Source: an uncultured Litoreibacter sp. (lineage in GTDB: Bacteria; Pseudomonadota; Alphaproteobacteria; Rhodobacterales; Rhodobacteraceae). From it: a stretch of 64,000 nt of DNA. The notes below the pieces were generated by a model. It was not told the origin of the DNA and searched no databases. It worked only from the letters and a program-made list of their open reading frames with translations. Of this stretch, positions 1 to 64,000 are shown piece by piece (the first letter of the stretch is position 1; the number at the start of each line of letters is the position of its first letter). The position numbers and the translations under genes are program-made. The stretch is taken from assembly GCA_947494435.1 (NCBI GenBank), contig CANLUY010000001.1, forward strand, positions 982,001-1,046,000, in the 5' to 3' direction.

Positions 1-16
1 TTATAAGGGCAGCTTG

Positions 17-862
17 TCATATCTCGTCAGTTCCTTGCGTCTTCACGGGCTTCGCGTCCTCGCCCATCTCGGTCGTCTTCAGCGCATCGGCCAATCTTGC
101 TGTCGCGCTTCCCGGCCTCAATGGTTTGGGTTGGCTGGTATCAGGTGCCCAGCCTGTCAGATAGAGCAGTTCGAAGGTTGCGACCACCCGATCTGCCTCA
201 GTGGGATAAAGTGTCGCCATTTTGGCGAAGAGCTTTCGGGACGGAATACGCTTATCGCGCGCCGCCATCGCGTTGCTTTCCCCCATTGCACGCAGGTCAT
301 GCATCAAGCGCGTGACCGATGCATAGCTAACGGTGCGAGGGTCAGCATCAGCGACGGGCAGGGCAAAACCGGACCTTTGCAGCAAGGCACCCGCATCGCG
401 GATATCGACCATTGGATTGACCCGGGGAGACAACCCACCTGTTATCGCAACTTCCGCTTCGGCCAAAGCCGCGCGCAACTCATTGAGGGTCTGCCCCCCG
501 AACATTGCGACCAGCAATAGACCATCAGGCCGGAGCGCACGTTGGCACTGCACAAGCTGCCCAATAGGGTCATTGGACTGATGCAGACACATGGCGTGGA
601 TGACCAAGTCAAAGCTTTGCAGGTCCAGCGGTAGGAGATCGTCATCACAGATCACGGTCGCCTCGGGGAACTCGGAAACCCAGAATGTCGGAAACCCAGT
701 GACAATCGCGATGTCGGTAAACGACCTGTTAATGTCTTTCAGTCTTTCCTTAAGCTCAAACGCGGCTTCTTCGTGCAAAAACAGCGCCGCACCTTGCCGT
801 TCGGCACGCGTACGACGCGCCAGAAGCGCGGTGCGGTCGAATAAGGCGGGCTGAGAGGACAT
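17..862 (-). CDS. NDUFAF5-like SAM-dependent methyltransferase-fold protein
   Basis: This 281-residue protein resembles the class I methyltransferase-fold family that includes BioC and mitochondrial NDUFAF5, the complex I assembly factor. The opening FDRTALLARRTRA and the stretch LVIHAMCLHQSNDPIGQLVQ followed by LRPDGLLL are typical of alphaproteobacterial NDUFAF5 homologues. The usual SAM-binding GxGxG loop is not visible where expected (around residues 50-60 the sequence reads IAIVTGFPTFW), so cofactor use is uncertain. It starts at ATG 862, divergent from comF with only about 50 bases between them, so the two promoters must be compact. Family call is fairly sure; the reaction is not. Confidence 0.8.
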   Translation of the reverse strand: MSSQPALFDRTALLARRTRAERQGAALFLHEEAAFELKERLKDINRSFTDIAIVTGFPTFWVSEFPEATVICDDDLLPLDLQSFDLVIHAMCLHQSNDPIGQLVQCQRALRPDGLLLVAMFGGQTLNELRAALAEAEVAITGGLSPRVNPMVDIRDAGALLQRSGFALPVADADPRTVSYASVTRLMHDLRAMGESNAMAARDKRIPSRKLFAKMATLYPTEADRVVATFELLYLTGWAPDTSQPKPLRPGSATARLADALKTTEMGEDAKPVKTQGTDEI

Positions 863-914
863 GGCGAAGCTCTGTGTTGGGACCTGCGCCGCTACTTAGA
901 GGGGATCGCCAAGA

Positions 915-1628
915 ATGCAAACTTTGATGCGGATGATTTACCCATCACAATGCCTCACATGTGCGGAATTGGTTGTTGACGACTTCGCACTTTGTGGCAC
1001 CTGCTGGCGCGATACTTCTTTTATCAAAGGGCTCACCTGCAAAAGCTGTGGCGTGCCTCTGCCGGGCGACGATGATGGAACGCTGGTGCAATGTGATGAT
1101 TGCCTCCGCGTGGCACGGCCTTGGACGCGAGGGGCATCCGCAGTGATGTACCGGGGCAATGGGCGGAAGGTCGCATTGGCATTAAAGCATGGGGACCGGA
1201 CCGATCTGGCAAAACCGGCTGCGCGTTGGATGGTGGATGTGATGCCAGAGCAGACTGCGAACACTATTGTTGTTCCAATACCGCTTCATTGGCTTCGCTT
1301 CTTGAAGCGGCGCTATAACCAAGCTGCTTTGCTGGCAAAAGAAGTCACCAAATTAACGGGGCTGGATTACGTCCCTGATGCGCTGCTGCGGACGAGATCA
1401 ACCAAGCCATTGGACGGTCATACACGCGACGCACGATTTGCTGCGTTGGAGAATGCGATCTGTCCAAACCCCAAGCGCTTCTCATCGCTGAACAACCGGC
1501 CTGTCTTGCTGATTGATGACGTCATGACTTCAGGTGCGACTTTGGCCGCCGCGACAGAGGCATGCTTGGCGGCGGGTGCTGATCACGTTGACGTGCTCAC
1601 GCTGGCGCGCGTTGCGAAGGACGCCTAA
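915..1628 (+). CDS. comF: ComF family phosphoribosyltransferase-like protein
   Basis: A 237-residue ComF-type protein. An N-terminal zinc-ribbon-like part carries cysteine pairs at C13/C16, C27/C30 and C42/C45 plus a later CDDC. The C-terminal half is a type I phosphoribosyltransferase fold with the PRPP-binding motif VLLIDDVMTSGAT near residues 197-210. ComF proteins are linked to DNA uptake in transformable bacteria, but the family is also widespread in species without shown competence, so the role here is open. Start is ATG 915; a second in-frame ATG lies 12 bases later. It is followed 36 bases on by the glutaredoxin gene and probably shares its transcript. Confidence 0.85.
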   Translation: MQTLMRMIYPSQCLTCAELVVDDFALCGTCWRDTSFIKGLTCKSCGVPLPGDDDGTLVQCDDCLRVARPWTRGASAVMYRGNGRKVALALKHGDRTDLAKPAARWMVDVMPEQTANTIVVPIPLHWLRFLKRRYNQAALLAKEVTKLTGLDYVPDALLRTRSTKPLDGHTRDARFAALENAICPNPKRFSSLNNRPVLLIDDVMTSGATLAAATEACLAAGADHVDVLTLARVAKDA

Positions 1629-1664
1629 TTCCCTATAGTTGCGCCAATCTAGAAGGAATGCTCC

Positions 1665-1919
1665 ATGGCCAAGATCGAAATCTACACCTCCCAGCTTTGC
1701 GGCTTTTGCCATGCGGCGAAGCGATTGCTGAACTCGAAAGGTGTCGCGTTTGATGAGACCGATGTGGGCCGCAATCCGGCTGAGAAAGCGACGATGATCC
1801 AGCGTGCCAATGGTGGGCGCACTGTTCCGCAGATTTTTATCGACGATAAGCATATTGGCGGCTGTGATGACCTGTATGAGCTGGAGCGCGCTGGCAAACT
1901 TGATCCAATGCTAGCCTAA
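1665..1919 (+). CDS. grxC: glutaredoxin 3
   Basis: An 84-residue class I glutaredoxin, a cytoplasmic glutathione-dependent thiol-disulfide oxidoreductase. The active-site motif is C12-G-F-C15, a variant of the more usual CPYC, so it keeps both cysteines for dithiol chemistry. The cis-proline segment TVPQIFID and the glutathione-binding GGCDDLYELE follow in the normal order, and the length is standard for GrxC. It sits between comF and a nitrilase-family gene that begins 3 bases after its stop, which suggests co-transcription. The AGAAGGA sequence before ATG 1665 is a good ribosome binding site. Confidence 0.93.
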   Translation: MAKIEIYTSQLCGFCHAAKRLLNSKGVAFDETDVGRNPAEKATMIQRANGGRTVPQIFIDDKHIGGCDDLYELERAGKLDPMLA

Positions 1920-1922
1920 GCC

Positions 1923-2765
1923 ATGCGGATTGGTCTGGTTCAACTCAATGGATCAGATGATCCGACCGTCAACTTGGATGAGCTGCGTCGCCTGATCGGC
2001 GCGGCGGTCGCGGATGGTGCAGAATTCGTGCTGACACCGGAAGTGTCCAATTGCCTGTCACAATCCCGCAAGCATCAAAACGACGTCCTGCAGCTGGAAG
2101 AGGATGATCCAACCCTTGCTGGCCTTCGTGAAACAGCTAAAGAGCACGCGATTTGGTTGCTGATCGGGTCGTTGGGCCTGAAGACCAACGAGGATGATCC
2201 GCGCTTTGCCAATCGCAGTCTGCTTGTCTCACCTCAAGGCGACGTGGTCGCACGCTACGATAAGATACACATGTTCGACGTTGAGGTCTCACCAACAGAG
2301 ACATGGAAAGAATCGAACGGCTATAGGCCCGGCGAGGCAGCCGTTTTTGCCCAGACGCCTTTTGCCAAGATTGGCATGACGGTCTGTTACGACATTCGCT
2401 TCCCACATCTCTATCGCGATCTGGCGCAGGCAGGTGCTGAAATTATCACCGTCCCTGCGGCCTTCTCTCCCGTTACAGGTGCCGCGCATTGGGAGCCGCT
2501 TTTGAGGGCGCGCGCTATCGAGACAGGGTGTTTCGTAATAGCACCTGCGCAGACTGGGCAGCATGTCGGACGCACAACGCATGGGCATACGATGGTCGTG
2601 GCACCTTGGGGCGAGGTCCTTTTGGACATGGGCACTGAGCCCGGCTTTGCCTGCCTTGATATTGATCTTGGAGATGTCCGAAAAGCGCGACAGCGTGTCC
2701 CGTCGCTTTCGCATGACAGAAAATATTCCGCGCCTATACTGCGCGGCGATGACTCAGACACGTGA
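1923..2765 (+). CDS. carbon-nitrogen hydrolase (nitrilase superfamily, Nit2-like)
   Basis: A 280-residue single-domain nitrilase-superfamily amidohydrolase. The Glu-Lys-Cys catalytic triad is visible: E40 in FVLTPE, K114 in YDKIHMFD and C155 in MTVCYDIRFPHLYR. The closest named group is Nit1/Nit2-like omega-amidase or deaminated-glutathione amidase. Placement directly behind a glutaredoxin gene fits glutathione repair, but that is inference. The gene starts 3 bases after the grxC stop and its end overlaps the next gene, a MarR regulator, by 17 bases, so these genes look translationally linked. Confidence 0.88.
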   Translation: MRIGLVQLNGSDDPTVNLDELRRLIGAAVADGAEFVLTPEVSNCLSQSRKHQNDVLQLEEDDPTLAGLRETAKEHAIWLLIGSLGLKTNEDDPRFANRSLLVSPQGDVVARYDKIHMFDVEVSPTETWKESNGYRPGEAAVFAQTPFAKIGMTVCYDIRFPHLYRDLAQAGAEIITVPAAFSPVTGAAHWEPLLRARAIETGCFVIAPAQTGQHVGRTTHGHTMVVAPWGEVLLDMGTEPGFACLDIDLGDVRKARQRVPSLSHDRKYSAPILRGDDSDT

Positions 2766-3192
2766 TCCTCTAGCCACCGCTTTGTTCTCAGAGTTGCTGA
2801 TGGCCGACCAATTGGCGCGTAACCGTTTAGGCAAAGCGCTTCCGAAAGGGATGGAGCTTTCGCATTTCTCAGTACTCAACCACCTCGCTAATGTGAATGA
2901 ACCCCGCTCGCCCGCAAGATTGGCGGAAGTTTTTCATCTGACGCGTGGCGCCATGACAAACACATTGCACAAACTGGAATGGGCGGGACATATCCACGTC
3001 ACACCTGACTGGGATGATGCACGGCGAAAGCAAGTGGTCATAAGCCCGTCCGGACGGGCCGCCAGAGATGCGGCCATCGACGCGATCACGCCGCTTATCG
3101 CTGAAACGGTACAGGCCATTGGCTCTGAGAAGGTCAAAGCAACTTTGCCTGTTTTGAGGGAATTGCGACTAAGTCTAGGGCGGTCTGACTAG
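2749..3192 (+). CDS. MarR family transcriptional regulator
   Basis: A 147-residue winged-helix regulator of the MarR type. The central region, [26 protein letters not shown] then [17 protein letters not shown], is the helix-turn-helix core, and [15 protein letters not shown] is the characteristic beta-hairpin wing. I chose ATG 2749 ([11 protein letters not shown]) rather than an upstream start at 2563 that would place 62 non-homologous residues inside the nitrilase gene. It overlaps the nitrilase end by 17 bases and converges on ubiG, overlapping it by 4 bases. Ligand and targets cannot be read from the sequence; neighbours are possible targets. Confidence 0.85.
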
Positions 3193-3926
3193 GTTGGTTT
3201 CGTGCTCGATGTAACATAGTTGACGGACAGATCACGATCACTGAGTGACCAGCTCCATGAAATCGGATTGAATACAAAACCCGTTTTGTCGACCGGTGTC
3301 AGACCTGACTTCGTGATCAGGTCAAACAACTCGTCCGGCGTTATGAATTTGTTCCACTCATGCGTGCCCTTAGGGAGCCAGCGCATGATATGCTCCGCAC
3401 CAATGATTGCCATAAGATAGCTTTTGGCGTTGCGGTTGATTGTAGAGCATACCATCAGCCCCCCCGGCTTAAGCAACTGTCTACACGCGGTTAGGTAAGC
3501 CAACGGGTCGGCAACATGCTCAACCACTTCCATATTCAAAACGACATCAAATTGCTCACCCGCTGCAGCCATCGCTTCTGCGGTCGTGTGTCGGTAATCA
3601 ATCTCGAGCCCAGATTGCTCTGCATGTACTTGTGCGACAGGAATATTGCGTTCTGCCGCGTCAGCACCAACAACATCAGCACCGAGGCGCGCCATTGGTT
3701 CGGCAAGGAGGCCACCACCGCAGCCGATGTCCAAAATGCGCAACCCTTTGAAAGGATCACGAGTTTTGAGGTCTCGGTTAAATTCGGCTGCAATCTGAGT
3801 TGTGATGTAGTCCAAACGGCACGGGTTCAGCATGTGAAGCGGTTTGAATTTCCCGTTCACATCCCACCACTCAGCCGCCATCGCTTCAAATTTTGCGATT
3901 TCACCTGCATCTACGGTCGTATTCAT
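3189..3926 (-). CDS. ubiG: ubiquinone biosynthesis O-methyltransferase UbiG
   Basis: A 245-residue SAM-dependent O-methyltransferase that carries out both O-methylation steps of ubiquinone synthesis at the inner membrane. The N-terminus ([23 protein letters not shown]) and the SAM loop [19 protein letters not shown] are diagnostic for UbiG, followed by [14 protein letters not shown] and [15 protein letters not shown]. Length matches the family. It starts at ATG 3926, divergent from the peptidase gene across about 54 bases, and its 3' end overlaps the convergent marR gene by 4 bases. Confidence 0.95.
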
Positions 3927-3980
3927 CTTTCACCTCATTTCGGCATGGTTTCGCCGGTTCACCTGTATATATAGGTCGTT

Positions 3981-4961
3981 ATGGACAGAACCGCAGGACA
4001 AAACCGCGCAGCCGCGCATCTGTATCCGGGCATCGACCCGTTTGATCAGCGCATGATCGGTGTCGGCGATGGCCATCGTATTTATGTCGAGCAGTGCGGC
4101 AATCCAGACGGTATGCCGGTTGTGGTTTTGCATGGCGGGCCGGGCGGGGGATGTAGCCCTGCGATGAGGCGCTATTTTGATCCTGAGTTTTACCGCATTA
4201 TTCTGTTTGACCAGCGCGGCTGTGGAAGGTCCCAACCACACGCATCAGTTGAGAATAATACAACGTGGCATCTCGTGCGCGATATCGAGCTGATCCGCGA
4301 CGGGTTGGGGATTGATGAATGGGTTGTGTTTGGCGGCAGTTGGGGTGCGACGCTAGCTCTGATCTACGCGGAGACCTATCCAGACAATGTGAGCAACCTG
4401 ATTTTGCGTGGTGTCTTCCTGATGACACAACGGGAGCTTGATTGGTTCTATGGCGGCGGTGCAGGTCAGTTTTTCCCTGAGCGTTGGCATAATTTTGAAA
4501 CACTGATCCCAGAAGATGAACGCGATGATATGATTGGTGCATATGCGCGGCGTTTGTTCTCCGGCGATATGACCCAAGAAATTCGGTATGCACGGGCTTG
4601 GGCCGGATGGGAAAATGGCTTAGCTGCCATGAACGTTCAAAGCACCTCTGAAAGCGCAGCCGACTATGCACGGGCCTTCGCACGGCTCGAAAACCATTAC
4701 TTTGCCAACAAAGGCTGGTTGGATGAAGATGGCTGGATTTTGAAAAATCGCCATTTGATCGAGCATATTCCAGCTACAATCGTACAAGGTCGCTATGATA
4801 TGATTTGTCCACCACATTCAGCATTCGCGCTGTCAAAGGGGTGGAAAAAAGCGCAACTGAGAATGATACCGACGGCCGGACATGCCTTGTCGGAACCCGG
4901 CATAACTGCTGAATTAATTCGCACAACGAATGCACTCCGCGATCAAAACGTTCAAAAATGA
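3981..4961 (+). CDS. pip: proline iminopeptidase
   Basis: A 326-residue alpha/beta-hydrolase of peptidase family S33 that releases N-terminal proline from peptides in the cytoplasm. HGGPGGG (residues 51-57) forms the oxyanion-hole region, the nucleophile is S120 in GGSWGATLAL, and the catalytic Asp and His lie in VQGRYDMICPP and TAGHALSEPG. Length and the typical DQRGCGRS motif agree with Pip. It stands alone, divergent from ubiG. The peptide ABC importer begins about 110 bases downstream, which makes a peptide-use theme plausible but not proven. Confidence 0.93.
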   Translation: MDRTAGQNRAAAHLYPGIDPFDQRMIGVGDGHRIYVEQCGNPDGMPVVVLHGGPGGGCSPAMRRYFDPEFYRIILFDQRGCGRSQPHASVENNTTWHLVRDIELIRDGLGIDEWVVFGGSWGATLALIYAETYPDNVSNLILRGVFLMTQRELDWFYGGGAGQFFPERWHNFETLIPEDERDDMIGAYARRLFSGDMTQEIRYARAWAGWENGLAAMNVQSTSESAADYARAFARLENHYFANKGWLDEDGWILKNRHLIEHIPATIVQGRYDMICPPHSAFALSKGWKKAQLRMIPTAGHALSEPGITAELIRTTNALRDQNVQK

Positions 4962-5070
4962 GACTGGACTGCTAATTTTATGTCCAAAACCGCGCTTGTA
5001 AGGCTTTACAGGTGCCACTCAATTGCTACGCTGACCTAAGCTAGGGTTTTATGGGGATAATCTGGACAAC

Positions 5071-6069
5071 GTGTCAGGTCTACTTCGTATCATAGTGCAG
5101 CGTTTGCTGCTGGGTCTCGTGACCCTCTTCGTTGTATCAATCATCATCTTTGTTGCTGTTAATGCACTGCCAGGTGACTTCGCCCGCGAAATTCTTGGGC
5201 AAGGCGCTACCGAGGAATCTGTCGCCGCCATTCAAAAACAACTTGGCTTAGACCGCGATCCTCTGACCCGCTATCTGGACTGGTTGAGTGGCGCGATCAG
5301 ATTTGATTTCGGCATCCCGCTCAGCCAAGCCATGTTTGCTGGTAACTTCGGAAGCACCGCGATTGTAGATGTGAAAACCGTCGTGCAGCAGATTGAGCCA
5401 CGGCTTTACAACACGCTCTTCCTCGCTGGGCTCAGCGCTGCTATCGCGATCCCCCTGGCCGTCACACTTGGTGTTCTGACGGCCTTGTACCGCAATTCCG
5501 CCTTCGACAAGATCATGAATGTCAGCACACTTTCAGCGATCTCATCACCAGAGTTCTTTCTGGCTTATATCTTGATCCTGTTCCTCGCGGTGCTTAATCC
5601 GATCTTCCCATCCCTCTCCAACATCAATCCTGACCTGAGTTGGGGGGAGCTTGTCGAGCGCTCTATGCTGCCAGCGCTGACATTGACGCTTGCCGTGACC
5701 GCGCAAATGATGCGGATGACACGTGCTGCAATTATCAACCTTCTTGCCTCGCCCTATATCGAAATGGCACGGCTCAAAGGGCTAAGCCCCATGCGGGTGA
5801 TCATCAAACATGCCTTGCCTAACGCGCTTGCGCCGATCATCACAGTTATCGCGCTAAACCTAGCGTTCCTGATCACCGGTGTCGTGGTAGTTGAGACGGT
5901 CTTTGTATATCCTGGCATCGGACAGCTCTTCGTCGATAGCGTTAAGATCCGCGATATACCGGTGGTACAGGCTTGCTGCTTGCTGTTTGCCGCAGTCTAT
6001 ATCTTGCTTAACCTGACGGCTGACATCCTTTCGATTGTCTCCAACCCACGCTTGAGGCATCCGAAATGA
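5071..6069 (+). CDS. oligopeptide-type ABC transporter permease (DppB/OppB family)
   Basis: A 332-residue inner-membrane permease, first gene of a peptide-type importer operon. It has an N-terminal membrane segment (about residues 10-32), a periplasmic region and five further hydrophobic segments. The cytoplasmic EAA loop that contacts the ATPase is seen as MARLKGLSPMRVIIKHALPNALAP. The start is GTG 5071 (VSGLLRIIVQRLLLG); the nearby ATG at 5051 is out of frame. Its stop overlaps the next permease in an ATGA. Substrate class (oligopeptide, dipeptide or other) cannot be fixed from sequence alone. Confidence 0.9.
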   Translation: MSGLLRIIVQRLLLGLVTLFVVSIIIFVAVNALPGDFAREILGQGATEESVAAIQKQLGLDRDPLTRYLDWLSGAIRFDFGIPLSQAMFAGNFGSTAIVDVKTVVQQIEPRLYNTLFLAGLSAAIAIPLAVTLGVLTALYRNSAFDKIMNVSTLSAISSPEFFLAYILILFLAVLNPIFPSLSNINPDLSWGELVERSMLPALTLTLAVTAQMMRMTRAAIINLLASPYIEMARLKGLSPMRVIIKHALPNALAPIITVIALNLAFLITGVVVVETVFVYPGIGQLFVDSVKIRDIPVVQACCLLFAAVYILLNLTADILSIVSNPRLRHPK

Positions 6070-7262
6070 CGATCCTTTATGTCCTCATCGCCGCAATTTT
6101 GCTGATTGGCGTTGCCTTTGCATTTAGAAGTGTAGGCAAAGCAGCCACTGGCAATGCACCGTTCTTTCGCGACATGCCAACAGGTGTTGCTTATGGCTAC
6201 GTACTTGCCGCTACGCTTATCGTCTTGAGCATTTGGTACTTCTTCAAACCATTAGACATTGATGGCGTTCCGCAAGCGGGCGTTCTGTTTTTCCGCTGGG
6301 CTGTTATCGGCTTTGCGATTTTTGCGGCTGCTGCTTTTGTCTTCCGGCTGATCTTCCGGCATGTCGGCACAGAAGGATCCAAAAAGCTGTTTCGGTCTAT
6401 GCCACTGACAGCCGCCTTCGGCATCATGATCATTATCATCTATGCAATCTTTGCAGTTTTCGCTGGTTTCATTGCACCCTACGGACAGGAAGAAGTTCTT
6501 GGTGCTGCAAACGTCGTACCGGGCGGAAACCCAGCACTAGGCGGCAATCCCGATTATCCGCTAGGCACTGATCAAATTGGGCGGGATATCCTAAGCCGTC
6601 TGATTTTCGGCGCGCAAAACACTGTCGGCATCGCATTCGTCACAACCTGTCTTGCGTTTTTCATTGGCGGATCACTTGGATTCCTCGCAGCAACGCTAGG
6701 AGGTTGGCTCGACCAGCTATTGTCCCGCACAGTTGACGCATTGATGGCGATCCCAGCTTTGATCTTTGCGCTGCTGCTGATCACAATCGCAACTGCGTGG
6801 GCGGGGTCATCTTCATGGCTAGTGACGATCTATATGATTTTCATCATCGCGATAATCGATAGCACCCGGGTGTTCCGACTATCACGCGCCGTCGGGTTAA
6901 ATATCGTTGTTATGGACTACATCGAAGCCGCGAAGCTGCGTGGCGAAGGGTTGGGCTATCTCGTCTTCCGTGAGATGTTGCCAAACGCCTACGCGCCTCT
7001 GTTGGCCGAATTCGGGCTGAGGTTCTGTTTCGTTTTCCTGACGATCGCATCCCTGTCTTTCCTCGGCGTCGGCATTCAGCCCCCGCTGGCAGACTGGGGC
7101 ACAATGGTGCGCGATCTTTCACCGTTCATCAACTACGCGCAATTCGCGCCATACGCCGCCGCGACACCGTTGCTTGCAGCGGGCGCGATTGCACTGCTCA
7201 CGGTCGCCGTGAATTTCGTGGTGGACTGGATGCTACACAAATCCTCAGGGCTTAAAGAATGA
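6066..7262 (+). CDS. oligopeptide-type ABC transporter permease (DppC/OppC family)
   Basis: The 398-residue partner permease. The EAA loop reads YIEAAKLRGEGLGYLVFREMLPNAYAP, and LGTDQIGRDILSRLIFGAQ is the signature of DppC/OppC proteins. It is about 100 residues longer than typical DppC: the first 130 residues add roughly three hydrophobic segments before the canonical start of the family, giving extra membrane spans. Both its ends overlap neighbouring genes by ATGA, so translation of permease, permease and ATPase is coupled. Confidence 0.9.
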   Translation: MTILYVLIAAILLIGVAFAFRSVGKAATGNAPFFRDMPTGVAYGYVLAATLIVLSIWYFFKPLDIDGVPQAGVLFFRWAVIGFAIFAAAAFVFRLIFRHVGTEGSKKLFRSMPLTAAFGIMIIIIYAIFAVFAGFIAPYGQEEVLGAANVVPGGNPALGGNPDYPLGTDQIGRDILSRLIFGAQNTVGIAFVTTCLAFFIGGSLGFLAATLGGWLDQLLSRTVDALMAIPALIFALLLITIATAWAGSSSWLVTIYMIFIIAIIDSTRVFRLSRAVGLNIVVMDYIEAAKLRGEGLGYLVFREMLPNAYAPLLAEFGLRFCFVFLTIASLSFLGVGIQPPLADWGTMVRDLSPFINYAQFAPYAAATPLLAAGAIALLTVAVNFVVDWMLHKSSGLKE

Positions 7263-8905
7263 GCGATCAACTCCTCAAAATCCGTGGCCTGAAGATTGAA
7301 GGTCGATCAGATGAGACATGGAACCCGATCATTAACGGCGTCGATCTGGACCTGAACAAAGGTGAGGTCATTGGCCTGATCGGTGAATCCGGGGCCGGTA
7401 AATCCACCATTGGTCTGGCATCAATGGGCTTTACGCGGGACGGCGTTCGCATTTCTGAGGGCAGCGTGGTGTTCGATGGCGTCGATCTGGTCACCGCTTC
7501 CGCTGCAGACAAACGCGCACTCCTTGGAAGCCGCATTGCATATGTGGCCCAATCCGCTGCCGCGAGTTTCAATCCGGCCCACAAGCTGATCGATCAACAC
7601 ACAGAGGGTCCGACACAGCACAACGTCTCTTCCCGGTCAGAAAGTCAATCTGACGGGATCGAACTGTATCGCCGTCTTCGCCTGCCAAATCCAGAAGAAA
7701 TCGGGTTTCGCTACCCCCACCAAGTGTCAGGCGGACAGCTACAACGTGCGATGACCGCGATGGCTATGGCATGCCGTCCCGACTTGATTATCTTTGATGA
7801 ACCGACGACAGCGCTTGATGTCACGACACAGATCGAAGTCCTCGCCTCTATCCGAGATATTGTTGAGCAGTTTGACACAGCGGCGATCTACATCACGCAT
7901 GATCTCGCTGTCGTGGCGCAGATGGCCGACAAAATAAAAGTTTTGCTCAAGGGCGACGAAGTTGAAGAGGCAGACACGCGCACGATGTTGTCCGCACCAA
8001 CGCAGGAATACACGAAGTCCCTCTGGGCGGTTCGCAGTTTCGAGCGTCCCGCGAAACCGGCAGTTATATCTGGGTCAACACCGGTCGTCTCAGTCAAAAA
8101 CGTTACTGCAGCATACGGAACAGTAGACGTTCTCCATGATGTGAGCTTTGACATTCATGAAGGCCGGACTGTCGCAGTCGTGGGCGAATCCGGCTCTGGC
8201 AAATCGACCACAGCCCGGTGCATCACCGGACTTTTGCCACCGCGCATCGGCCACGTGGAATTTGACGGCCAACAATTGCCGCTGGATTACCGCAAGCGGG
8301 ACAAGATGCAGTTGCGCCAGGCGCAAATGATTTACCAGATGGCGGATACTGCTCTTAACCCGCGCAAGACCATTGGTGAAACGATCGGGCGTCCCGTTGA
8401 ATTCTATCTTGGGCTGAAAGGGCGGGAAAAACGCAAAAAAGTCGGCGCACTGCTCGAAGAGATCGAGCTTGAACCGACGCAGTATTACGACCGCCTTCCG
8501 TCTGAATTGTCCGGCGGTCAAAAGCAACGGATCGGCATCGCGCGCGCGCTTGCGGCTGAGCCCAAGTTCATCATCTGTGACGAGGTGACATCCGCCCTTG
8601 ATCAATTGGTGGCAGAAGGCATCTTGAAGTTGCTCGCCAAGCTGCAAGATCAGCTGGGCCTAAGCTATATGTTCATCACGCATGATCTGGCGACGGTAAA
8701 AGCAATTTCAGACGAAGTTGTTGTGATGAAAGACGGTGTGGTCGTTGAACAGGGCGAGAAAGCTGACATGTTCCAGCCACCGCACCATCCATATACAGAC
8801 CTATTGCTTAGCTCCGTGCCGGAGATGGACCCGGATTGGCTGGATAATTTACTCGAAGCGCGCGGAGTTGATAACATCGGCGACGCAGCTGTTGATAAGA
8901 TGTAA
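7259..8905 (+). CDS. ABC transporter ATP-binding protein with two fused nucleotide-binding domains (DppD-DppF-like)
   Basis: A 548-residue protein with two complete ABC ATPase domains in one chain. Domain 1 has Walker A GESGAGKST near residue 42, signature VSGGQLQRA and Walker B LIIFDEPTTALD. Domain 2 has Walker A GESGSGKST near residue 308, signature LSGGQKQRI and Walker B FIICDEVTSALD. This replaces the separate DppD and DppF subunits and should energise the two upstream permeases as one polypeptide. The gene starts at ATG 7259 overlapping the permease stop. The binding-protein gene follows after 75 bases that hold a small GC hairpin (8939-8952). Confidence 0.93.
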   Translation: MSDQLLKIRGLKIEGRSDETWNPIINGVDLDLNKGEVIGLIGESGAGKSTIGLASMGFTRDGVRISEGSVVFDGVDLVTASAADKRALLGSRIAYVAQSAAASFNPAHKLIDQHTEGPTQHNVSSRSESQSDGIELYRRLRLPNPEEIGFRYPHQVSGGQLQRAMTAMAMACRPDLIIFDEPTTALDVTTQIEVLASIRDIVEQFDTAAIYITHDLAVVAQMADKIKVLLKGDEVEEADTRTMLSAPTQEYTKSLWAVRSFERPAKPAVISGSTPVVSVKNVTAAYGTVDVLHDVSFDIHEGRTVAVVGESGSGKSTTARCITGLLPPRIGHVEFDGQQLPLDYRKRDKMQLRQAQMIYQMADTALNPRKTIGETIGRPVEFYLGLKGREKRKKVGALLEEIELEPTQYYDRLPSELSGGQKQRIGIARALAAEPKFIICDEVTSALDQLVAEGILKLLAKLQDQLGLSYMFITHDLATVKAISDEVVVMKDGVVVEQGEKADMFQPPHHPYTDLLLSSVPEMDPDWLDNLLEARGVDNIGDAAVDKM

Positions 8906-8980
8906 CACGAATCACTCACCAAAAGGGTGGCGAAAGACGACGGGGGACCGTCAAAACTTAACGAACTGGGAGAATACTAA

Positions 8981-10525
8981 ATGTCACAATTCACAAGACG
9001 CGGTCTGCTAAAAAGCGGTGTCGCTGCAGGTGTCCTTGCTGCGACGGGCTTGCCTGCTATTGCCGCACCAAAACGCGGCGGTCGCCTTCGTTTGGGCCTT
9101 GCTGGCGCGAACACATCTGACAGCTGGGACGGTCGGACACACTCTGACAGCTTTATGATCATGTGTGCACATGGCGCTGTGTTCGATTGCTTGACGGAAG
9201 TTGGCGCTGACGGTCAGCTTAAAGGCGAGCTTGCCGAAAGCTGGGAAGCCTCTGCTGACGCGAAAACTTGGACATTCAAGTTGCGCAAAGGTGTGACATT
9301 CCACTCTGGCAAACCATTTGGTGCCGACGACGTTATTGCATCTCTGAACATGCACACCGCTGAAGGCGCGAAATCTGCAGCCAAGCCAATCGTCTCCGCA
9401 ATTTCTGAGATGGAGAAAATCTCCGATCATGAGATCAAGATGACACTGGCAGCCGGCAATGCCGACTTCCCGTTCTTGCTGTCTGACTACCACATTCTGA
9501 TGTTCCCAGCGGGCGAAATCGACGAAGCAATCGCATCCGGCAACGGTACAGGCCTCTACACGGTTGAGTCCTTCGATCCGGGTGTCCGCTTTGTTGGTAA
9601 GCGCTATGCAGACCACTACAAAGGTGACGACGCCGGCTTCTTCGACGAAATCGAAGTCATCGCGATCAATGACGCATCTGCTCGCATGAACGCACTGATG
9701 ACAAATCAGGTCGACGCCGTGAACCGTGTAGACTTCAAGACAGAGGCTCTGCTGAAAGCCAATCCAATGATCGAAATCATGGAAGTGACTGGCAACCAGC
9801 ATTACACTTTCCCGATGCAAACGGGTCTTGATCCGTTCACCGATCTGAAAGTGCGTCAAGCGCTCAAGCACGCGATTAACCGTCAGGAAATGGTCGACAA
9901 GATCCTTCTTGGCCACGGTAAAGTCGCGAATGACCACCCAATTGGTCCGGCAAACCAGTATTTCGCCGAAGATATCGAGCAAAACAGCTATGATCCCGAC
10001 AAAGCGGCCGCTTTGATCAAAGAAGCGGGACTTGATGGGCTGACCGTTGATCTGTCTGCAGCGAACGCGGCTTTTGCTGGTGCAATTGACGCAGCGCAAC
10101 TGTACCAGAACTCCGCAAAAGCGGCGGGCATCAATATCAACGTGGTTCAAGAGCCAGACGATGGCTACTGGTCAAATGTTTGGCTGAAAAAGCCATGGTG
10201 CGCCTGCTACTGGTCCGGTCGTGCGACAGAGGACTGGATGTTCTCTACCGCATACGAGACGGGCGTTCCATGGAATGACACAGGATGGGAAAACGCCCGC
10301 TTCCAAGAACTGCTTCTGACGGCTCGTGCAGAACTGGATAGCGCCAAACGTAAAGACATGTATGGCGAAATGCAGATGCTGATGGCCAAAGAGGGCGGCA
10401 CTGTGGTTCCAATGTACGCCAACTATGTTGATGCGCATTCGACCAAACTTGCCAACTCTGGCACCATCGGGAACGTGTTCCAGATGGACAGCTCTCGCAT
10501 GATGGAGCGGTGGTGGTTCGCCTAA
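8981..10525 (+). CDS. Tat-exported ABC transporter substrate-binding protein (family 5)
   Basis: A 514-residue periplasmic solute-binding protein of the peptide/nickel family 5. The N-terminus has a twin-arginine motif (R6-R7 in FTRRGLLKSG), a hydrophobic core and a probable cleavage site after AIAA near residue 29. The family pattern LAESWEASADAKTWTFKLRKGVTFHSG, then DVI, is clear. It is the last gene of the importer operon, unusual only in that the binding protein often comes first. A GGGAG ribosome site precedes ATG 8981, and a strong terminator follows at 10551. Ligand specificity is unknown. Confidence 0.93.
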   Translation: MSQFTRRGLLKSGVAAGVLAATGLPAIAAPKRGGRLRLGLAGANTSDSWDGRTHSDSFMIMCAHGAVFDCLTEVGADGQLKGELAESWEASADAKTWTFKLRKGVTFHSGKPFGADDVIASLNMHTAEGAKSAAKPIVSAISEMEKISDHEIKMTLAAGNADFPFLLSDYHILMFPAGEIDEAIASGNGTGLYTVESFDPGVRFVGKRYADHYKGDDAGFFDEIEVIAINDASARMNALMTNQVDAVNRVDFKTEALLKANPMIEIMEVTGNQHYTFPMQTGLDPFTDLKVRQALKHAINRQEMVDKILLGHGKVANDHPIGPANQYFAEDIEQNSYDPDKAAALIKEAGLDGLTVDLSAANAAFAGAIDAAQLYQNSAKAAGININVVQEPDDGYWSNVWLKKPWCACYWSGRATEDWMFSTAYETGVPWNDTGWENARFQELLLTARAELDSAKRKDMYGEMQMLMAKEGGTVVPMYANYVDAHSTKLANSGTIGNVFQMDSSRMMERWWFA

Positions 10526-10547
10526 GACCCCGCTAATTCAGTAACAC

Positions 10548-12314
10548 TTAACGCCCCACCATTTTGGTGGGGCGTTTTTTTTCGGCTGCTGCCTGGCAAC
10601 CATCTGATGAGATGTGACGACACAGTTCATCAATAAGATCTTTTCGTGAAAGCGGCTTGGGCAAATAGCCGTTCATTCCCATGGCAAGATAGGCGCTTCT
10701 GTCACCTTTAGAGCTGTCCGCTGTCAACGCAATCACCGGGATTGACGCTGTTTCAGGCGGTCCAGCACGTATCTGTCGAAAGGCTTCTTTTCCATCAAGC
10801 ACGGGCATGTGCATATCCAGCAAGATCGCATCGAACGCGCCTTCGGAGACTTTCTTGACGGCTTCAGCGCCGTTTTCCGCTTCGGTAATCCGCGCGCGTG
10901 CCTCCTTTAGATAAGACCGTGCGATAAAACGGTTCGACGCGTTGTCATCGACAATAAGGATGCTCGCGCCCCAGAGCTGTTTGCAGATATCCGGCGCAAA
11001 AGCGGTATTTGTGACATCTAAGTTCTTTCCGTCAACCGCATCAGCATGAAAATTAAGCGTGAATGTTGATCCTCTTCCCTGCACTGAACTGACCTGAATA
11101 GAGCCATCCATCAGCTCGGCCAATCCACTTGAAATCACCAACCCCAAACCCGTTCCAGAGGCAGATCGTTCCGAGCTTTCATCAACTTGGCTAAAGCTTC
11201 GAAACAGTTTTGATTGATCGGCCTGAGATATGCCAATGCCAGTATCAGCAACAGAAATCGCGACACGAAAACCGTCAGCACTTCTTTCTCGCACGACGAC
11301 TTCGATCGCGACCGCACCCTCTTCAGTGAACTTGATCGCGTTTGACAACAGATTTGAGATGATTTGCCGGACACGAATTGGATCGAACAAAATTTCCTTT
11401 GGTAGGTTCGGATCGACCGTTAACCTGAGCGCTAGACCCTTCTTCTCTGCATTCGCCATAAACAGTTTTTGAATGACACCAACCAGATCGGCCAGATCCC
11501 CAACCTCCGGTTTTAGGGTTAGCTTGCCAGCTTCCACCTTTGCGTGGTCCAAAACATCATCCACCAAAACCTTCAGAGATTGGGCGGAACCAAGCAGAAT
11601 TTTGGCACGTTCTTTCTCTTCCCGTCCTTGAGCATCATCAGAAAACAGCTGCGCGATGCCAAGAATACCATTTAATGGTGTTCTGATTTCATGGCTCATC
11701 GCCGCAAGAAAGCGGCCTTTTGCTTCGTTTGCCGCATCTGCCTCTTCGCGCGCGCGTACCAGCATGGCACGCCCTCTTTTCCCATCGACCATCATGATCG
11801 TCATGTAGCCGACCATCACACCCAGGATAACCAATCCCATAATGCGGTCCGTGGCGGACGGAAGGTTCCAAATCTCCGCGACGACTGTCAGAACGATTGT
11901 AACGACCACAGGTGTTCCGGTCGAAAGCGCTAGAGGTAAATGATAGGATCGGACCGTGGCACAATGAATGAGCGCGGTCGTCAATGTGCAAAAGGCGAAT
12001 GTTCTTGGTGCAAGGCCATCCGAGTGCCACATCTCATAAGGAATTCTAAGGAAGATTGCCGAACCGATAGCTGTTGCAAAAAGTAGGCTAAGATAATTCG
12101 TCCAAGTCATTTTGCGTAACATGCTGCGGACCAAATAGATGCCCCAAATCTCAACGAGGAGATAGGCAATGAAAGTCCCCACGACTAATGAAACCGGCAG
12201 CTCCAACGCGCTAAGCATTGTTACGATCAAAACGGATCCAGATCGCGCAGGCAGATCACGTATGCTGATATTGTTTTGCCTTAGGACAGCATCTTTTTGA
12301 GGAAGTTCGAACAC
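10548..12314 (-). CDS. hybrid sensor histidine kinase with C-terminal receiver domain
   Basis: A 588-residue membrane hybrid kinase. Residues 28-175 contain about five or six hydrophobic segments with no recognisable PAS or periplasmic domain. A HisKA dimerisation domain follows with phosphorylated H208 in AAMSHEIRTPLNG. The HATPase domain shows the N box NLLSNAIKF and glycine boxes DTGIGI and GTGLGL. The receiver domain starts at SILIVDDN and has phospho-acceptor D500 in AILLDMHMPVLDG. There is no Hpt domain or partner regulator nearby, so the output is unknown. The start is GTG 12314. The last 11 codons are formed by the ABC operon terminator in reverse. Confidence 0.92.
   Translation of the reverse strand: MFELPQKDAVLRQNNISIRDLPARSGSVLIVTMLSALELPVSLVVGTFIAYLLVEIWGIYLVRSMLRKMTWTNYLSLLFATAIGSAIFLRIPYEMWHSDGLAPRTFAFCTLTTALIHCATVRSYHLPLALSTGTPVVVTIVLTVVAEIWNLPSATDRIMGLVILGVMVGYMTIMMVDGKRGRAMLVRAREEADAANEAKGRFLAAMSHEIRTPLNGILGIAQLFSDDAQGREEKERAKILLGSAQSLKVLVDDVLDHAKVEAGKLTLKPEVGDLADLVGVIQKLFMANAEKKGLALRLTVDPNLPKEILFDPIRVRQIISNLLSNAIKFTEEGAVAIEVVVRERSADGFRVAISVADTGIGISQADQSKLFRSFSQVDESSERSASGTGLGLVISSGLAELMDGSIQVSSVQGRGSTFTLNFHADAVDGKNLDVTNTAFAPDICKQLWGASILIVDDNASNRFIARSYLKEARARITEAENGAEAVKKVSEGAFDAILLDMHMPVLDGKEAFRQIRAGPPETASIPVIALTADSSKGDRSAYLAMGMNGYLPKPLSRKDLIDELCRHISSDGCQAAAEKKRPTKMVGR
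10551..10582 (+). terminator. intrinsic terminator of the peptide ABC operon
   Basis: A perfect 10-bp stem (10551-10560 with 10566-10575), a 5-base ATTTT loop and a run of T to 10582. It lies 25 bases after the binding-protein stop and inside the last codons of the convergent histidine kinase, whose stop occupies 10548-10550. There is no T-run in the minus direction, so it should act on the ABC operon only. Confidence 0.93.
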
Positions 12315-12483
12315 GAATGGTCACCAGCGCCGGAATGTGCCTTCTGCTTCGCCCAATAGCATTAAGATTAGGTTGCAAATTACTCGACGACATTGCTTCA
12401 ACTTATGGCCCTTTGATGACAGCCCTATACATCGCAGCCAAATGCGCCTAAGTCAGCCGCTTGCCAGCTTCGGAAAGCACCCC

Positions 12484-14589
12484 ATGATCGAGACTCTCGC
12501 CCGCGCGCTTGAAAAGCGCGAATACACGACCCTGACCCAAGTTCAGGAAGCCGTGACAGACCCTATTCATGACGAGAAAGACCTTTTGGTCTCTGCGCAG
12601 ACAGGATCCGGCAAGACAGTGGGCTTCGGTTTGGCGATTGCGCCGACATTGCTAGGTGAGTCGGATAAATTCAGCCGTCCCGCCGCGCCGCTTGCTTTGG
12701 TCGTCGCACCGACGCGAGAATTGGCGTTGCAAGTGAAGCGTGAACTTGACTGGCTCTATGAATTTGCGGGCGCGACCGTTGCCTCAACCGTTGGCGGCAT
12801 GGATATGCGGACGGAAAAGCGCACGCTCGAACGCGGCGCGCATGTTGTCGTCGCAACGCCGGGTCGCCTGGTCGATCACATCAAACGCGGCTCGCTTGAT
12901 ATGTCCGACATTCGCGCCGTTGTGCTGGATGAAGCTGACGAGATGTTGGATCTGGGCTTCCGAGAGGACCTTGAGTTCATCCTGAGCGAAGCGCCAGAAG
13001 AGCGTCGCACGCTGTTGTTCTCGGCGACTGTCCCAAAAATGATCGCGCGTCTTGCTGAGAATTATCAGAAGCCCGATGCTGTCCGGTTGCAAACCGCCGC
13101 AGAGAAACAGCAGCACTCTGACATTGATTACCGTGCGATGCTGGTCGCCGGGAATGATCCAGAGAATGCTATTATCAACGTTTTGCGCTTCTACGAGGCT
13201 CAGAATGCCATCGTTTTCTGCAATACCCGCGCGACGGTAAATCGGCTGACGGCGCGCTTCTCGAACCGCGGCTTCCAGGTGGTCGCGCTATCGGGTGAGT
13301 TGTCCCAGAACGAGCGGACACATGCGTTGCAGGCCATGCGCGATGGACGTGCGCGTGTCTGTGTTGCGACAGATGTTGCTGCGCGCGGGATCGATTTGCC
13401 AAACCTCGAATTGGTCGTGCATGCGGAATTGCCGAATAACGGCGAGACTCTGTTGCACCGCTCTGGCCGTACGGGCCGTGCGGGGCGCAAAGGTGTTTCC
13501 GCTTTGATCGTGCCGCAGCGCTTCAGCAAGAAGGCCGAACGCCTGCTGCAATTCGCGAAGGTGAAAGCAGAATGGGGTGGCGCGCCGACAGCTGACGAAG
13601 TTTTGGCCAAAGATGAAGAACGCATGTTCTCCGACCCTGTGTTCACGCAGGAGATCGCAAAAGACGAAATCGATTTCGTTTCTAAACTGGCGGAAACCTT
13701 CACATCTGAGCAGATTGCAGCCGCATATTTGCGCCTCTACCGCTCACGTCAAACCGCGCCTGAGGACCTCGCTGCGCCCGGCAAACGTGAAGAGCGGAAG
13801 CCGCGTCAGGAATTTGGACCATCGCAATGGTACTCAATCTCCGTCGGGCGCAACGATCGTGCAGAACCGCGTTGGCTTTTGCCGATGCTCTGCCGGATGG
13901 GTGACATTTCCAAAGATGATATCGGCGCGATCCGTGTTCAGGAAACGGAGACATTCGTTGAGATCAAGCAATCCTCTGTTGATGGGTTCACGAAAGCGCT
14001 TGGGGCTGACATGGCGTTGGAAGAAGGCGCGAAGCTGACCAAGCTCGATAAAGTGCCTGAGATGTCGCGACCACCACGTTTTGACAAAGGTGACAAGCCA
14101 CGCGGGAAACCTCGGTTTGACAAACCAAAAGGCGGTATGGCGTCGAACCGCCGGAAACCTTTGGATGATCACGGTGGCGATCCGCGAAAGGCACCAAAGC
14201 CAAAGAAAGAGTGGAAGGACAAGAAGCCGAAACACGACCCTGATGTCGTCTCGGATTTCAAGCCTAAGGGCAAAGCTGCTGCTGCGCCCAAACCGCGCTA
14301 TGATGACAAGCCAGCTGTGAAACCAGCGGGCAAACCCAAGCCGAAATATGAAGGCAAACCCAAATACGAGGGGAAACCCAAGTTTGAAGGCAAGCCGAAG
14401 GGCAAACCGGATTACAAATCGGACAAACCTAAAGGGGCAAAGCCAGCAGGCAAGCCCGCTGGAAAACCCAAACCACGTCCCGCGAATATGTCCGACCCGT
14501 CCCAGTCGCTCAGACCACGCGGAAAGGGCAAATCCTTCAAAGGCAAAGGCGGCAATGCGACGCCGAAACGGCGCGGGCCGAAGTCATAA
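12484..14589 (+). CDS. DEAD-box RNA helicase with DbpA-like RNA-binding domain and basic repeat tail
   Basis: A 701-residue ATP-dependent RNA helicase. Motif I SAQTGSGKT (about residue 38), Ia PTRELALQ, II DEAD (about 150), SAT, and ARGIDLPN with HRSGRTGRAG (about 324) are all present. A DbpA-type RNA-binding domain follows around residues 448-520 (WYSISVGRNDRAEPRWLLP). The last 170 residues are a K/P/G-rich tail. I place the start at ATG 12484 (MIETLARALEKR) because GGAAAG lies 6 bases upstream; the frame opens earlier at 12337, but those 49 residues do not resemble the family. Probable roles are ribosome assembly or mRNA turnover; next to rimP-nusA-infB this fits. Confidence 0.9.
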   Translation: MIETLARALEKREYTTLTQVQEAVTDPIHDEKDLLVSAQTGSGKTVGFGLAIAPTLLGESDKFSRPAAPLALVVAPTRELALQVKRELDWLYEFAGATVASTVGGMDMRTEKRTLERGAHVVVATPGRLVDHIKRGSLDMSDIRAVVLDEADEMLDLGFREDLEFILSEAPEERRTLLFSATVPKMIARLAENYQKPDAVRLQTAAEKQQHSDIDYRAMLVAGNDPENAIINVLRFYEAQNAIVFCNTRATVNRLTARFSNRGFQVVALSGELSQNERTHALQAMRDGRARVCVATDVAARGIDLPNLELVVHAELPNNGETLLHRSGRTGRAGRKGVSALIVPQRFSKKAERLLQFAKVKAEWGGAPTADEVLAKDEERMFSDPVFTQEIAKDEIDFVSKLAETFTSEQIAAAYLRLYRSRQTAPEDLAAPGKREERKPRQEFGPSQWYSISVGRNDRAEPRWLLPMLCRMGDISKDDIGAIRVQETETFVEIKQSSVDGFTKALGADMALEEGAKLTKLDKVPEMSRPPRFDKGDKPRGKPRFDKPKGGMASNRRKPLDDHGGDPRKAPKPKKEWKDKKPKHDPDVVSDFKPKGKAAAAPKPRYDDKPAVKPAGKPKPKYEGKPKYEGKPKFEGKPKGKPDYKSDKPKGAKPAGKPAGKPKPRPANMSDPSQSLRPRGKGKSFKGKGGNATPKRRGPKS
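14335..14412 (+). repeat. tandem repeat encoding a lysine/glycine/proline-rich tail
   Basis: Near-identical units of roughly 18 bases encode repeated KPKYEG, KPKYEG, KPKFEG and KPKGKP in the helicase tail. The repeat is in frame, so copy number changes would alter only tail length. It is a coding repeat, not a CRISPR or intergenic element. Confidence 0.75.
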
Positions 14590-14602
14590 GCAAAACGCCC
14601 CC

Positions 14603-14631
14603 TTGCAGACTCGCGCGGGCTTGCGTATATC
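14603..14631 (+). promoter_or_regulatory. predicted promoter of the rimP-nusA-infB operon
   Basis: A -35-like TTGCAG (14603-14608) and -10-like TATATC (14626-14631) are separated by 17 bases, in the gap after the helicase gene. A transcript from here would begin near 14638 and run into the hairpin terminator at 14686 before reaching rimP. The match is by eye; no start site is known. Confidence 0.5.
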
Positions 14632-14685
14632 CCTCTTTACAGCGGCGCGCTGGTCTCCACCCCCAGCGCCCACCGGGAAACATCA

Positions 14686-14708
14686 ACGGGCCGCGCGCCC
14701 GTTTTTTT
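14686..14708 (+). terminator. intrinsic terminator/attenuator just upstream of rimP
   Basis: Stem ACGGGC (14686-14691) pairs with GCCCGT (14697-14702) and is followed by six T. Only about six bases separate the T-run from the rimP ribosome site TAAGGA (14715-14720), so rimP transcription has to read through it. It may therefore serve both as the helicase terminator and as an attenuator of the nusA operon. Confidence 0.8.
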
Positions 14709-14724
14709 GTACCGTAAGGAACCC

Positions 14725-15300
14725 ATGTCTGACCTGATCGCCAAAGCTGCCATCGACCGCCGTCTGGCCGAGATTGCCCAACCCGTTATCGAGGGGATGG
14801 GCTATGAGCTGGTGCGCGTGCGGTTGCTGACAGGCAAGCAGGACATTCTGCAAGTGATGGCTGAGAAGCCAGAAGGCGGGATCGAGGTTGATGACCTTGG
14901 TGAGATTTCGACCGCGCTGTCTGCCGTGATGGATGTAGAAGACCCTATTTCGGGGGAATATAACCTCGAAGTGTCCTCCCCCGGGATCGACCGTCCTTTG
15001 ACGCGATTGAAAGATTTCGACATGTGGCAGGGCTATGAAGCCAAGCTGGAAACAGAAGAGCTGATCGATGGTCGCCGCCGCTTTAAGGGCGAGCTGGCAG
15101 GCACTGACGGTGATGAAGTTTTGATTAACATTGAAGAAGGGACAGTGGGTCTAAAGTTTGACTGGCTGACCGATGCGAAACTGGTGCTGACGGATGAATT
15201 GATCCGCGACGTGCTGAAATCCCGCAAAGATGCGGGAGCAATTGACGAAACCCAATTCGACGAAGTGCAACAGATCGTCGAAGGCGAGGAGAACTCTTAA
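14725..15300 (+). CDS. rimP: ribosome maturation factor RimP
   Basis: A 191-residue RimP, a cytoplasmic factor for 30S subunit assembly. The diagnostic stretch [21 protein letters not shown] with [20 protein letters not shown] is present, followed by the C-terminal SH3-like part. The start ATG 14725 ([13 protein letters not shown]) has TAAGGA five bases upstream; an earlier in-frame start at 14707 falls in the terminator T-run and is unlikely. It is the first gene of the conserved rimP-nusA-ylxR-infB operon, ending one base before the nusA start codon. Confidence 0.95.
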
Positions 15301-15301
15301 G

Positions 15302-16915
15302 ATGGCAATTACATCCGCAAACCAGCTTGAGCTGCTGCAAACGGCAGAGGCCGTAGCCCGCGAAAAGATGATCGACCCGGAACTGGTCGTGGAAGCAATG
15401 GAAGAATCGCTCGCCCGTGCTGCGAAGTCCCGCTACGGCGCTGAGCTGGATATTCGTGTCTCCATCGACCGCAAAACGGGTAAGGCGACGTTCACTCGGG
15501 TGCGGACCGTTGTTGCAGATGACGAAATTGAAAATGATCGCGCTGAGCTGAATGTTGAGGATGCCAAGGACTACCTTGACGATCCGAAAATCGGCGACAC
15601 GATTGTTGACGAAGTGCCGCCTGTTGAAATGGGCCGGATTGCCGCGCAGTCTGCCAAGCAAGTGATCTTGCAGAAAGTTCGCGAAGCTGAGCGGGATCGT
15701 CAATACGAAGAATTCAAAGACAAGGCTGGCACGATCATCAACGGTCTGGTCAAGCGCGAAGAATATGGCAACGTCATCGTCGATATCGGCCGTGGTGAGG
15801 CGATCCTGCGTCGCAACGAGAAGATCGGCCGCGAAGCCTATCGCCCGAATGACCGTATCCGCGTTTACATCAAGGACGTGCGACGTGAGGTCCGCGGCCC
15901 ACAGATCTTCCTGAGCCGTACCGATCCGCAATTCATGGCGGAACTGTTCAAGATGGAAGTGCCTGAGATTTATGATGGCATTATCGATATCAAAGCCGTT
16001 GCACGTGACCCCGGCTCGCGTGCGAAGATCGCTGTGATCAGCTATGACAACTCTATCGATCCCGTCGGTGCCTGCGTCGGTATGCGCGGCTCGCGTGTGC
16101 AAGCCGTTGTGAATGAGCTTCAAGGCGAAAAGATCGACATCATCCCTTGGAACGAAGACACTCCGACCTTCCTCGTGAACGCCTTGCAGCCCGCTGAGGT
16201 CAGCAAAGTTGTTCTGGACGAAGAAGCCGAGCGTATCGAAGTTGTTGTTCCTGAAGAGCAGCTGTCGCTTGCAATTGGCCGCCGTGGTCAAAACGTGCGC
16301 TTGGCGTCTCAGCTGACCGGCCTCGATATCGACATCATGACCGAGGAAGAAGAATCCGCACGTCGTCAGGCTGAGTTCGAAGAACGTACCAAGCTGTTCA
16401 TGGCAACGCTGGACCTCGACGAGTTCTTTGCGCAATTGCTGGTGTCCGAAGGCTTCACTTCATTGGAAGAAGTGGCTTACGTGGAAGTCGACGAATTGCT
16501 GGTCATTGACGGCGTTGATGAAGACACAGCTGGTGAATTGCAGGCCCGTGCACGCGACTATCTGGAAGCGCAAAACAAGAAGGCTTTGGATCATGCTCGC
16601 GAGCTTGGTGCGCAAGACAGTCTGATTGGATTCGACGGCCTGACCCCGCAGATGGTAGAAGCATTGGCAGAAGACGACGTCAAAACACTGGAAGACTTCG
16701 CAACTTGCGCAGATTGGGAACTGGCCGGTGGCTGGACAACGGTCGGTGAAGAGCGCGTCAAAGATGACGGCGTTTTGGAAAAATTCGACATGTCGCTTGA
16801 GGAAGCACAAGACTTGATCATGACCGCCCGCATTCAACTGGGTTGGGTTGATCCAGCCGACCTTGTAAAAGAGGAAGAAGAAGGCGACGTAGCTGAAGAA
16901 GGGGCTGAGGCCTGA
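15302..16915 (+). CDS. nusA: transcription termination/antitermination factor NusA
   Basis: A 537-residue NusA, the RNA polymerase-bound factor controlling pausing, termination and antitermination. Order of domains: N-terminal polymerase-binding region (MAITSANQLELLQTAEAVAREK), S1 domain around residues 140-200, KH1 and KH2 (VGACVGMRGSRVQAVVNEL and LSLAIGRRGQNVRLASQLTG), then acidic helix-hairpin-helix repeats at the C-terminus. The start is ATG 15302; an upstream in-frame start lies inside rimP. Its position downstream of an apparent attenuator makes autoregulation possible. Confidence 0.97.
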   Translation: MAITSANQLELLQTAEAVAREKMIDPELVVEAMEESLARAAKSRYGAELDIRVSIDRKTGKATFTRVRTVVADDEIENDRAELNVEDAKDYLDDPKIGDTIVDEVPPVEMGRIAAQSAKQVILQKVREAERDRQYEEFKDKAGTIINGLVKREEYGNVIVDIGRGEAILRRNEKIGREAYRPNDRIRVYIKDVRREVRGPQIFLSRTDPQFMAELFKMEVPEIYDGIIDIKAVARDPGSRAKIAVISYDNSIDPVGACVGMRGSRVQAVVNELQGEKIDIIPWNEDTPTFLVNALQPAEVSKVVLDEEAERIEVVVPEEQLSLAIGRRGQNVRLASQLTGLDIDIMTEEEESARRQAEFEERTKLFMATLDLDEFFAQLLVSEGFTSLEEVAYVEVDELLVIDGVDEDTAGELQARARDYLEAQNKKALDHARELGAQDSLIGFDGLTPQMVEALAEDDVKTLEDFATCADWELAGGWTTVGEERVKDDGVLEKFDMSLEEAQDLIMTARIQLGWVDPADLVKEEEEGDVAEEGAEA

Positions 16916-16937
16916 TTTCAGGTCTCAGAGTTCCGGC

Positions 16938-17570
16938 ATGAGCCGCGGCGGACGAGAAAAAGATCAGGACGGACCGGAGCGGCGCTGCATCGCAACGGGT
17001 GAGGTGGGCGATCCCGCCCGCATGATCCGTTTTGTGGTTGGCCCAGAAGGTCAAGCAGTTCCTGATATCAGGAACAAATTGCCGGGCCGCGGTATTTGGG
17101 TCAGCGCCACGAAAGAAGCGCTTGAGACCGCGATCAAGAAGAAAGCGTTCTCTCGTTCTGCGAAAGAACAGGTCAGCGTTCCGGATGATCTGTTTGAACA
17201 GGTCGACACGATGCTGGCACGCCGCGTGGTTGATCTTATCTCGATGGCGCGCAAGGCCGGGCAAGCTGTGACCGGCTATGAGAAAGTAAAAGGTCTGTTG
17301 GAGACGGAACGCGCCCGCCTTCTGATACAGGCCTCCGACGGATCAGAGCGGGGCAAATCGCGACTGCGCTCGCCTGAGGGAAAAGACGTATTTATCGGCT
17401 GTTTGACCTCCAAGGAATTGGGTTTGGCATTCGGCCGCGAAAGTGTGATACATGGCGCCTTAACGGCAGGTGGACTCAGCAAACAAGTCAAAGCTGAGGG
17501 CATCCGGTTAAAGGGCGTCCGCGGAATAAGCGGCGGAAAACCCCGCCCGAAAGGAAAAGACGACGCATGA
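16938..17570 (+). CDS. RNA-binding protein, YlxR domain fused to L7Ae-like domain
   Basis: A 210-residue basic protein. The N-terminal 90 residues are a YlxR/DUF448 domain ([23 protein letters not shown], later [15 protein letters not shown]). The second half resembles an L7Ae/L30e-type RNA-binding domain ([25 protein letters not shown]). This two-domain form is usual in Alphaproteobacteria between nusA and infB. It likely binds RNA or ribosomes; the exact function is not established. Its stop overlaps the infB ATG. Confidence 0.9.
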
Positions 17571-20053
17571 GCGATACAGACGGTAAAAAACCTTTGGGCC
17601 TTAAAGGCGCACGTCCCGGCAATGTGAAGCAAAGCTTCAGCCACGGGCGGACAAAGAATGTTGTTGTTGAAACCAAGCGTAAGCGCGTTGTGGTGCCCAA
17701 GCCCGGTGCGGCCAACGCGCCTGCGCCAAACGCCTCTCCGCGAGCTTCTGACCCATCGAAGCGCCCGGCAGGTATTTCCGATGCGGAAATGGAACGCCGG
17801 ATGAAGGCGCTTCAGGCGGCCAAGGAGCAAGAAGCGGCTGATGCGGCGCGCCGTGCTGCAGAAGAAAAAGAGCAAGCCGAACGCCGCGAGCGTCGCCGTG
17901 CCGAAGCAGAAGCCAAGGAGCAGGCGGAGAAAGAGCGTGAAGACGCGCTTCGCCAGAAGGCAGAGGATGAAGCTGCGAAGAAACGTGAGGCTGAAGAAGC
18001 CAAGACGCGTGCTGCCGCACCTGCGCCTGATCCCGCCGCTGCAGCACCGGCACTATCCGGTCCACGTGGTGGTGGCAAAGCTGCGCCTACACCATCACGC
18101 CGCGACCGCGACGATGATCGCAACAAAGGCAACAAAGGCCGCAACGATGATGCGCGCCGCTCTGGCAAGCTGACCCTGAACCAAGCGCTGCGTGGCGGCG
18201 AAGGGGGTCGTCAGAAATCCATGGCTGCGATGAAGCGCAAGCAGGAGCGGGCGCGTCAAAAAGCAATGGGCGGCACCGTTGAGCGCGAAAAGGTCATTCG
18301 CGACGTACAACTGCCAGAGGCAATTGTCGTCTCCGAGTTGGCAAACCGTATGTCCGAGCGTGTTGCAGATGTTGTGAAAGCTCTAATGACCAACGGGTTG
18401 ATGGTCACACAGACACAAACAATTGATGCCGATACAGCGGAACTGATCATTGAAGAGTTTGGTCATAACGTCGTTCGCGTGTCTGACTCTGACGTTGAGG
18501 ATGTTATTCAGACAGTCGAAGATGACGACACTAACCTACAGTCTCGTCCGCCAGTTATCACAGTTATGGGTCACGTTGACCACGGTAAGACCTCTGTGCT
18601 TGACGCGATCCGCAACGCCCGTGTTGTCGCTGGTGAGGCCGGGGGCATCACTCAGCACATCGGCGCTTACCAAGTTGAGCAAGGCGGCCAAATTCTGACC
18701 TTCCTTGATACGCCGGGCCACGCTGCGTTTACGTCGATGCGTGCCCGTGGTGCTCAGGTCACAGATATCGTTGTCCTCGTGGTGGCTGCAGATGACGCTG
18801 TCATGCCGCAAACAATCGAGGCGATTGCCCACGCAAAGGCCGCTGAAGTGCCGATGATCGTGGCAATCAACAAGATCGACCTGCCTGCTGCAAACCCGGA
18901 CAAAGTGCGTACAGATTTGCTTCAACATGAAGTGATCGTCGAGAAAATGTCTGGTGAGGTTCAGGACGTTGAGGTCTCCGCCATTTCAGGCCAAGGCCTT
19001 GATGAGCTGCTTGAGGCTATCGCCTTGCAGGCGGAAATCTTGGAACTCAAAGCCAATCCTGATCGCGCCGCAACCGGTGCAGTGATCGAAGCGCAGCTTG
19101 ATGTTGGTCGCGGGCCAGTCGCGACGGTTTTGGTGCAAACCGGGACGCTCAAACAAGGCGATATCTTCGTCGTGGGCGAGCAATGGGGTCGTGTCCGTGC
19201 CATGGAAAATGACCAAGGCAAGCGCGTCAAAGAAGCTGGACCATCCGTACCTGTTGAGGTTCTCGGCCTGAACGGTACGCCTGAAGCCGGCGACGTGCTG
19301 AACGTGGTCGAAACAGAAGCTCAAGCGCGTGAAATCGCGGAATATCGCGAAAAAGCTGCGAAAGATAAACGTGCTGCTGCCGGTGCGGCAACAACGCTCG
19401 AACAGCTGATGGCGAATGCCAAGGCAGATGAAAACGTCTCTGAGATGCCAATCGTCGTTAAGGCTGACGTACAAGGCTCCGCAGAAGCGATCGTGCAAGC
19501 GATGGAGAAGATCGGCAACGATGAGGTCCGTGTTCGCGTGCTGCACTCCGGTGTCGGGGCGATCACAGAAAGTGATATCGGTCTGGCTGAAGCTTCTGGT
19601 GCACCTGTGTTTGGCTTTAACGTGCGGGCCAACGCGCCAGCGAGGAACTCTGCCAACCAGAAGGGGATCGAGATCCGGTACTACTCCGTCATTTACGACC
19701 TTGTGGATGACGTGAAGCAGGCGGCCTCCGGCCTTCTATCTGCCGAGATCAAAGAAACCTTCATTGGCTACGCAAAAATCCAAGAGGTCTTCAAAGTTAC
19801 CGGCGTTGGGAAAGTTGCTGGGTGTCTGGTCACCGAAGGTGTCGCACGCCGCTCGGCTGGTGTTCGCTTGCTGCGTGACAACGTGGTTATTCACGAGGGC
19901 ACGTTGAAAACGCTCAAGCGCTTCAAAGACGAAGTGCCGGAGGTCATCTCAGGTCAAGAATGCGGTATGGCATTCGAGAATTACGATGATATCCGCCCGG
20001 ATGACGTGATCGAGATTTTCACACGCGAAGAAGTCGAACGCTCGCTCACATAA
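17567..20053 (+). CDS. infB: translation initiation factor IF-2
   Basis: An 828-residue IF-2, the GTPase that positions initiator tRNA on the 30S subunit. A long low-complexity, A/E/R/K-rich N-terminal region (to about residue 200) is predicted coiled or disordered. The IF2-N domain follows, then the GTPase domain with G1 GHVDHGKT near residue 334, G3 DTPGHAAF and G4 NKID, and domains II-IV to the C-terminus. ATG 17567 overlaps the ylxR stop by 4 bases. It ends the operon, with a clear terminator 20 bases downstream. Confidence 0.97.
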
Positions 20054-20074
20054 TCAAAGCTAAGAAACACGAAA

Positions 20075-20102
20075 AGCCCTGCCCTAACCGGCAGGGCTTT
20101 TT
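20075..20102 (+). terminator. intrinsic terminator after infB
   Basis: A perfect 9-bp stem (20075-20083 with 20090-20098), a 6-base loop and a T-run into 20102. It closes the rimP-infB operon about 20 bases past the infB stop. Confidence 0.92.
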
Positions 20103-20117
20103 CATTTTGACGATCGC

Positions 20118-20147
20118 TTTGCGCCAAACAGTAACCATGCCTATATG
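20118..20147 (+). promoter_or_regulatory. candidate hslV promoter with heat-shock-like -10
   Basis: Between the infB terminator and hslV, CCTATAT (20140-20146) matches the alphaproteobacterial RpoH -10 pattern CYTATNT. The upstream element is only a weak CTTTG at 20117-20121 rather than CTTG. As a housekeeping promoter, TTTGCG (20118-20123) with TATATG (20142-20147) at 18-base spacing is an alternative. hslVU is heat-inducible in well-studied bacteria. Confidence 0.35.
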
Positions 20148-20172
20148 TCCCTAAGACAAGATGGAGACGGCA

Positions 20173-20730
20173 ATGACCAAAGAAGAATTCCCCGGCTGGC
20201 ATGGCACCACCATTATTGGTGTGCGCAAAGGTGGCAAAGTTGTTGTCGCAGGCGACGGGCAGGTCAGCCTTGGTCAAACCGTTATCAAAGGCACAGCCAA
20301 GAAAGTGCGTCGCCTCTCCCCTGGCGGCATGGATGTGGTTGCAGGATTTGCGGGCTCCACAGCTGATGCGTTTACATTGCTGGAAAGGCTGGAAGCGAAG
20401 CTTGAAGCCACACCTGGCCAACTGGCCCGTGCCGCTGTCGAATTGGCCAAAGACTGGCGGATGGACAAGTACCTGAAGAATTTAGAGGCGATGTTGATCG
20501 TCACCGATGGCAATGACCTGTTTATCATTACAGGCGCTGGCGATGTACTTGAGCCTGAACATAACGTCGCCTCCATCGGGTCAGGCGGCAACTATGCACT
20601 CGCGGCTGCCCGCGCTTTGATGGGAACTGATAAGGATGCGGAGAGCGTCGCCCGCGAAGCTATGGCCATCGCTGCCGATATCTGCGTCTACACAAATGGC
20701 AATCTAACAGTTGAGACGATTGATGGCTGA
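20173..20730 (+). CDS. hslV: ATP-dependent protease peptidase subunit HslV
   Basis: A 185-residue HslV, the proteasome-like peptidase that works with the HslU unfoldase in the cytoplasm. The conserved [23 protein letters not shown] begins at residue 12, so the catalytic threonine is preceded by 11 residues ([11 protein letters not shown]) instead of a single methionine; this extension is usual in Alphaproteobacteria and implies processing. The start ATG 20173 has GGAG six bases upstream. The next gene overlaps its end by 8 bases, and hslU lies 1.6 kb downstream rather than adjacent. Confidence 0.95.
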
Positions 20731-21838
20731 AGGTGTCACCCGTGACGACCTACGCGCAGCCGTAGCCTCAGGCGTTATTGATGAGAGGCAAGCTGTCTCA
20801 CTACAAACTTTGTCCGATCAGCGTATGGGCTACCGAGCCAATATGGTCGGTGATGACGAGCCGTTTGAATTGTTCAAAGGATTTGCTGAGATCTTTGTGA
20901 CGGTCGGACTCGCTCTCTTGATGGCAGGCTTTATTGGACTGACTGCCCTTCTTGGAGACTTCGCGCTAATCCCCGTCACAATGATGGCTTTGGCTTTTGC
21001 GCTTGCCCTCTATTTCACAAAAAGGCGACGCATGACCCTGCCTTCAATTGCGTTGTGCATCGCCTTTGCCACCGGGCTAACGTTTCTTGCAGACGCGCTG
21101 ATCACTGGTTCGACTGCGCTTGAGCCAGATTCGACAAGAGCACGTATACTCGGTGCTGCGGGTATGCTTGCAATGGCGTTTTACTTTCGAATTTTTCGCT
21201 TACCCTTCGCGATGTTCGTTCTAGGGCTTTTTGGACTGCTGTTTATGTCGGGCATCGTTGATTTGATCCAACCAGCTTCGACCGCGGCCGGGTCCCCGTG
21301 GCGGGGCAGTTTCATGGATATATTCGGTGTGACGCGCCTCTTCGACCTTCGCAGCAACCCCTACATGGCAGTCGGCACTCTGGTTTTTGGGATCTGCGCG
21401 TTCATTGCGGCGCTCTACTTTGATACAAAAGACCCTCACCGGATCAGCCGTTACGCCTCGACCGCGTTTTGGCTCCATATTTTGGCCGCCCCCGCTCTGG
21501 TCAACACCTTAGTGATGTCGAACTATCAAATGGGTGGCTTAGGAACACTTATCGCAGTGTTCATTCTTACAATATTCACGCTTCTGGCGGTCATCATCGA
21601 CAGGCGCAGCTTCTTGACTGCTGGCCTCATCTATATGGGACTGATCATCGCCCAATTGATAAAAGACACCAATGCCGATTGGGCACCGGTTATTACCACG
21701 CTTGTTCTTGGAGTTTTTGTCACCGCACTTGGCGCATTTTGGACGCAGGCACGCGCGTCGATTATGGGCGCGCTGCCTAACTTTCCGGGCAAAGACCGCC
21801 TGCCCCCCTACGCGGATGGGCTGGCGGTCTCGGAATAG
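20723..21838 (+). CDS. multi-pass inner-membrane protein of unknown function
   Basis: A 371-residue hydrophobic protein that I do not recognise by name. A soluble N-terminal part of about 45 residues ([27 protein letters not shown]) resembles the leading helices of DUF2157-type membrane proteins. About ten hydrophobic segments follow, separated by short loops, with a proline-rich C-terminus. ATG 20723 overlaps the hslV stop by 8 bases, so the gene is probably co-translated with hslV although it sits between hslV and hslU. No catalytic motif is visible. Confidence 0.75.
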
Positions 21839-21839
21839 C

Positions 21840-22217
21840 TTATTTCAGTTTGGCAAGGCCGAGCGGCACGTTGAACTTTTCGCACCAGATCCAAACTTCA
21901 TTGTAATCGTCTGGATTGATCCCTGCAGGGATTGCATAGCTGGACTTGCCTTTGTTCTTCTTCAAAAGGCCCATGAGGGTTTTGGAGTCATATCCGTTTT
22001 TGCCAAAGGCAACTTTCGGATCAGGCGCACCGTCGAAGCTGAAATCGTCTAGCAAAACAACTTCGTTCTTGAGCACTTCAACAGTACCGGACGTTGCATG
22101 GCCCTTTTTGCCCTTAAATTTACCAAGGCGGCCGTGACCTCCTGCAAAAGCGGCGGGCGTTGCGGCGACTGCGGTCAAGGCTGCGAAACCTTGCACAACG
22201 GTGCGGCGGGTTGTCAT
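21840..22217 (-). CDS. Tat-exported DM13 domain protein
   Basis: A 125-residue exported protein. MTTRRTVVQGFAALTAVAATPAAFA has a twin-arginine (RR) pair and a signal-peptide shape with cleavage near residue 25. The rest is a DM13 domain: HATSGTVEVLKNEVVLLDDFSFDGAPDP, and the conserved cysteine in EVWIWCEKFNVPLGLAKL at the end. DM13 domains have been proposed to take part in extracellular or periplasmic electron transfer; that is not shown here. I start it at ATG 22217, discarding an 87-residue upstream extension. It is divergent from hslU and its stop is 1 base from the end of the convergent membrane-protein gene. Confidence 0.83.
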   Translation of the reverse strand: MTTRRTVVQGFAALTAVAATPAAFAGGHGRLGKFKGKKGHATSGTVEVLKNEVVLLDDFSFDGAPDPKVAFGKNGYDSKTLMGLLKKNKGKSSYAIPAGINPDDYNEVWIWCEKFNVPLGLAKLK

Positions 22218-22380
22218 GGATGGTCTCCTTTGGTCACATGATTTAGCGGGAGTATTGTCCAAGACGACCCGTTGCGCATAGCCCCCTACACGGAAACGTG
22301 CATCTTGGTGAGCAACGACTTGGTTTTTGCCATTGGAGGCCATAAGTCTAACGGACGTTGAGATAACAAAGGCGAGCCAC

Positions 22381-23685
22381 GTGACTGACCTGACCCCCCG
22401 CGAGATCGTATCTGAATTGGATCGATTCATCATTGGCCAAAAAGATGCAAAACGCGCAGTGGCCGTTGCTTTACGCAATCGCTGGCGTCGAAAGCAGTTA
22501 GGTGATGATCTGCGTGACGAGGTCTATCCAAAGAATATTCTGATGATTGGACCCACTGGGGTCGGCAAGACAGAGATCTCGCGCCGCCTGGCGAAACTTG
22601 CCCGCGCACCGTTTCTCAAGGTTGAGGCAACTAAGTTCACCGAAGTGGGCTATGTCGGGCGGGACGTTGAGCAGATTATTCGTGACCTAGTGGACGCCGC
22701 CATCGCGATGATGCGGGACCTTATGCGGGAGGATGTGAAAGCCTCCGCCCATGAAGCCGCTGAGACACGCGTGATCGAGGCCCTTGCCGGGGAAGGCGCG
22801 CGAGAGCAGACGCGGGAAATGTTTCGCAAGAAACTGCGTGATGGGCTGTTGGACGACAAAGAGATTGAGCTAGAGATCGCCGACACCTCCAACCCTTTCG
22901 GCGCGATGGAAATTCCAGGGCAGCCGAATATGGGCGGCGGGATGATGAACCTTGGTGACCTGTTCGGGAAGATGGGGGGACGCACCAAGAAGGTGAAGAC
23001 CTCGGTGAAGGAAAGCTACGACCTTCTCATTGCGGATGAGGCCGACAAGCTGTTGGACGATGAGACTGTTAAGCTGGCGGCAATTGAAGCGGTCGAGCAG
23101 AACGGGATCGTATTTCTCGATGAGATCGACAAGGTCTGTGCGCGCTCGGATGCGAAGGGTGGCGACGTTTCACGTGAGGGGGTTCAACGAGACCTTCTGC
23201 CGTTGATTGAGGGTACGACTGTTTCGACGAAGCATGGGCCGGTGAAGACCGATCATGTTCTGTTTATCGCATCGGGTGCGTTTCATATCGCGAAGCCTTC
23301 GGACCTGTTACCGGAGCTTCAGGGGCGACTGCCTATCCGCGTTGAACTCAGGGCACTGACAGAAGAAGACTTCGTGCGGATTTTGACTGAGACCGACAAC
23401 GCTTTGACGCTTCAGTACACAGCTTTGATGAAGACTGAAGACGTCATCGTTTCCTTCACGCCGGAGGGGATCAAGGCGCTGGCGAAAATCGCGGCGGATG
23501 TGAATGAGTCTGTTGAGAATATCGGAGCCAGACGTCTTTATACTGTGATCGAGCGGGTCTTTGAGGAGTTAAGCTTCTCTGCCCCTGATCGCGCGGGTGA
23601 AGAGATCGTTGTGGATGAGAAATTCGTTGAGGAAAATCTTGGCGAGCTAGCCCGCTCTTCGGATGTCAGCCGGTACGTTCTGTAG
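22381..23685 (+). CDS. hslU: ATP-dependent protease ATPase subunit HslU
   Basis: A 434-residue AAA+ unfoldase, partner of Hsl[34 protein letters not shown] is the family opening, Walker A is GPTGVGKTE near residue 58, Walker B LDEIDK and the sensor/C-terminal region ending in DVSRYVL are normal. The start is best placed at GTG 22381 (VTDLTPREI), with GGCGAG upstream; an in-frame TTG at 22327 would add 18 residues without family support. The gene is separated from hslV by two other genes. Confidence 0.95.
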
Positions 23686-23849
23686 TCCCCCGCGCGCGGG
23701 GATTTCGCTAAACTGTTGATAGAAAACAGTCTTTCAATTTTTCTTCACGGGTTGCTAACCATCTAAATAATTGGATTGTTACCATTTATAATTTGCGGAC
23801 TTGACTCCTCTATGTAAATATACATGCGCAAGTATATAGGTGATTCGAG

Positions 23850-24044
23850 ATGACCGAAACCTCACGAGAAGAATTCGTTTCTCAATTAACATCCGAGCGC
23901 GAAACTTACGCAAACAATTGTTATCCTACAAAAATGTATGCAAATTCAACGGCGATAAGCGATCAACTTTTGACCGGTTATGGCAACTTCACACCAATAA
24001 CCGTTAGATCGAGTTCAATATCAATAGATGCCGACTTGGAATGA
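23850..24044 (+). CDS. small hypothetical protein upstream of the serine protease
   Basis: A 64-residue ORF, polar and rich in serine and threonine, with no family I recognise and no signal peptide or membrane segment. It is supported mainly by context: AGGTGA lies six bases before ATG 23850, and its stop overlaps the start of the protease gene by 17 bases, in the manner of a coupled leader ORF. The protease gene has no good ribosome site of its own. The region is visibly richer in A+T than the flanking genes. Confidence 0.45.
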   Translation: MTETSREEFVSQLTSERETYANNCYPTKMYANSTAISDQLLTGYGNFTPITVRSSSISIDADLE

Positions 24045-24951
24045 ATTAGATGCGAGGATTTCAAAAGAAATCCAAGCAAACAAAGGTGCTGAACCAAGTG
24101 CGGTTTGTGATCGAATAAGAGCTGAGCAGCTTGAGGCTCTTGCGGAATATCGAGGCCGATCAACAATTTCGTACTACTCGGGATTTCTACAGAAACGTGA
24201 TGCGGCAGGAGGCGTTCACCCTGAGTGCGCAATCACTGACTTTGACATGAACGGTTTCATGGCAGTGGTGCATAACCTTCCAAGAAAATCTGGGCTTGAC
24301 CTAATTTTACACACTCCCGGAGGTGGTACCGAAGCCACCCGCGCATTGGTTGAGTATCTTTACCAGATGTTCGACAAGGACATTACGGTAATCGTCCCAC
24401 AAATCGCGATGTCTGCTGGAACGATGATTGCTTGCGCGTCGCAGGAGATCATATTGGGCAAGCATAGCTGCCTCGGGCCAACAGACCCACAAATTAACGG
24501 GCTCCCCGCGCTAGGCGTTCTCCACGAAATTGATCGTGCGATAGAGGAAATAAAGGCTGAGCCAGCAAAACAGCTTGTGTGGCAAGAGGTATTCAGAAAA
24601 TTCCCTCCAGGCTTCATTGCGAATTGTGAGCGATCACAAGAGGGAACAAAAAAGATGGTAGCGGATTGGCTAGCAGATAACATGTTGTCAGATGCCGATG
24701 ATGCGCAGTCAAAAGCTGATGCGGTTGTTGAACAACTGACTAACTTTAAGGACACTACTGAGCATGGACACCATTTCCTTTATTCCAAATGCAAGGAAAT
24801 TGGCTTGAACGTTCGGGCATTGGAGGATGACCAAAATCTCCAAGAACTGGTGCTCAGCGTTCATCACTCTTATGTAGCCTCGTTCGCCAGGGTGAGATCT
24901 ATCAAGTTCATCGAAAACTCTCTCGGTGCCAGCTGGAACGTTTCGGCCTGA
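24028..24951 (+). CDS. SDH-family Clp-fold serine protease
   Basis: A 307-residue cytoplasmic protein of the Clp-fold serine protease group named after serine dehydrogenase proteinase, related to SppA. MPTWNEL at the start, HTPGGGTEATRALVEYL (the oxyanion/glycine strip) and the nucleophile S129 in IAMSAGTMIACAS are the hallmarks, followed by LGPTDPQI. No transmembrane anchor is seen. The codon use and A+T content differ from the flanking hslU and MFS genes, suggesting acquisition. The stop TGA overlaps the apparent CTG beginning of the MFS frame (CTGA). Physiological substrate is unknown. Confidence 0.85.
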   Translation: MPTWNELDARISKEIQANKGAEPSAVCDRIRAEQLEALAEYRGRSTISYYSGFLQKRDAAGGVHPECAITDFDMNGFMAVVHNLPRKSGLDLILHTPGGGTEATRALVEYLYQMFDKDITVIVPQIAMSAGTMIACASQEIILGKHSCLGPTDPQINGLPALGVLHEIDRAIEEIKAEPAKQLVWQEVFRKFPPGFIANCERSQEGTKKMVADWLADNMLSDADDAQSKADAVVEQLTNFKDTTEHGHHFLYSKCKEIGLNVRALEDDQNLQELVLSVHHSYVASFARVRSIKFIENSLGASWNVSA

Positions 24952-26168
24952 ATACACTCAAGTTCATCCGTGACAACCTGAAATTCCTGTCGGCAGGGTT
25001 CCTGCTGACCTTTGCGTCCTGCTTTGGGCAAACCTTCTTCATCTCGATTTTCGCCGGAGAGATCATGGCGGAGTTTGACCTCAGCCATGGTGCTTGGGGC
25101 GGAATTTATATGGTTGGCACGCTTGCCAGCGCGGTTGTCATGATCTGGGCTGGTGCGCTGACAGATGTGTTCAGGGTCAGACGGCTGGGCGGCATCGTGT
25201 TGGGCGGGATGATCGTAGCCTGCTTATTCATGGCCGTGAATAATTCGGTCTGGTTGCTGCCGCTCGCGATCTTTGCGTTGCGATTGACCGGACAAGGAAT
25301 GGCTTCGCATCTGGCCTCCGTCTCCATGGCGCGGTGGTATGTGGCGGCGCGGGGGCGCGCACTGGCTTTGGCATCGTTTGGGTTTTTGATCGGTGAAGCC
25401 TTGCTGCCGATCATTTTTGTGCTGGCGTTGGGCTATATCGGTTGGCGATGGTCTTGGGGGATATCAGCGCTTGCTGTTGCGGCGCTCTTGCCGATTATGC
25501 TGGTCTTGCTGAAAGCCGAGCGTACACCGCAGGCCGTAGCGGAAGAGAACCAAGCAGTTGGCCTTGGCAGCAAACACTGGACACGGCCAGAGGTTTTTAA
25601 GCATTGGCTGTTCTGGATGTTGGTGCCGCTACTGGTAGGACCATCCGCATTTGGCACAGCGTTCTTCTTTCACCAAGTGCATTTAGCAGAGGTCAAAGGC
25701 TGGTCACATCTGCAAATGGTCAGCCTGTTTCCAATCTACACAGTCACCTCCACCGTTGTGTCATTGGCGGCTGGTTTTGCGATTGACCGGTTCGGCGCGG
25801 GCCGATTGCTTCCCATTCTGCTTATACCTGTTGCTTTGGGATTTTTCGTCTTCTCCGTCACCGGATCACTTGTTGGTGCCGCAATCGGCATCATTTTGTT
25901 TGGCGTGACCAGCGGTATCAACGCCACCGCACCTTCGGCCTTCTGGGCAGAGTATTTCGGAACCCGCCATCTTGGTGCGATCAAGGCGATGGCAACCGCA
26001 TTGATGGTTTTGGGATCTGCTATTGGCCCGGGACTGACAGGTTGGATCATTGACGCGGGGCTAAACTATTCAGACCAAATGACTTGGGTCGCCGGATATT
26101 ACTTGTTGGCAGCGGGACTGGCGTTTTTTGGGATCAGAAAAGCAGAACAGAAATTGGCCGTGCCTTGA
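24948..26168 (+). CDS. MFS transporter lacking a standard start codon
   Basis: The frame encodes a 12-segment major facilitator protein. The first standard start is ATG 25065 (MAEFDLSHGAWGG), but the same frame upstream from 24951 encodes NTLKFIRDNLKFLSAGFLL and then TFASCFGQTFFISIFAGEI, clearly transmembrane segment 1 of this family. Above that there is no ATG, GTG or TTG; the codon where the family's methionine would stand is CTG (24948), overlapping the protease stop as CTGA. Either CTG is used through coupling, or the gene is 5'-truncated and begins at 25065 without segment 1. The C-terminal 370 residues are intact. Substrate unknown. Confidence 0.75.
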   Translation: MNTLKFIRDNLKFLSAGFLLTFASCFGQTFFISIFAGEIMAEFDLSHGAWGGIYMVGTLASAVVMIWAGALTDVFRVRRLGGIVLGGMIVACLFMAVNNSVWLLPLAIFALRLTGQGMASHLASVSMARWYVAARGRALALASFGFLIGEALLPIIFVLALGYIGWRWSWGISALAVAALLPIMLVLLKAERTPQAVAEENQAVGLGSKHWTRPEVFKHWLFWMLVPLLVGPSAFGTAFFFHQVHLAEVKGWSHLQMVSLFPIYTVTSTVVSLAAGFAIDRFGAGRLLPILLIPVALGFFVFSVTGSLVGAAIGIILFGVTSGINATAPSAFWAEYFGTRHLGAIKAMATALMVLGSAIGPGLTGWIIDAGLNYSDQMTWVAGYYLLAAGLAFFGIRKAEQKLAVP

Positions 26169-26445
26169 CATCGGTTGCGTTGGAGCTGGGGTAAGATCGG
26201 CTGTTAATTCCGTTGAGGAATAGTGATTTGTTGAGCAGAAATCCTTGCTGTTGCCCATAGCCGTTAAGACTGGAGAGTTGACCAGTTGAAAATAAAAGAA
26301 ATAATTACTTCATGATATCAATTGCTTAGATAGTAATTTCTGTCAGGTACGTCACTGATTTTGAGAAAGGCGGGAACTATTGAGCCGAACGCGGTGTTGG
26401 ATAGCCAATGATGCACTCGCATCGCTGAAATAAAGGAAATTAGAT
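26169..26445. other. intergenic region, no gene seen
   Basis: A relatively A+T-rich 277-base gap between the MFS gene and a secreted-protein gene. It holds an inverted repeat AATTACT (26303-26309) / AGTAATT (26332-26338) with a 22-base loop, and an AAAGGAA ribosome site near 26432. A promoter for the downstream gene must lie here, but I cannot pick convincing boxes. No tRNA-like fold was noticed. Confidence 0.5.
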
Positions 26446-26892
26446 ATGAACCGCATTCTTGCAACCGCCGCTATTCTCGCAACACTTGGCACAGCATCCT
26501 TCGCTGCAGGCCACGCACAAGTTCAAGCCGATCTGGACGCCCGCGGCATCTCCGCTGACGCTTCCGTTCTTTCTGAAAATGAGTTGGCACGCCTCGAAGT
26601 TGTGCTTAACGGCTCGTTCTCCAGCCCAGCTGCTCAGAATGGTCGCATCATGACCATCCTTGAAGGTGCTGACGCAATGAAAGTCATGCCCGGTGAAAAT
26701 GGTCGTGTGATGGTGGACCTGTCCATGAACTCCCTTCGTACACAAGTGGACAACCGCTTGAGCGCTTGGAATGTAGACTGTGACGTCTATGCATTGACCG
26801 ACGAGCAGGTGACAGAAGCCTATCTGGCCATCAACTCCTCCATGTCGGACACAGATGCACAGAACGCTGCAATCGCGGCATGCCAGTCGTAA
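26446..26892 (+). CDS. secreted hypothetical protein
   Basis: A 148-residue protein with a Sec signal peptide (MNRILATAAILATLGTASFAAGHA, cleavage near residue 20-22). The mature part is small, mildly acidic and has two cysteines (in NVDCDVYAL and AACQS) that could form a disulfide in the periplasm. I do not recognise the family. A good ribosome site (AAAGGAA) before ATG 26446 and a strong terminator right after the stop mark it as a single-gene, possibly well-expressed unit. Confidence 0.75.
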   Translation: MNRILATAAILATLGTASFAAGHAQVQADLDARGISADASVLSENELARLEVVLNGSFSSPAAQNGRIMTILEGADAMKVMPGENGRVMVDLSMNSLRTQVDNRLSAWNVDCDVYALTDEQVTEAYLAINSSMSDTDAQNAAIAACQS

Positions 26893-26934
26893 CCGGCATT
26901 TGACATCAATTAGACTTCGATCTGATTGATTTAG

Positions 26935-26962
26935 GGCCGCCCCCGCCGGGGGTGGCCTTTTT
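26935..26962 (+). terminator. intrinsic terminator after the secreted-protein gene
   Basis: Stem GGCC-G-CCCCC (26935-26944) pairs with GGGGG-T-GGCC (26948-26957), one G-T wobble, with a 3-base loop and five T (26958-26962). Confidence 0.88.
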
Positions 26963-26996
26963 CGTTAGACGTGAAGCATTTATTGCCTTTGACAGC

Positions 26997-27030
26997 AAAA
27001 AGCCGCCCCTTTTCAGAGGGCGGCTTTGCT
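26997..27030 (-). terminator. intrinsic terminator of secB
   Basis: Stem AAAGCCGCCC (26999-27008) / GGGCGGCTTT (27018-27027). In the minus direction it is followed by a T-run, about 30 bases past the secB stop. The plus side also ends in T-rich sequence, so it may work both ways and back up the terminator at 26935. Confidence 0.85.
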
Positions 27031-27056
27031 AATTTTTTGATGCGGCGCTGGCTTGT

Positions 27057-27557
27057 CTACGCAGTGCCGGAGGGTGCTGCTGCCTCGGCTTGCGCCCGGC
27101 GTGCAAGCTCGTTGCGGTAAAGCGATAGGAAGTCGATGTTTTCCAAGTTCAGTGGCGGGAAGCCACCGTCGCGTGTCACGTCAGAGACGATACGGCGGAT
27201 GAACGGGAACAACATGCGTGGGCATTCGATCATCAAGAACGGATGCAGTTGATCTTCTGGCACGTTGGTCACGTGGAAAACGCCAGTGTATTCCAGCTCC
27301 ATCAAGAAGATTGGTTTTGCGCCTTCTTTGGTTTTGGCGTTCACTTCCAGTTTCACTGTGACGTCGTACTGATCGTCTTGGGTGCGCTTTTTGGCGTCGA
27401 GATTGACCTGAACCTGAATGTCCGGTGTTGGATCGCCTTCGCCCAGACCTTTTTGAGCAGCAATGTTTTCAAAGCTCATGTCTTTGATAAATTGTGCTAA
27501 AATCTGCATTTGCGGTTGTACTGGCTGCGCTGCGGCGGCGCCGTTTTCTTCGGCCAT
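27057..27557 (-). CDS. secB: protein-export chaperone SecB
   Basis: A 166-residue SecB, the tetrameric cytoplasmic chaperone that keeps preproteins unfolded and hands them to SecA. Typical features are QPQMQILAQFIKDMSFENIAAQKG near the N-terminus, YDVTVKLEVNAKT, and HPFLMIECPRMLFPFIRRIVSDVTRDGGFPPL. Length fits alphaproteobacterial SecB. It is transcribed away from the dnaQ side and toward a strong terminator. ATG 27557 is preceded by AGGAGAG in the minus direction. Confidence 0.96.
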   Translation of the reverse strand: MAEENGAAAAQPVQPQMQILAQFIKDMSFENIAAQKGLGEGDPTPDIQVQVNLDAKKRTQDDQYDVTVKLEVNAKTKEGAKPIFLMELEYTGVFHVTNVPEDQLHPFLMIECPRMLFPFIRRIVSDVTRDGGFPPLNLENIDFLSLYRNELARRAQAEAAAPSGTA

Positions 27558-27608
27558 TTGGGCTCTCTCCTAAAGCGTAAAAATTCGTCCTGACCCCATT
27601 AGCAGGTC

Positions 27609-28097
27609 TTAATGCCGCGTCCAACCCGATGGGGGACCATTGGGCTTTTGCGTTGTTCTGTTCAGCTCTTCTTCGAGATCCGTGAACTCCCCGTCGATGA
27701 CATCACCGCGGGGTTGGCGTGGCTGTGGGCCCGTATTGACGAAGCTTTGCACCTTCACCTTGCTGCGGATGAATTTGAACAGTGCCAAACGAACGGGCGG
27801 CATAAGAAGCGCGAAGCCAACGGCATCTGTGAAAAAGCCGGGTGTGAGCAGAAGCAGGCCAGAGGCGAGGATCATGGCGCCATGTGCGAGGGATTCAGTG
27901 GGATCGCGGAATTCTCCTAGGTTTGATTTGATGTTGGCCATCGCCTGCAGGCCCTGTGCGCGGACCAGAAATGTTCCGAGCATGGCGGTCAGAATGACGA
28001 TCAACAGGGTCGGCCACAGACCGAGCCATCCGCCGACTTGAATGAACAATGCGATCTCTATGATCGGGATCGTGACAAACAATAGAAAAAGCCACAT
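27609..28097 (-). CDS. fxsA: FxsA family inner-membrane protein
   Basis: A 162-residue membrane protein of the FxsA family. The start MWLFLLFVTIPIIEIALFIQVGGWLGLWPTL is the family signature; MLGTFLVRAQG, ILASGLLLLTPGFFTDAVGFALLMPP and the R-K-rich tail follow. In E. coli FxsA over-production relieves exclusion of phage T7 by F plasmid; its normal job is unclear. ATG 28097 is chosen over an upstream in-frame start at 28181 that would add 28 unrelated residues and enter the promoter region of the divergent Tim44-like gene. Confidence 0.88.
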   Translation of the reverse strand: MWLFLLFVTIPIIEIALFIQVGGWLGLWPTLLIVILTAMLGTFLVRAQGLQAMANIKSNLGEFRDPTESLAHGAMILASGLLLLTPGFFTDAVGFALLMPPVRLALFKFIRSKVKVQSFVNTGPQPRQPRGDVIDGEFTDLEEELNRTTQKPNGPPSGWTRH

Positions 28098-28204
28098 TTG
28101 GCTGACCTCAGGATTTGTTGAGCGTGAGTGGACTTGTGCCCCCACAGCACCTACATAAGAGCAGAACTTGTGAATTTCCATTCCGCTCCGCCACAGAGGG
28201 TTTT

Positions 28205-28873
28205 ATGAGCAGCGATATGATCCAACTTTTGGTCCTTGCCGGCATTGCCGTTTTCCTGATCCTGCGCCTCAAAAATGTGCTTGGCACACGTGAGGGGTTT
28301 GAAAAGCCGCCATTGCCGATGCCCGGTCGTGACGACCCTGCTGCCGAAGCTCGCAAAGGGTTTGAAGTGATTGATGGCGGTCCTGATCGTGACATCACCG
28401 ATCATGTGCCTGAAGACAGTGCAGCTGCGGATGCGCTCGGCAGTATGAAGAAGGCGGAACCGTCTTTTAGTGTCGGTGAGTTTCTGGGCGGTGCCAAAGG
28501 GGCGTATGAGATGATCCTGATGGCATTTGAAGCGGGTGACATCGACGATATTGCGCCGTTCCTTTCGAAGGATGTGTTCGAATCGTTCCAGGAAGTGATT
28601 GACATGCGCAAAGCCGAAGGGCTGTCGGTGGAAGCGAATTTCATCGGTGTGCGTGAGATGTCCTTGCTGGATGCCAATTTTGATGAAGCTACTAAAGAGG
28701 GTGAGTTGAAAATCCGCTTTGTGGGTGAATTGACTTCTGTTGTGCGTGATGCGGCGGGTGACATTGTGGATGGCGATTTGACGGAAGTGAAACGCCAGAA
28801 AGATATCTGGACGTTTGAGCGGGTCATGGGCTCCGACAACCCGAACTGGCAGCTCGTCGCCACGGGCGAATAA
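28205..28873 (+). CDS. Tim44/TimA family membrane-anchored protein
   Basis: A 222-residue protein with one N-terminal membrane segment (MSSDMIQLLVLAGIAVFLILRL), a linker containing GTREGFEKPP, and a C-terminal Tim44-like domain (FLGGAKGAYEMILMAFEAGDIDDIAPFLSKDVFESF). Bacterial TimA/Tim44-like proteins are anchored at the inner membrane; the eukaryotic relative helps mitochondrial import. Its proximity to secB and fxsA is the conserved alphaproteobacterial arrangement. Start ATG 28205 chosen because the membrane segment begins directly there. Confidence 0.88.
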   Translation: MSSDMIQLLVLAGIAVFLILRLKNVLGTREGFEKPPLPMPGRDDPAAEARKGFEVIDGGPDRDITDHVPEDSAAADALGSMKKAEPSFSVGEFLGGAKGAYEMILMAFEAGDIDDIAPFLSKDVFESFQEVIDMRKAEGLSVEANFIGVREMSLLDANFDEATKEGELKIRFVGELTSVVRDAAGDIVDGDLTEVKRQKDIWTFERVMGSDNPNWQLVATGE

Positions 28874-28880
28874 AGGTCGG

Positions 28881-29912
28881 ATGAGGGGGCTAAGGTGGGC
28901 AGCGGCGTTTGCAATCGGGACGCTTATGTCTGATCCCGCCCCCGCTGCGCCGACCTACGAGATCCTCAAATTTGAAGACCTTAACGGCTGGGAAGAGGAC
29001 GATCACCAAGCCGCGTTGGATGTGTTTCTTGAGACCTGTGCGGACATCAAGGATCCGGAATGGGCATCGCTTTGCGCTTTGGCGACAAGCCAGCCGAATG
29101 CGAAAGGGTTCTTTGAGTTGTTCTTTCGGCCAGTCGTCATCAATGGCGATGAGCCTGCGTTGTTTACCGGATATTACGAGCCAGAACTGAAAGGCTCGAG
29201 ATATCGGGGTGGGCAGTATCAGTATCCGCTTTATCGCAAGCCGCCCGAAGTCCGGAATGGCACGGCGTGGCACACGCGTGCGGAAATTGAGAATCTGAAC
29301 CTGTTGGCGGGGCGTGGGTTGGAGATCGCCTATATCAACGATCCCGTTGACGTGTTCTTTTTGCAGGTTCAAGGGTCCGGACGGGTCGCGCTTGAAGAAG
29401 GCGGAGCCATTCGCGTTGGATATGGTGGGAAGAATGGGCGCAATTACTCCTCCATCGGACAGGAATTAGTACGGCGCGGCGTTTACAACAAACACCAAGT
29501 GTCCGCGCAGCGGATCAAATCATGGGTGCGCAACAATCCAGTTCAAGGCCGCGAGTTGCTGCAGCACAATGACAGCTATGTGTTCTTTCGCGAAGTATCC
29601 GAAGTTCCCGCAGATAAGGGCCCGCTTGGGGCGATGAACCGGTCAATCACGCCGATGCGGTCGATTGCCGTTGATCCAGCGTTCACCAAGCTAGGCGCGC
29701 CGGTTTGGATTGAAAAGCAGGGCAAAGGGCCGCTTAACAGATTGATGATCGCGCAGGATACGGGCTCCGCCATCAAAGGGGCGCAGCGCGCTGATATTTA
29801 TTTCGGCACGGGGGCAGCGGCGGGCAATGCGGCGGGCACGATCAAAGACAAGGGCCGCCTTGTTGTATTGATGCCAATTCAGTTGGCTTACGTGCTAGCG
29901 CCGGGCGGATAA
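28881..29912 (+). CDS. mltA: membrane-bound lytic murein transglycosylase A
   Basis: A 343-residue MltA, which cleaves peptidoglycan glycan strands to 1,6-anhydro ends. MRGLRWAAAFAIGTLMSDPAPAA is a signal peptide; there is no obvious lipobox cysteine. FTGYYEPELKGS and the 3D-domain motif IAQDTGSAIKGAQRADIYFGTG, with the catalytic aspartate in RADIYFG, identify the family. ATG 28881 lies 7 bases after the Tim44-like stop, so the two are one transcript, continued by the Smr gene. Confidence 0.93.
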   Translation: MRGLRWAAAFAIGTLMSDPAPAAPTYEILKFEDLNGWEEDDHQAALDVFLETCADIKDPEWASLCALATSQPNAKGFFELFFRPVVINGDEPALFTGYYEPELKGSRYRGGQYQYPLYRKPPEVRNGTAWHTRAEIENLNLLAGRGLEIAYINDPVDVFFLQVQGSGRVALEEGGAIRVGYGGKNGRNYSSIGQELVRRGVYNKHQVSAQRIKSWVRNNPVQGRELLQHNDSYVFFREVSEVPADKGPLGAMNRSITPMRSIAVDPAFTKLGAPVWIEKQGKGPLNRLMIAQDTGSAIKGAQRADIYFGTGAAAGNAAGTIKDKGRLVVLMPIQLAYVLAPGG

Positions 29913-29916
29913 TGAT

Positions 29917-30486
29917 ATGTCGCGCCGTAAACCCCGAGGTCTAAGCCCGGAAGAAAAAGAGTTGTGGTCGCGCGTCGTACAAACAGCCGAAGCGCATAAA
30001 ACGCCGCAGACGCTTTTCACTGATGCGCCTATCTTGGCGCCGACCAAAAAAACACCGAAACCCGAACCGATTGCGCCGTTTAAGATCGGCCAAAAGTCAC
30101 GCCCCGCGCAGACGGCGATGCCCGCGCCTGCCTCCCCCATCACGATGGACAAACGCGCATTTACGAAAATGAAGCGTGGCAAGATGAGCCCAGATGCCAA
30201 GATCGACCTGCACGGGATGACGCAGGACGAAGCGCATCCTGCGCTGATCAACACGATCTTGAATGCACATGCTGCGGGGAAACGCTTGGTTCTGGTCGTG
30301 ACAGGAAAAGGGAAAGTGCGTGACGATGGCGGGCCTATTCCGGTGCGCACGGGGATTTTGAAACACGCTGTGCCACAATGGTTAAAACAAGCGCCGTTGA
30401 AACAGATCGTTTTGCAAACAAACCAAGCCAATCAAAGCCATGGCGGGTCGGGTGCACTTTACGTGTATCTTAGACGGCAACGCTGA
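29917..30486 (+). CDS. Smr/MutS2 domain protein
   Basis: A 189-residue protein. The N-terminal 85 residues are basic and likely disordered; the C-terminal Smr domain shows the hallmark DLHGMTQDEAH, VVTGKGKVRDDGGPIPVRTGILKHAVPQWL and GGSGALYVYLRR. Smr domains are nicking endonucleases or RNA-binding/cleaving modules. The arrangement next to mltA and the Tim44-like gene is common in this order. It ends convergent to dnaQ, 12 bases apart, over a small hairpin (30481-30496). Confidence 0.9.
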   Translation: MSRRKPRGLSPEEKELWSRVVQTAEAHKTPQTLFTDAPILAPTKKTPKPEPIAPFKIGQKSRPAQTAMPAPASPITMDKRAFTKMKRGKMSPDAKIDLHGMTQDEAHPALINTILNAHAAGKRLVLVVTGKGKVRDDGGPIPVRTGILKHAVPQWLKQAPLKQIVLQTNQANQSHGGSGALYVYLRRQR

Positions 30487-30500
30487 GAGATCAGCGCTTT
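30481..30500. terminator. weak convergent hairpin between smr and dnaQ
   Basis: CGCTGA (30481-30486, containing the smr stop) pairs with TCAGCG (30491-30496) around a GAGA loop, followed by CTTT. It is short, so terminator strength is doubtful. Confidence 0.35.
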
Positions 30501-31230
30501 AGGCTGTTGAAAAGTTCTTCCAAAGCGGTGCGTCGCCAAGTTGGCTTTGAAATTCCAAATGCGCCTCTCGTTCGGCATCGGTAAGCTTTGAGGCCAAAGG
30601 TGTTGGACGGGGCTGGGGTCGCCAAGCATCGCCCGATGCCTCGTTCTGTCCACCGGAGGAGGCCAGCGCAAAGTCTGGTTGGCGACCGCCAATCAGTTCT
30701 AGGTAGACTTCGGCAAGAATTTCACTGTCAAGCAACGCGCCGTGTTTGTCGCGTGCGGAATTGTCGATACCAAAGCGACGGCACAACGCATCAAGAGATG
30801 CGGGTGATCCGGGGAAGTTCTTGCGCGCAATTGCAAGCGTGTCGAGCGCTTGGTCATTGGGTAAAAGCGGTTTGTTGCACCAGCCCAGCTCTGCGTTGAG
30901 GAATTTCATATCGAAGGCGGCGTTGTGAATGACCAGCTTTGCGTCACCCACAAAATCAAGGAAGGCTTGCGCAATATCTTCGAAGACCGGTTTGTCTTTC
31001 AGGATCACTTGCCCGGGTTGCGCAGGTTGAGGCGGAACCAACAGATCGGGGCCGATACCATGCACACCGAAGGCTTCCGCAGGCATATCCCGTCTGGGAT
31101 TGATGTATTGGTGATACACGCGGCCCGTGGGCATATGGCCGTTCAGTTCAACCGCGCCGATTTCGACGATGCGATCCCCCTCAGATGGCTCAAAGCCAGT
31201 GGTTTCCGTATCGAGGACGATTTCACGCAT
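30499..31230 (-). CDS. dnaQ: DNA polymerase III epsilon subunit (proofreading exonuclease)
   Basis: A 243-residue DEDD-family 3'-5' exonuclease, the proofreading subunit of DNA polymerase III. Exo I is LDTETTGFEPSEGDRIVEIGAVE, Exo II HNAAFDMKFLNAELG, Exo III HGALLDSEILAEVYLEL. Length fits DnaQ with the C-terminal tail that binds the alpha subunit. It overlaps coaE by 8 bases and is the last gene of the minus-strand maf-aroE-coaE-dnaQ run leading away from the proposed origin. Confidence 0.95.
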   Translation of the reverse strand: MREIVLDTETTGFEPSEGDRIVEIGAVELNGHMPTGRVYHQYINPRRDMPAEAFGVHGIGPDLLVPPQPAQPGQVILKDKPVFEDIAQAFLDFVGDAKLVIHNAAFDMKFLNAELGWCNKPLLPNDQALDTLAIARKNFPGSPASLDALCRRFGIDNSARDKHGALLDSEILAEVYLELIGGRQPDFALASSGGQNEASGDAWRPQPRPTPLASKLTDAEREAHLEFQSQLGDAPLWKNFSTA

Positions 31231-31822
31231 GTTTGGCCCTTAAATGTTCGATCAAATCTTGCACTTGGGTTCGTGCGCTTTCAAGGGTTTCGGTGTTGAT
31301 GACCGTGTCCGCCTGCGCGCGCTTTTCGGCGTCAGGTGTTTGTTTGCGCATGATCATATTGAAGGTGGGTTCATCCATCGTGCCCCGCGCCAAGACGCGT
31401 TCGCGCTGGTTCTCAAGCGTCGTTGACACGACTACGACGTGGTCCACCTTTTTATGCGCGCCAGTCTCAAACAGAAGGGGCACATCAAACACGATCATTT
31501 CGGCATCTTGGTGAGCGGCCGCGAAGTCACGGCGATCCTGTTTGACCAGTGGGTGCACGATGCTTTCGATTTTAAGCAGAAGGTCTGGCGATGATGCGAT
31601 AGCCGCTTTCAATGCTTCTTTGCTGACAGTGCCGGTCTTGGTGGCCTCTGGCACGAGATCACCCAAAGGGCCGACGGCGGCGCCGTTTTTGGCGTAAAGG
31701 CGTGAGACGGCTGCATCTGCATCCCAGACGGGAAACCCAAACTCCGCAAACATTTTGGCTGTCGTGGATTTCCCCATGCCGATAGAGCCTGTCAGGCCAA
31801 TAAGAATGGGGGTGTTGGTCAT
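31223..31822 (-). CDS. coaE: dephospho-CoA kinase
   Basis: A 199-residue P-loop kinase for the last step of coenzyme A synthesis. Walker A is GLTGSIGMGKST at the N-terminus, followed by FPVWDADAAVSRLY and the conserved FDVPLLFETG. ATG 31822 overlaps the aroE stop by 4 bases (ATGA on the minus strand) and its end overlaps dnaQ by 8 bases, so the operon is translationally coupled. Confidence 0.95.
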   Translation of the reverse strand: MTNTPILIGLTGSIGMGKSTTAKMFAEFGFPVWDADAAVSRLYAKNGAAVGPLGDLVPEATKTGTVSKEALKAAIASSPDLLLKIESIVHPLVKQDRRDFAAAHQDAEMIVFDVPLLFETGAHKKVDHVVVVSTTLENQRERVLARGTMDEPTFNMIMRKQTPDAEKRAQADTVINTETLESARTQVQDLIEHLRAKHA

Positions 31823-32652
31823 CTCAGCATCACTTGTCGTAAGTCTTCATCCACTTCCGGTGTATGTCCGAACCAACGTTCAAACCCCGGAACAGCTTGG
31901 TGCAATAACATGCCCAGCCCGTCAACCACGCGGCAGCCTTTGGCGTGGGCAGTGGCGAGTAGATTGGTGGTCAGCGGCGTGTAGACGATATCAGTGACGA
32001 GCGTTTGGCTTTGTAGATGATCGAGAGAGAGTTTCAGCTCTTCCTTTCCCTCCATCCCAAGGGAGGTTGTGTTGATCAGGGTGGCCACGTCTTCGAGATA
32101 AGGTGCGGCTTGTGACCAGTCGATGACCTCGACCTTTGCACCGAAATGGGCTTTGAGCGCATCGGCGCGCGCACGGGTGCGGTTTGCGAGGTATATTTTC
32201 GGGACACGCTCGTGAAGAAGGGCCGCGACAATCGCCCGAGCCGCGCCCCCTGCCCCCAGTACAAGAGCAGGCCCGCTGGACGGATCCCAGTCTGGTGCGT
32301 TTTGCTTGAGGTTTGAGATGAAGCCGATCCCATCGGTGTTATCGGCATGCAGTTTGCCGTCGGATTGGAAGGTCATCGTATTGGCCGCGCCGATCAGCGC
32401 AGCGCGATCAGAAATGACATCAGCAATGTCCAACATCGCTTCTTTATGCGGGATCGTGACGTTTACGCCTTTGAACCCGGCTTTGGGAAGGATGTTCAAG
32501 ACATGGGCCAGGTCATTACTGGCGACGTCCATCGGGATATAATGCCCGGGAATGCCGTAGCGTTTCAGCCAATGCCCGTGCAGTCGCGGGGATTTGGAAT
32601 GCGCAATCGGGTGACCAATAACACCAGCGAGGGGGATCGTTGCAATGCTCAT
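31819..32652 (-). CDS. aroE: shikimate dehydrogenase (NADP+)
   Basis: A 277-residue AroE, which reduces 3-dehydroshikimate in aromatic amino acid synthesis. The substrate site [35 protein letters not shown] with the catalytic lysine, and the NADP loop [15 protein letters not shown] followed by ANRTRARAD are all present. I start at ATG 32652 ([10 protein letters not shown]), overlapping the maf stop by 4 bases, instead of at 32805, which would add 51 residues from inside maf. Confidence 0.95.
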
Positions 32653-33248
32653 GCGGGGATCGCGCCTTTCAATGAGAGATAGTTCAGCACATCTAGTAGC
32701 GGGATTCCGAGCACAGTGAAATAATCTCCTGTCACCTGAGCAAAGAGCCGCGCGCCTTCGGCCTCTAATTGATAGCCGCCAACACAGTATTTGATGTCTT
32801 CCCAATTCCGCTCGACATAGTCATCAAGGTAGTCGTCCGAGAAGTTGCGCATGATCAGCTTTGCTTCTTTGACGGAGCGCCAGACGGGTTTGCCATCTTC
32901 AAAGATCACTGCCGCAGAGAACAAAGAGTGGGTTGATCCGCGGAGTTCGGATAGTTGGGTTTTCGCCTGTGTTTTGTCTTTGGGCTTTTCGAGTAAGACA
33001 CCTTTGTGGTCGAGCACTTGGTCGCATCCGATGACAAATGCGTTTGGATTCTTGACCGCGACTTTGAGCGCCTTAAATTCTGCCAGGGCATCGGCAATAT
33101 CCCAAGGTTTTGCCCGTTCTGCCAGAAGGCTTGCGGTGATGGTTTCCTCATCCACACGTGCAGTCTGAACGTCGAAAGACACGCCTGCATTTTGCAGCAA
33201 TTGCCGGCGGATGTCGGAGCCAGAGGCAAGGATAATCGGCTTGGTCAT
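32649..33248 (-). CDS. maf: Maf-family nucleoside triphosphate pyrophosphatase
   Basis: A 199-residue Maf protein, a house-cleaning pyrophosphatase acting on non-standard or methylated nucleotides. [25 protein letters not shown] is the family opening, then [21 protein letters not shown] and [34 protein letters not shown] 33248 is chosen; ATG 33254 two codons upstream is possible. It is the first gene of the minus-strand operon and forms the left border of the proposed replication origin. Confidence 0.93.
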
Positions 33249-33631
33249 GTGCATAACTCTGAGGGTAAGGCGGGTTGAACGCTCTGGATGAAACCAAAGA
33301 TATCCACCTAGATATCTGCTTGACGTCGCATTGCCCACACTGTCCGAAAACTAGTCACGGAGTCGCACCTTGTGAGCAATTGAAAATCATCCCTGTGTGC
33401 GACTCATCCTTCATAATTTTTTCACACAGGTTACCCACAAGTTAATGCGCATATTAACGCGTTCATATTAATGAAAATAAATTAATCTCTGGATTGTTTC
33501 GCGCCGTTTTCTTCACATCAGGTCTAGCTGGGGATGATCATTTGATCCCCACAATTCACAGGCCCTACATATAACATCATCTTTTCTTTCTCTTTATTAT
33601 AGATAAGAGGGATAACTGAGAGTGAGGGACA
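33249..33631. other. putative chromosomal replication origin (oriC)
   Basis: A 383-base gene-free region between divergent maf and hemJ. It carries DnaA-box-like 9-mers: TTTTTCACA (33418-33426, full fit to TTWTNCACA), TTACCCACA (33431-33439, one mismatch to TTATCCACA), TTCTTCACA (33509-33517, one mismatch) and weaker ones at 33300, 33331, 33371 (reverse) and 33552. An A+T-rich block at 33440-33490 contains two ATTAAT and the inverted repeat TTCAT-N4-ATGAA (33462-33475). A second A+T-rich stretch lies at 33570-33606. The synteny (rho, mnmE, mnmG, parAB on one side; maf, aroE, coaE, dnaQ on the other) matches the origin region known from Caulobacter. The hemJ promoter must also lie here. Confidence 0.65.
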
Positions 33632-34081
33632 ATGAGCGATTTCCTGTATTCATTTTATCCTTGGGTAAAGGCTTTGCATATCATGGCCGTGATCTCATGG
33701 ATGGCTGGACTGTTCTACCTCCCTCGACTGTTCGTCCATCATACTGAGAAAGTTAAGACGGGTAGCGAGACTGACAAGCTATTTCAGATGATGGAACGCA
33801 AACTTCTGCGGGTTATTATGAACCCTGCAATGATCGTGGCTTGGGCGGCGGGGCTTTATATGATCGCGCTTGGGGCGTTTGATTGGTCGGCTGTCTGGTC
33901 TTGGGCCAAGATCGTCGCAGTCCTCGCAATGACTTGGTTTCACCATTGGCTTGGGAAACGGCGCAAGGATTTTGTCGCTGGTGAGAACACGCTGACCGGC
34001 AAGCAGCACCGGATGATGAATGAAGTTCCGACTGTGTTGATGGTTATCATCGTCATATCTGTGGTCGTGCGACCGTTCTGA
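33632..34081 (+). CDS. hemJ: protoporphyrinogen oxidase HemJ
   Basis: A 149-residue four-segment membrane protein of the HemJ family, which oxidises protoporphyrinogen IX in haem synthesis in many Alphaproteobacteria. FYPWVKALHIMAVISWMAGLFYLPRLFVHH carries the conserved histidine and the WMAGLFYLPRLFVYH-type motif; KLLRVIMNPAM and WHHWLGKRRKDF-like sequence (FHHWLGKRRKDF) follow. ATG 33632 has GAGGGA upstream. It borders the proposed origin and precedes rho. Confidence 0.93.
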   Translation: MSDFLYSFYPWVKALHIMAVISWMAGLFYLPRLFVHHTEKVKTGSETDKLFQMMERKLLRVIMNPAMIVAWAAGLYMIALGAFDWSAVWSWAKIVAVLAMTWFHHWLGKRRKDFVAGENTLTGKQHRMMNEVPTVLMVIIVISVVVRPF

Positions 34082-34182
34082 ATAGATTGACTCGCGGCGG
34101 CCCCGCGCTTAGATCAGGAACAAATGCAAACAGTGCGCCGTCCGGCGTGGCTGGTTTCCGATAGAAAATTTGAAATGAATGT

Positions 34183-34204
34183 GCCGCGTCAGATGACACG
34201 CGGC
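34183..34204 (+). promoter_or_regulatory. hairpin in the rho 5' leader
   Basis: GCCGCGT (34183-34189) pairs perfectly with ACGCGGC (34198-34204) around an 8-base loop, ending 20 bases before the rho start. It has no T-run, so it is not a simple terminator. rho genes are commonly autoregulated; involvement of this hairpin is a guess. Confidence 0.4.
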
Positions 34205-34224
34205 CTGACCGTAGGTGTATCCCC

Positions 34225-35532
34225 ATGCCAGAAGACAATGTCACTGAAGAAATGATTGGTGAAAGCACAGAAAGCCTCAATCTTTCTGATCTGAAAAAAC
34301 AAAAGCCAGCTGATCTGGTGACGATGGCCGAAGAGCTTGAGATCGAGAATGCGTCGACGATGCGCAAGGGCGATATCATGTTCTCCATCCTGAAAGAACG
34401 GGCTGATGATGGCTGGGAAATTTCCGGCGATGGCGTGCTTGAAGTCCTGCAAGACGGATTTGGCTTTCTGCGATCCCCTGAAGCGAACTACCTGCCCGGC
34501 CCGGACGATATTTACGTCTCCCCCGATATGATCCGTCAGCATTCGCTGCGTACGGGTGACACGGTGAACGGCGTGATGGATGCCCCCAAAGAGGGGCAGA
34601 ACTATTTTGCGATCAATAAGGTGACCACAATCAACTTTGAGGAGCCTGAGAAGGCCCGTCACAAGGTTAGCTTTGATAATTTGACGCCACTCTATCCTGA
34701 TGAGCGAATGACGATGGAGATCGACGATCCAACGGTGAAAGACCGTTCCGCCCGGATCATTGATCTGGTTGCCCCGATCGGGAAAGGTCAGCGGTCTTTG
34801 ATTGTGGCACCGCCACGGACTGGTAAGACGGTTCTTCTACAAAACATCGCGTCTTCGATCGAGAAGAACCACCCCGAATGCTACCTGATCGTGCTTCTGA
34901 TCGACGAACGTCCTGAGGAAGTCACCGACATGCAGCGCTCTGTGAAGGGTGAGGTTGTCTCCTCCACCTTTGATGAGCCTGCGACCCGCCACGTCGGTGT
35001 GTCCGAGATGGTGATTGAGAAAGCGAAACGTCTGGTCGAGCATAAGCGTGACGTTGTGATCCTGCTCGATTCGATCACGCGTCTTGGCCGTGCGTTCAAC
35101 ACTGTGGTGCCCTCCTCCGGTAAAGTTCTGACTGGTGGTGTGGATGCGAATGCGCTGCAACGTCCGAAACGTTTCTTTGGCGCCGCGCGGAATATTGAGG
35201 AAGGTGGTTCGCTGACCATTATCGCGACAGCCCTGATTGATACTGGCTCCCGCATGGACGAGGTCATCTTTGAGGAATTCAAAGGCACCGGTAACTCTGA
35301 GATTGTGCTGGATCGTAAAGTGGCTGACAAACGCGTCTTCCCGGCGATGGATATTCTCAAATCCGGTACACGGAAAGAAGACCTTCTGGTCGACAAGAAT
35401 GATCTGCAGAAAACCTTCGTTCTGCGTCGTATCCTGAACCCGATGGGCACCACGGATGCGATCGAGTTCCTGATCGGAAAACTGAAGCAGACCAAGACCA
35501 ATCAAGAGTTCTTCGATTCGATGAACGCATAG
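34225..35532 (+). CDS. rho: transcription termination factor Rho
   Basis: A 435-residue Rho, the hexameric RNA translocase that ends transcription. An N-terminal helix bundle ([36 protein letters not shown]) is followed by the RNA-binding cold-shock-like domain ([33 protein letters not shown]) and the ATPase core with Walker [13 protein letters not shown]. It has the usual length. About 45 bases downstream, with an extended hairpin, mnmE begins. Confidence 0.97.
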
Positions 35533-35540
35533 CGATTGGT

Positions 35541-35576
35541 CCTGATTTATTGTTATAAAACAATAGGTTAATCAGG
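35541..35576 (+). promoter_or_regulatory. extended hairpin abutting the mnmE start codon
   Basis: CCTGATT (35541-35547) pairs with AATCAGG (35570-35576) and, directly inside, TATTGT (35548-35553) pairs with ACAATA (35560-35565), leaving a 6-base loop and a GGTT bulge on the 3' side. The 3' arm ends at the base before ATG 35577, and the likely ribosome site AGG is at the bulge. It could control mnmE translation. Confidence 0.5.
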
Positions 35577-36860
35577 ATGGATACGATTTACTCCCTTGCA
35601 TCCGCCCGTGGTAAGGCGGGTGTTGCTGTGGTCCGTGTTTCCGGACCCTTATCGTCGAGTGTCTTGCAGCAATTGAGCGGTCGTGGCCCCACTGGACGCG
35701 CCCCTTCTCTGCGGCGCTTGGTTGATGGTGACGGTGTTCTGATCGACGAAGCGCTGGTGCTGTTCTTCGTGGCGGGCCACAGCTTTACGGGCGAAGACGT
35801 GTGTGAGTTTCAGACGCATGGCAGCCCCGCTGTTGTATCCGCGTTGCTTGATACGCTTGGTCGTATTGATGGTTTGCGGTTATCTGATCCCGGCGAATTT
35901 ACCCGTCGTGCGTTGGAGAATGGACGGCTTGATCTTGCGCAGGTGGAAGGCCTCGCCGATTTGATCGAGGCTGAGACGGAAGCCCAACGCAAGCAGGCCA
36001 TTCGTGTGTTTGATGGTGCATTGGGTGCGAAGGCTGATGAATGGCGCATAGATTTGATCCGCGCGGCTGCTTTGCTTGAGGCGACTATTGATTTCGCTGA
36101 TGAGGATGTTCCGGTGGATGTGACACCGGAAGTGATTTCCCTTGTTACATCTGTGAGACATGATTTGTTAGGTGAGCGTCGTGGGGCCTCTGCAGCTGAG
36201 CGTATTCGAGATGGGTTTGAGGTCGCGATTCTTGGCGCGCCGAATATTGGGAAGTCGACGTTGCTGAATGCGCTGGCGGGTCGTGATGCGGCAATCACAT
36301 CTTCGGTGGCCGGAACAACTCGTGATATTATTGAAGTGCGGATGGATTTGTCCGGGCTTCCGGTGACGTTTTTGGACACCGCTGGCTTGCGCGAGACTGA
36401 GGACGAAGTCGAAGCAATTGGAATTCAGCGCGCTTTAGATCGCTCTGCCCGCGCAGATTTACGTGTAATCCTCGTTGATTCTGCTGGCCCTCCGGCGTCG
36501 GTTACCATTGGGCCGGACGATATTGTTTTGTCGGCAAAGGCAGATTTATCTGGGGGTGACGGCATCTCTGGATTGACTGGGCAGGGTGTGGAACAGCTTG
36601 TGTCAGACGTGACGAAACGCCTTGAAACACTGGCCTCTGGGGCGTCGTTGGCGATCCGGGCGCGGCATCTTGAAGCTTTGGATGCCGGTATAAGTTCTTT
36701 GCAAACCGCCTTGGATGAATTAGATCGCGGTATGGAGTGGGCCGAGATTGCAGCGGAAGAATTACGCACTGCAATCCGAGCACTGGAATCCTTGGTTGGC
36801 CGCGTCGATGTCGAGAACCTTCTTGATGAGATTTTCGCGAGTTTTTGCCTGGGTAAGTAG
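35577..36860 (+). CDS. mnmE: tRNA modification GTPase MnmE
   Basis: A 427-residue MnmE (TrmE), which with MnmG modifies U34 of certain tRNAs. The N-terminal folate-binding domain ([24 protein letters not shown]) is followed by a helical domain holding an inserted G domain with [17 protein letters not shown] and [13 protein letters not shown]. The C-terminal tetrad CLGK contains the conserved cysteine. It precedes its partner mnmG by 15 bases. Translation may be affected by the hairpin at its start. Confidence 0.96.
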
Positions 36861-36875
36861 CTTGAGTAGTTGGGA

Positions 36876-38750
36876 GTGTTTCACGTGAAACATCCGGATT
36901 TCGATGTGATTGTGATCGGTGGTGGTCATGCAGGTACTGAAGCGGCCGCCGCTTCGGCTCGTACAGGTGCGCGCACTGCGCTGGTGACGCATAAGGCTGA
37001 GACTATTGGCGTTATGTCGTGCAACCCTGCCATTGGTGGTCTTGGGAAAGGCCATCTTGTGCGGGAGATTGATGCGCTTGATGGATTGATGGGGGTTGCT
37101 GCGGATGCTGCGGGCATCCAGTTTCGTCTTCTCAACCGTAGCAAAGGTCCTGCTGTGCAAGGTCCGCGCGCGCAAGCGGATAGGGCCTTGTATCGTGCGG
37201 CTATTCAAAAATTGGTAGCGGCGCAGGAGAACCTAAGCGTTGTTGAGGCTGAAGTCGCGGATTTGGTGATGGATCAAGATGCCGTGGGCGGTGTTGTTCT
37301 CGCGGATGGCAGTGAAATAAGGGCGAAGGCTGTCGTTTTGACGACTGGAACCTTCCTGCGTGGTGTTATTCATATCGGTGACGTCTCGCGGCCCGGTGGT
37401 CGGATTGGGGATGATCCGTCTGTCACGCTCGCTGAGCGGATCGACAGTTTCGGCCTGCAGCTAGGGCGTTTGAAAACTGGAACGCCACCGCGTTTGGACA
37501 GTCGCTCAATCCATTGGGACGGGTTGGAGATGCAGGCGGGTGATGATGACCCCACTTTATTCTCATTCATGTCCACAAGGCCGGCTGCACGGCAGATATC
37601 CTGCGGAATCACGCATACCAATGCGGAAACACACGATATTATTCGCGAGAACCTAGAGCGTTCAGCCATGTATGGCGGGCATATTGATGGTATCGGGCCT
37701 CGCTATTGCCCTTCAATTGAAGATAAAGTCGTGCGGTTTGCCGAAAAGGACTTTCATCAAGTGTTCCTTGAGCCTGAGGGGTTGGACGATCCGACGGTTT
37801 ACCCGAACGGTATTTCAACCTCATTACCGGTAGAGGTTCAGGAGGCATATGTCAGGTCAATTGCGGGTCTTGAGGACGTCAAGATCGTTCAACCTGGCTA
37901 TGCGATAGAGTATGACTACGTGGATCCGCGGTCTTTGCGGTATAGTTTGGAATTGAAAGATGTGCCGGGCTTGTACCTGGCGGGGCAGATTAACGGCACC
38001 ACGGGCTACGAAGAGGCCGGGGCGCAGGGCTTATTGGCGGGTTTGAACGCCGCGCGATCCGCCAGAGAGCAGGACCCACATGTTTTTAAGCGCTCCGACT
38101 CGTATATTGGCGTTATGATTGACGACTTGATCAATCGCGGTGTGGCGGAGCCGTATCGGATGTTTACGTCTCGTGCCGAGTTTCGACTTTCGCTCAGGGC
38201 GGACAATGCTGATCAAAGGTTAACTGCGATTGGCGTTGAAGCCGGTCTTGTTGGCTCAAGACGTGCGGATGCCTTCAATGAAAAGATGGAGTCTTTGGGT
38301 TTGGTGCGTCAAACGCTTGAAGCGATCAACATTACGCCACAACAAGCAAATACAGTTGGGATACGTATCAAAAGTGATGGGCGTCGTCGTACGGGGGTCG
38401 ATCTCTTGTCATTTCCAGACGTCACGTTCGAGACGCTTTCAGCGATTTGGCCTGAGCTTTCGGAGTTTGATGTCAAGATAGGGCGTCAGATTGAGCGGGA
38501 CGCACTATATATGAACTATATTGAGCGTCAGGAGCGGGATGCGGAGTTGTTGAAAAAGGATGAGAACGTGCTCATCCCAACAGATTTCGATTTCCATTCG
38601 ATTGAGAGCTTATCAAGTGAGTTGAAGTCAAAGCTTTCGCAGCAGCGGCCTGAAACGCTTGCTCAGGCGGCCAAGGTGGATGGGATCACTCCGGCAGCAC
38701 TGACGCTTATTCTCGCGAATCTTCAGAAGAAGCGGAAGAAACCGGCTTGA
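36876..38750 (+). CDS. mnmG: tRNA uridine-5-carboxymethylaminomethyl modification enzyme MnmG
   Basis: A 624-residue FAD enzyme (GidA), partner of MnmE. After the FAD loop [14 protein letters not shown] (residues 11-24) come [24 protein letters not shown] and the C-terminal helical domain. I start at GTG 36876 so that the protein begins [11 protein letters not shown], the familiar alphaproteobacterial start; the in-frame TTG at 36870 would add two residues. The second to sixth codons are formed by a parS site (36877-36892), so chromosome-partition DNA is part of the coding sequence. rsmG overlaps its stop by one base. Confidence 0.95.
36877..36892. other. parS centromere-like site (copy 1)
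   Basis: A perfect palindrome TGTTTCACGTGAAACA, identical to the conserved bacterial parS consensus bound by ParB. It lies within the first codons of mnmG, about 3.3 kb right of the proposed origin and 3.3 kb left of parB. Confidence 0.95.
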
Positions 38751-39382
38751 TGGGACCTGATGAAGCCGTATCAGCGATATCGGGATTTGCCGATGTTTCA
38801 CGTGAAACATCCGACAGGCTTAAAGAGTTCGCCGTACTTTTGCAGAAGTGGAACAAGAAAATTAATCTTGTGTCCCCATCAACAATTGATGACCTGTGGG
38901 AGCGTCATATCTTCGATTCTGCGCAACTTCTTCCTTTGATTTCCGAGGATGCGGCAAGACTGACGGATATCGGCACAGGAGGCGGGTTTCCTGGATTGAT
39001 CCTCGCGCTCCTTACGGCGGAAAAACAACCCGGTCTGACTGTTACAATGATTGAATCAGATGTCCGCAAATGTGCATTCCTGCAAACCGCTTCTTCCCAG
39101 TTGGGCTTGAAAACGCGGGTTATTTCAAGGCGGATTGAGTTCGCCCCTCCTCAAAATGCTGATATCGTGACATCACGTGCGCTTGCCCCGCTTGGCGCAT
39201 TGCTTGGATATGCAGAAATGCATCTCTCACCAGCTGGAACGGCTATTTTGATGAAAGGCGCGAATGCTGACGCTGAGATCAATGAAGCTCTTGCGTCATG
39301 GGCATTCGACCTGCAAAAGATAGCAAGCAAGACGCATCCTGATGCCGTCATTCTAAAAATTACCAATCTGAGGCGCGGCTAA
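38750..39382 (+). CDS. rsmG: 16S rRNA (guanine527-N7)-methyltransferase RsmG
   Basis: A 210-residue SAM-dependent methyltransferase (GidB) that modifies G527 of 16S rRNA; loss of it gives low-level streptomycin resistance in several species. LLQKWNKKINLVSPSTIDDLWERHIFDSAQLLPL and the SAM loop LTDIGTGGGFPGLILALL are diagnostic. ATG 38750 overlaps the mnmG stop (TGATG). Codons for DVSRETS are built from the second parS site. Confidence 0.95.
   Translation: MGPDEAVSAISGFADVSRETSDRLKEFAVLLQKWNKKINLVSPSTIDDLWERHIFDSAQLLPLISEDAARLTDIGTGGGFPGLILALLTAEKQPGLTVTMIESDVRKCAFLQTASSQLGLKTRVISRRIEFAPPQNADIVTSRALAPLGALLGYAEMHLSPAGTAILMKGANADAEINEALASWAFDLQKIASKTHPDAVILKITNLRRG
38794..38809. other. parS centromere-like site (copy 2)
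   Basis: A second perfect TGTTTCACGTGAAACA, inside rsmG near residue 16-20 (VSRET), 1.9 kb from the first copy and 1.4 kb before parB. Confidence 0.95.
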
Positions 39383-39386
39383 TTCC

Positions 39387-40172
39387 ATGATCCAACAACC
39401 CCGCATTTTGTCTGTTGCGAACCAAAAAGGTGGTGTTGGAAAGACAACAACAACGATCAATCTTGGTGCTGCATTGGCGGCCACAGGGATGAAGGTGTTG
39501 ATTATTGATCTTGATCCTCAAGGAAATGCGTCGACCGGCTTGGGTGTGGATCAAAAAGATCGCAAGACATCGACTTATGATTTGATCTTGAATGATGTTC
39601 CGCTTGAAAAAGTCGCGATCCCCGTCAATGTCCCAAACCTTTGGATCACTCCGGCGACAACGGACCTTAGTTCTGCCGATCTTGAACTGGTGTCGACGGC
39701 CAGACGGGTCTTTCTGTTGAAGGACGCACTGCGCAACAATAGTGTTAATGAGCTTGGCTACCACTACATATTGATAGATTGCCCACCTTCGTTGAACCTT
39801 TTGACGTTGAACGCAATGGTGGCGTCGGATGCTGTTCTGGTCCCACTGCAAGCAGAGTTTTTCGCCTTGGAGGGGTTGTCGCAGCTGATGTTGTCCGTGC
39901 GCGAGATACGGGAGACAGCAAATCCGAACCTTCGACTGGAGGGCATTGTCCTGACGATGTTTGATCGCAGAAATAACCTGTGTCACCAAGTCGAAGAAGA
40001 TGCGCGTGAAAACCTGCGCGATCTTGTTTTCAAGACAATGATCCCCCGCAATGTGCGCTTGAGTGAAGCGCCATCTTACGGGATGCCAGTCATTAACTAC
40101 GATCCAACGTCAAGAGGTGCCGTAGCCTATAAGGCGCTCGCCCGTGAAATCGTGGATCGGCGGAACAGCTAG
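39387..40172 (+). CDS. parA: chromosome partitioning ATPase ParA
   Basis: A 261-residue ParA/Soj ATPase that moves ParB-parS complexes during chromosome segregation. The deviant Walker A is NQKGGVGKTTTT with signature lysine K14 and K19; LDPQGNASTGLG and the Walker B DCPPSLNLLTLNA follow. It is a short chromosomal type without an N-terminal HTH. It begins 4 bases after rsmG and precedes parB by 13 bases. Confidence 0.96.
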   Translation: MIQQPRILSVANQKGGVGKTTTTINLGAALAATGMKVLIIDLDPQGNASTGLGVDQKDRKTSTYDLILNDVPLEKVAIPVNVPNLWITPATTDLSSADLELVSTARRVFLLKDALRNNSVNELGYHYILIDCPPSLNLLTLNAMVASDAVLVPLQAEFFALEGLSQLMLSVREIRETANPNLRLEGIVLTMFDRRNNLCHQVEEDARENLRDLVFKTMIPRNVRLSEAPSYGMPVINYDPTSRGAVAYKALAREIVDRRNS

Positions 40173-40185
40173 AAAGGAACCAGAC

Positions 40186-41088
40186 GTGGCAGATAAGAAA
40201 GAAAAGCGCGGTCTCGGCCGGGGTTTGTCGGCCTTGATGGCTGATGTAGATGTTCGCCAAGCAGATGCGTCGATGACAGCCCAATCTGGCGGTGGTGAGC
40301 AAAAGCTACCGATCGAGAAAGTTTTTCCGAATCCCGATCAGCCTCGTCGTGACTTTGACGAAGACGCGTTGCGAGAGCTGTCTGAATCGATCGCAGAGAA
40401 GGGCGTTATCCAGCCTTTGATCGTCCGTGATGCGCCCGCTGGCGACGGGAGCTATCAGATTGTAGCGGGTGAGCGTCGTTGGCGTGCGGCGCAAATGGCC
40501 CGTCTGCATGAGGTTCCGGCGATCATTCGGGAATTTACAGATACGGAAGTTCTTGAAGTCGCGATCATCGAAAACATTCAGCGCGAAGATCTGAACGCGG
40601 TTGAAGAAGCGCTTGGCTATCGTCAATTGCAAGAGACCTACGGGCATACGCAGGAGCAATTGTCATCTGCGTTGGGGAAAAGCCGCAGTCACATTGCCAA
40701 TCTGATGCGGTTGCTCAATCTGCCGGAAGATGTGTTGACGTGGCTGCGTCAGGATAAGCTGTCTGCCGGTCACGCGAGGGCTTTGATTACGGCGGATGAT
40801 CCAACAGGATTGGCGCGTATTGTTATTGCGAAGGGTTTGTCTGTTCGTGAAACGGAGAAACTTGCAAAAAGCGGCTCTAAACCAGCGCAAAGCAGTAAAT
40901 CCACTGGTTCTGGCGATGCCGACAAGGACGCAGACACGCGAGCGTTAGAGCGGGACTTGAGCGCAGCGATTGGCATGAAGGTGAGCATTGATCATGGGGC
41001 TGGTGGGGAAAAGGGCAAGATGACAATCAGCTATGAAGACTTCGAGCAGCTCGACGATTTGTGCCGCCGTCTTTCGCAGGTTTCTTAA
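40186..41088 (+). CDS. parB: chromosome partitioning protein ParB
   Basis: A 300-residue ParB/Spo0J CTPase that binds parS. RGLGRGLSALMADV is the ParA-interacting start, followed by the CTP-binding ParB/Srx domain (PNPDQPRRDF, then GERRWRAAQMARL and IIENIQREDLNAVEEA), the helix-turn-helix (TQEQLSSALGKSRSHIANLMRLLNLP) and a C-terminal dimerisation segment. Start is GTG 40186 with AAAGGA upstream; the earlier in-frame ATG lies inside parA. Its end overlaps convergent hemW by 4 bases. Confidence 0.95.
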   Translation: MADKKEKRGLGRGLSALMADVDVRQADASMTAQSGGGEQKLPIEKVFPNPDQPRRDFDEDALRELSESIAEKGVIQPLIVRDAPAGDGSYQIVAGERRWRAAQMARLHEVPAIIREFTDTEVLEVAIIENIQREDLNAVEEALGYRQLQETYGHTQEQLSSALGKSRSHIANLMRLLNLPEDVLTWLRQDKLSAGHARALITADDPTGLARIVIAKGLSVRETEKLAKSGSKPAQSSKSTGSGDADKDADTRALERDLSAAIGMKVSIDHGAGGEKGKMTISYEDFEQLDDLCRRLSQVS

Positions 41089-42242
41089 GTCAGCAAATTG
41101 CGCAAGATCGCGTTCAGCAGGATCCGCTTCTCTGGCGGAACGGAGAGCCTATCATTGTTCAATTTTACAAGCTCGAAATCCTGTAACTTTTTGATTCTAT
41201 GAGATATATTTTCTTTTTCTGCGCCAACTAACCTGTTCAGGTCAGCGCCTTCAGCTGTCCTAAGAGCCATCATTAAATATTCGGTGTCGCTGTCATCAAC
41301 GCTTATCTGTGTCGCTGCGTTCTGACCGGACCCATTCTGTTCTACGGATTGCACCCAAGTCGTCGGAGCGAGAGGTGTATCTGTCGCCATGCGCGTGCCA
41401 TCAATCGTTAGACGCCCATGTGCACCGGGGCCTATGCCAAGATAGTCGCCGCCTCGCCAATAGATGAGGTTGTGCTGCGATTCCTGCCCCGGTCGCGCGT
41501 GGTTTGAAATCTCATATGCGGGTAGCCCAGCCGTGCTTGTCATAGATTGAGTCAGTTCAAACATATCCGCCGCGAGTTCCTCATCCGGCAGATCGCGCAG
41601 TTTTCCAACCTCGAACCTATCACCGAACGCGGTCCCGGGCTCGATTGTCAGCTGGTAGAGGGAAAGGTGGTCCGTGCTATAGGATAGCGCCGTACTCAGC
41701 TCAGACTCCCAATCCGCAAGAGATTGCTTTTGACGGGCGTAGATCAGATCGAAGCTCACACGGTCAAAGGTGCTCAGGGCTATATCCAATGCGTTGCGCG
41801 CTTCTTCAACGGAGTGCAAACGGCCAAGCATTTTCAGATCGGCATTATTTAGGGCCTGAATCCCAAGGGAAATACGGTTCACACCGGCAGAGCGGTACGC
41901 CGCAAACCGATGGGCCTCAACCGAGCTTGGATTGGCCTCCATCGTGACTTCGATATTGTTCGAAATGGTCCAGTTGCGCCGAATCCGATCCATGATGACA
42001 TCAATGGTCCGCGCATCCATTAAGCTGGGTGTGCCGCCCCCGAAAAAGACAGTGTTCAGAATGCGATCCGATGTCAGTGCGGCAACGCGGTCAATTTCAA
42101 CAAGATATGCGTCTGCCCATCGTTTTTGGTCAATGGAGGCGACGACATGGCTGTTGAAGTCGCAATAGGGGCATTTCGCCTGACAGAATGGCCAGTGGAT
42201 ATAGAGACCAAATCCGCCCTGTTTCCACTGTTCAGCCGCCAA
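41085..42242 (-). CDS. hemW: haem chaperone HemW (radical SAM, HemN-like)
   Basis: A 385-residue radical SAM protein. The 4Fe-4S motif is C20-x3-C24-x2-C27 in YIHWPFCQAKCPYCDFNSHV. Continuing VFFGGGTPSLM and EANPSSVE are normal. It is shorter than HemN and belongs to the HemW group that inserts haem into membrane proteins rather than acting as coproporphyrinogen dehydrogenase. No ATG is available; I prefer TTG 42242 (LAAEQWKQGGFGLY), which overlaps rdgB by 11 bases, over TTG 42263. Confidence 0.88.
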   Translation of the reverse strand: MAAEQWKQGGFGLYIHWPFCQAKCPYCDFNSHVVASIDQKRWADAYLVEIDRVAALTSDRILNTVFFGGGTPSLMDARTIDVIMDRIRRNWTISNNIEVTMEANPSSVEAHRFAAYRSAGVNRISLGIQALNNADLKMLGRLHSVEEARNALDIALSTFDRVSFDLIYARQKQSLADWESELSTALSYSTDHLSLYQLTIEPGTAFGDRFEVGKLRDLPDEELAADMFELTQSMTSTAGLPAYEISNHARPGQESQHNLIYWRGGDYLGIGPGAHGRLTIDGTRMATDTPLAPTTWVQSVEQNGSGQNAATQISVDDSDTEYLMMALRTAEGADLNRLVGAEKENISHRIKKLQDFELVKLNNDRLSVPPEKRILLNAILRNLLT

Positions 42243-42840
42243 AAGCCGCCACCAATTTCGCAAAGGCGTCCGCGCGGTGGGAGATACGGTTCTTCTCAGC
42301 CCAGTCCATTTCGGCGAATGTTATGTCGTAACCGTTTGGCTGAAACATAGGATCATACCCGTGACCTTGCGCGCCCCGCATGGGCCAGACCAATGTCCCC
42401 TCGACCTTGCCCTCGAACACTTCGTCATGTCCGTCCGGCCATGCCAGAACGAGTGTCGCCCTAAAGCGTGCAGTGCGAGGGTGCGGCGCCTTTACCTTTT
42501 CTAGCTCGGTATGCGTCCGGGTCATTGCCATTTCAAAATCGCGACCAGTCGGCGTTTCGGCCCAATCAGCGGTGTAAACGCCTGGCGCGCCGTTCAGTGC
42601 ATCGACTTCAATGCCGCTATCATCCGACAAAGCGGGAAGACCCGTCGCTTTCGCGGCGGCATGTGCTTTGATTCGTGCGTTGCCGACGAATGTGGTTTCC
42701 GTTTCTTCCGGTTCGGGCAGATTATGTTCGGCGGCGCTGCTGACTTTGATCCCCATTGGAGCGAAGAGGTGACGCATCTCCTCCATCTTGCCGGCGTTGT
42801 GGGTGGCAATCAGCAACGTATCTCCGTCGAACTTACGCAT
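42232..42840 (-). CDS. rdgB: RdgB/Ham1 family XTP/dITP diphosphatase
   Basis: A 202-residue non-canonical purine NTP pyrophosphatase that removes ITP, dITP and XTP from the nucleotide pool. LLIATHNAGKMEEMRHLF opens the protein, followed by FVGNARIKAHAAAKATGLPALSDDSGIEVDALNGAPGVYTADWA and the closing FAEMDWAEKNRISHRADAF. ATG 42840 shares one base with the rph stop (TAATG), and hemW overlaps its end, so rph-rdgB-hemW form one operon. Confidence 0.95.
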   Translation of the reverse strand: MRKFDGDTLLIATHNAGKMEEMRHLFAPMGIKVSSAAEHNLPEPEETETTFVGNARIKAHAAAKATGLPALSDDSGIEVDALNGAPGVYTADWAETPTGRDFEMAMTRTHTELEKVKAPHPRTARFRATLVLAWPDGHDEVFEGKVEGTLVWPMRGAQGHGYDPMFQPNGYDITFAEMDWAEKNRISHRADAFAKLVAAFGG

Positions 42841-43550
42841 TAGGCAGTGGCCGCGTTTTGGGCGGCAACCAATTCAGCAACACCCTTCTCGGCCAAGTCC
42901 ATCAATGTGTTGAACTCATCGCGAGAGAAGGTCGCGCCTTCAGCAGAGCCTTGGATTTCAACCAAGCCGCCTTTGCCAGTCATGACAAAGTTTGCATCAG
43001 TGCCTGCGTCGCTGTCTTCGAGGTAATCCAGATCCAGAACCGGCTGACCTGCATAGATACCACAGCTGACGGCAGCGACATTATCGGTCAGCGGATTGCT
43101 CGAGATGTCACCGGCTTTCATCAACGCATTGACCGCCAGCTTCAACGCAACCCAACCACCCGTGATGGAGGCGCAGCGCGTTCCGCCATCAGCTTGAATG
43201 ACATCACAGTCGATGCTGATCTGGCGTTCGCCCATGGCGACGCGGTCCACCCCGGCACGCAGCGACCGGCCAATGAGGCGCTGAATTTCCTGCGTGCGAC
43301 CAGATTGCCCGTTTTTGGCTTCACGGCGCATCCTTGTATGTGTCGCACGCGGCAGCATTCCATATTCGGCAGTGACCCAACCCAACCCGGAATTCCGCAA
43401 GAAGGGTGGCACGCGGTCTTCGACGGTCGCGGTGCAGAGCACATGGGTCTCACCGCATTTGATCATGCAGGATCCTTCAGCGTATTTCGTGACATTTGTC
43501 TCGATGGTGATATCGCGCATTGCGTCGAGGGCACGGCCTGAGGGTCTCAT
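42840..43550 (-). CDS. rph: ribonuclease PH
   Basis: A 236-residue phosphorolytic 3' exoribonuclease that trims tRNA 3' ends. The start [41 protein letters not shown] is typical, with [38 protein letters not shown] and [14 protein letters not shown] later. Length is normal and no truncation is seen. It is divergent from hrcA over 85 bases and begins the rph-rdgB-hemW operon. Confidence 0.96.
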
Positions 43551-43635
43551 GGGAACTCCTGTCCTGATTGGGTCAGTGTTGCATACGCCCCTGCCCGTTC
43601 GGGTTGCAAGCAGGTTTGAGCCAACCTAGATTACT

Positions 43636-44718
43636 ATGTCGATGGAAAATGGCAGGCATTTGATGGATAACGCCAATATTCTCAGCGAAATGACCGACCG
43701 CAGCCGCGAAGTGTTTCAGCGGATAGTGGAAGGGTATCTTGTTTCTGGTGATCCGGTTGGGTCACGTAGCCTGACGCGGGAAATGAGCGAAAAAGTTTCT
43801 GCCGCCACCATCCGAAATGTTATGCAGGATCTGGAATTCATGGGTCTGCTCGGATCGCCGCATGTATCGGCCGGGCGGATTCCAACGCAACAGGGCTTGC
43901 GGATGTTTGTTGATGGGATGCTTGAGGTTAGTGATCTGAACGATGCAGATCGCTCGCGTATTGAGTCTACCGTGCAGACCAATCAGCCTGATGTCAGTGC
44001 AATGCTCGATAATATTGGTAACGCCCTTTCGGGTCTAACACAGGGCGCAAGCCTTGTTTTGGCGCCAAAACATGAAGCCCCGATCAAACATGTCGAGTTC
44101 GTCAGCCTCGCGCCTGACCGCTCCTTGGTCGTGCTTGTTTTCGCAGACGGTCATGTCGAGAACCGTGTTTTCAACCCGCCGATGGGTCAAACGCCGTCCT
44201 CCATGCGGGAGGCTGCCAATTTTCTGAACGCCATGGCAGAAGGACTGACGATTTCCGAGCTACAGGCCCGGATCGGATCTGACATTCAATTGCGTCGGCA
44301 GGAGTTAGACAGTCTGGCCCATACGATGGTCGAGGCCGGGCTCGCAGTTTGGGAGAATGAAGGCGAGCGCAATGAGCGTCTGATTGTGCGTGGCAGATCA
44401 AACCTGCTGGAAGAGGAAGACGCCGAGGGTCTCGACCGAATCCGGACGCTGTTTGATGACCTTGAACGCAAGCGTGACATCGCCGAATTTCTTGAATTGG
44501 CCGAGGATGGTGAAGGTGTGCGCATTTTTATTGGCTCTGAGAACAAACTCTTTTCACTTTCGGGTTCCTCTCTGGTCGTAAGTCCCTATATGAACGCTGA
44601 TCGAAAGGTGATTGGCGCGGTCGGTGTAATCGGACCGACTCGGTTGAACTACGGGCGTATTGTGCCAATCGTGGATTATACCGCAAAGCTGATCGGCAAG
44701 ATGATTTCGGAAGGTTAA
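43636..44718 (+). CDS. hrcA: heat-inducible transcription repressor HrcA
   Basis: A 360-residue HrcA, a repressor of groE-type genes that binds CIRCE elements. The winged-helix N-terminus (MTDRSREVFQRIVEGYLVSGDPVGSRSLTREMSEKVSAATIRNVMQDLEFMGLL) is diagnostic, and the C-terminal GAF-like domain ends MNADRKVIGAVGVIGPTRLNYGRIVPIVDYTAKLI. ATG 43636 is used; ATG 43663 is an alternative. I saw no CIRCE inverted repeat in this window, so its targets are probably elsewhere. grpE follows after 9 bases. Confidence 0.95.
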   Translation: MSMENGRHLMDNANILSEMTDRSREVFQRIVEGYLVSGDPVGSRSLTREMSEKVSAATIRNVMQDLEFMGLLGSPHVSAGRIPTQQGLRMFVDGMLEVSDLNDADRSRIESTVQTNQPDVSAMLDNIGNALSGLTQGASLVLAPKHEAPIKHVEFVSLAPDRSLVVLVFADGHVENRVFNPPMGQTPSSMREAANFLNAMAEGLTISELQARIGSDIQLRRQELDSLAHTMVEAGLAVWENEGERNERLIVRGRSNLLEEEDAEGLDRIRTLFDDLERKRDIAEFLELAEDGEGVRIFIGSENKLFSLSGSSLVVSPYMNADRKVIGAVGVIGPTRLNYGRIVPIVDYTAKLIGKMISEG

Positions 44719-44727
44719 AGCGCTGAG

Positions 44728-45282
44728 ATGAGTGACATGAGAGACGAAGAAGAATTCCTGGAAGACCCGCTTGAGGCTTATGCTGAAGAGGAGGTCGATA
44801 TCGTTGAGGCATCCGCCGATGAGTTGGATGAACTTCGTGCTGAAAATAAAGAGCTAAAAGACCGCCTTCTGCGTGCCATGGCCGATGCAGAGAATATCCG
44901 CAAACGTGGCGAACGTGATCGTCGCGAAGCGGAACAATATGGTGGTTCAAAACTGGCCCGCGATCTGATGCCGGTCTATGACAACCTGAAGCGTGCGTTG
45001 GATTCGGCAGATGATGCGCAACGTGAAGCCGCAAAGGGCGTGTTTGATGGTGTTGAGCTGACTTTGCGTGAGCTGATCAGCGTCTTTGGTAAGCATAGAA
45101 TCGACCCTATCGTGCCGGAAGTCGGTGATAAATTCGATCCGCAATTCCATCAGGCCATGTTTGAAGCACCGCTTCCGGATACCAAGGCTGGTGACATCAT
45201 TCAGGTGATGACCGAAGGGTTTATGCTGCATGACCGTCTGCTGCGCGCGGCACAGGTGGGTGTCTCATCCACTCCGGGATAA
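44728..45282 (+). CDS. grpE: nucleotide exchange factor GrpE
   Basis: A 184-residue GrpE, the DnaK nucleotide exchange factor. An acidic N-terminus is followed by a long coiled coil (ASADELDELRAENKELKDRLLRAMADAENIRKRGERDRREAEQYG) and the beta-domain with the hallmark HQAMFEAPLPDTKAGDIIQVMTEGFMLHDRLLRAAQVGVS. It lies in the hrcA-grpE pair and its last 18 bases overlap convergent mutS. Confidence 0.95.
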   Translation: MSDMRDEEEFLEDPLEAYAEEEVDIVEASADELDELRAENKELKDRLLRAMADAENIRKRGERDRREAEQYGGSKLARDLMPVYDNLKRALDSADDAQREAAKGVFDGVELTLRELISVFGKHRIDPIVPEVGDKFDPQFHQAMFEAPLPDTKAGDIIQVMTEGFMLHDRLLRAAQVGVSSTPG

Positions 45283-47919
45283 ATCCTTGAGTTCATAAAG
45301 AAGCTGCAAGGCTTCGCGGGGTGTCAGCTCGTCGGGAAGAACGTCTTCCAAACGGGCATCAACCTGCGAGGCCCTTTGCTTTTGTGGTGCAGGTGTCGGT
45401 GTGGCTGAGAAAAGTGGTAGATCGTCGATCAGTGCTTTTGGATTAGCGGCCCCTTCCCGCTCGCCCTTTTCCAATGCGTCCAGAACAATCCGCGCTCGTT
45501 CGACAACTGCTTCCGGAAGTCCGGCCAGTTTTGCGACCTGCACACCATAAGACCTGTCCGCCGCGCCTTTCCTGACTTCATGCAGGAAAATCACGTCGCC
45601 TTCCCATTCTTTCACAGCAACTGTCGCGCAATCCACGCCGTCCAGTTTTGAGGCCAGAGCGGTCAATTCGTGATAGTGCGTCGCAAACAACGCGCGGCAG
45701 GAATTGACGTCGTGCAAGTGTTCCATCGTGGCCCACGCGATGGAGAGGCCGTCATAGGTCGCGGTCCCTCGGCCGATTTCATCTAAGATTACCAAGGCGC
45801 GACTGTCTGCTTGGTTCAAGATCGCCGCTGTTTCGACCATTTCAACCATAAAAGTCGATCGGCCACGCGCAAGATCATCGGACGCTCCCACACGGCTGAA
45901 CAGTTGCGAAACAACACCGATATGGGCGTAAGAGGCCGGTACGTAAGACCCTATTTGGGCCAAAAGCGCGATAATCGCGTTCTGGCGCAGGAATGTCGAT
46001 TTACCGGCCATGTTCGGACCAGTCAGCAACCAGATGTTTGCGTTGTCGTCTTCCGCTGACAGGTCGCAAGAGTTCGCAATGAACGGGCTTCCACTTTGTG
46101 CTTTCAGCGCGCGCTCAACCACGGGATGTCGCGCATCTTGGATGTCAAACGCACGGCTTTCGTCGATGACGGGGCGCGTCCAATTCTCTGCCGTGGCTAG
46201 ATCAGCCAAGGCAGCTGCCAGGTCAATTTCGGACAGCGCGTCTGATGCTGGCGTTAGCGTCGGCGCAGCGTCATGGATTAGTGCACATAGTTCTGCAAAG
46301 ATGCGCTTCTCGATTTCGATCGCGCGTCCGCCAGCATTCAGGATTTTCGTCTCTAACTCGGACAATTCAACTGTTGTGAACCGAACTTGGTTCGCAGTCG
46401 TCTGGCGATGAATAAACCGTTCGGACAAAGGTTCTGAGAGCATTTTTTCTGCGTGGGTGCTGGTCGTCTCGATAAAGTAGCCCAGCACATTGTTATGCTT
46501 AATCTTTAACGCCGTGATGCCCGTTAGCTGGGAGTATTCTGCCTGCATCTCAGCGATGACCTTTCGGCCCTCGTCCCGCAGCTTGCGAACCTCATCCAAA
46601 TCGGCATCGTAACTGGCAGCGATGAAACCACCATCACGTGCTAAAAGTGGTGGCTCTGCAGTTAATGCGGCACCTAGTTGATCGATAAGCGCATCATGAC
46701 CTGTCAGGTCCGATAACCTAGAATTCAGACTGGTAGGTAGATCAAATTTGCTTAGGAGTTTTGACAGAAACAGACACTGTTCCAGCCCATTTCGTATCGC
46801 TGCAAGATCACGGGGTCCCGCGCGATCCAATGAAATTCGCGACAAAGCGCGATCAATATCGGGTACTTTGCGAAGAGCGTCGCGGGTTTGGTTTACGGCG
46901 TCCGTGCTTTCAAAGAAAAAATCGACACCAGACAACCGCTCTTCAAGCGTTTCGATATGTGTTGATGGGCTTCCGATGCGGCGGTCCAAAAGGCGACTGC
47001 CGGCAGCCGTCACCGTTCGGTTAATGGTCGAGATCAAGGAGCCCTCTGTCCCGCCGGCAAGCGATCGCGTGAGTTCAAGATTGCGTCTCGTCGCGGCATC
47101 AATCTGCATAACGCGATTGGCCTGTTCACGGACCGGCGGGTTGAGCCGAGGCATCCGACCCTTCTGTGTGATGTCGAGGTAATCGAATATCGCGCCCATT
47201 GCGGACAGCTCCGCGCGGGTAAATTGTCCGAATGCATCGAGTGATCCAACCTGAAAGAACTCAAGTAACCGCTTTTCGGCCGAAGTGCTGTCGAAACTGG
47301 ACCTGCTTAGGGGCACGGATGCAGCACCGGTTTCAGAAATATGTGTATCGAAATCATCGAAACTTGTTTCGGATAACAGAACTTCGCGTGGGGCAAGCCG
47401 CGCCAGATCAGGGCCTAACCGGATCAATGGACAAGGTGTGACGCGGAAAGCTCCGGTGGAGATATCGACCCAAGCCAGTGCAAACTCGCCCCGAATTTCG
47501 GCGAAAGCGGCCAGATAGTTGTTGCGACGTGCGTCGAGTAAGCTGTCTTCTGTTAACGTTCCGGGCGTCACGAGGCGGATAACATCACGCTTTACGACAG
47601 ATTTTGAGCCGCGCTTTTTCGCTTCTGCTGGGCTTTCCATTTGTTCGCAAACGGCGACGCGGAAGCCCTTGCGGATGAGCGACAGCAAATAGTTTTCTGA
47701 AGAGTGCGCCGGGACACCGCACATCGGAATGTCTTGGCCCAAATGCTTTCCGCGTTTGGTTAACGCGATGTCCAAAGCTTCCGCCGCGGCGATGGCATCA
47801 TCAAAAAACATCTCGTAAAAATCGCCCATCCGGTAGAATAACAGCGCGTCAGAATATTGCGCTTTGATCTCCAGAAATTGCGCCATCATTGGCGTGACGG
47901 ATGCGTTAGTTGTGGCCAC
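45265..47919 (-). CDS. mutS: DNA mismatch repair protein MutS
   Basis: An 884-residue MutS, the mismatch sensor. The mismatch-binding domain begins TPMMAQFLEIKAQYSDALLFYRMGDFYEMFFDDA with the Phe-x-Glu motif at YEMF/FYEMF. The ATPase domain has Walker A LTGPNMAGKSTFLRQ, then DDLARGRSTFMVEMVETAAIL and Walker B VILDEIGRGT. The C-terminal tail includes a tetramerisation-type segment. The start is GTG 47919; an ATG ten codons in (47889) is an alternative. Its 3' end overlaps grpE and its 5' end faces maeB over 129 bases. Confidence 0.97.
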   Translation of the reverse strand: MATTNASVTPMMAQFLEIKAQYSDALLFYRMGDFYEMFFDDAIAAAEALDIALTKRGKHLGQDIPMCGVPAHSSENYLLSLIRKGFRVAVCEQMESPAEAKKRGSKSVVKRDVIRLVTPGTLTEDSLLDARRNNYLAAFAEIRGEFALAWVDISTGAFRVTPCPLIRLGPDLARLAPREVLLSETSFDDFDTHISETGAASVPLSRSSFDSTSAEKRLLEFFQVGSLDAFGQFTRAELSAMGAIFDYLDITQKGRMPRLNPPVREQANRVMQIDAATRRNLELTRSLAGGTEGSLISTINRTVTAAGSRLLDRRIGSPSTHIETLEERLSGVDFFFESTDAVNQTRDALRKVPDIDRALSRISLDRAGPRDLAAIRNGLEQCLFLSKLLSKFDLPTSLNSRLSDLTGHDALIDQLGAALTAEPPLLARDGGFIAASYDADLDEVRKLRDEGRKVIAEMQAEYSQLTGITALKIKHNNVLGYFIETTSTHAEKMLSEPLSERFIHRQTTANQVRFTTVELSELETKILNAGGRAIEIEKRIFAELCALIHDAAPTLTPASDALSEIDLAAALADLATAENWTRPVIDESRAFDIQDARHPVVERALKAQSGSPFIANSCDLSAEDDNANIWLLTGPNMAGKSTFLRQNAIIALLAQIGSYVPASYAHIGVVSQLFSRVGASDDLARGRSTFMVEMVETAAILNQADSRALVILDEIGRGTATYDGLSIAWATMEHLHDVNSCRALFATHYHELTALASKLDGVDCATVAVKEWEGDVIFLHEVRKGAADRSYGVQVAKLAGLPEAVVERARIVLDALEKGEREGAANPKALIDDLPLFSATPTPAPQKQRASQVDARLEDVLPDELTPREALQLLYELKDLSRSG

Positions 47920-48048
47920 GAATTTCCCCCCGGGCTCGCGTGTTGAGGGACATTACAAACCGCATAGCCCATGTGAAAGGCCCAATCGGTTGTCTGATCG
48001 GGAAAGCGCCGTTAACACTGTTTCTTGGCCCAACAGGAATAATTTACC

Positions 48049-50307
48049 ATGTCAAAGAACAACCGCGTCACCGATGAAGAAGCGCTGAGCTACCATTTAG
48101 AGCCTTCGCCGGGGAAGATTGAGATTAACGCATCGACGCCAATGGCGACGCAGCGTGATCTGTCGCTGGCCTATTCGCCGGGCGTTGCTGTGCCAGTCGA
48201 AGCCATCGCTGAGAACCCGGGCACAGCGTATGATTATACGACAAAGGGCAATATGGTCGCGGTGATCTCAAACGGGACAGCAATCCTGGGGCTTGGAAAC
48301 TTGGGCGCATTGGCCTCAAAGCCGGTGATGGAAGGCAAGTCGGTTCTGTTCAAGCGCTTCGCCGATGTGAATTCCATAGACTTGGAATTGGATACGGAAG
48401 ACGCGGACGAGTTCATCAATGCCGTCCGGCTTATGGGCCCATCCTTTGGTGGCATTAACCTTGAAGACATTAAAGCGCCAGAATGTTTCATCATCGAACA
48501 GCGCTTGCGCGAAGAAATGGACATTCCAGTTTTCCATGACGACCAGCACGGGACGGCTGTGATTTGTGCGGCTGGTTTGCTGAATGCGCTGCATCTGACG
48601 GGCAAGAAAATTGAAGATGTGAAGATCGTTTTGAACGGTGCTGGTGCGGCTGGAATTGCTTGTGTCGAACTGATCAAGGCGATGGGTGCGAAACACAACA
48701 ATTGCATCGCTTGTGACACGAAGGGCGTCATTTATCAGGGCCGGACTGAAGGAATGAACCAGTGGAAGTCCGCGCATGCCGCGAAGACGGATGACCGGAC
48801 CCTGGAAGACGCGATGCGCGGTGCTGATGTGTTTCTAGGGGTCTCCGCCAAAGGGGCTGTTACGCAAGACATGGTTAAGAGCATGGCCGACAATCCGGTG
48901 ATCTTTGCTATGGCAAACCCCGACCCAGAGATCACACCAGAGGATGCGCATGAGGTGCGGCCAGATGCGATTGTAGCGACGGGCCGCTCTGACTATCCAA
49001 ACCAGATCAATAACGTCCTGTGTTTCCCGTATCTTTTCCGCGGCGCCTTGGATATTCGCGCTCGCACGATCAATGACGCGATGAAGATTGCGTGTGCTGA
49101 GGCGCTCGCAGAACTGGCGCGGGAGGACGTGCCAGACGAAGTTGCGATGGCGTACGGGCGCAAATTGGCCTTTGGTAGAGACTATATTATCCCTACACCG
49201 TTTGATCCGCGTTTGATTTACAAGATTCCGCCTGCTGTTGCGAAAGCCGGAATTGATACCGCGGTCTCCCGTAAGCCGATTGTCGACTTTGACCGGTATG
49301 AAGCGGACCTCCGCGCGCGCATGGATCCAACTGCGACGATGCTGCAGGGGTTGCACAATCGTGCCCGTAAAACGCAAGCGCGGATGATTTTTGCGGAGGG
49401 GGATGATCCTCGTGTGCTCCGCGCGGCGGTGAACTACCAACGATCCGGGTTCGGGGAGGCGCTGGTTGTCGGACGCGAGGACGATGTGCGTCAGAAGTTG
49501 GAAGAAGCGGGGATGGCAGATGCCTATCGTGAGTTAACCATCGTTAACGCGCGGAATTCCGTTCATTTGGATGACTACAAGGCGTTTTTGTACGAGCGTT
49601 TGCAGCGCAAAGGCTATGATCATCAGGATGTGCATCGACTGGCGGCGCGGGACCGGCATGTTTTCTCAGCCCTCATGTTGGCAAATGGGCACGGCGACGG
49701 TTTGGTGACCGGGGCGACCCGAAAATCTGCGCATGTTTTGGGTCTATTAAACCATGTTTTGCCTGTTTCTGAAGAAGATGGCGCCGTCGGCGTCACTGCG
49801 CTTTTGCACAAAGGGCGCATTGTTTTGATCTCTGATACGCTGGTGCATGAATGGCCGGATGAGCAGGACCTAGCGCATATTGCGGTGCGTGCGGCGGGTA
49901 CCGCGCGATCCCTCGGGCTTGATCCGCGTGTCGCCTTCGTCAGTTTTTCGACCTTCGGCTATCCAATGAGCGAACGGGCGGAAAAGATGGGTGTTGCGCC
50001 CGCTGTGTTAGAAAAAATGGGCGTAGATTTTGAGTTTGATGGAGAGATGAATGTCGATGTGGCTCTAAACCCCGATGTTCAGGCGAATTACCCGTTCTGT
50101 AAGCTGACCGGGCCCGCCAATATTCTGGTTGTCCCTGCGCGCCACTCTGCTTCGATCTCTGTCAAGCTGATGCAAGAGATGGGCGGTGCCACAGTGATCG
50201 GGCCGATTTTGAGCGGATTGGAGCAGCCCATTCAGCTGTGTTCGACCACAGCCACTGCAAATGACATTCTGAACATGGCGGTGATGTCGGCCTGTCGGGT
50301 TGGCTAA
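48049..50307 (+). CDS. maeB: NADP-dependent malic enzyme with phosphotransacetylase-like domain
   Basis: A 752-residue two-domain malic enzyme converting malate to pyruvate and CO2 with NADP. The malic enzyme half (to about residue 430) has YSPGVAVPV, GNLGALASKPVMEGK, FHDDQHGTAV and the dinucleotide loop LNGAGAAGIACVEL. The C-terminal 320 residues resemble phosphotransacetylase but in this family act mainly in regulation by acetyl-CoA rather than catalysis. Length matches MaeB. It stands alone, divergent from mutS, convergent to dnaJ, with a shared terminator between. Confidence 0.95.
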   Translation: MSKNNRVTDEEALSYHLEPSPGKIEINASTPMATQRDLSLAYSPGVAVPVEAIAENPGTAYDYTTKGNMVAVISNGTAILGLGNLGALASKPVMEGKSVLFKRFADVNSIDLELDTEDADEFINAVRLMGPSFGGINLEDIKAPECFIIEQRLREEMDIPVFHDDQHGTAVICAAGLLNALHLTGKKIEDVKIVLNGAGAAGIACVELIKAMGAKHNNCIACDTKGVIYQGRTEGMNQWKSAHAAKTDDRTLEDAMRGADVFLGVSAKGAVTQDMVKSMADNPVIFAMANPDPEITPEDAHEVRPDAIVATGRSDYPNQINNVLCFPYLFRGALDIRARTINDAMKIACAEALAELAREDVPDEVAMAYGRKLAFGRDYIIPTPFDPRLIYKIPPAVAKAGIDTAVSRKPIVDFDRYEADLRARMDPTATMLQGLHNRARKTQARMIFAEGDDPRVLRAAVNYQRSGFGEALVVGREDDVRQKLEEAGMADAYRELTIVNARNSVHLDDYKAFLYERLQRKGYDHQDVHRLAARDRHVFSALMLANGHGDGLVTGATRKSAHVLGLLNHVLPVSEEDGAVGVTALLHKGRIVLISDTLVHEWPDEQDLAHIAVRAAGTARSLGLDPRVAFVSFSTFGYPMSERAEKMGVAPAVLEKMGVDFEFDGEMNVDVALNPDVQANYPFCKLTGPANILVVPARHSASISVKLMQEMGGATVIGPILSGLEQPIQLCSTTATANDILNMAVMSACRVG

Positions 50308-50310
50308 AGT

Positions 50311-50343
50311 GGGTAAAGAAAAGGCGGGGTAATTCCCCGCCTT
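50311..50343 (-). terminator. intrinsic terminator of dnaJ (possibly bidirectional)
   Basis: AAGGCGGGG (50321-50329) pairs with CCCCGCCTT (50335-50343) around a 5-base loop. Read on the minus strand it is followed by TTCTTT, four bases past the dnaJ stop; on the plus strand the tail is only GCTTT, weaker for maeB. Confidence 0.85.
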
Positions 50344-50346
50344 GCT

Positions 50347-51480
50347 TTAGTTTGAGCCGTCCCAGAAGGATTTAACCTTCTTGAAGAACCCCGATAGTTC
50401 GGGGTTGTTTTCTTCGCTCATCTTTTCAAACTCGCGCAGTAACTCTTTTTGTTTGCTGGTCAGATTGACGGGTGTTTCAACAGCCAGCTCAATGAACATG
50501 TCGCCCTGCCCACCGCCGCGCAGCGCTGGCATCCCTTTTGAGCGCAACCGCATCTGCCGACCGGATTGACTGCCTGCAGGGACTTTGACCCGAGAGCGTC
50601 CGCCGTCGATGGTCGGCACTTCGACATCACCACCAATAGCGGCCGTCGTCATGGATACGGGCACGCGGCAAAACAGGTCCACACCGTCACGCTGGAACAG
50701 CGGGTGTTCTTTTACTTCGATGAAAATATACAGATCGCCCGCGGGTCCACCGCGCAGCCCGGCTTCGCCCTCGCCCGCAAGACGAATGCGGGTTCCGGTT
50801 TCGACACCTGCCGGAATGTTCACGGATAGCGAGCGCTCTTTTTGCTCGCGGCCTGCGCCACCGCACGAATTACACGGGTTCTTAATGATCTGACCGACGC
50901 CCGAACAGGTTGGGCAGGTCCGTTCAACTGTGAAGAACCCCTGCTGCGCACGGACTTTACCCATACCGGAACAGGTCGGGCAGTTTTGCGGCTCCGCACC
51001 GCCTTCCGCGCCAGTGCCTTCACAGGATGTGCAAGAGACCGACGTCGGAACGGTGATCGCTTTTTGCATCCCGTTATAGGCTTCTTCCAACTCGATGCGC
51101 AGGTTGTACCGCAGGTCCGAGCCGCGCGACGCACGTTGTCGTCCGCCGCGTTGACCGCCACCCATGAAGTCGCCGAACAGATCTTCGAACACATCCGAGA
51201 ACGCGCTGGAATAATCACCGCCACCAGGACGTCCACCGCCACCGCCCATGCCACCTTCAAAAGCTGCATGACCGTAGCGATCATAGGCAGCCTTTTTGTC
51301 GGCATCTTTCAGAACTTCATACGCTTCATTGGCCTCTTTGAACTGCGCTTCGGCCTCAGGGTTGTCCTGATTTCGGTCTGGGTGCAATTGCTTAGCCTTT
51401 TGACGATACGCTTTCTTCAGCTCGTCAGCGGATGCGCCTTTGGCGACTCCAAGAATGTCGTAATAGTCACGTTTTGCCAT
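50347..51480 (-). CDS. dnaJ: co-chaperone DnaJ
   Basis: A 377-residue type I DnaJ. The J domain has the H33-P34-D35 triad, followed by a G/F-rich segment with [13 protein letters not shown], four CxxCxGxG zinc repeats ([32 protein letters not shown]), and the C-terminal substrate-binding domains. It stimulates DnaK's ATPase and delivers clients. It lies 77 bases downstream of dnaK in the same direction; a GC hairpin between the two (51510-51530) may lower its expression relative to dnaK. Confidence 0.97.
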
Positions 51481-51509
51481 TTTTCAGCTCTCCCCTGAAA
51501 ACCGCAAGA

Positions 51510-51530
51510 CCGGCCGCATTTCTGGGCCGG
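51510..51530 (-). other. hairpin between dnaK and dnaJ
   Basis: CCGGCC (51510-51515) pairs with GGCCGG (51525-51530) across a 9-base loop in the 77-base dnaK-dnaJ gap. No T-run follows on the minus strand, so it is not a full terminator; it could stabilise or attenuate the transcript. Confidence 0.4.
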
Positions 51531-51557
51531 CCTCACGTGGTTCAGGTTGTTCCGCGA

Positions 51558-53486
51558 TCACGCGCGCTTGTCTTCGTCGTCCAGGTCTTCAAAGTCTGCA
51601 TCGACGATGTCGTCGTCTACGCCGCGGGGCGTATCGTCTGGCTCGGCATCCGGATCAGGCTGCGCTGCCGCTTCATCCTGGCTAGCTTTGTAGATCGCTT
51701 CGCCAAGTTTCATCGACGCTTCGGTCAGGTTCTGGATGCCGCCTTTGATCTTACCTGCGTCTTGAGTTTCCAGAGTTTCTTCCAGAGCTTTCATTGCAAG
51801 TTCAATCGCTTCAACGGTAGAGCCGTCAACCTTGTCGCCGTGATCTTCCAGCGACTTCTTGGTCGAGTGTATCAGGCTTTCGGCTTGGTTGTTGGCTTCA
51901 ACCAGTTCCTTCTTCTCTGCGTCAGCCTCGGCATTCGCCTCAGCGTCTTTGACCATTTGTTCGATGTCCTCATCGGACAGACCACCAGAGGCTTGGATCG
52001 TGATCGCTTGCTCTTTGCCAGTGCCTTTGTCTTTCGCACCGACCGAAACGATGCCGTTGGCATCAATATCAAAGGTCACTTCGATCTGTGGCAATCCACG
52101 TGGCGCTGGCGGAATCTCTTCCAGGTTGAACTGGCCGAGGATCTTGTTGTCCGCCGCCATCTCACGCTCACCTTGGAACACGCGGATCGTCACTGCGTTT
52201 TGGTTGTCCTCGGCGGTAGAGAAGATTTGCGACTTCTTCGTTGGGATCGTCGTGTTGCGATCGATGAGACGTGTGAACACGCCACCGAGCGTTTCGATAC
52301 CAAGTGACAGAGGTGTCACGTCCAGCAGAACCACGTCTTTGACGTCGCCTTGCAGAACACCGGCTTGAACAGCCGCACCCATCGCAACAACTTCGTCCGG
52401 ATTTACACCTTTGTTCGGCTCTTTCCCGAAGAACTTGGACACTTCTTCCACGACTTTCGGCATGCGGGTCATGCCACCCACAAGTACGATCTCGTCGATG
52501 TCACCAGTGGACAGGCCCGCATCCTTCAGTGCTTCTTTACACGGCTTGATTGAGTTCTTGATCAGGTCAGAAACAAGGCTCTCCAGTTTCGAGCGTGTCA
52601 GCTTCATGACCATGTGCAGCGGCTGGCCGCCTTTCGGGTCCATGGAAATAAACGGCTGGTTGATCTCTGTCTGCTGGCTGGAAGAAAGTTCGATCTTCGC
52701 TTTCTCAGCAGCTTCTTTCAAACGCTGCAGCGCCATCTTGTCTTTGGTCAGGTCGACGCCGTTCTCTTTTTTGAACTCGTCAGCAAGATAAGACACGATG
52801 CGCATGTCGAAGTCTTCACCACCAAGGAACGTGTCGCCGTTGGTGGATTTCACCTCAAACAAGCCGTCGTCAATTTCGAGGATTGTGATGTCGAATGTAC
52901 CACCACCAAGGTCATAAACCGCGATGGTTTTTGTTTCTTTCTTATCGAGGCCATAGGCCAACGCAGCCGCAGTCGGCTCGTTGATGATACGCAGTACTTC
53001 GAGGCCCGCAATCTTACCGGCGTCTTTCGTCGCCTGACGTTGCGCGTCGTTGAAGTAAGCGGGCACGGTGATCACAGCTTGGTCGACGTCTTCGCCAAGA
53101 TAACTTTCCGCTGTCTCTTTCATCTTTTGCAGGATGAATGCAGACACTTGAGCGGGCGAATACTTGTCGCCACCGGCTTCGACCCATGCGTCGCCATTGC
53201 CGCCGTCGACGATGTCAAACGGCATGTTCTTCTTGTCTTTCGCGAGGTCTTTGTCGTCAAAACGACGACCGATTAGACGCTTCACAGCGAAGACAGTGTT
53301 GGAGGGGTTGGTCACAGCTTGGCGCTTGGCGGCCTGACCGACCAGACGCTCATCATCTGTAAATGCAACGATAGAGGGGGTTGTGCGTGCGCCCTCGGAG
53401 TTTTCAATCACGCGAGGTTGCGAGCCGTCCATGATGGCCACGCAGGAGTTGGTTGTACCGAGGTCGATACCGATGACTTTTGCCAT
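51558..53486 (-). CDS. dnaK: molecular chaperone DnaK
   Basis: A 642-residue Hsp70. The ATPase domain begins [21 protein letters not shown] and includes [21 protein letters not shown] and [17 protein letters not shown]. The substrate-binding domain follows ([23 protein letters not shown]). The C-terminus ends in an acidic EPDD-rich lid tail ([14 protein letters not shown]). ATG 53486 is preceded on the minus strand by AAGGA and, about 125 bases further up, by an RpoH-like promoter. The dnaK-dnaJ order is standard; grpE is with hrcA about 6.3 kb away. Confidence 0.98.
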
Positions 53487-53610
53487 AGCTCAAGGTCCTT
53501 CTTACTAGCGGCGATGTTGTGGAAAACGAGCCCATTCCGGCCCTCGTCCTCCGATCCCATTTTGAACCGTGGGGCCAAGTGATTTCGGCCCTTATCGGAT
53601 TTCGTTGGGT

Positions 53611-53639
53611 ATATAGGGACGGGGCCTAGGTGCTGCAAG
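53611..53639 (-). promoter_or_regulatory. candidate RpoH (heat-shock sigma) promoter of dnaK
   Basis: On the minus strand, CTTG (53639-53636) and CCTATAT (53617-53611) are 18 bases apart, matching the alphaproteobacterial heat-shock promoter pattern CTTG-N17/18-CYTATNT. A start near 53603 would give an untranslated leader of about 115 bases. Confidence 0.55.
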
Positions 53640-53725
53640 GCGCGGAGGGCCCGGAATCTGCGCAAAACGCGACTAAATCCCGCAAAATTCTTGAGACCAC
53701 ATCATCTTGAGGTTTCTATGACACT

Positions 53726-54339
53726 ATGAAGCCAAATCTATCCATCCGCGGATTCCAGATTTACGAGAAATTTCTGGATGACGACGCACAACGCGCCCTT
53801 ACTGCAGAATTGCGCGCGCTGATCGTGACTACGCCAATGGTTCAGCCGGTTTTGGCGGGCGGTCGACGCATGTCCGTGCGCATGACGTCGCTGGGCAAAC
53901 TGGGCTGGGTCGCGGATGCAGCGGGCTACAAATACCAGAGTCATCATCCGAACGGGCAACCATGGCCTGCGATTCCACCTTCCGTTCTGAATATTTGAAA
54001 ACCGTCTCAGGCGTCGGGCGCCCGCCGGATTGTTGTTTGGTGAATTACTACGCTGAAGATGCAAAGATGGGGATGCATCAGGATAAGGATGAAGGCCAGT
54101 TTGACTGGCCTGTTGTCTCCCTCTCTCTGGGGGATGACGCGCTGTTTCGGATGGGTCAGCCCACGCGTGGGGGCAAAACCGAAAGCATCTGGCTGCGCTC
54201 CGGTGATGTCGTCGTAATGGGCGGCGCTGCACGTCTCGCCTATCATGGAGTTGACCGGATTAAGTTCGGCACATCGACCTTGTTGCCCAAAGGGGGACGC
54301 CTCAACCTGACCCTTCGCGTGGTGGAACCCGCGTCTTAG
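53726..54339 (+). pseudogene. alkB: alkB, DNA repair dioxygenase, disrupted by a frameshift
   Basis: Two partial frames together give one AlkB-type 2-oxoglutarate/Fe(II) dioxygenase, which reverses alkylation damage in DNA. Frame one (from ATG 53726) runs through YKYQSHHPNGQPWPAIPPSVLNI and stops at 53998. The next frame carries on at about 53999 with KTVSGVGRPPDCCLVNYY, then MGMHQDKDEG with the iron-binding H-x-D, and LTLRVVEP. One G missing in ATTTG(G)AAAACC near 53997 would restore VLNIWKTVSG. All catalytic residues visible lie after the break, so the product is not functional unless this is a sequencing error. Its end overlaps the convergent permease gene by 4 bases. Confidence 0.85.
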
Positions 54340-55157
54340 CGTCCAGCACTCCAACTCAGCGACGCATTCTTGCGGGTATGGAATTCGCCCATCAAGCCGA
54401 TCATAATCAACACGACCCCGACTGTGATCGGATAGCTGATTGAACTGAAATGCGGGTTGTAGTTGATGAACGCGAAACCCCGCGCCTGATCAATGCTGTG
54501 AAATAGCGGGTTCCAGTCGAAGAACGCGAGGATATAGCCGGGCATTGTGTTTGCGACGAACATCTTGCCTGACGCAATCATATTCGCGCGGCTGTAAACC
54601 ATCGACAATGTGCTGGCCAAACCGGGCAGCCACGGCTTCATGGCGAGAAAGACCATACCAACGGCAACACCAGTGAACCATGCCAGAAGGAACATCCCAA
54701 TCGTCGGCATGGGTTTGTAGATCACGACTGGATGCCAGACGACATGGACGAAAAACAGGATCAGGGACGCGGACAGAACTTGAATGTAAAGCGATGATAA
54801 AGCGGCTGATGCAATCGCAATCGCCGTATTCATCGGCGCATGTTTCATCATTGCCGAGGTCGGACCTTCAGAACCAAACACAGCGCCCATCGCTTTGGTG
54901 TGAGTCAGGAACAAGAAAATGCCCGATAGCAGATACAGGATGAAATCACCGCGGATCGCATTGCCCCGCAATCCGAGCACAGAGAACATCAAGTAGAACG
55001 CGGCCACAAACACGACGGTTTGTAACACATTCGTCGCCAAACCGATAAAGGCGTTACGATGCGACTTCCGGACACTACGCACAGTTGAGAAATAGATCAG
55101 CTCCGCCAGCCCGATGGCCGAGCGAAAGTGCGAGGTGCGTTCTTCAGTTCTGAACAT
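54336..55157 (-). CDS. ABC-2 type polysaccharide export permease (KpsM-like)
   Basis: A 273-residue integral membrane protein of the ABC-2 permease type used in capsule or O-antigen export. It has six hydrophobic segments; the N-terminus (RKSHRNAFIGLATNVLQTVVFVAAFYLMF) and the stretch FLFLTHTKAMGAVFGSEGP are close to KpsM/RfbA-type permeases. No ATPase (KpsT-like) gene lies beside it in this window. It is divergent from cysQ over 120 bases and next to a region of kdsB and glycosyltransferases, which suggests surface polysaccharide export. Confidence 0.8.
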   Translation of the reverse strand: MFRTEERTSHFRSAIGLAELIYFSTVRSVRKSHRNAFIGLATNVLQTVVFVAAFYLMFSVLGLRGNAIRGDFILYLLSGIFLFLTHTKAMGAVFGSEGPTSAMMKHAPMNTAIAIASAALSSLYIQVLSASLILFFVHVVWHPVVIYKPMPTIGMFLLAWFTGVAVGMVFLAMKPWLPGLASTLSMVYSRANMIASGKMFVANTMPGYILAFFDWNPLFHSIDQARGFAFINYNPHFSSISYPITVGVVLIMIGLMGEFHTRKNASLSWSAGR

Positions 55158-55277
55158 CTTGCGTCTGCCTATTTCCGAATGGTGCCTGATCTTACTGTCA
55201 GAAAACTTGCCGATCCGTTAGCAACGCAGCATAAGAAAGGCAAAAGCAGCGCGCAATACACGAGCAGGAGAGCGGCA

Positions 55278-56075
55278 ATGGACTATAACAAGATGGCAAC
55301 GGTGTTTCGCACGCTCGCGCTTGAAGCCGGCGACATCATCATGGACATCTACAATGCCGATGATTTCGAGGTGCGTTCAAAATCCGATGACAGCCCCGTC
55401 ACTGCTGCCGATGAGGCGGCGGATGCGCATATCTCTGCCGGTCTCGCTAAGGCCTTCCCTGACATTCTCGTGGTGACAGAAGAACAAGCGGCCAGCCACG
55501 CAGAATCGGCGACTGACTTCATCATCGTTGACCCTCTGGATGGCACGAAAGAGTTCATCAAGCGGCGCGGTGATTTTACAGTCAACATTGCTTTGGTCGA
55601 AAATGGCACACCTACCCGTGGTGTTGTATATGCCCCTGCGAAAGGACGATTGTTCTACACTGATGAAATGGGCGTGTCTCAGGAAGAAAGTGGGTCGTTT
55701 AAGACAGCAGAAAAGGGTCTAACCAATCCGATATCCGTGAAAAAGCCGGATAATGAAAACCTGATCGTCGTCGCGTCTAAGTCCCATCGGGATGAGGCGA
55801 CCGATCAATATATCAATAAATATAGCGTCGCTGACATGACTGGCGCGGGCTCTTCCTTAAAGTTTTGTCTTGTTGCGACGGGTGAGGCCGATCTTTACCC
55901 GAGACTGGGCCGTACAATGGAATGGGACACAGCTGCAGGTGATGCGGTTTTGCGCGGCGCTGGCGGGATGGTCGTTCGTTTCGATGACCATACGCCGTTT
56001 ACCTATGGCAAGCCGATTTACGAAAACCCCTTCTTCATTGCCTACGCTCCGGGCGTTGAGCTGAAAGGCGCTTGA
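55278..56075 (+). CDS. cysQ: 3'(2'),5'-bisphosphate nucleotidase CysQ
   Basis: A 265-residue member of the inositol monophosphatase superfamily of CysQ type, which hydrolyses 3'-phosphoadenosine 5'-phosphate left from sulfate assimilation or sulfation. The metal site motifs are VTEEQ, DPLDGTKEFIKR and WDTAAGDAVLRGAGG. ATG 55278 (MDYNKMATVF) has AGGAG six bases upstream; the frame extends back to 55128 without support. Its stop overlaps the kdsB ATG (TGATG). Neighbourhood with kdsB recurs in this bacterial order. Confidence 0.92.
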   Translation: MDYNKMATVFRTLALEAGDIIMDIYNADDFEVRSKSDDSPVTAADEAADAHISAGLAKAFPDILVVTEEQAASHAESATDFIIVDPLDGTKEFIKRRGDFTVNIALVENGTPTRGVVYAPAKGRLFYTDEMGVSQEESGSFKTAEKGLTNPISVKKPDNENLIVVASKSHRDEATDQYINKYSVADMTGAGSSLKFCLVATGEADLYPRLGRTMEWDTAAGDAVLRGAGGMVVRFDDHTPFTYGKPIYENPFFIAYAPGVELKGA

Positions 56076-56875
56076 TGTCTGTCGCGATTGTCATCCCAGC
56101 CCGCTATGCGTCATCCCGCTACCCCGGTAAACCGTTGGTCCCGCTCACTGGCGCCTCCGGAAAATCGCAAACGCTGATTGAGCGTTCTTGGCGCGCCGCA
56201 ATGTCCGTTTCGGGAATAGACCGGGTTGTTGTTGCGACCGATGATGACCAGATAAAAACCGCAGCAGAGGCGTTCGGTGCCGAAGTTGTAATGACTTCAC
56301 CAGACTGCGCCAACGGAACAGAGCGTTGCGCAGAAGCGCATGCTGTGATGGCAGGGGCCTACGATATGATCGTAAACCTGCAAGGGGACGCGCCCCTCAC
56401 ACCATCTTGGTTTATCGAAGACCTTGTTGCGGGACTTGGTGCTGATCCGACGGCGATGGTGGCAACGCCGGTTCTGAAGACAGATGGTGCGGCGTTGAAC
56501 GGCTTTCTTACGGACCGCCGCGCTGGCCGAGTGGGCGGAACGACAGCCGTTTTTGACCGCAACCGGCATGCGCTTTACTTCTCAAAAGAGGTGATCCCCT
56601 TCACGCCCAAAACATACTCTAATGCTGACGATACGCCGGTTTTCCATCATGTGGGCGTCTATGCATATCGGCCCCAACCTCTGGCGGACTACCCAAGCTG
56701 GACGCCCGGACCTCTGGAGAATTTGGAAGGGCTTGAGCAGTTGCGGTTCCTTGAGAACGGGCATTCCGTCCTTTGTATCGAAGTAGACGCCAAAGACCGG
56801 CAATTCTGGGAGCTCAACAATCCAGAGGATGTCCCACGGCTCGAGGCAATGATGCGAGATATGGGCGTGGAATGA
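56075..56875 (+). CDS. kdsB: 3-deoxy-manno-octulosonate cytidylyltransferase
   Basis: A 266-residue CMP-Kdo synthetase. The opening SVAIVIPARYASSRYPGKPLVPLTG is the nucleotide-binding motif, followed by RVVVATDDDQIKTAAEAFGAEVVMTSPDCANGTERCAEA and IVNLQGDAPL. It activates Kdo for lipid A core or, when duplicated, for capsule synthesis. Gene starts at ATG 56075 overlapping cysQ, and ends overlapping the next gene by 4 bases (ATGA). Next to a KpsM-like permease, a capsule role is possible. Confidence 0.93.
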   Translation: MSVAIVIPARYASSRYPGKPLVPLTGASGKSQTLIERSWRAAMSVSGIDRVVVATDDDQIKTAAEAFGAEVVMTSPDCANGTERCAEAHAVMAGAYDMIVNLQGDAPLTPSWFIEDLVAGLGADPTAMVATPVLKTDGAALNGFLTDRRAGRVGGTTAVFDRNRHALYFSKEVIPFTPKTYSNADDTPVFHHVGVYAYRPQPLADYPSWTPGPLENLEGLEQLRFLENGHSVLCIEVDAKDRQFWELNNPEDVPRLEAMMRDMGVE

Positions 56876-58113
56876 CCACGCCGCCCGTCAGCGTCGTTAT
56901 CGTCAGTCGGCATCGTCCGGCAGAGCTTTCGAAATGCTTGCTGGCCCTCAGATTTCAAACCCTCGACGGGTTCGAAGTTATCATCGTCGGGGATAAGGGT
57001 ATTCCAGACGTTCTTGCGCGCTTGGGCCTCACCGATCACGTCACGTTCGCTGAACTCAATCTCCCTAACATCTCTGCCGCGCGAAACATTGGTATTGGCC
57101 TTGCCTGCGGGGATGTCATTGCGTTTATCGACGACGATGCGATAGCGGAACCAACTTGGCTCGAACGACTTATTGAAGCATTTTCAGACCCTAATGTTGC
57201 GGCAACAGGCGGTTTCGTGCGCGGCCGCAATGGTATTTCGTATCAATGGATGGCTGCGAGCGTGGACCCCACCGGCCAACCCTCTCCTCTCGATGTTCAT
57301 AGCACGCAGACTTTTAAAGGCAGCGAAACACAGGCAATAAAAACCCAAGGCACAAACTGCGCCTTTCGCCGATCGACGCTAATTGCGCTCGGTGGGTTTG
57401 ACGAAAACCTGCATTTCTATTTGGACGAGACAGACCTGAATATCCGCCTCGGTCGCGCTGGCCACTACACCGCGATTGTCCCAAATGCCGAAGTACAGCA
57501 CGGCTTCGCGGAAAGCGCACGTCGCACAAAGAACCGCGCTCCGAAATCGCTTTTTGATGAAGGCGCGAGTCAGAGCTACTTGCTTAAGAAAGCAGGCACT
57601 TCCACAACTTGGCTGAAGACATTCGAGCAAGGCCAACATAACCGCCTCACCCGTTTGCTGATCTCCGGCGATCTGGAACCGCGCGATTTTCGGAACCTCA
57701 TGAAAACGCTCCGCCAAGGGTTCGAAGACGGTCCATCCAGAGAGCCCAAAATAGCAACTTTCGCACCGGCACCTCAAACCGCACCCAAATTCCCAACACA
57801 CGAATCCAAGACGTGCCAAGCGATCTATGGCCATTGGCGATCCAAACACGCTCTATTTACCAAGGCAAAGAAACGGGCGTTAAGCGGGATTTCGCTAACC
57901 GTATTTCTCTATTCCTACACCGCACTATATCACCGGCGTTGGTTCCACGAAGATGGCTTCTGGGTCCAATCAGGTGGATTGTTTGGAAAATCGGATCGAA
58001 ATGACCCGATATTCCGTCGATATTCTATGAAACAGCGCACCATCAGAGAGGTCGAGGCGATTGGGAATAAAAGGTTTTTTGACTCGACAAGCCCAGAGCG
58101 GCTTCGGTACTGA
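56872..58113 (+). CDS. glycosyltransferase family 2 protein
   Basis: A 413-residue GT-A fold glycosyltransferase. The N-terminal 230 residues have PPVSVVIVSRHRPAELSKCLLALRFQT, NLPNISAARNIGIGLACGDVIAFIDDDAIAEPTWLE with the DDD metal-binding motif, and FDENLHFYLDETDLNIRLGRAG. The C-terminal 180 residues are a basic extension of unknown role. ATG 56872 overlaps the kdsB stop (ATGA), so it belongs to the cysQ-kdsB operon. Sugar donor and acceptor are unknown. Confidence 0.88.
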   Translation: MTTPPVSVVIVSRHRPAELSKCLLALRFQTLDGFEVIIVGDKGIPDVLARLGLTDHVTFAELNLPNISAARNIGIGLACGDVIAFIDDDAIAEPTWLERLIEAFSDPNVAATGGFVRGRNGISYQWMAASVDPTGQPSPLDVHSTQTFKGSETQAIKTQGTNCAFRRSTLIALGGFDENLHFYLDETDLNIRLGRAGHYTAIVPNAEVQHGFAESARRTKNRAPKSLFDEGASQSYLLKKAGTSTTWLKTFEQGQHNRLTRLLISGDLEPRDFRNLMKTLRQGFEDGPSREPKIATFAPAPQTAPKFPTHESKTCQAIYGHWRSKHALFTKAKKRALSGISLTVFLYSYTALYHRRWFHEDGFWVQSGGLFGKSDRNDPIFRRYSMKQRTIREVEAIGNKRFFDSTSPERLRY

Positions 58114-58235
58114 GAAACAATTGTGTCTCTTGCCATATTTTGTCGGTTATTTCGCCACAAAAATTCCCTCTTGGAGAGGCAGACATACCCAACACTTAGC
58201 AGTAAGCTAGTACTGGAAATAAAGTAGAGGCATTG

Positions 58236-59129
58236 ATGAAACGTAGAGTCACGAAGGCAGTCTTCCCCGTCGCTGGTTTGGGAACGAGGTTTCTGCCCGC
58301 GACGAAGTCTATTCCAAAGGAAATCATGACTTTGGTCGACCGCCCGTTGATCCAATATGCGATTGATGAGGCCCGTGCCGCTGGTATCAAAGAATTCATC
58401 TTCGTCACCTCGCGCGGCAAAGGGGCGTTGGAAGACTATTTCGATCACGCGCCGGAGCTTGAGACATCGCTACGCAAGAAGGGCAAAAAAGACCTTCTCA
58501 ACACGCTGAAAAATACCAACATGGACAGTGGTGCGATCGCGTATATTCGCCAGCACAAAGCGCTCGGCCTTGGGCATGCAGTCTGGTGCGCGCGCCGCCT
58601 GATTGCGAACGAGCCGTTTGCTGTCATTCTGCCCGATGACGTGATCGCCGCCGAAAAGCCTTGCCTGCAACAAATGGTTGAAGCCTACGAGGAAACCGGC
58701 GGCTGCATGGTTGCCGCGATGGAAGTTCCCGCAGAAAAGGCACCCTCGTACGGTGTGCTTGATGTGAAAGAAGACATGGGCTCCATGGTTTCAGTCCAAG
58801 GTATGGTTGAAAAACCGTCTATGGAAGAAGCACCGTCCAACCTTGCTGTCATCGGCCGCTACATCCTGACACCTCAGGTTTTGCAGAACCTCAACAAGAT
58901 CAAACAAGGCGCTGGTGGTGAGATCCAGTTGACCGACGCAATCGCTCAAGAAATCGCAGCAGAGCGCGACGTCTACGGATACCGGTTCCGCGGTCAACGC
59001 TTCGATTGCGGCTCTAAAGCGGGCTATTTGCAAGCGACCGTCGCTTTCGGTTTGTCTCGCCCGGAACTTCGCGACGAGTTTGACGCATACCTTGCTGAAA
59101 TGTCATCATTGCGCAAGGCAGCTGAATAA
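58236..59129 (+). CDS. galU: UTP-glucose-1-phosphate uridylyltransferase
   Basis: A 297-residue UDP-glucose pyrophosphorylase. RVTKAVFPVAGLGTRFLPATKSIPKEIMTLVDRPLIQY holds the nucleotide-binding loop; RGKGALEDYFDHAPELE, LGLGHAVWCAR, VILPDDVI and EIQLTDAI follow in the typical order. It supplies UDP-glucose for glycans. ATG 58236 is used; an in-frame TTG lies one codon upstream. It is preceded by a 122-base gap, so it likely has its own promoter, and is followed by galE after 19 bases. Confidence 0.96.
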   Translation: MKRRVTKAVFPVAGLGTRFLPATKSIPKEIMTLVDRPLIQYAIDEARAAGIKEFIFVTSRGKGALEDYFDHAPELETSLRKKGKKDLLNTLKNTNMDSGAIAYIRQHKALGLGHAVWCARRLIANEPFAVILPDDVIAAEKPCLQQMVEAYEETGGCMVAAMEVPAEKAPSYGVLDVKEDMGSMVSVQGMVEKPSMEEAPSNLAVIGRYILTPQVLQNLNKIKQGAGGEIQLTDAIAQEIAAERDVYGYRFRGQRFDCGSKAGYLQATVAFGLSRPELRDEFDAYLAEMSSLRKAAE

Positions 59130-59148
59130 GGCGAATAGGGCCTCTTTT

Positions 59149-60132
59149 ATGACGACAGTTTTGGTCACAGGGGGTGCAGGCTATATCGGCTCGCACGCCT
59201 GTAAGGTGCTATCTCAGGCAGGTTTTACTCCCGTCACCGTCGACAATCTTTCTACTGGCTGGGAGCAAGCCGTTAAATTCGGCCCGTTCGAACAAGGCGA
59301 TCTTCAGGATCGGGTCTTCCTTGATCAGGTATTCGCGAAACACAAACCTGTCGCTGTCATGCATTTCGCCGCATTTAGCCAAGTTGGTGAATCCATGTCA
59401 GATCCGGGTCTATATTGGCGCAATAACGTCTTTGGGTCTTTAACGCTGATCGAAGCAACGGTCGCGGCGGGCTGTACGAACTTCGTGTTCTCATCGACCT
59501 GTGCAACTTACGGTGAACAAGACGGCGTCGCTTTGACCGAAGAAAGCGCCCAGTATCCAATAAACGCCTATGGCGCATCCAAGCGGGCGATTGAGGACAT
59601 TCTAGAGAATTTTGAGGCAAGCCACGGCTTGCAGCATGTCATCTTCCGCTACTTCAACGTCGCCGGTGCTGACCCTGAGGGCGAGGTTGGCGAATTCCAC
59701 CAACCAGAGACACATCTGATCCCGCTTGTGCTTGATGCCATTGACGGAAAACGGGATGCGTTGACGATCTACGGCACGGATTACGAGACACCGGACGGGA
59801 CATGTATCCGTGACTATGTTCACGTCATGGATCTGGTTGATGCGCATGTTTTGGGTCTAAATTGGCTGATAGAAGGCAAGGGAAGCGCTGCATTCAATCT
59901 CGGAACAGGCAGCGGTTTTTCTGTGCGCGAAGTGATCGACAGCAGTCGAAGCATTACCAATCGCGACGTGCCAATTGTTGAAGGAACACGTCGTGCCGGG
60001 GATTGTACAAAACTTGTATCTGGAAGTGCTGCCGCACGTGATCAATTAGGCTGGGCGCCCAAGCGATCAACGATGGAGGCAATGGTAAGTGATGCATGGC
60101 GTTGGCACCAAAACGGCCATTACGACCGTTAG
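59149..60132 (+). CDS. galE: UDP-glucose 4-epimerase
   Basis: A 327-residue short-chain dehydrogenase fold epimerase interconverting UDP-glucose and UDP-galactose. The NAD loop is VLVTGGAGYIGSHACKVL, the catalytic Tyr-Lys pair is in YGASKRAIE, and FRYFNVAGADP and RDYVHVMDLVDAH are family signatures. ATG 59149 is chosen over 59080, which lies within galU. Together with galU it forms a nucleotide-sugar supply module directly ahead of three glycosyltransferases. Confidence 0.95.
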   Translation: MTTVLVTGGAGYIGSHACKVLSQAGFTPVTVDNLSTGWEQAVKFGPFEQGDLQDRVFLDQVFAKHKPVAVMHFAAFSQVGESMSDPGLYWRNNVFGSLTLIEATVAAGCTNFVFSSTCATYGEQDGVALTEESAQYPINAYGASKRAIEDILENFEASHGLQHVIFRYFNVAGADPEGEVGEFHQPETHLIPLVLDAIDGKRDALTIYGTDYETPDGTCIRDYVHVMDLVDAHVLGLNWLIEGKGSAAFNLGTGSGFSVREVIDSSRSITNRDVPIVEGTRRAGDCTKLVSGSAAARDQLGWAPKRSTMEAMVSDAWRWHQNGHYDR

Positions 60133-61357
60133 GTCATTTCCGGCTTTGCTGGATGTCACGCGGCTGACCAGTCGCGTCGGTCGTGGTCCGCATACAGGCG
60201 TTGATCGCGTAGAGCTGGCTTATCTTGAATGGTGCCTCTCAACAGAGCCTAAATTGGCAGGGCTTGCGAAAGTTTCCAACGGTTACGTCTTTCTGGATCG
60301 CCGTGGGTTAGAGACCTTTCATCGAAAGATCATCGGTCAAGACCCCTGGGGAACACGGGATATGAGAGCCGTTATCGGTTTGAAAACACCCGCCCCTCGC
60401 GGCGCTGCGGAGTCCGATCTGAGGCGCCTCGCGACACATCACTTCGACGAAGCCGGTGCGTTATCTCACTTACAGGCGATCAGTGATCACAAATGGACCT
60501 ATCTCAACGTAGGACACTCAAATATCTCGGAGGGGCTGCTAGAGGGTTTGAATGCAGCGGGTCACAAGTTGGCGGTCTTTCTCCACGATCTTATTCCGCT
60601 CGAATATCCAGAATTTCAGCGATCCAACACAGTCGAGACTTTCAAGCGAAAGACAGCCGCAATTCTTGGCAACGCCGGTCTGATCCTTACAAACTCTCAG
60701 GATTCAGAACGACGGATAAACGCGCTGGCGCAACAGCAAGGCACTGTGATCAACACCGCATATGCGCATCTCGGCATTGACGTCCCGAGCAGTAAACTGA
60801 CCAACGTAGCACAAAATAGACCCTATTTTGTAACTCTTGGTACAATCGAGCCGCGCAAGAACCACGCTCTCTTACTGGATATTTGGGATGAATTCGCCGA
60901 TGAATATCCGTCAACTCACACACCCTACCTTCATATCGTAGGACAACGTGGATGGGTATCGAAAGATGTGATCACAAGGCTTGACCAACTTCCACATGGC
61001 GGAGCAGTGACCGAACATAAGGCCCTGACAGATGACGCGTTGTGGCCCCTTATTGCAGGGTCACACGGGCTTCTCTTTCCAAGTTTTGCAGAAGGGTTTG
61101 GCCTGCCTTCGCTCGAAGCGGCAGCACTTGGGGTTCCGGTGATCTGTGGCGATCTTGCCATCCATCATGAGCTGTTAGGCGACTACCCCGTTTACGCAGA
61201 CCTGCAAGACCGATACCTTTGGAAAAAAACAATAATAGAGCAGGCAGGAACAAGGCTGGAAGACCTTCGCCAAGCGTGTGCGAACAACGCGCCGCATATT
61301 CCGACTTGGGACGAACACTTTGAGCGCATTAACACTGCGGTCACGGGTTTGACCTAA
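60092..61357 (+). CDS. glycosyltransferase family 1/4 protein
   Basis: A roughly 421-residue GT-B glycosyltransferase. The N-terminal stretch LLDVTRLTSRVGRGPHTGVDRVELAYLEW is typical of exopolysaccharide glycosyltransferases; the C-terminal donor-binding part has VTLGTIEPRKNHALLLDIW and the E-x7-E motif FAEGFGLPSLEAAALGVPVICGD. ATG 60092 lies within galE, giving a 41-base overlap; a later TTG near 60145 right before LDVTRL is an alternative start. Substrates unknown. Confidence 0.87.
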   Translation: MHGVGTKTAITTVRSFPALLDVTRLTSRVGRGPHTGVDRVELAYLEWCLSTEPKLAGLAKVSNGYVFLDRRGLETFHRKIIGQDPWGTRDMRAVIGLKTPAPRGAAESDLRRLATHHFDEAGALSHLQAISDHKWTYLNVGHSNISEGLLEGLNAAGHKLAVFLHDLIPLEYPEFQRSNTVETFKRKTAAILGNAGLILTNSQDSERRINALAQQQGTVINTAYAHLGIDVPSSKLTNVAQNRPYFVTLGTIEPRKNHALLLDIWDEFADEYPSTHTPYLHIVGQRGWVSKDVITRLDQLPHGGAVTEHKALTDDALWPLIAGSHGLLFPSFAEGFGLPSLEAAALGVPVICGDLAIHHELLGDYPVYADLQDRYLWKKTIIEQAGTRLEDLRQACANNAPHIPTWDEHFERINTAVTGLT

Positions 61358-61389
61358 ATGTCAGAGATGGTTGGACAGTCGATGGAACG

Positions 61390-62400
61390 ATGGGCGCCCT
61401 AAGATCATATCGCTTGCGGCTTGAACGCCGCCGCTGGAGGGCGCGCGCCTTCCGCAAAAGGCGTGAACTGTCCTCAAAGCGAAACCGGACCCAGCAAATC
61501 GGATCATCCGATATTTTGATGTTTTGTACGCTCCGCAATGAACTTGTGCGCCTACCGTATTTCCTGAAATACTACCGCGATCTTGGCATTGATCACTTCT
61601 TCTTTGTCGACAACGGCTCCACCGACGGCACCGGTGACTTTCTCGCCGATCAACCGGATGTGTCGGTGTTCTACAGCGAAGATGGCTACAAACGATCCCG
61701 TTTTGGCGTTGATTGGCTCAATTGGCTGCAGATGCGCTACGCCCATGGGCATTGGTGCCTGACTGTCGATATCGACGAATTCTTCGTTTACCCGTTTTGC
61801 GACACCCGCCCCATTCGTGCGCTAACCGATTGGCTTGATGCATCCTCCATCAAATCCTTTGGCACCATGCTGCTCGATATGTACCCCAAGGGCCCGATCG
61901 ACAGCGTCAAATACGAGGCCGGTCAGGATCCTTTCGAATTCGCCCATTGGTTCGACAGTGGCAATTACACGATCCAGAAGAACACCAAATACGGCAACCT
62001 CTGGATCCAAGGCGGTCCCCGCGCCCGTGCGTTCTTCTACGACAATGCCGAACGCGCCCCCGCGATGAACAAAATCCCCTTAGTGAAGTGGAATAGAGCC
62101 TATGCTTATGTCAGCTCCACCCACATGCTGCTGCCGCGCGGCTTAAATCTCGTTTATGATGAATGGGGTGGGGAGAAGACGTCAGGCTGCCTGCTGCACG
62201 CTAAATTCCTCGACACGTTCAAAGACAAGTCCGCCGAAGAACTAGAACGCAAACAGCATTTCGCAAATAGCCACGAATACAAAGCCTATAATGAGGGTCT
62301 ATCTGAGAACCCTGACCTCTGGTGCCAGTGGTCTGAGAAATACATCAATTGGCGACAGCTTGAAATTCTGGGTCTCATGTCAAAAGGAAACTGGGCGTGA
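61390..62400 (+). CDS. glycosyltransferase family 2-like protein (Glyco_tranf_2_4 type)
   Basis: A 336-residue protein. The first 35 residues are strongly basic (RSYRLRLERRRWRARAFRKRR). The domain begins DILMFCTLRNELVRLPYFLKYYRDLGIDHFFFVDNGSTDGTGDFL, a GT-A Rossmann start, and contains the metal motif LTVDIDEFFVYPF. This pattern fits the family 2-like group near GT92, common in exopolysaccharide loci. ATG 61390 follows 32 bases after the previous gene. It overlaps the next gene by 4 bases (GTGA). Confidence 0.87.
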   Translation: MGALRSYRLRLERRRWRARAFRKRRELSSKRNRTQQIGSSDILMFCTLRNELVRLPYFLKYYRDLGIDHFFFVDNGSTDGTGDFLADQPDVSVFYSEDGYKRSRFGVDWLNWLQMRYAHGHWCLTVDIDEFFVYPFCDTRPIRALTDWLDASSIKSFGTMLLDMYPKGPIDSVKYEAGQDPFEFAHWFDSGNYTIQKNTKYGNLWIQGGPRARAFFYDNAERAPAMNKIPLVKWNRAYAYVSSTHMLLPRGLNLVYDEWGGEKTSGCLLHAKFLDTFKDKSAEELERKQHFANSHEYKAYNEGLSENPDLWCQWSEKYINWRQLEILGLMSKGNWA

Positions 62401-64000
62401 CCGTCGGCTTCGTCATGCTGGTCCACGAGGCCCTTGATCGCGCCGCGCAAGTCGCGCGGCATTTCCATGAAAACGGAAAGCCAGTCGTCATCCATGTCGA
62501 CAAGCGCGTGGCCGATGACGACTTCCGATGGTTCAAGCAAAAGCTCAAAGACTGCGATGACATCCGTTTCTCAGAACGGCACGCCTGCGAATGGGGCAAT
62601 TGGTCTATCGTCGGCGCGACCCAAACCGCTTGCGAATTGATGCTGCGGGAATTCGAAGCCGTCCATCACGTCTTCCTGTCCAGTGGATCCTGCCTGCCGC
62701 TCCGGCCCTTGGACGAGCTGCAAACCTACCTCGATGACCGCCAAAAAACCGATTTCATAGAGTCTGTAACAACTGATGAGGTCGATTGGACGGTTGGTGG
62801 CCTCGACCAAGAACGTTTCACGTTGCGCTTCCCGTTCTCATGGAAAAAACACCGTCGTTTGTTTGATGCCTATGTCGATCTGCAACGACGCATGAAATTC
62901 AAGCGCACCATTCCTGAAGGCATCACACCGCATCTGGGCTCACAATGGTGGTGCCTCACACGGCAAACGCTGTCTGCGATCCTCGAAGACCCCCGTCGGG
63001 AGGAGTTCGATCGCTATTTCAAACGCGTCTGGATCCCTGATGAAAGCTATTTTCAGACCCTCGCAAGGCTCTATTCAATGCAAATTGAAAGCCGATCACT
63101 GACGCTGTCCAAATTCGATTTTCAGGGCAAACCCCATGTGTTCTATGACGACCACATCCAGTTGCTCCGCCGATCAGACTGCTTCGTTGCCCGCAAAATC
63201 TGGCCAGAGGCGGAGCGTCTGTATCGCGATTTCATGGCGCCGGCGGGTCGATCTTTGACCATGGTAGAGCCTAATCCGCTGAAAATTGACCGCCTCTTCA
63301 GCCGCGCCACGGAACGACGCACCCGCGGGCGTCCAGGACTCTATATGCAGGGCCGCTATCCGAACGACGGATGGGAGAATGGCAAAACTGCAGGTCGATA
63401 TTCCGTCTTCGAGGGGTTCGACGACCTTTTCGAGGATTTTGATGCGTGGCTTGCCCGTCGCACAGGCAATCGGGTTCACAAACATATTTTCGCGAAGGAC
63501 CGCGCGCATTTTGCTGGTGAAGTCCCTGTCTATAACGGTGCCCTGTCTGACAGTGCCGCGCTGAGGGATTACAACCCACGGGCCTTTCTGACAAACCTGA
63601 CATGGAACACGCGGGGGGAGCATCAATGTTTCATGTTCGGCCCAAGCGATGCGCAAAAAGTCGGGGAGTTCATGGCCGCCGACCGCAATGCGCAGATTTC
63701 CATCATCACAGGCGCGTGGGCCATCCCGCTGTTTCATTCAAACCGCAACTTCGCGGAGCTTCGTAAAGAGGCCGCGATGTTGCAGCGCATCGAAGCAGCC
63801 CATCTTGATCTGTTGCGGACGGGTCAGACGAAGGCCCGTATCAGTATCTGGAATCTTGCCGAATTCATTGAAGACCCGATGGAAAAGCTGCAACTGATCC
63901 TTGATGAGCTGGGTGGCGGCGCACAACGGCGTCTGACAGAAGTTCCGCAGATGGCGAATCTGACGGGGTTCGGACAATTCCTTCAGAACCTGAAAAACCA
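62397..64000 (+). CDS. Core-2/I-branching-type glycosyltransferase, partial (runs off the right edge)
   Basis: An open frame of at least 534 residues from GTG 62397 to the window end, with no stop. The N-terminal 280 residues resemble Core-2/I-branching beta-1,6-N-acetylglucosaminyltransferases: VGFVMLVHEALDRAAQVARHFHENG, then VIHVDKR, VFLSSGSCLPLRPLDEL, GSQWWCLTR and WIPDESYFQTLA. After about residue 290 comes a second region (YMQGRYPNDGWENGKTAGRYSVFEGFDDLF) that I take as a bacterial-specific extension of unknown function, possibly DUF5927. The start overlaps the previous stop as GTGA. Eukaryotic-type branching enzymes in bacterial exopolysaccharide loci are known, but the linkage made here is not. 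Confidence 0.83.
   Translation, partial: MTVGFVMLVHEALDRAAQVARHFHENGKPVVIHVDKRVADDDFRWFKQKLKDCDDIRFSERHACEWGNWSIVGATQTACELMLREFEAVHHVFLSSGSCLPLRPLDELQTYLDDRQKTDFIESVTTDEVDWTVGGLDQERFTLRFPFSWKKHRRLFDAYVDLQRRMKFKRTIPEGITPHLGSQWWCLTRQTLSAILEDPRREEFDRYFKRVWIPDESYFQTLARLYSMQIESRSLTLSKFDFQGKPHVFYDDHIQLLRRSDCFVARKIWPEAERLYRDFMAPAGRSLTMVEPNPLKIDRLFSRATERRTRGRPGLYMQGRYPNDGWENGKTAGRYSVFEGFDDLFEDFDAWLARRTGNRVHKHIFAKDRAHFAGEVPVYNGALSDSAALRDYNPRAFLTNLTWNTRGEHQCFMFGPSDAQKVGEFMAADRNAQISIITGAWAIPLFHSNRNFAELRKEAAMLQRIEAAHLDLLRTGQTKARISIWNLAEFIEDPMEKLQLILDELGGGAQRRLTEVPQMANLTGFGQFLQNLKN

Follow-up and report, generated by a model that had tools for sequence, protein, structure and literature searches.

The analysed DNA, hereafter the window, is a stretch of 64,000 nucleotides (C1:982001-1046000, C1 being the host contig) from the 3.89-Mb, 12-contig genome (G000) of an uncultured Litoreibacter, a genus placed by NCBI in the Roseobacteraceae, Rhodobacterales. 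Two gene clusters, maf-aroE-coaE-dnaQ on the minus strand and hemJ-rho-mnmE-mnmG-rsmG-parA-parB on the plus strand, diverge from a 383-bp gap at 33249-33631 (C1:1,015.249-1,015.631 kb; Table 1), and the products of the two genes flanking it were confirmed as Maf and HemJ. The true start of aroE probably lies further inside its frame, since the family match begins only at residue 54. Two exact copies of parS (TGTTTCACGTGAAACA) were found in the entire genome, at C1:1018877 and C1:1020794, i.e. 3-5 kb from the gap; no further parS within one mismatch was found genome-wide, the next best site having two mismatches. No gene-free stretch in the window is longer than the gap, though it is not the only long one as the first-pass annotation had stated, because 23686-24027 (342 bp, 39% GC), flanked by an AAA-domain gene and a ClpP-like serine protease gene, is also devoid of ORFs of at least 100 aa. 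No Rfam family matched within the gap at gathering scores, so an RNA element was dropped as its explanation. Elsewhere in the window, Rfam identified a Cis2_sRNA (RF02645, Ruegeria cis2 sRNA) at 54439-54594 (+) with 73.3 bits versus a cut-off of 50, antisense to an ORF at 54336-55157 (-) that has a weak ABC-2 transporter match just below cut-off; and malic enzyme domains are fused with a phosphate acetyl/butyryl transferase domain in one gene at 48049-50307 (+).

Table 1. Genes and sequence features at the maf-hemJ locus (positions in the window)
Feature	Position	Strand	Remark
dnaQ	30499-31230	-	
coaE	31223-31822	-	
aroE	31819-32805	-	
maf	32649-33248	-	Maf family nucleotide pyrophosphatase
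Whole maf-hemJ intergenic region, predicted oriC	33249-33631		skew switch, conservation, box clustering, parS 3-5 kb off
Exact DnaA box TTATGCACA	33248-33256	-	overlaps maf start; GTGGATAA there in many relatives
Degenerate DnaA box ATATCCACC (2 mismatches)	33300-33308	+	TTATCCACC there in many same-genus genomes
Degenerate DnaA box TTGCCCACA (2 mismatches)	33331-33339	+	ACCCACA there in many same-genus genomes
DnaA box TTTTTCACA (exact TTWTNCACA)	33418-33426	+	TTTAYCCACAG-like in several relatives
DnaA box TTACCCACA (1 mismatch)	33431-33439	+	
A+T-rich block holding IHF-like site	33440-33490		block of the first-pass annotation
IHF-like site WATCAANNNNTTR (1 mismatch)	33455-33467	-	inside family-wide motif peak
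DnaA box TTCTTCACA (1 mismatch)	33509-33517	+	TTCACA or CTCACA there in L042, L044 and L048
Degenerate DnaA box TCATCCCCA (2 mismatches)	33529-33537	-	GTGGATAA-like there in some relatives
Match to model R1	33530-33612 (C1:1015530-1015612)	+	E 3.7e-12
First tandem DnaA box TGATCCCCA (2 mismatches to TTWTNCACA)	33543-33551	+	WATCCACA-like in many relatives
Second, abutting DnaA box CAATTCACA (2 mismatches to TTWTNCACA, 3 to TTATCCACA)	33552-33560	+	YTATCCACA in several relatives
GC spacer GGCC, 4 bp	33561-33564	+	
Triplet-repeat tract CTACATATAACATCATC, DnaA-trio-like	33565-33581	+	family period-3 test, conservation
T-rich then A+T-rich tract, putative unwinding region	33582-33607	+	
hemJ	33632-34081	+	
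rho	34225-35532	+	
mnmE	35577-36860	+	
mnmG	36870-38750	+	
Exact parS TGTTTCACGTGAAACA	36877-36892		within mnmG frame, near mnmG start
rsmG	38747-39382	+	
Exact parS TGTTTCACGTGAAACA	38794-38809		within rsmG frame, near rsmG start
parA-type ATPase	39387-40172	+	
parB	40144-41088	+	

The divergent arrangement of maf and hemJ around a gap was observed in 20 of 21 same-genus genomes (the host's own included; gap 374-412 bp) and at 79 of 80 named loci (374-452 bp), with rho present at all 80. Both missing cases are contig ends that stop before maf, one in the genus (L033) and one among the named loci (L097). Since the named loci are the 80 top-ranking ones among 316 that match the window's HemJ, this sample is tilted to near relatives. 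Together these yielded 99 gaps, reduced to 90 distinct ones by duplicate removal; eight of the 20 same-genus gaps were identical to gaps in Litoreibacter records. The first-pass annotation, which had proposed a chromosomal replication origin (oriC) here, would have given up that proposal had the gap not been conserved among close relatives, and such conservation was found in the genus and among the named loci alike.

Searching the gap for DnaA boxes retrieved all three strongest sites annotated before, namely the exact TTWTNCACA box at 33418 and the one-mismatch boxes at 33431 and 33509, and added an exact box over the maf start (33248-33256, minus strand) that had been missed. The 'four weaker' boxes of that annotation mean little alone, as 15 further sites have two mismatches, the total of sites with at most two mismatches being 20 versus 8.5 expected. 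At up to one mismatch, the interval 33245-33635 contains five TTWTNCACA matches, two of which (33418 and 33420) overlap each other, versus 0.95 expected, and none of 500 dinucleotide shuffles reached five; the richest 391-bp blocks of the window, four with five matches each, all overlap the left part of this interval. The boxes hence form a cluster beyond chance. Over the whole 64 kb, neither exact TTWTNCACA (7 versus 3.98 expected) nor TTATCCACA with up to one mismatch (9 versus 8.7) was clearly enriched. Across the 90 distinct gaps, TTATCCACA with up to one mismatch occurred 198 times versus 11.9 in shuffled sequences, and such boxes peaked in the first, fifth, seventh and eighth tenths of the gap. 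The box signal is one of local clustering and conservation, not of window-wide enrichment.

Whether the chromosome changes replication strand at this locus was assessed by the gene-strand-corrected skew of four-fold-degenerate sites, sampled densely over most of C1:355-1465 kb (~1.1 Mb), in place of a sparse sample (20 stretches plus the window) that had been too noisy. The cumulative skew reached its minimum at 1,003,073 and the change point was located at 1,005,000, with bootstrap ranges of 980-1025 kb (68%) and 895-1090 kb (95%), within which the gap at 1,015.2-1,015.6 kb falls; the plain GC-skew minimum was at 978 kb. The skew was mostly negative up to ~980 kb and mostly positive past ~998 kb. 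Values of the wrong sign occurred on either side, chiefly at C1:775-870 kb and in several single stretches, and the skew was noisy, the 95% range being 195 kb wide. Two relatives with large contigs spanning both hemJ and dnaA were sampled at 20 stretches each: in G005 (hemJ at 607 kb, dnaA at 335 kb and so 272 kb off) the best split fell between the samples taken at 585 and 612 kb, and in G019 (hemJ at 2722 kb, dnaA at 3221 kb and so 499 kb off) between those taken at 2695 and 2727 kb, the G019 samples at 2600 and 2770 kb having the wrong sign. The skew switch predicted by the first-pass annotation was accordingly observed in the host at the gap or close to it, and in both relatives between samples flanking hemJ, at a resolution of tens of kb.

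These skew data bear directly on an origin near dnaA, as in many bacteria, which in the host would be at C1:582 kb. The strand bias of the polar 9-mer GGGCAGGGA speaks for such a location: it switches nearer dnaA than hemJ in three genomes, at 576-595 kb in the host, at 2136-2236 kb in G007, where dnaA is at 2192 kb, and at 55-267 kb in G005 (dnaA at 335 kb, hemJ at 607 kb). Very few GGGCAGGGA sites, however, lie where these switches fall, and the four-fold-site skew between dnaA and hemJ remains mostly negative in G005 and the host and has already turned positive in G019, with the best split at hemJ in all three. Owing to the few sites, the dense host skew and the two relatives, the GGGCAGGGA switch was set aside, and an origin beside dnaA is regarded as having next to no likelihood. 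A dnaA-side origin read from GGGCAGGG was also rejected: among the matches listed, its apparent strand switch was 450-740 kb off and the reverse ones ended at 277 kb, though the GGGCAGGGA data show reverse sites beyond. Of the 21 same-genus genomes, 12 have dnaA (G000:C1:581973 in the host) and hemJ on one contig; the two genes are 125-499 kb apart there, with dnaA on either side of hemJ and on either strand, as if origin-spanning inversions were frequent.

The hemJ end is the most conserved part of the gap, and a sequence model of it (R1) was built from 37 named loci not titled Litoreibacter. In the host genome, R1 gave a single match at E ≤ 10, the one in the gap. It matched 247 of 296 family genomes, nearly all once, and left 49 without a match, a count to be read with the reservation that some of the 37 training loci may come from the genomes searched. 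In a class-wide draw, 99 of 289 genomes were matched at E ≤ 0.01, five of this family among the matches listed, and many of the weak class-wide matches are probably chance hits in A+T-rich genomes. Neighbour genes were assigned at 25 out-of-family loci, with PF03618 (Kinase-PPPase) counted as COG1806, since we take it to be the COG1806/DUF299 family. The element adjoins hemE at 17 of them, rho at one and COG1806 at one, and none of these genes was found among the ORFs tested at the other six (L184, L188, L193, L197, L198 and L199). The far side was typed at 11 of the hemE loci and is COG1806 in seven, maf in two, CoaE in one and a gene of no family in one. Judged by sequence and gene neighbours, the element recurs at the origin position of the Caulobacter/Rickettsia type, which lies between hemE and COG1806 according to the available text of PMC1914354.

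This distribution also weighs on the reading of the gap as nothing but a double promoter of maf and hemJ, with DnaA as a transcription regulator and the origin elsewhere. Divergent genes, a nearly constant gap length and a most conserved element that adjoins hemJ are what a promoter could produce, but three genomes show their skew switch at hemJ or close to it, and exact parS is limited to the neighbourhood of the gap. The main counter-argument is that outside the family the same element stands beside hemE (17 of 25 loci), or beside rho or COG1806 (2 of 25), without tracking hemJ, and so is not merely a hemJ promoter; we thus hold the promoter reading to be very improbable. With the skew switch, the conserved gap, the clustered boxes, the adjoining maf and the nearby parAB and parS all pointing the same way, the gap is, with high confidence for a sequence-based prediction, the oriC of the main chromosome of this Litoreibacter-like bacterium (Rhodobacterales), in agreement with the origin proposed by the first-pass annotation.

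Within this predicted oriC, the hemJ end is arranged as two abutting DnaA boxes (33543-33560) followed by the short GC spacer GGCC, a triplet-repeat tract and a T-rich then A+T-rich tract. Both boxes are degenerate in the window, and the right-hand boxes are nearer the consensus in many relatives. ATCCAC occurs in 75 right ends, where the spacing between its last copy and CTA peaked at 5 and at 14-15, about one box apart, and ATCATC was present in 66 of 90 right ends versus 5.65 expected. Beside the box the sequence repeats with a period of three: lag-3 identity was 0.510 versus 0.323 shuffled in the family gaps that offered an anchor (84 out of 90), and 0.538 versus 0.334 shuffled at 18 of 18 loci outside the family, which were picked after their neighbour genes were known, with L190 omitted. 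Beyond the first triplet, CAT/ATC predominate within the family and CAA/CTA elsewhere. The published trio rule (three or more NAN triplets no further than 16 bp from a box) was satisfied by 36 of 90 gaps versus 31.0 in controls, and by 18 of 20 same-genus gaps, when up to two box mismatches were allowed, and by 70 of 90 versus 52.2 in controls at up to three, the window passing only at three. As the rule performed little above controls, the tract is termed DnaA-trio-like and not DnaA-trio.

The first-pass annotation had instead drawn attention to a central A+T-rich block at 33440-33490. Its composition was borne out, 50-mers starting at 33436-33451 reaching 74-76% A+T; the window's highest value for a 50-mer, 80%, is reached elsewhere, at 26286-26335 in a short gene-free stretch (26169-26439). 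The block carries an IHF-like site with one mismatch and a second one-mismatch match at 33483-33495, by the consensus as printed in the available text of PMC5742627; no exact IHF consensus was found in the window's gap. Across the 90 gaps, the sixth tenth contained 78 matches with up to one mismatch versus 5.3 expected per tenth; 64 of the 90 gaps have the motif there, as do 14 of the 20 from the genus. Unwinding might then begin in this central block of the oriC, with the right end a secondary DnaA site or a leader: the central 50-mers equal the right tract (76%) in A+T, and the boxes at 33418 and 33431 directly adjoin the block. Against this, the block is poorly conserved in sequence except for the IHF-like motif, whereas the tandem boxes, GC spacer, period-3 repeats and T-rich tract of the right end are shared by most family members and by hemE-side loci. 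We therefore consider a central start of unwinding unlikely; what the block mainly carries is a conserved IHF-like motif, and unwinding appears more likely to start at 33565-33607 than at 33440-33490.

An oriC directly beside maf has been described as conserved in Rhodobacteraceae, citing DoriC, in the available text on Ketogulonicigenium vulgare Hbe602 (PMC4793288), and that of PMC6699656 places oriC in 101 Rhodobacteraceae strains via DnaA boxes, the GC-disparity minimum and nearness of parAB. With a maf-side oriC published for Rhodobacteraceae in the older sense, the gap would be an ordinary origin for its family; compared with the origins predicted in those texts, the maf neighbour is the same; the box, IHF and triplet anatomy and the species do not appear in those texts. 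The origins of Caulobacter crescentus (Cori) and Rickettsia prowazekii lie beside a haem gene and contain DnaA boxes and one IHF site, as given in the available text of PMC1914354. The gap resembles them in being intergenic, with a haem gene beside it and DnaA boxes, and has one-mismatch IHF-like matches as candidates for the IHF site, and the analogy with Caulobacter made in the first-pass annotation proves apt, since the same right-end element adjoins hemE in other families. It differs from Cori in its flanks, which are hemJ and maf here and hemE and COG1806 in Caulobacter, and in CtrA sites, of which Cori has five by the same source, while none of the 20 same-genus gaps contains an exact TTAA-N7-TTAA; on these two grounds, the gap is not a Caulobacter-type Cori. 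Across the 90 gaps, eight exact TTAA-N7-TTAA sites were found, seven of them in the maf-end tenth. Such maf-end sites, at 21-25 bp from the maf start, occur in L108, L111, L114, L119, L120, L128 and L133 and in none of the window's genus. CtrA input to the origin may vary within the family.

The right end also resembles the Bacillus subtilis basal unwinding system (BUS), as far as the available texts of PMC8287927 and PMC6669920 describe it, in its tandem boxes, ~4 bp of GC, period-3 repeats and A+T-rich DNA, and its repeats often start with CTA, i.e. 3'-GAT-5' on the other strand, as in B. subtilis. Unlike in the B. subtilis BUS, the later triplets are CAT/ATC (family) or CAA/CTA (outside), and the NAN-triplet rule is satisfied only slightly above controls. 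With Escherichia coli oriC, as presented in the available text of PMC5742627, the gap shares DnaA boxes, a candidate IHF site and a T-rich strand at the putative unwinding region, and differs from it in having triplet repeats after the tandem boxes and before the T-rich tract, and in being flanked by maf and hemJ.

Putting these parts in order, DnaA would bind the left boxes (33248, 33418 and 33431) and the right tandem pair (33543-33560), while IHF would bend the middle of the gap at 33455-33467. A DnaA filament could then extend from the tandem pair past the GC spacer to cover the triplets and the T-rich tract, with first melting expected at about 33565-33607; the helicase would load at the melted tract, two forks would depart, and ParB on parS would then separate the new origins. 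More broadly, we tentatively propose, at somewhat less than even likelihood, that alphaproteobacterial origins share an unwinding module fixed at one edge, consisting of tandem boxes, ~4 bp of GC, C-first triplets and a T/A-rich tract, with the haem neighbour varying between hemE and hemJ; its triplets (CTA, then CAT in the family and CAA elsewhere) would be a DnaA-trio variant that retains 3'-GAT-5' chiefly in the repeat closest to the box. The open-access passages searched contained no account of the triplet element, and the new part is possibly the module common to maf/hemJ-side and hemE-side loci together with its triplet variants.

By this prediction the replication origin of the host genome is narrowed to a 383-bp gap, and the marine Rhodobacterales gain a concrete map of origin parts that covers the boxes, an IHF-like site and the probable place of melting. 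Should the triplets function as a DnaA-trio variant, they would link the Caulobacter-type and Rhodobacter-type origins, and the variant would, if true, test how loose the sequence rule for DnaA single-strand binding is.
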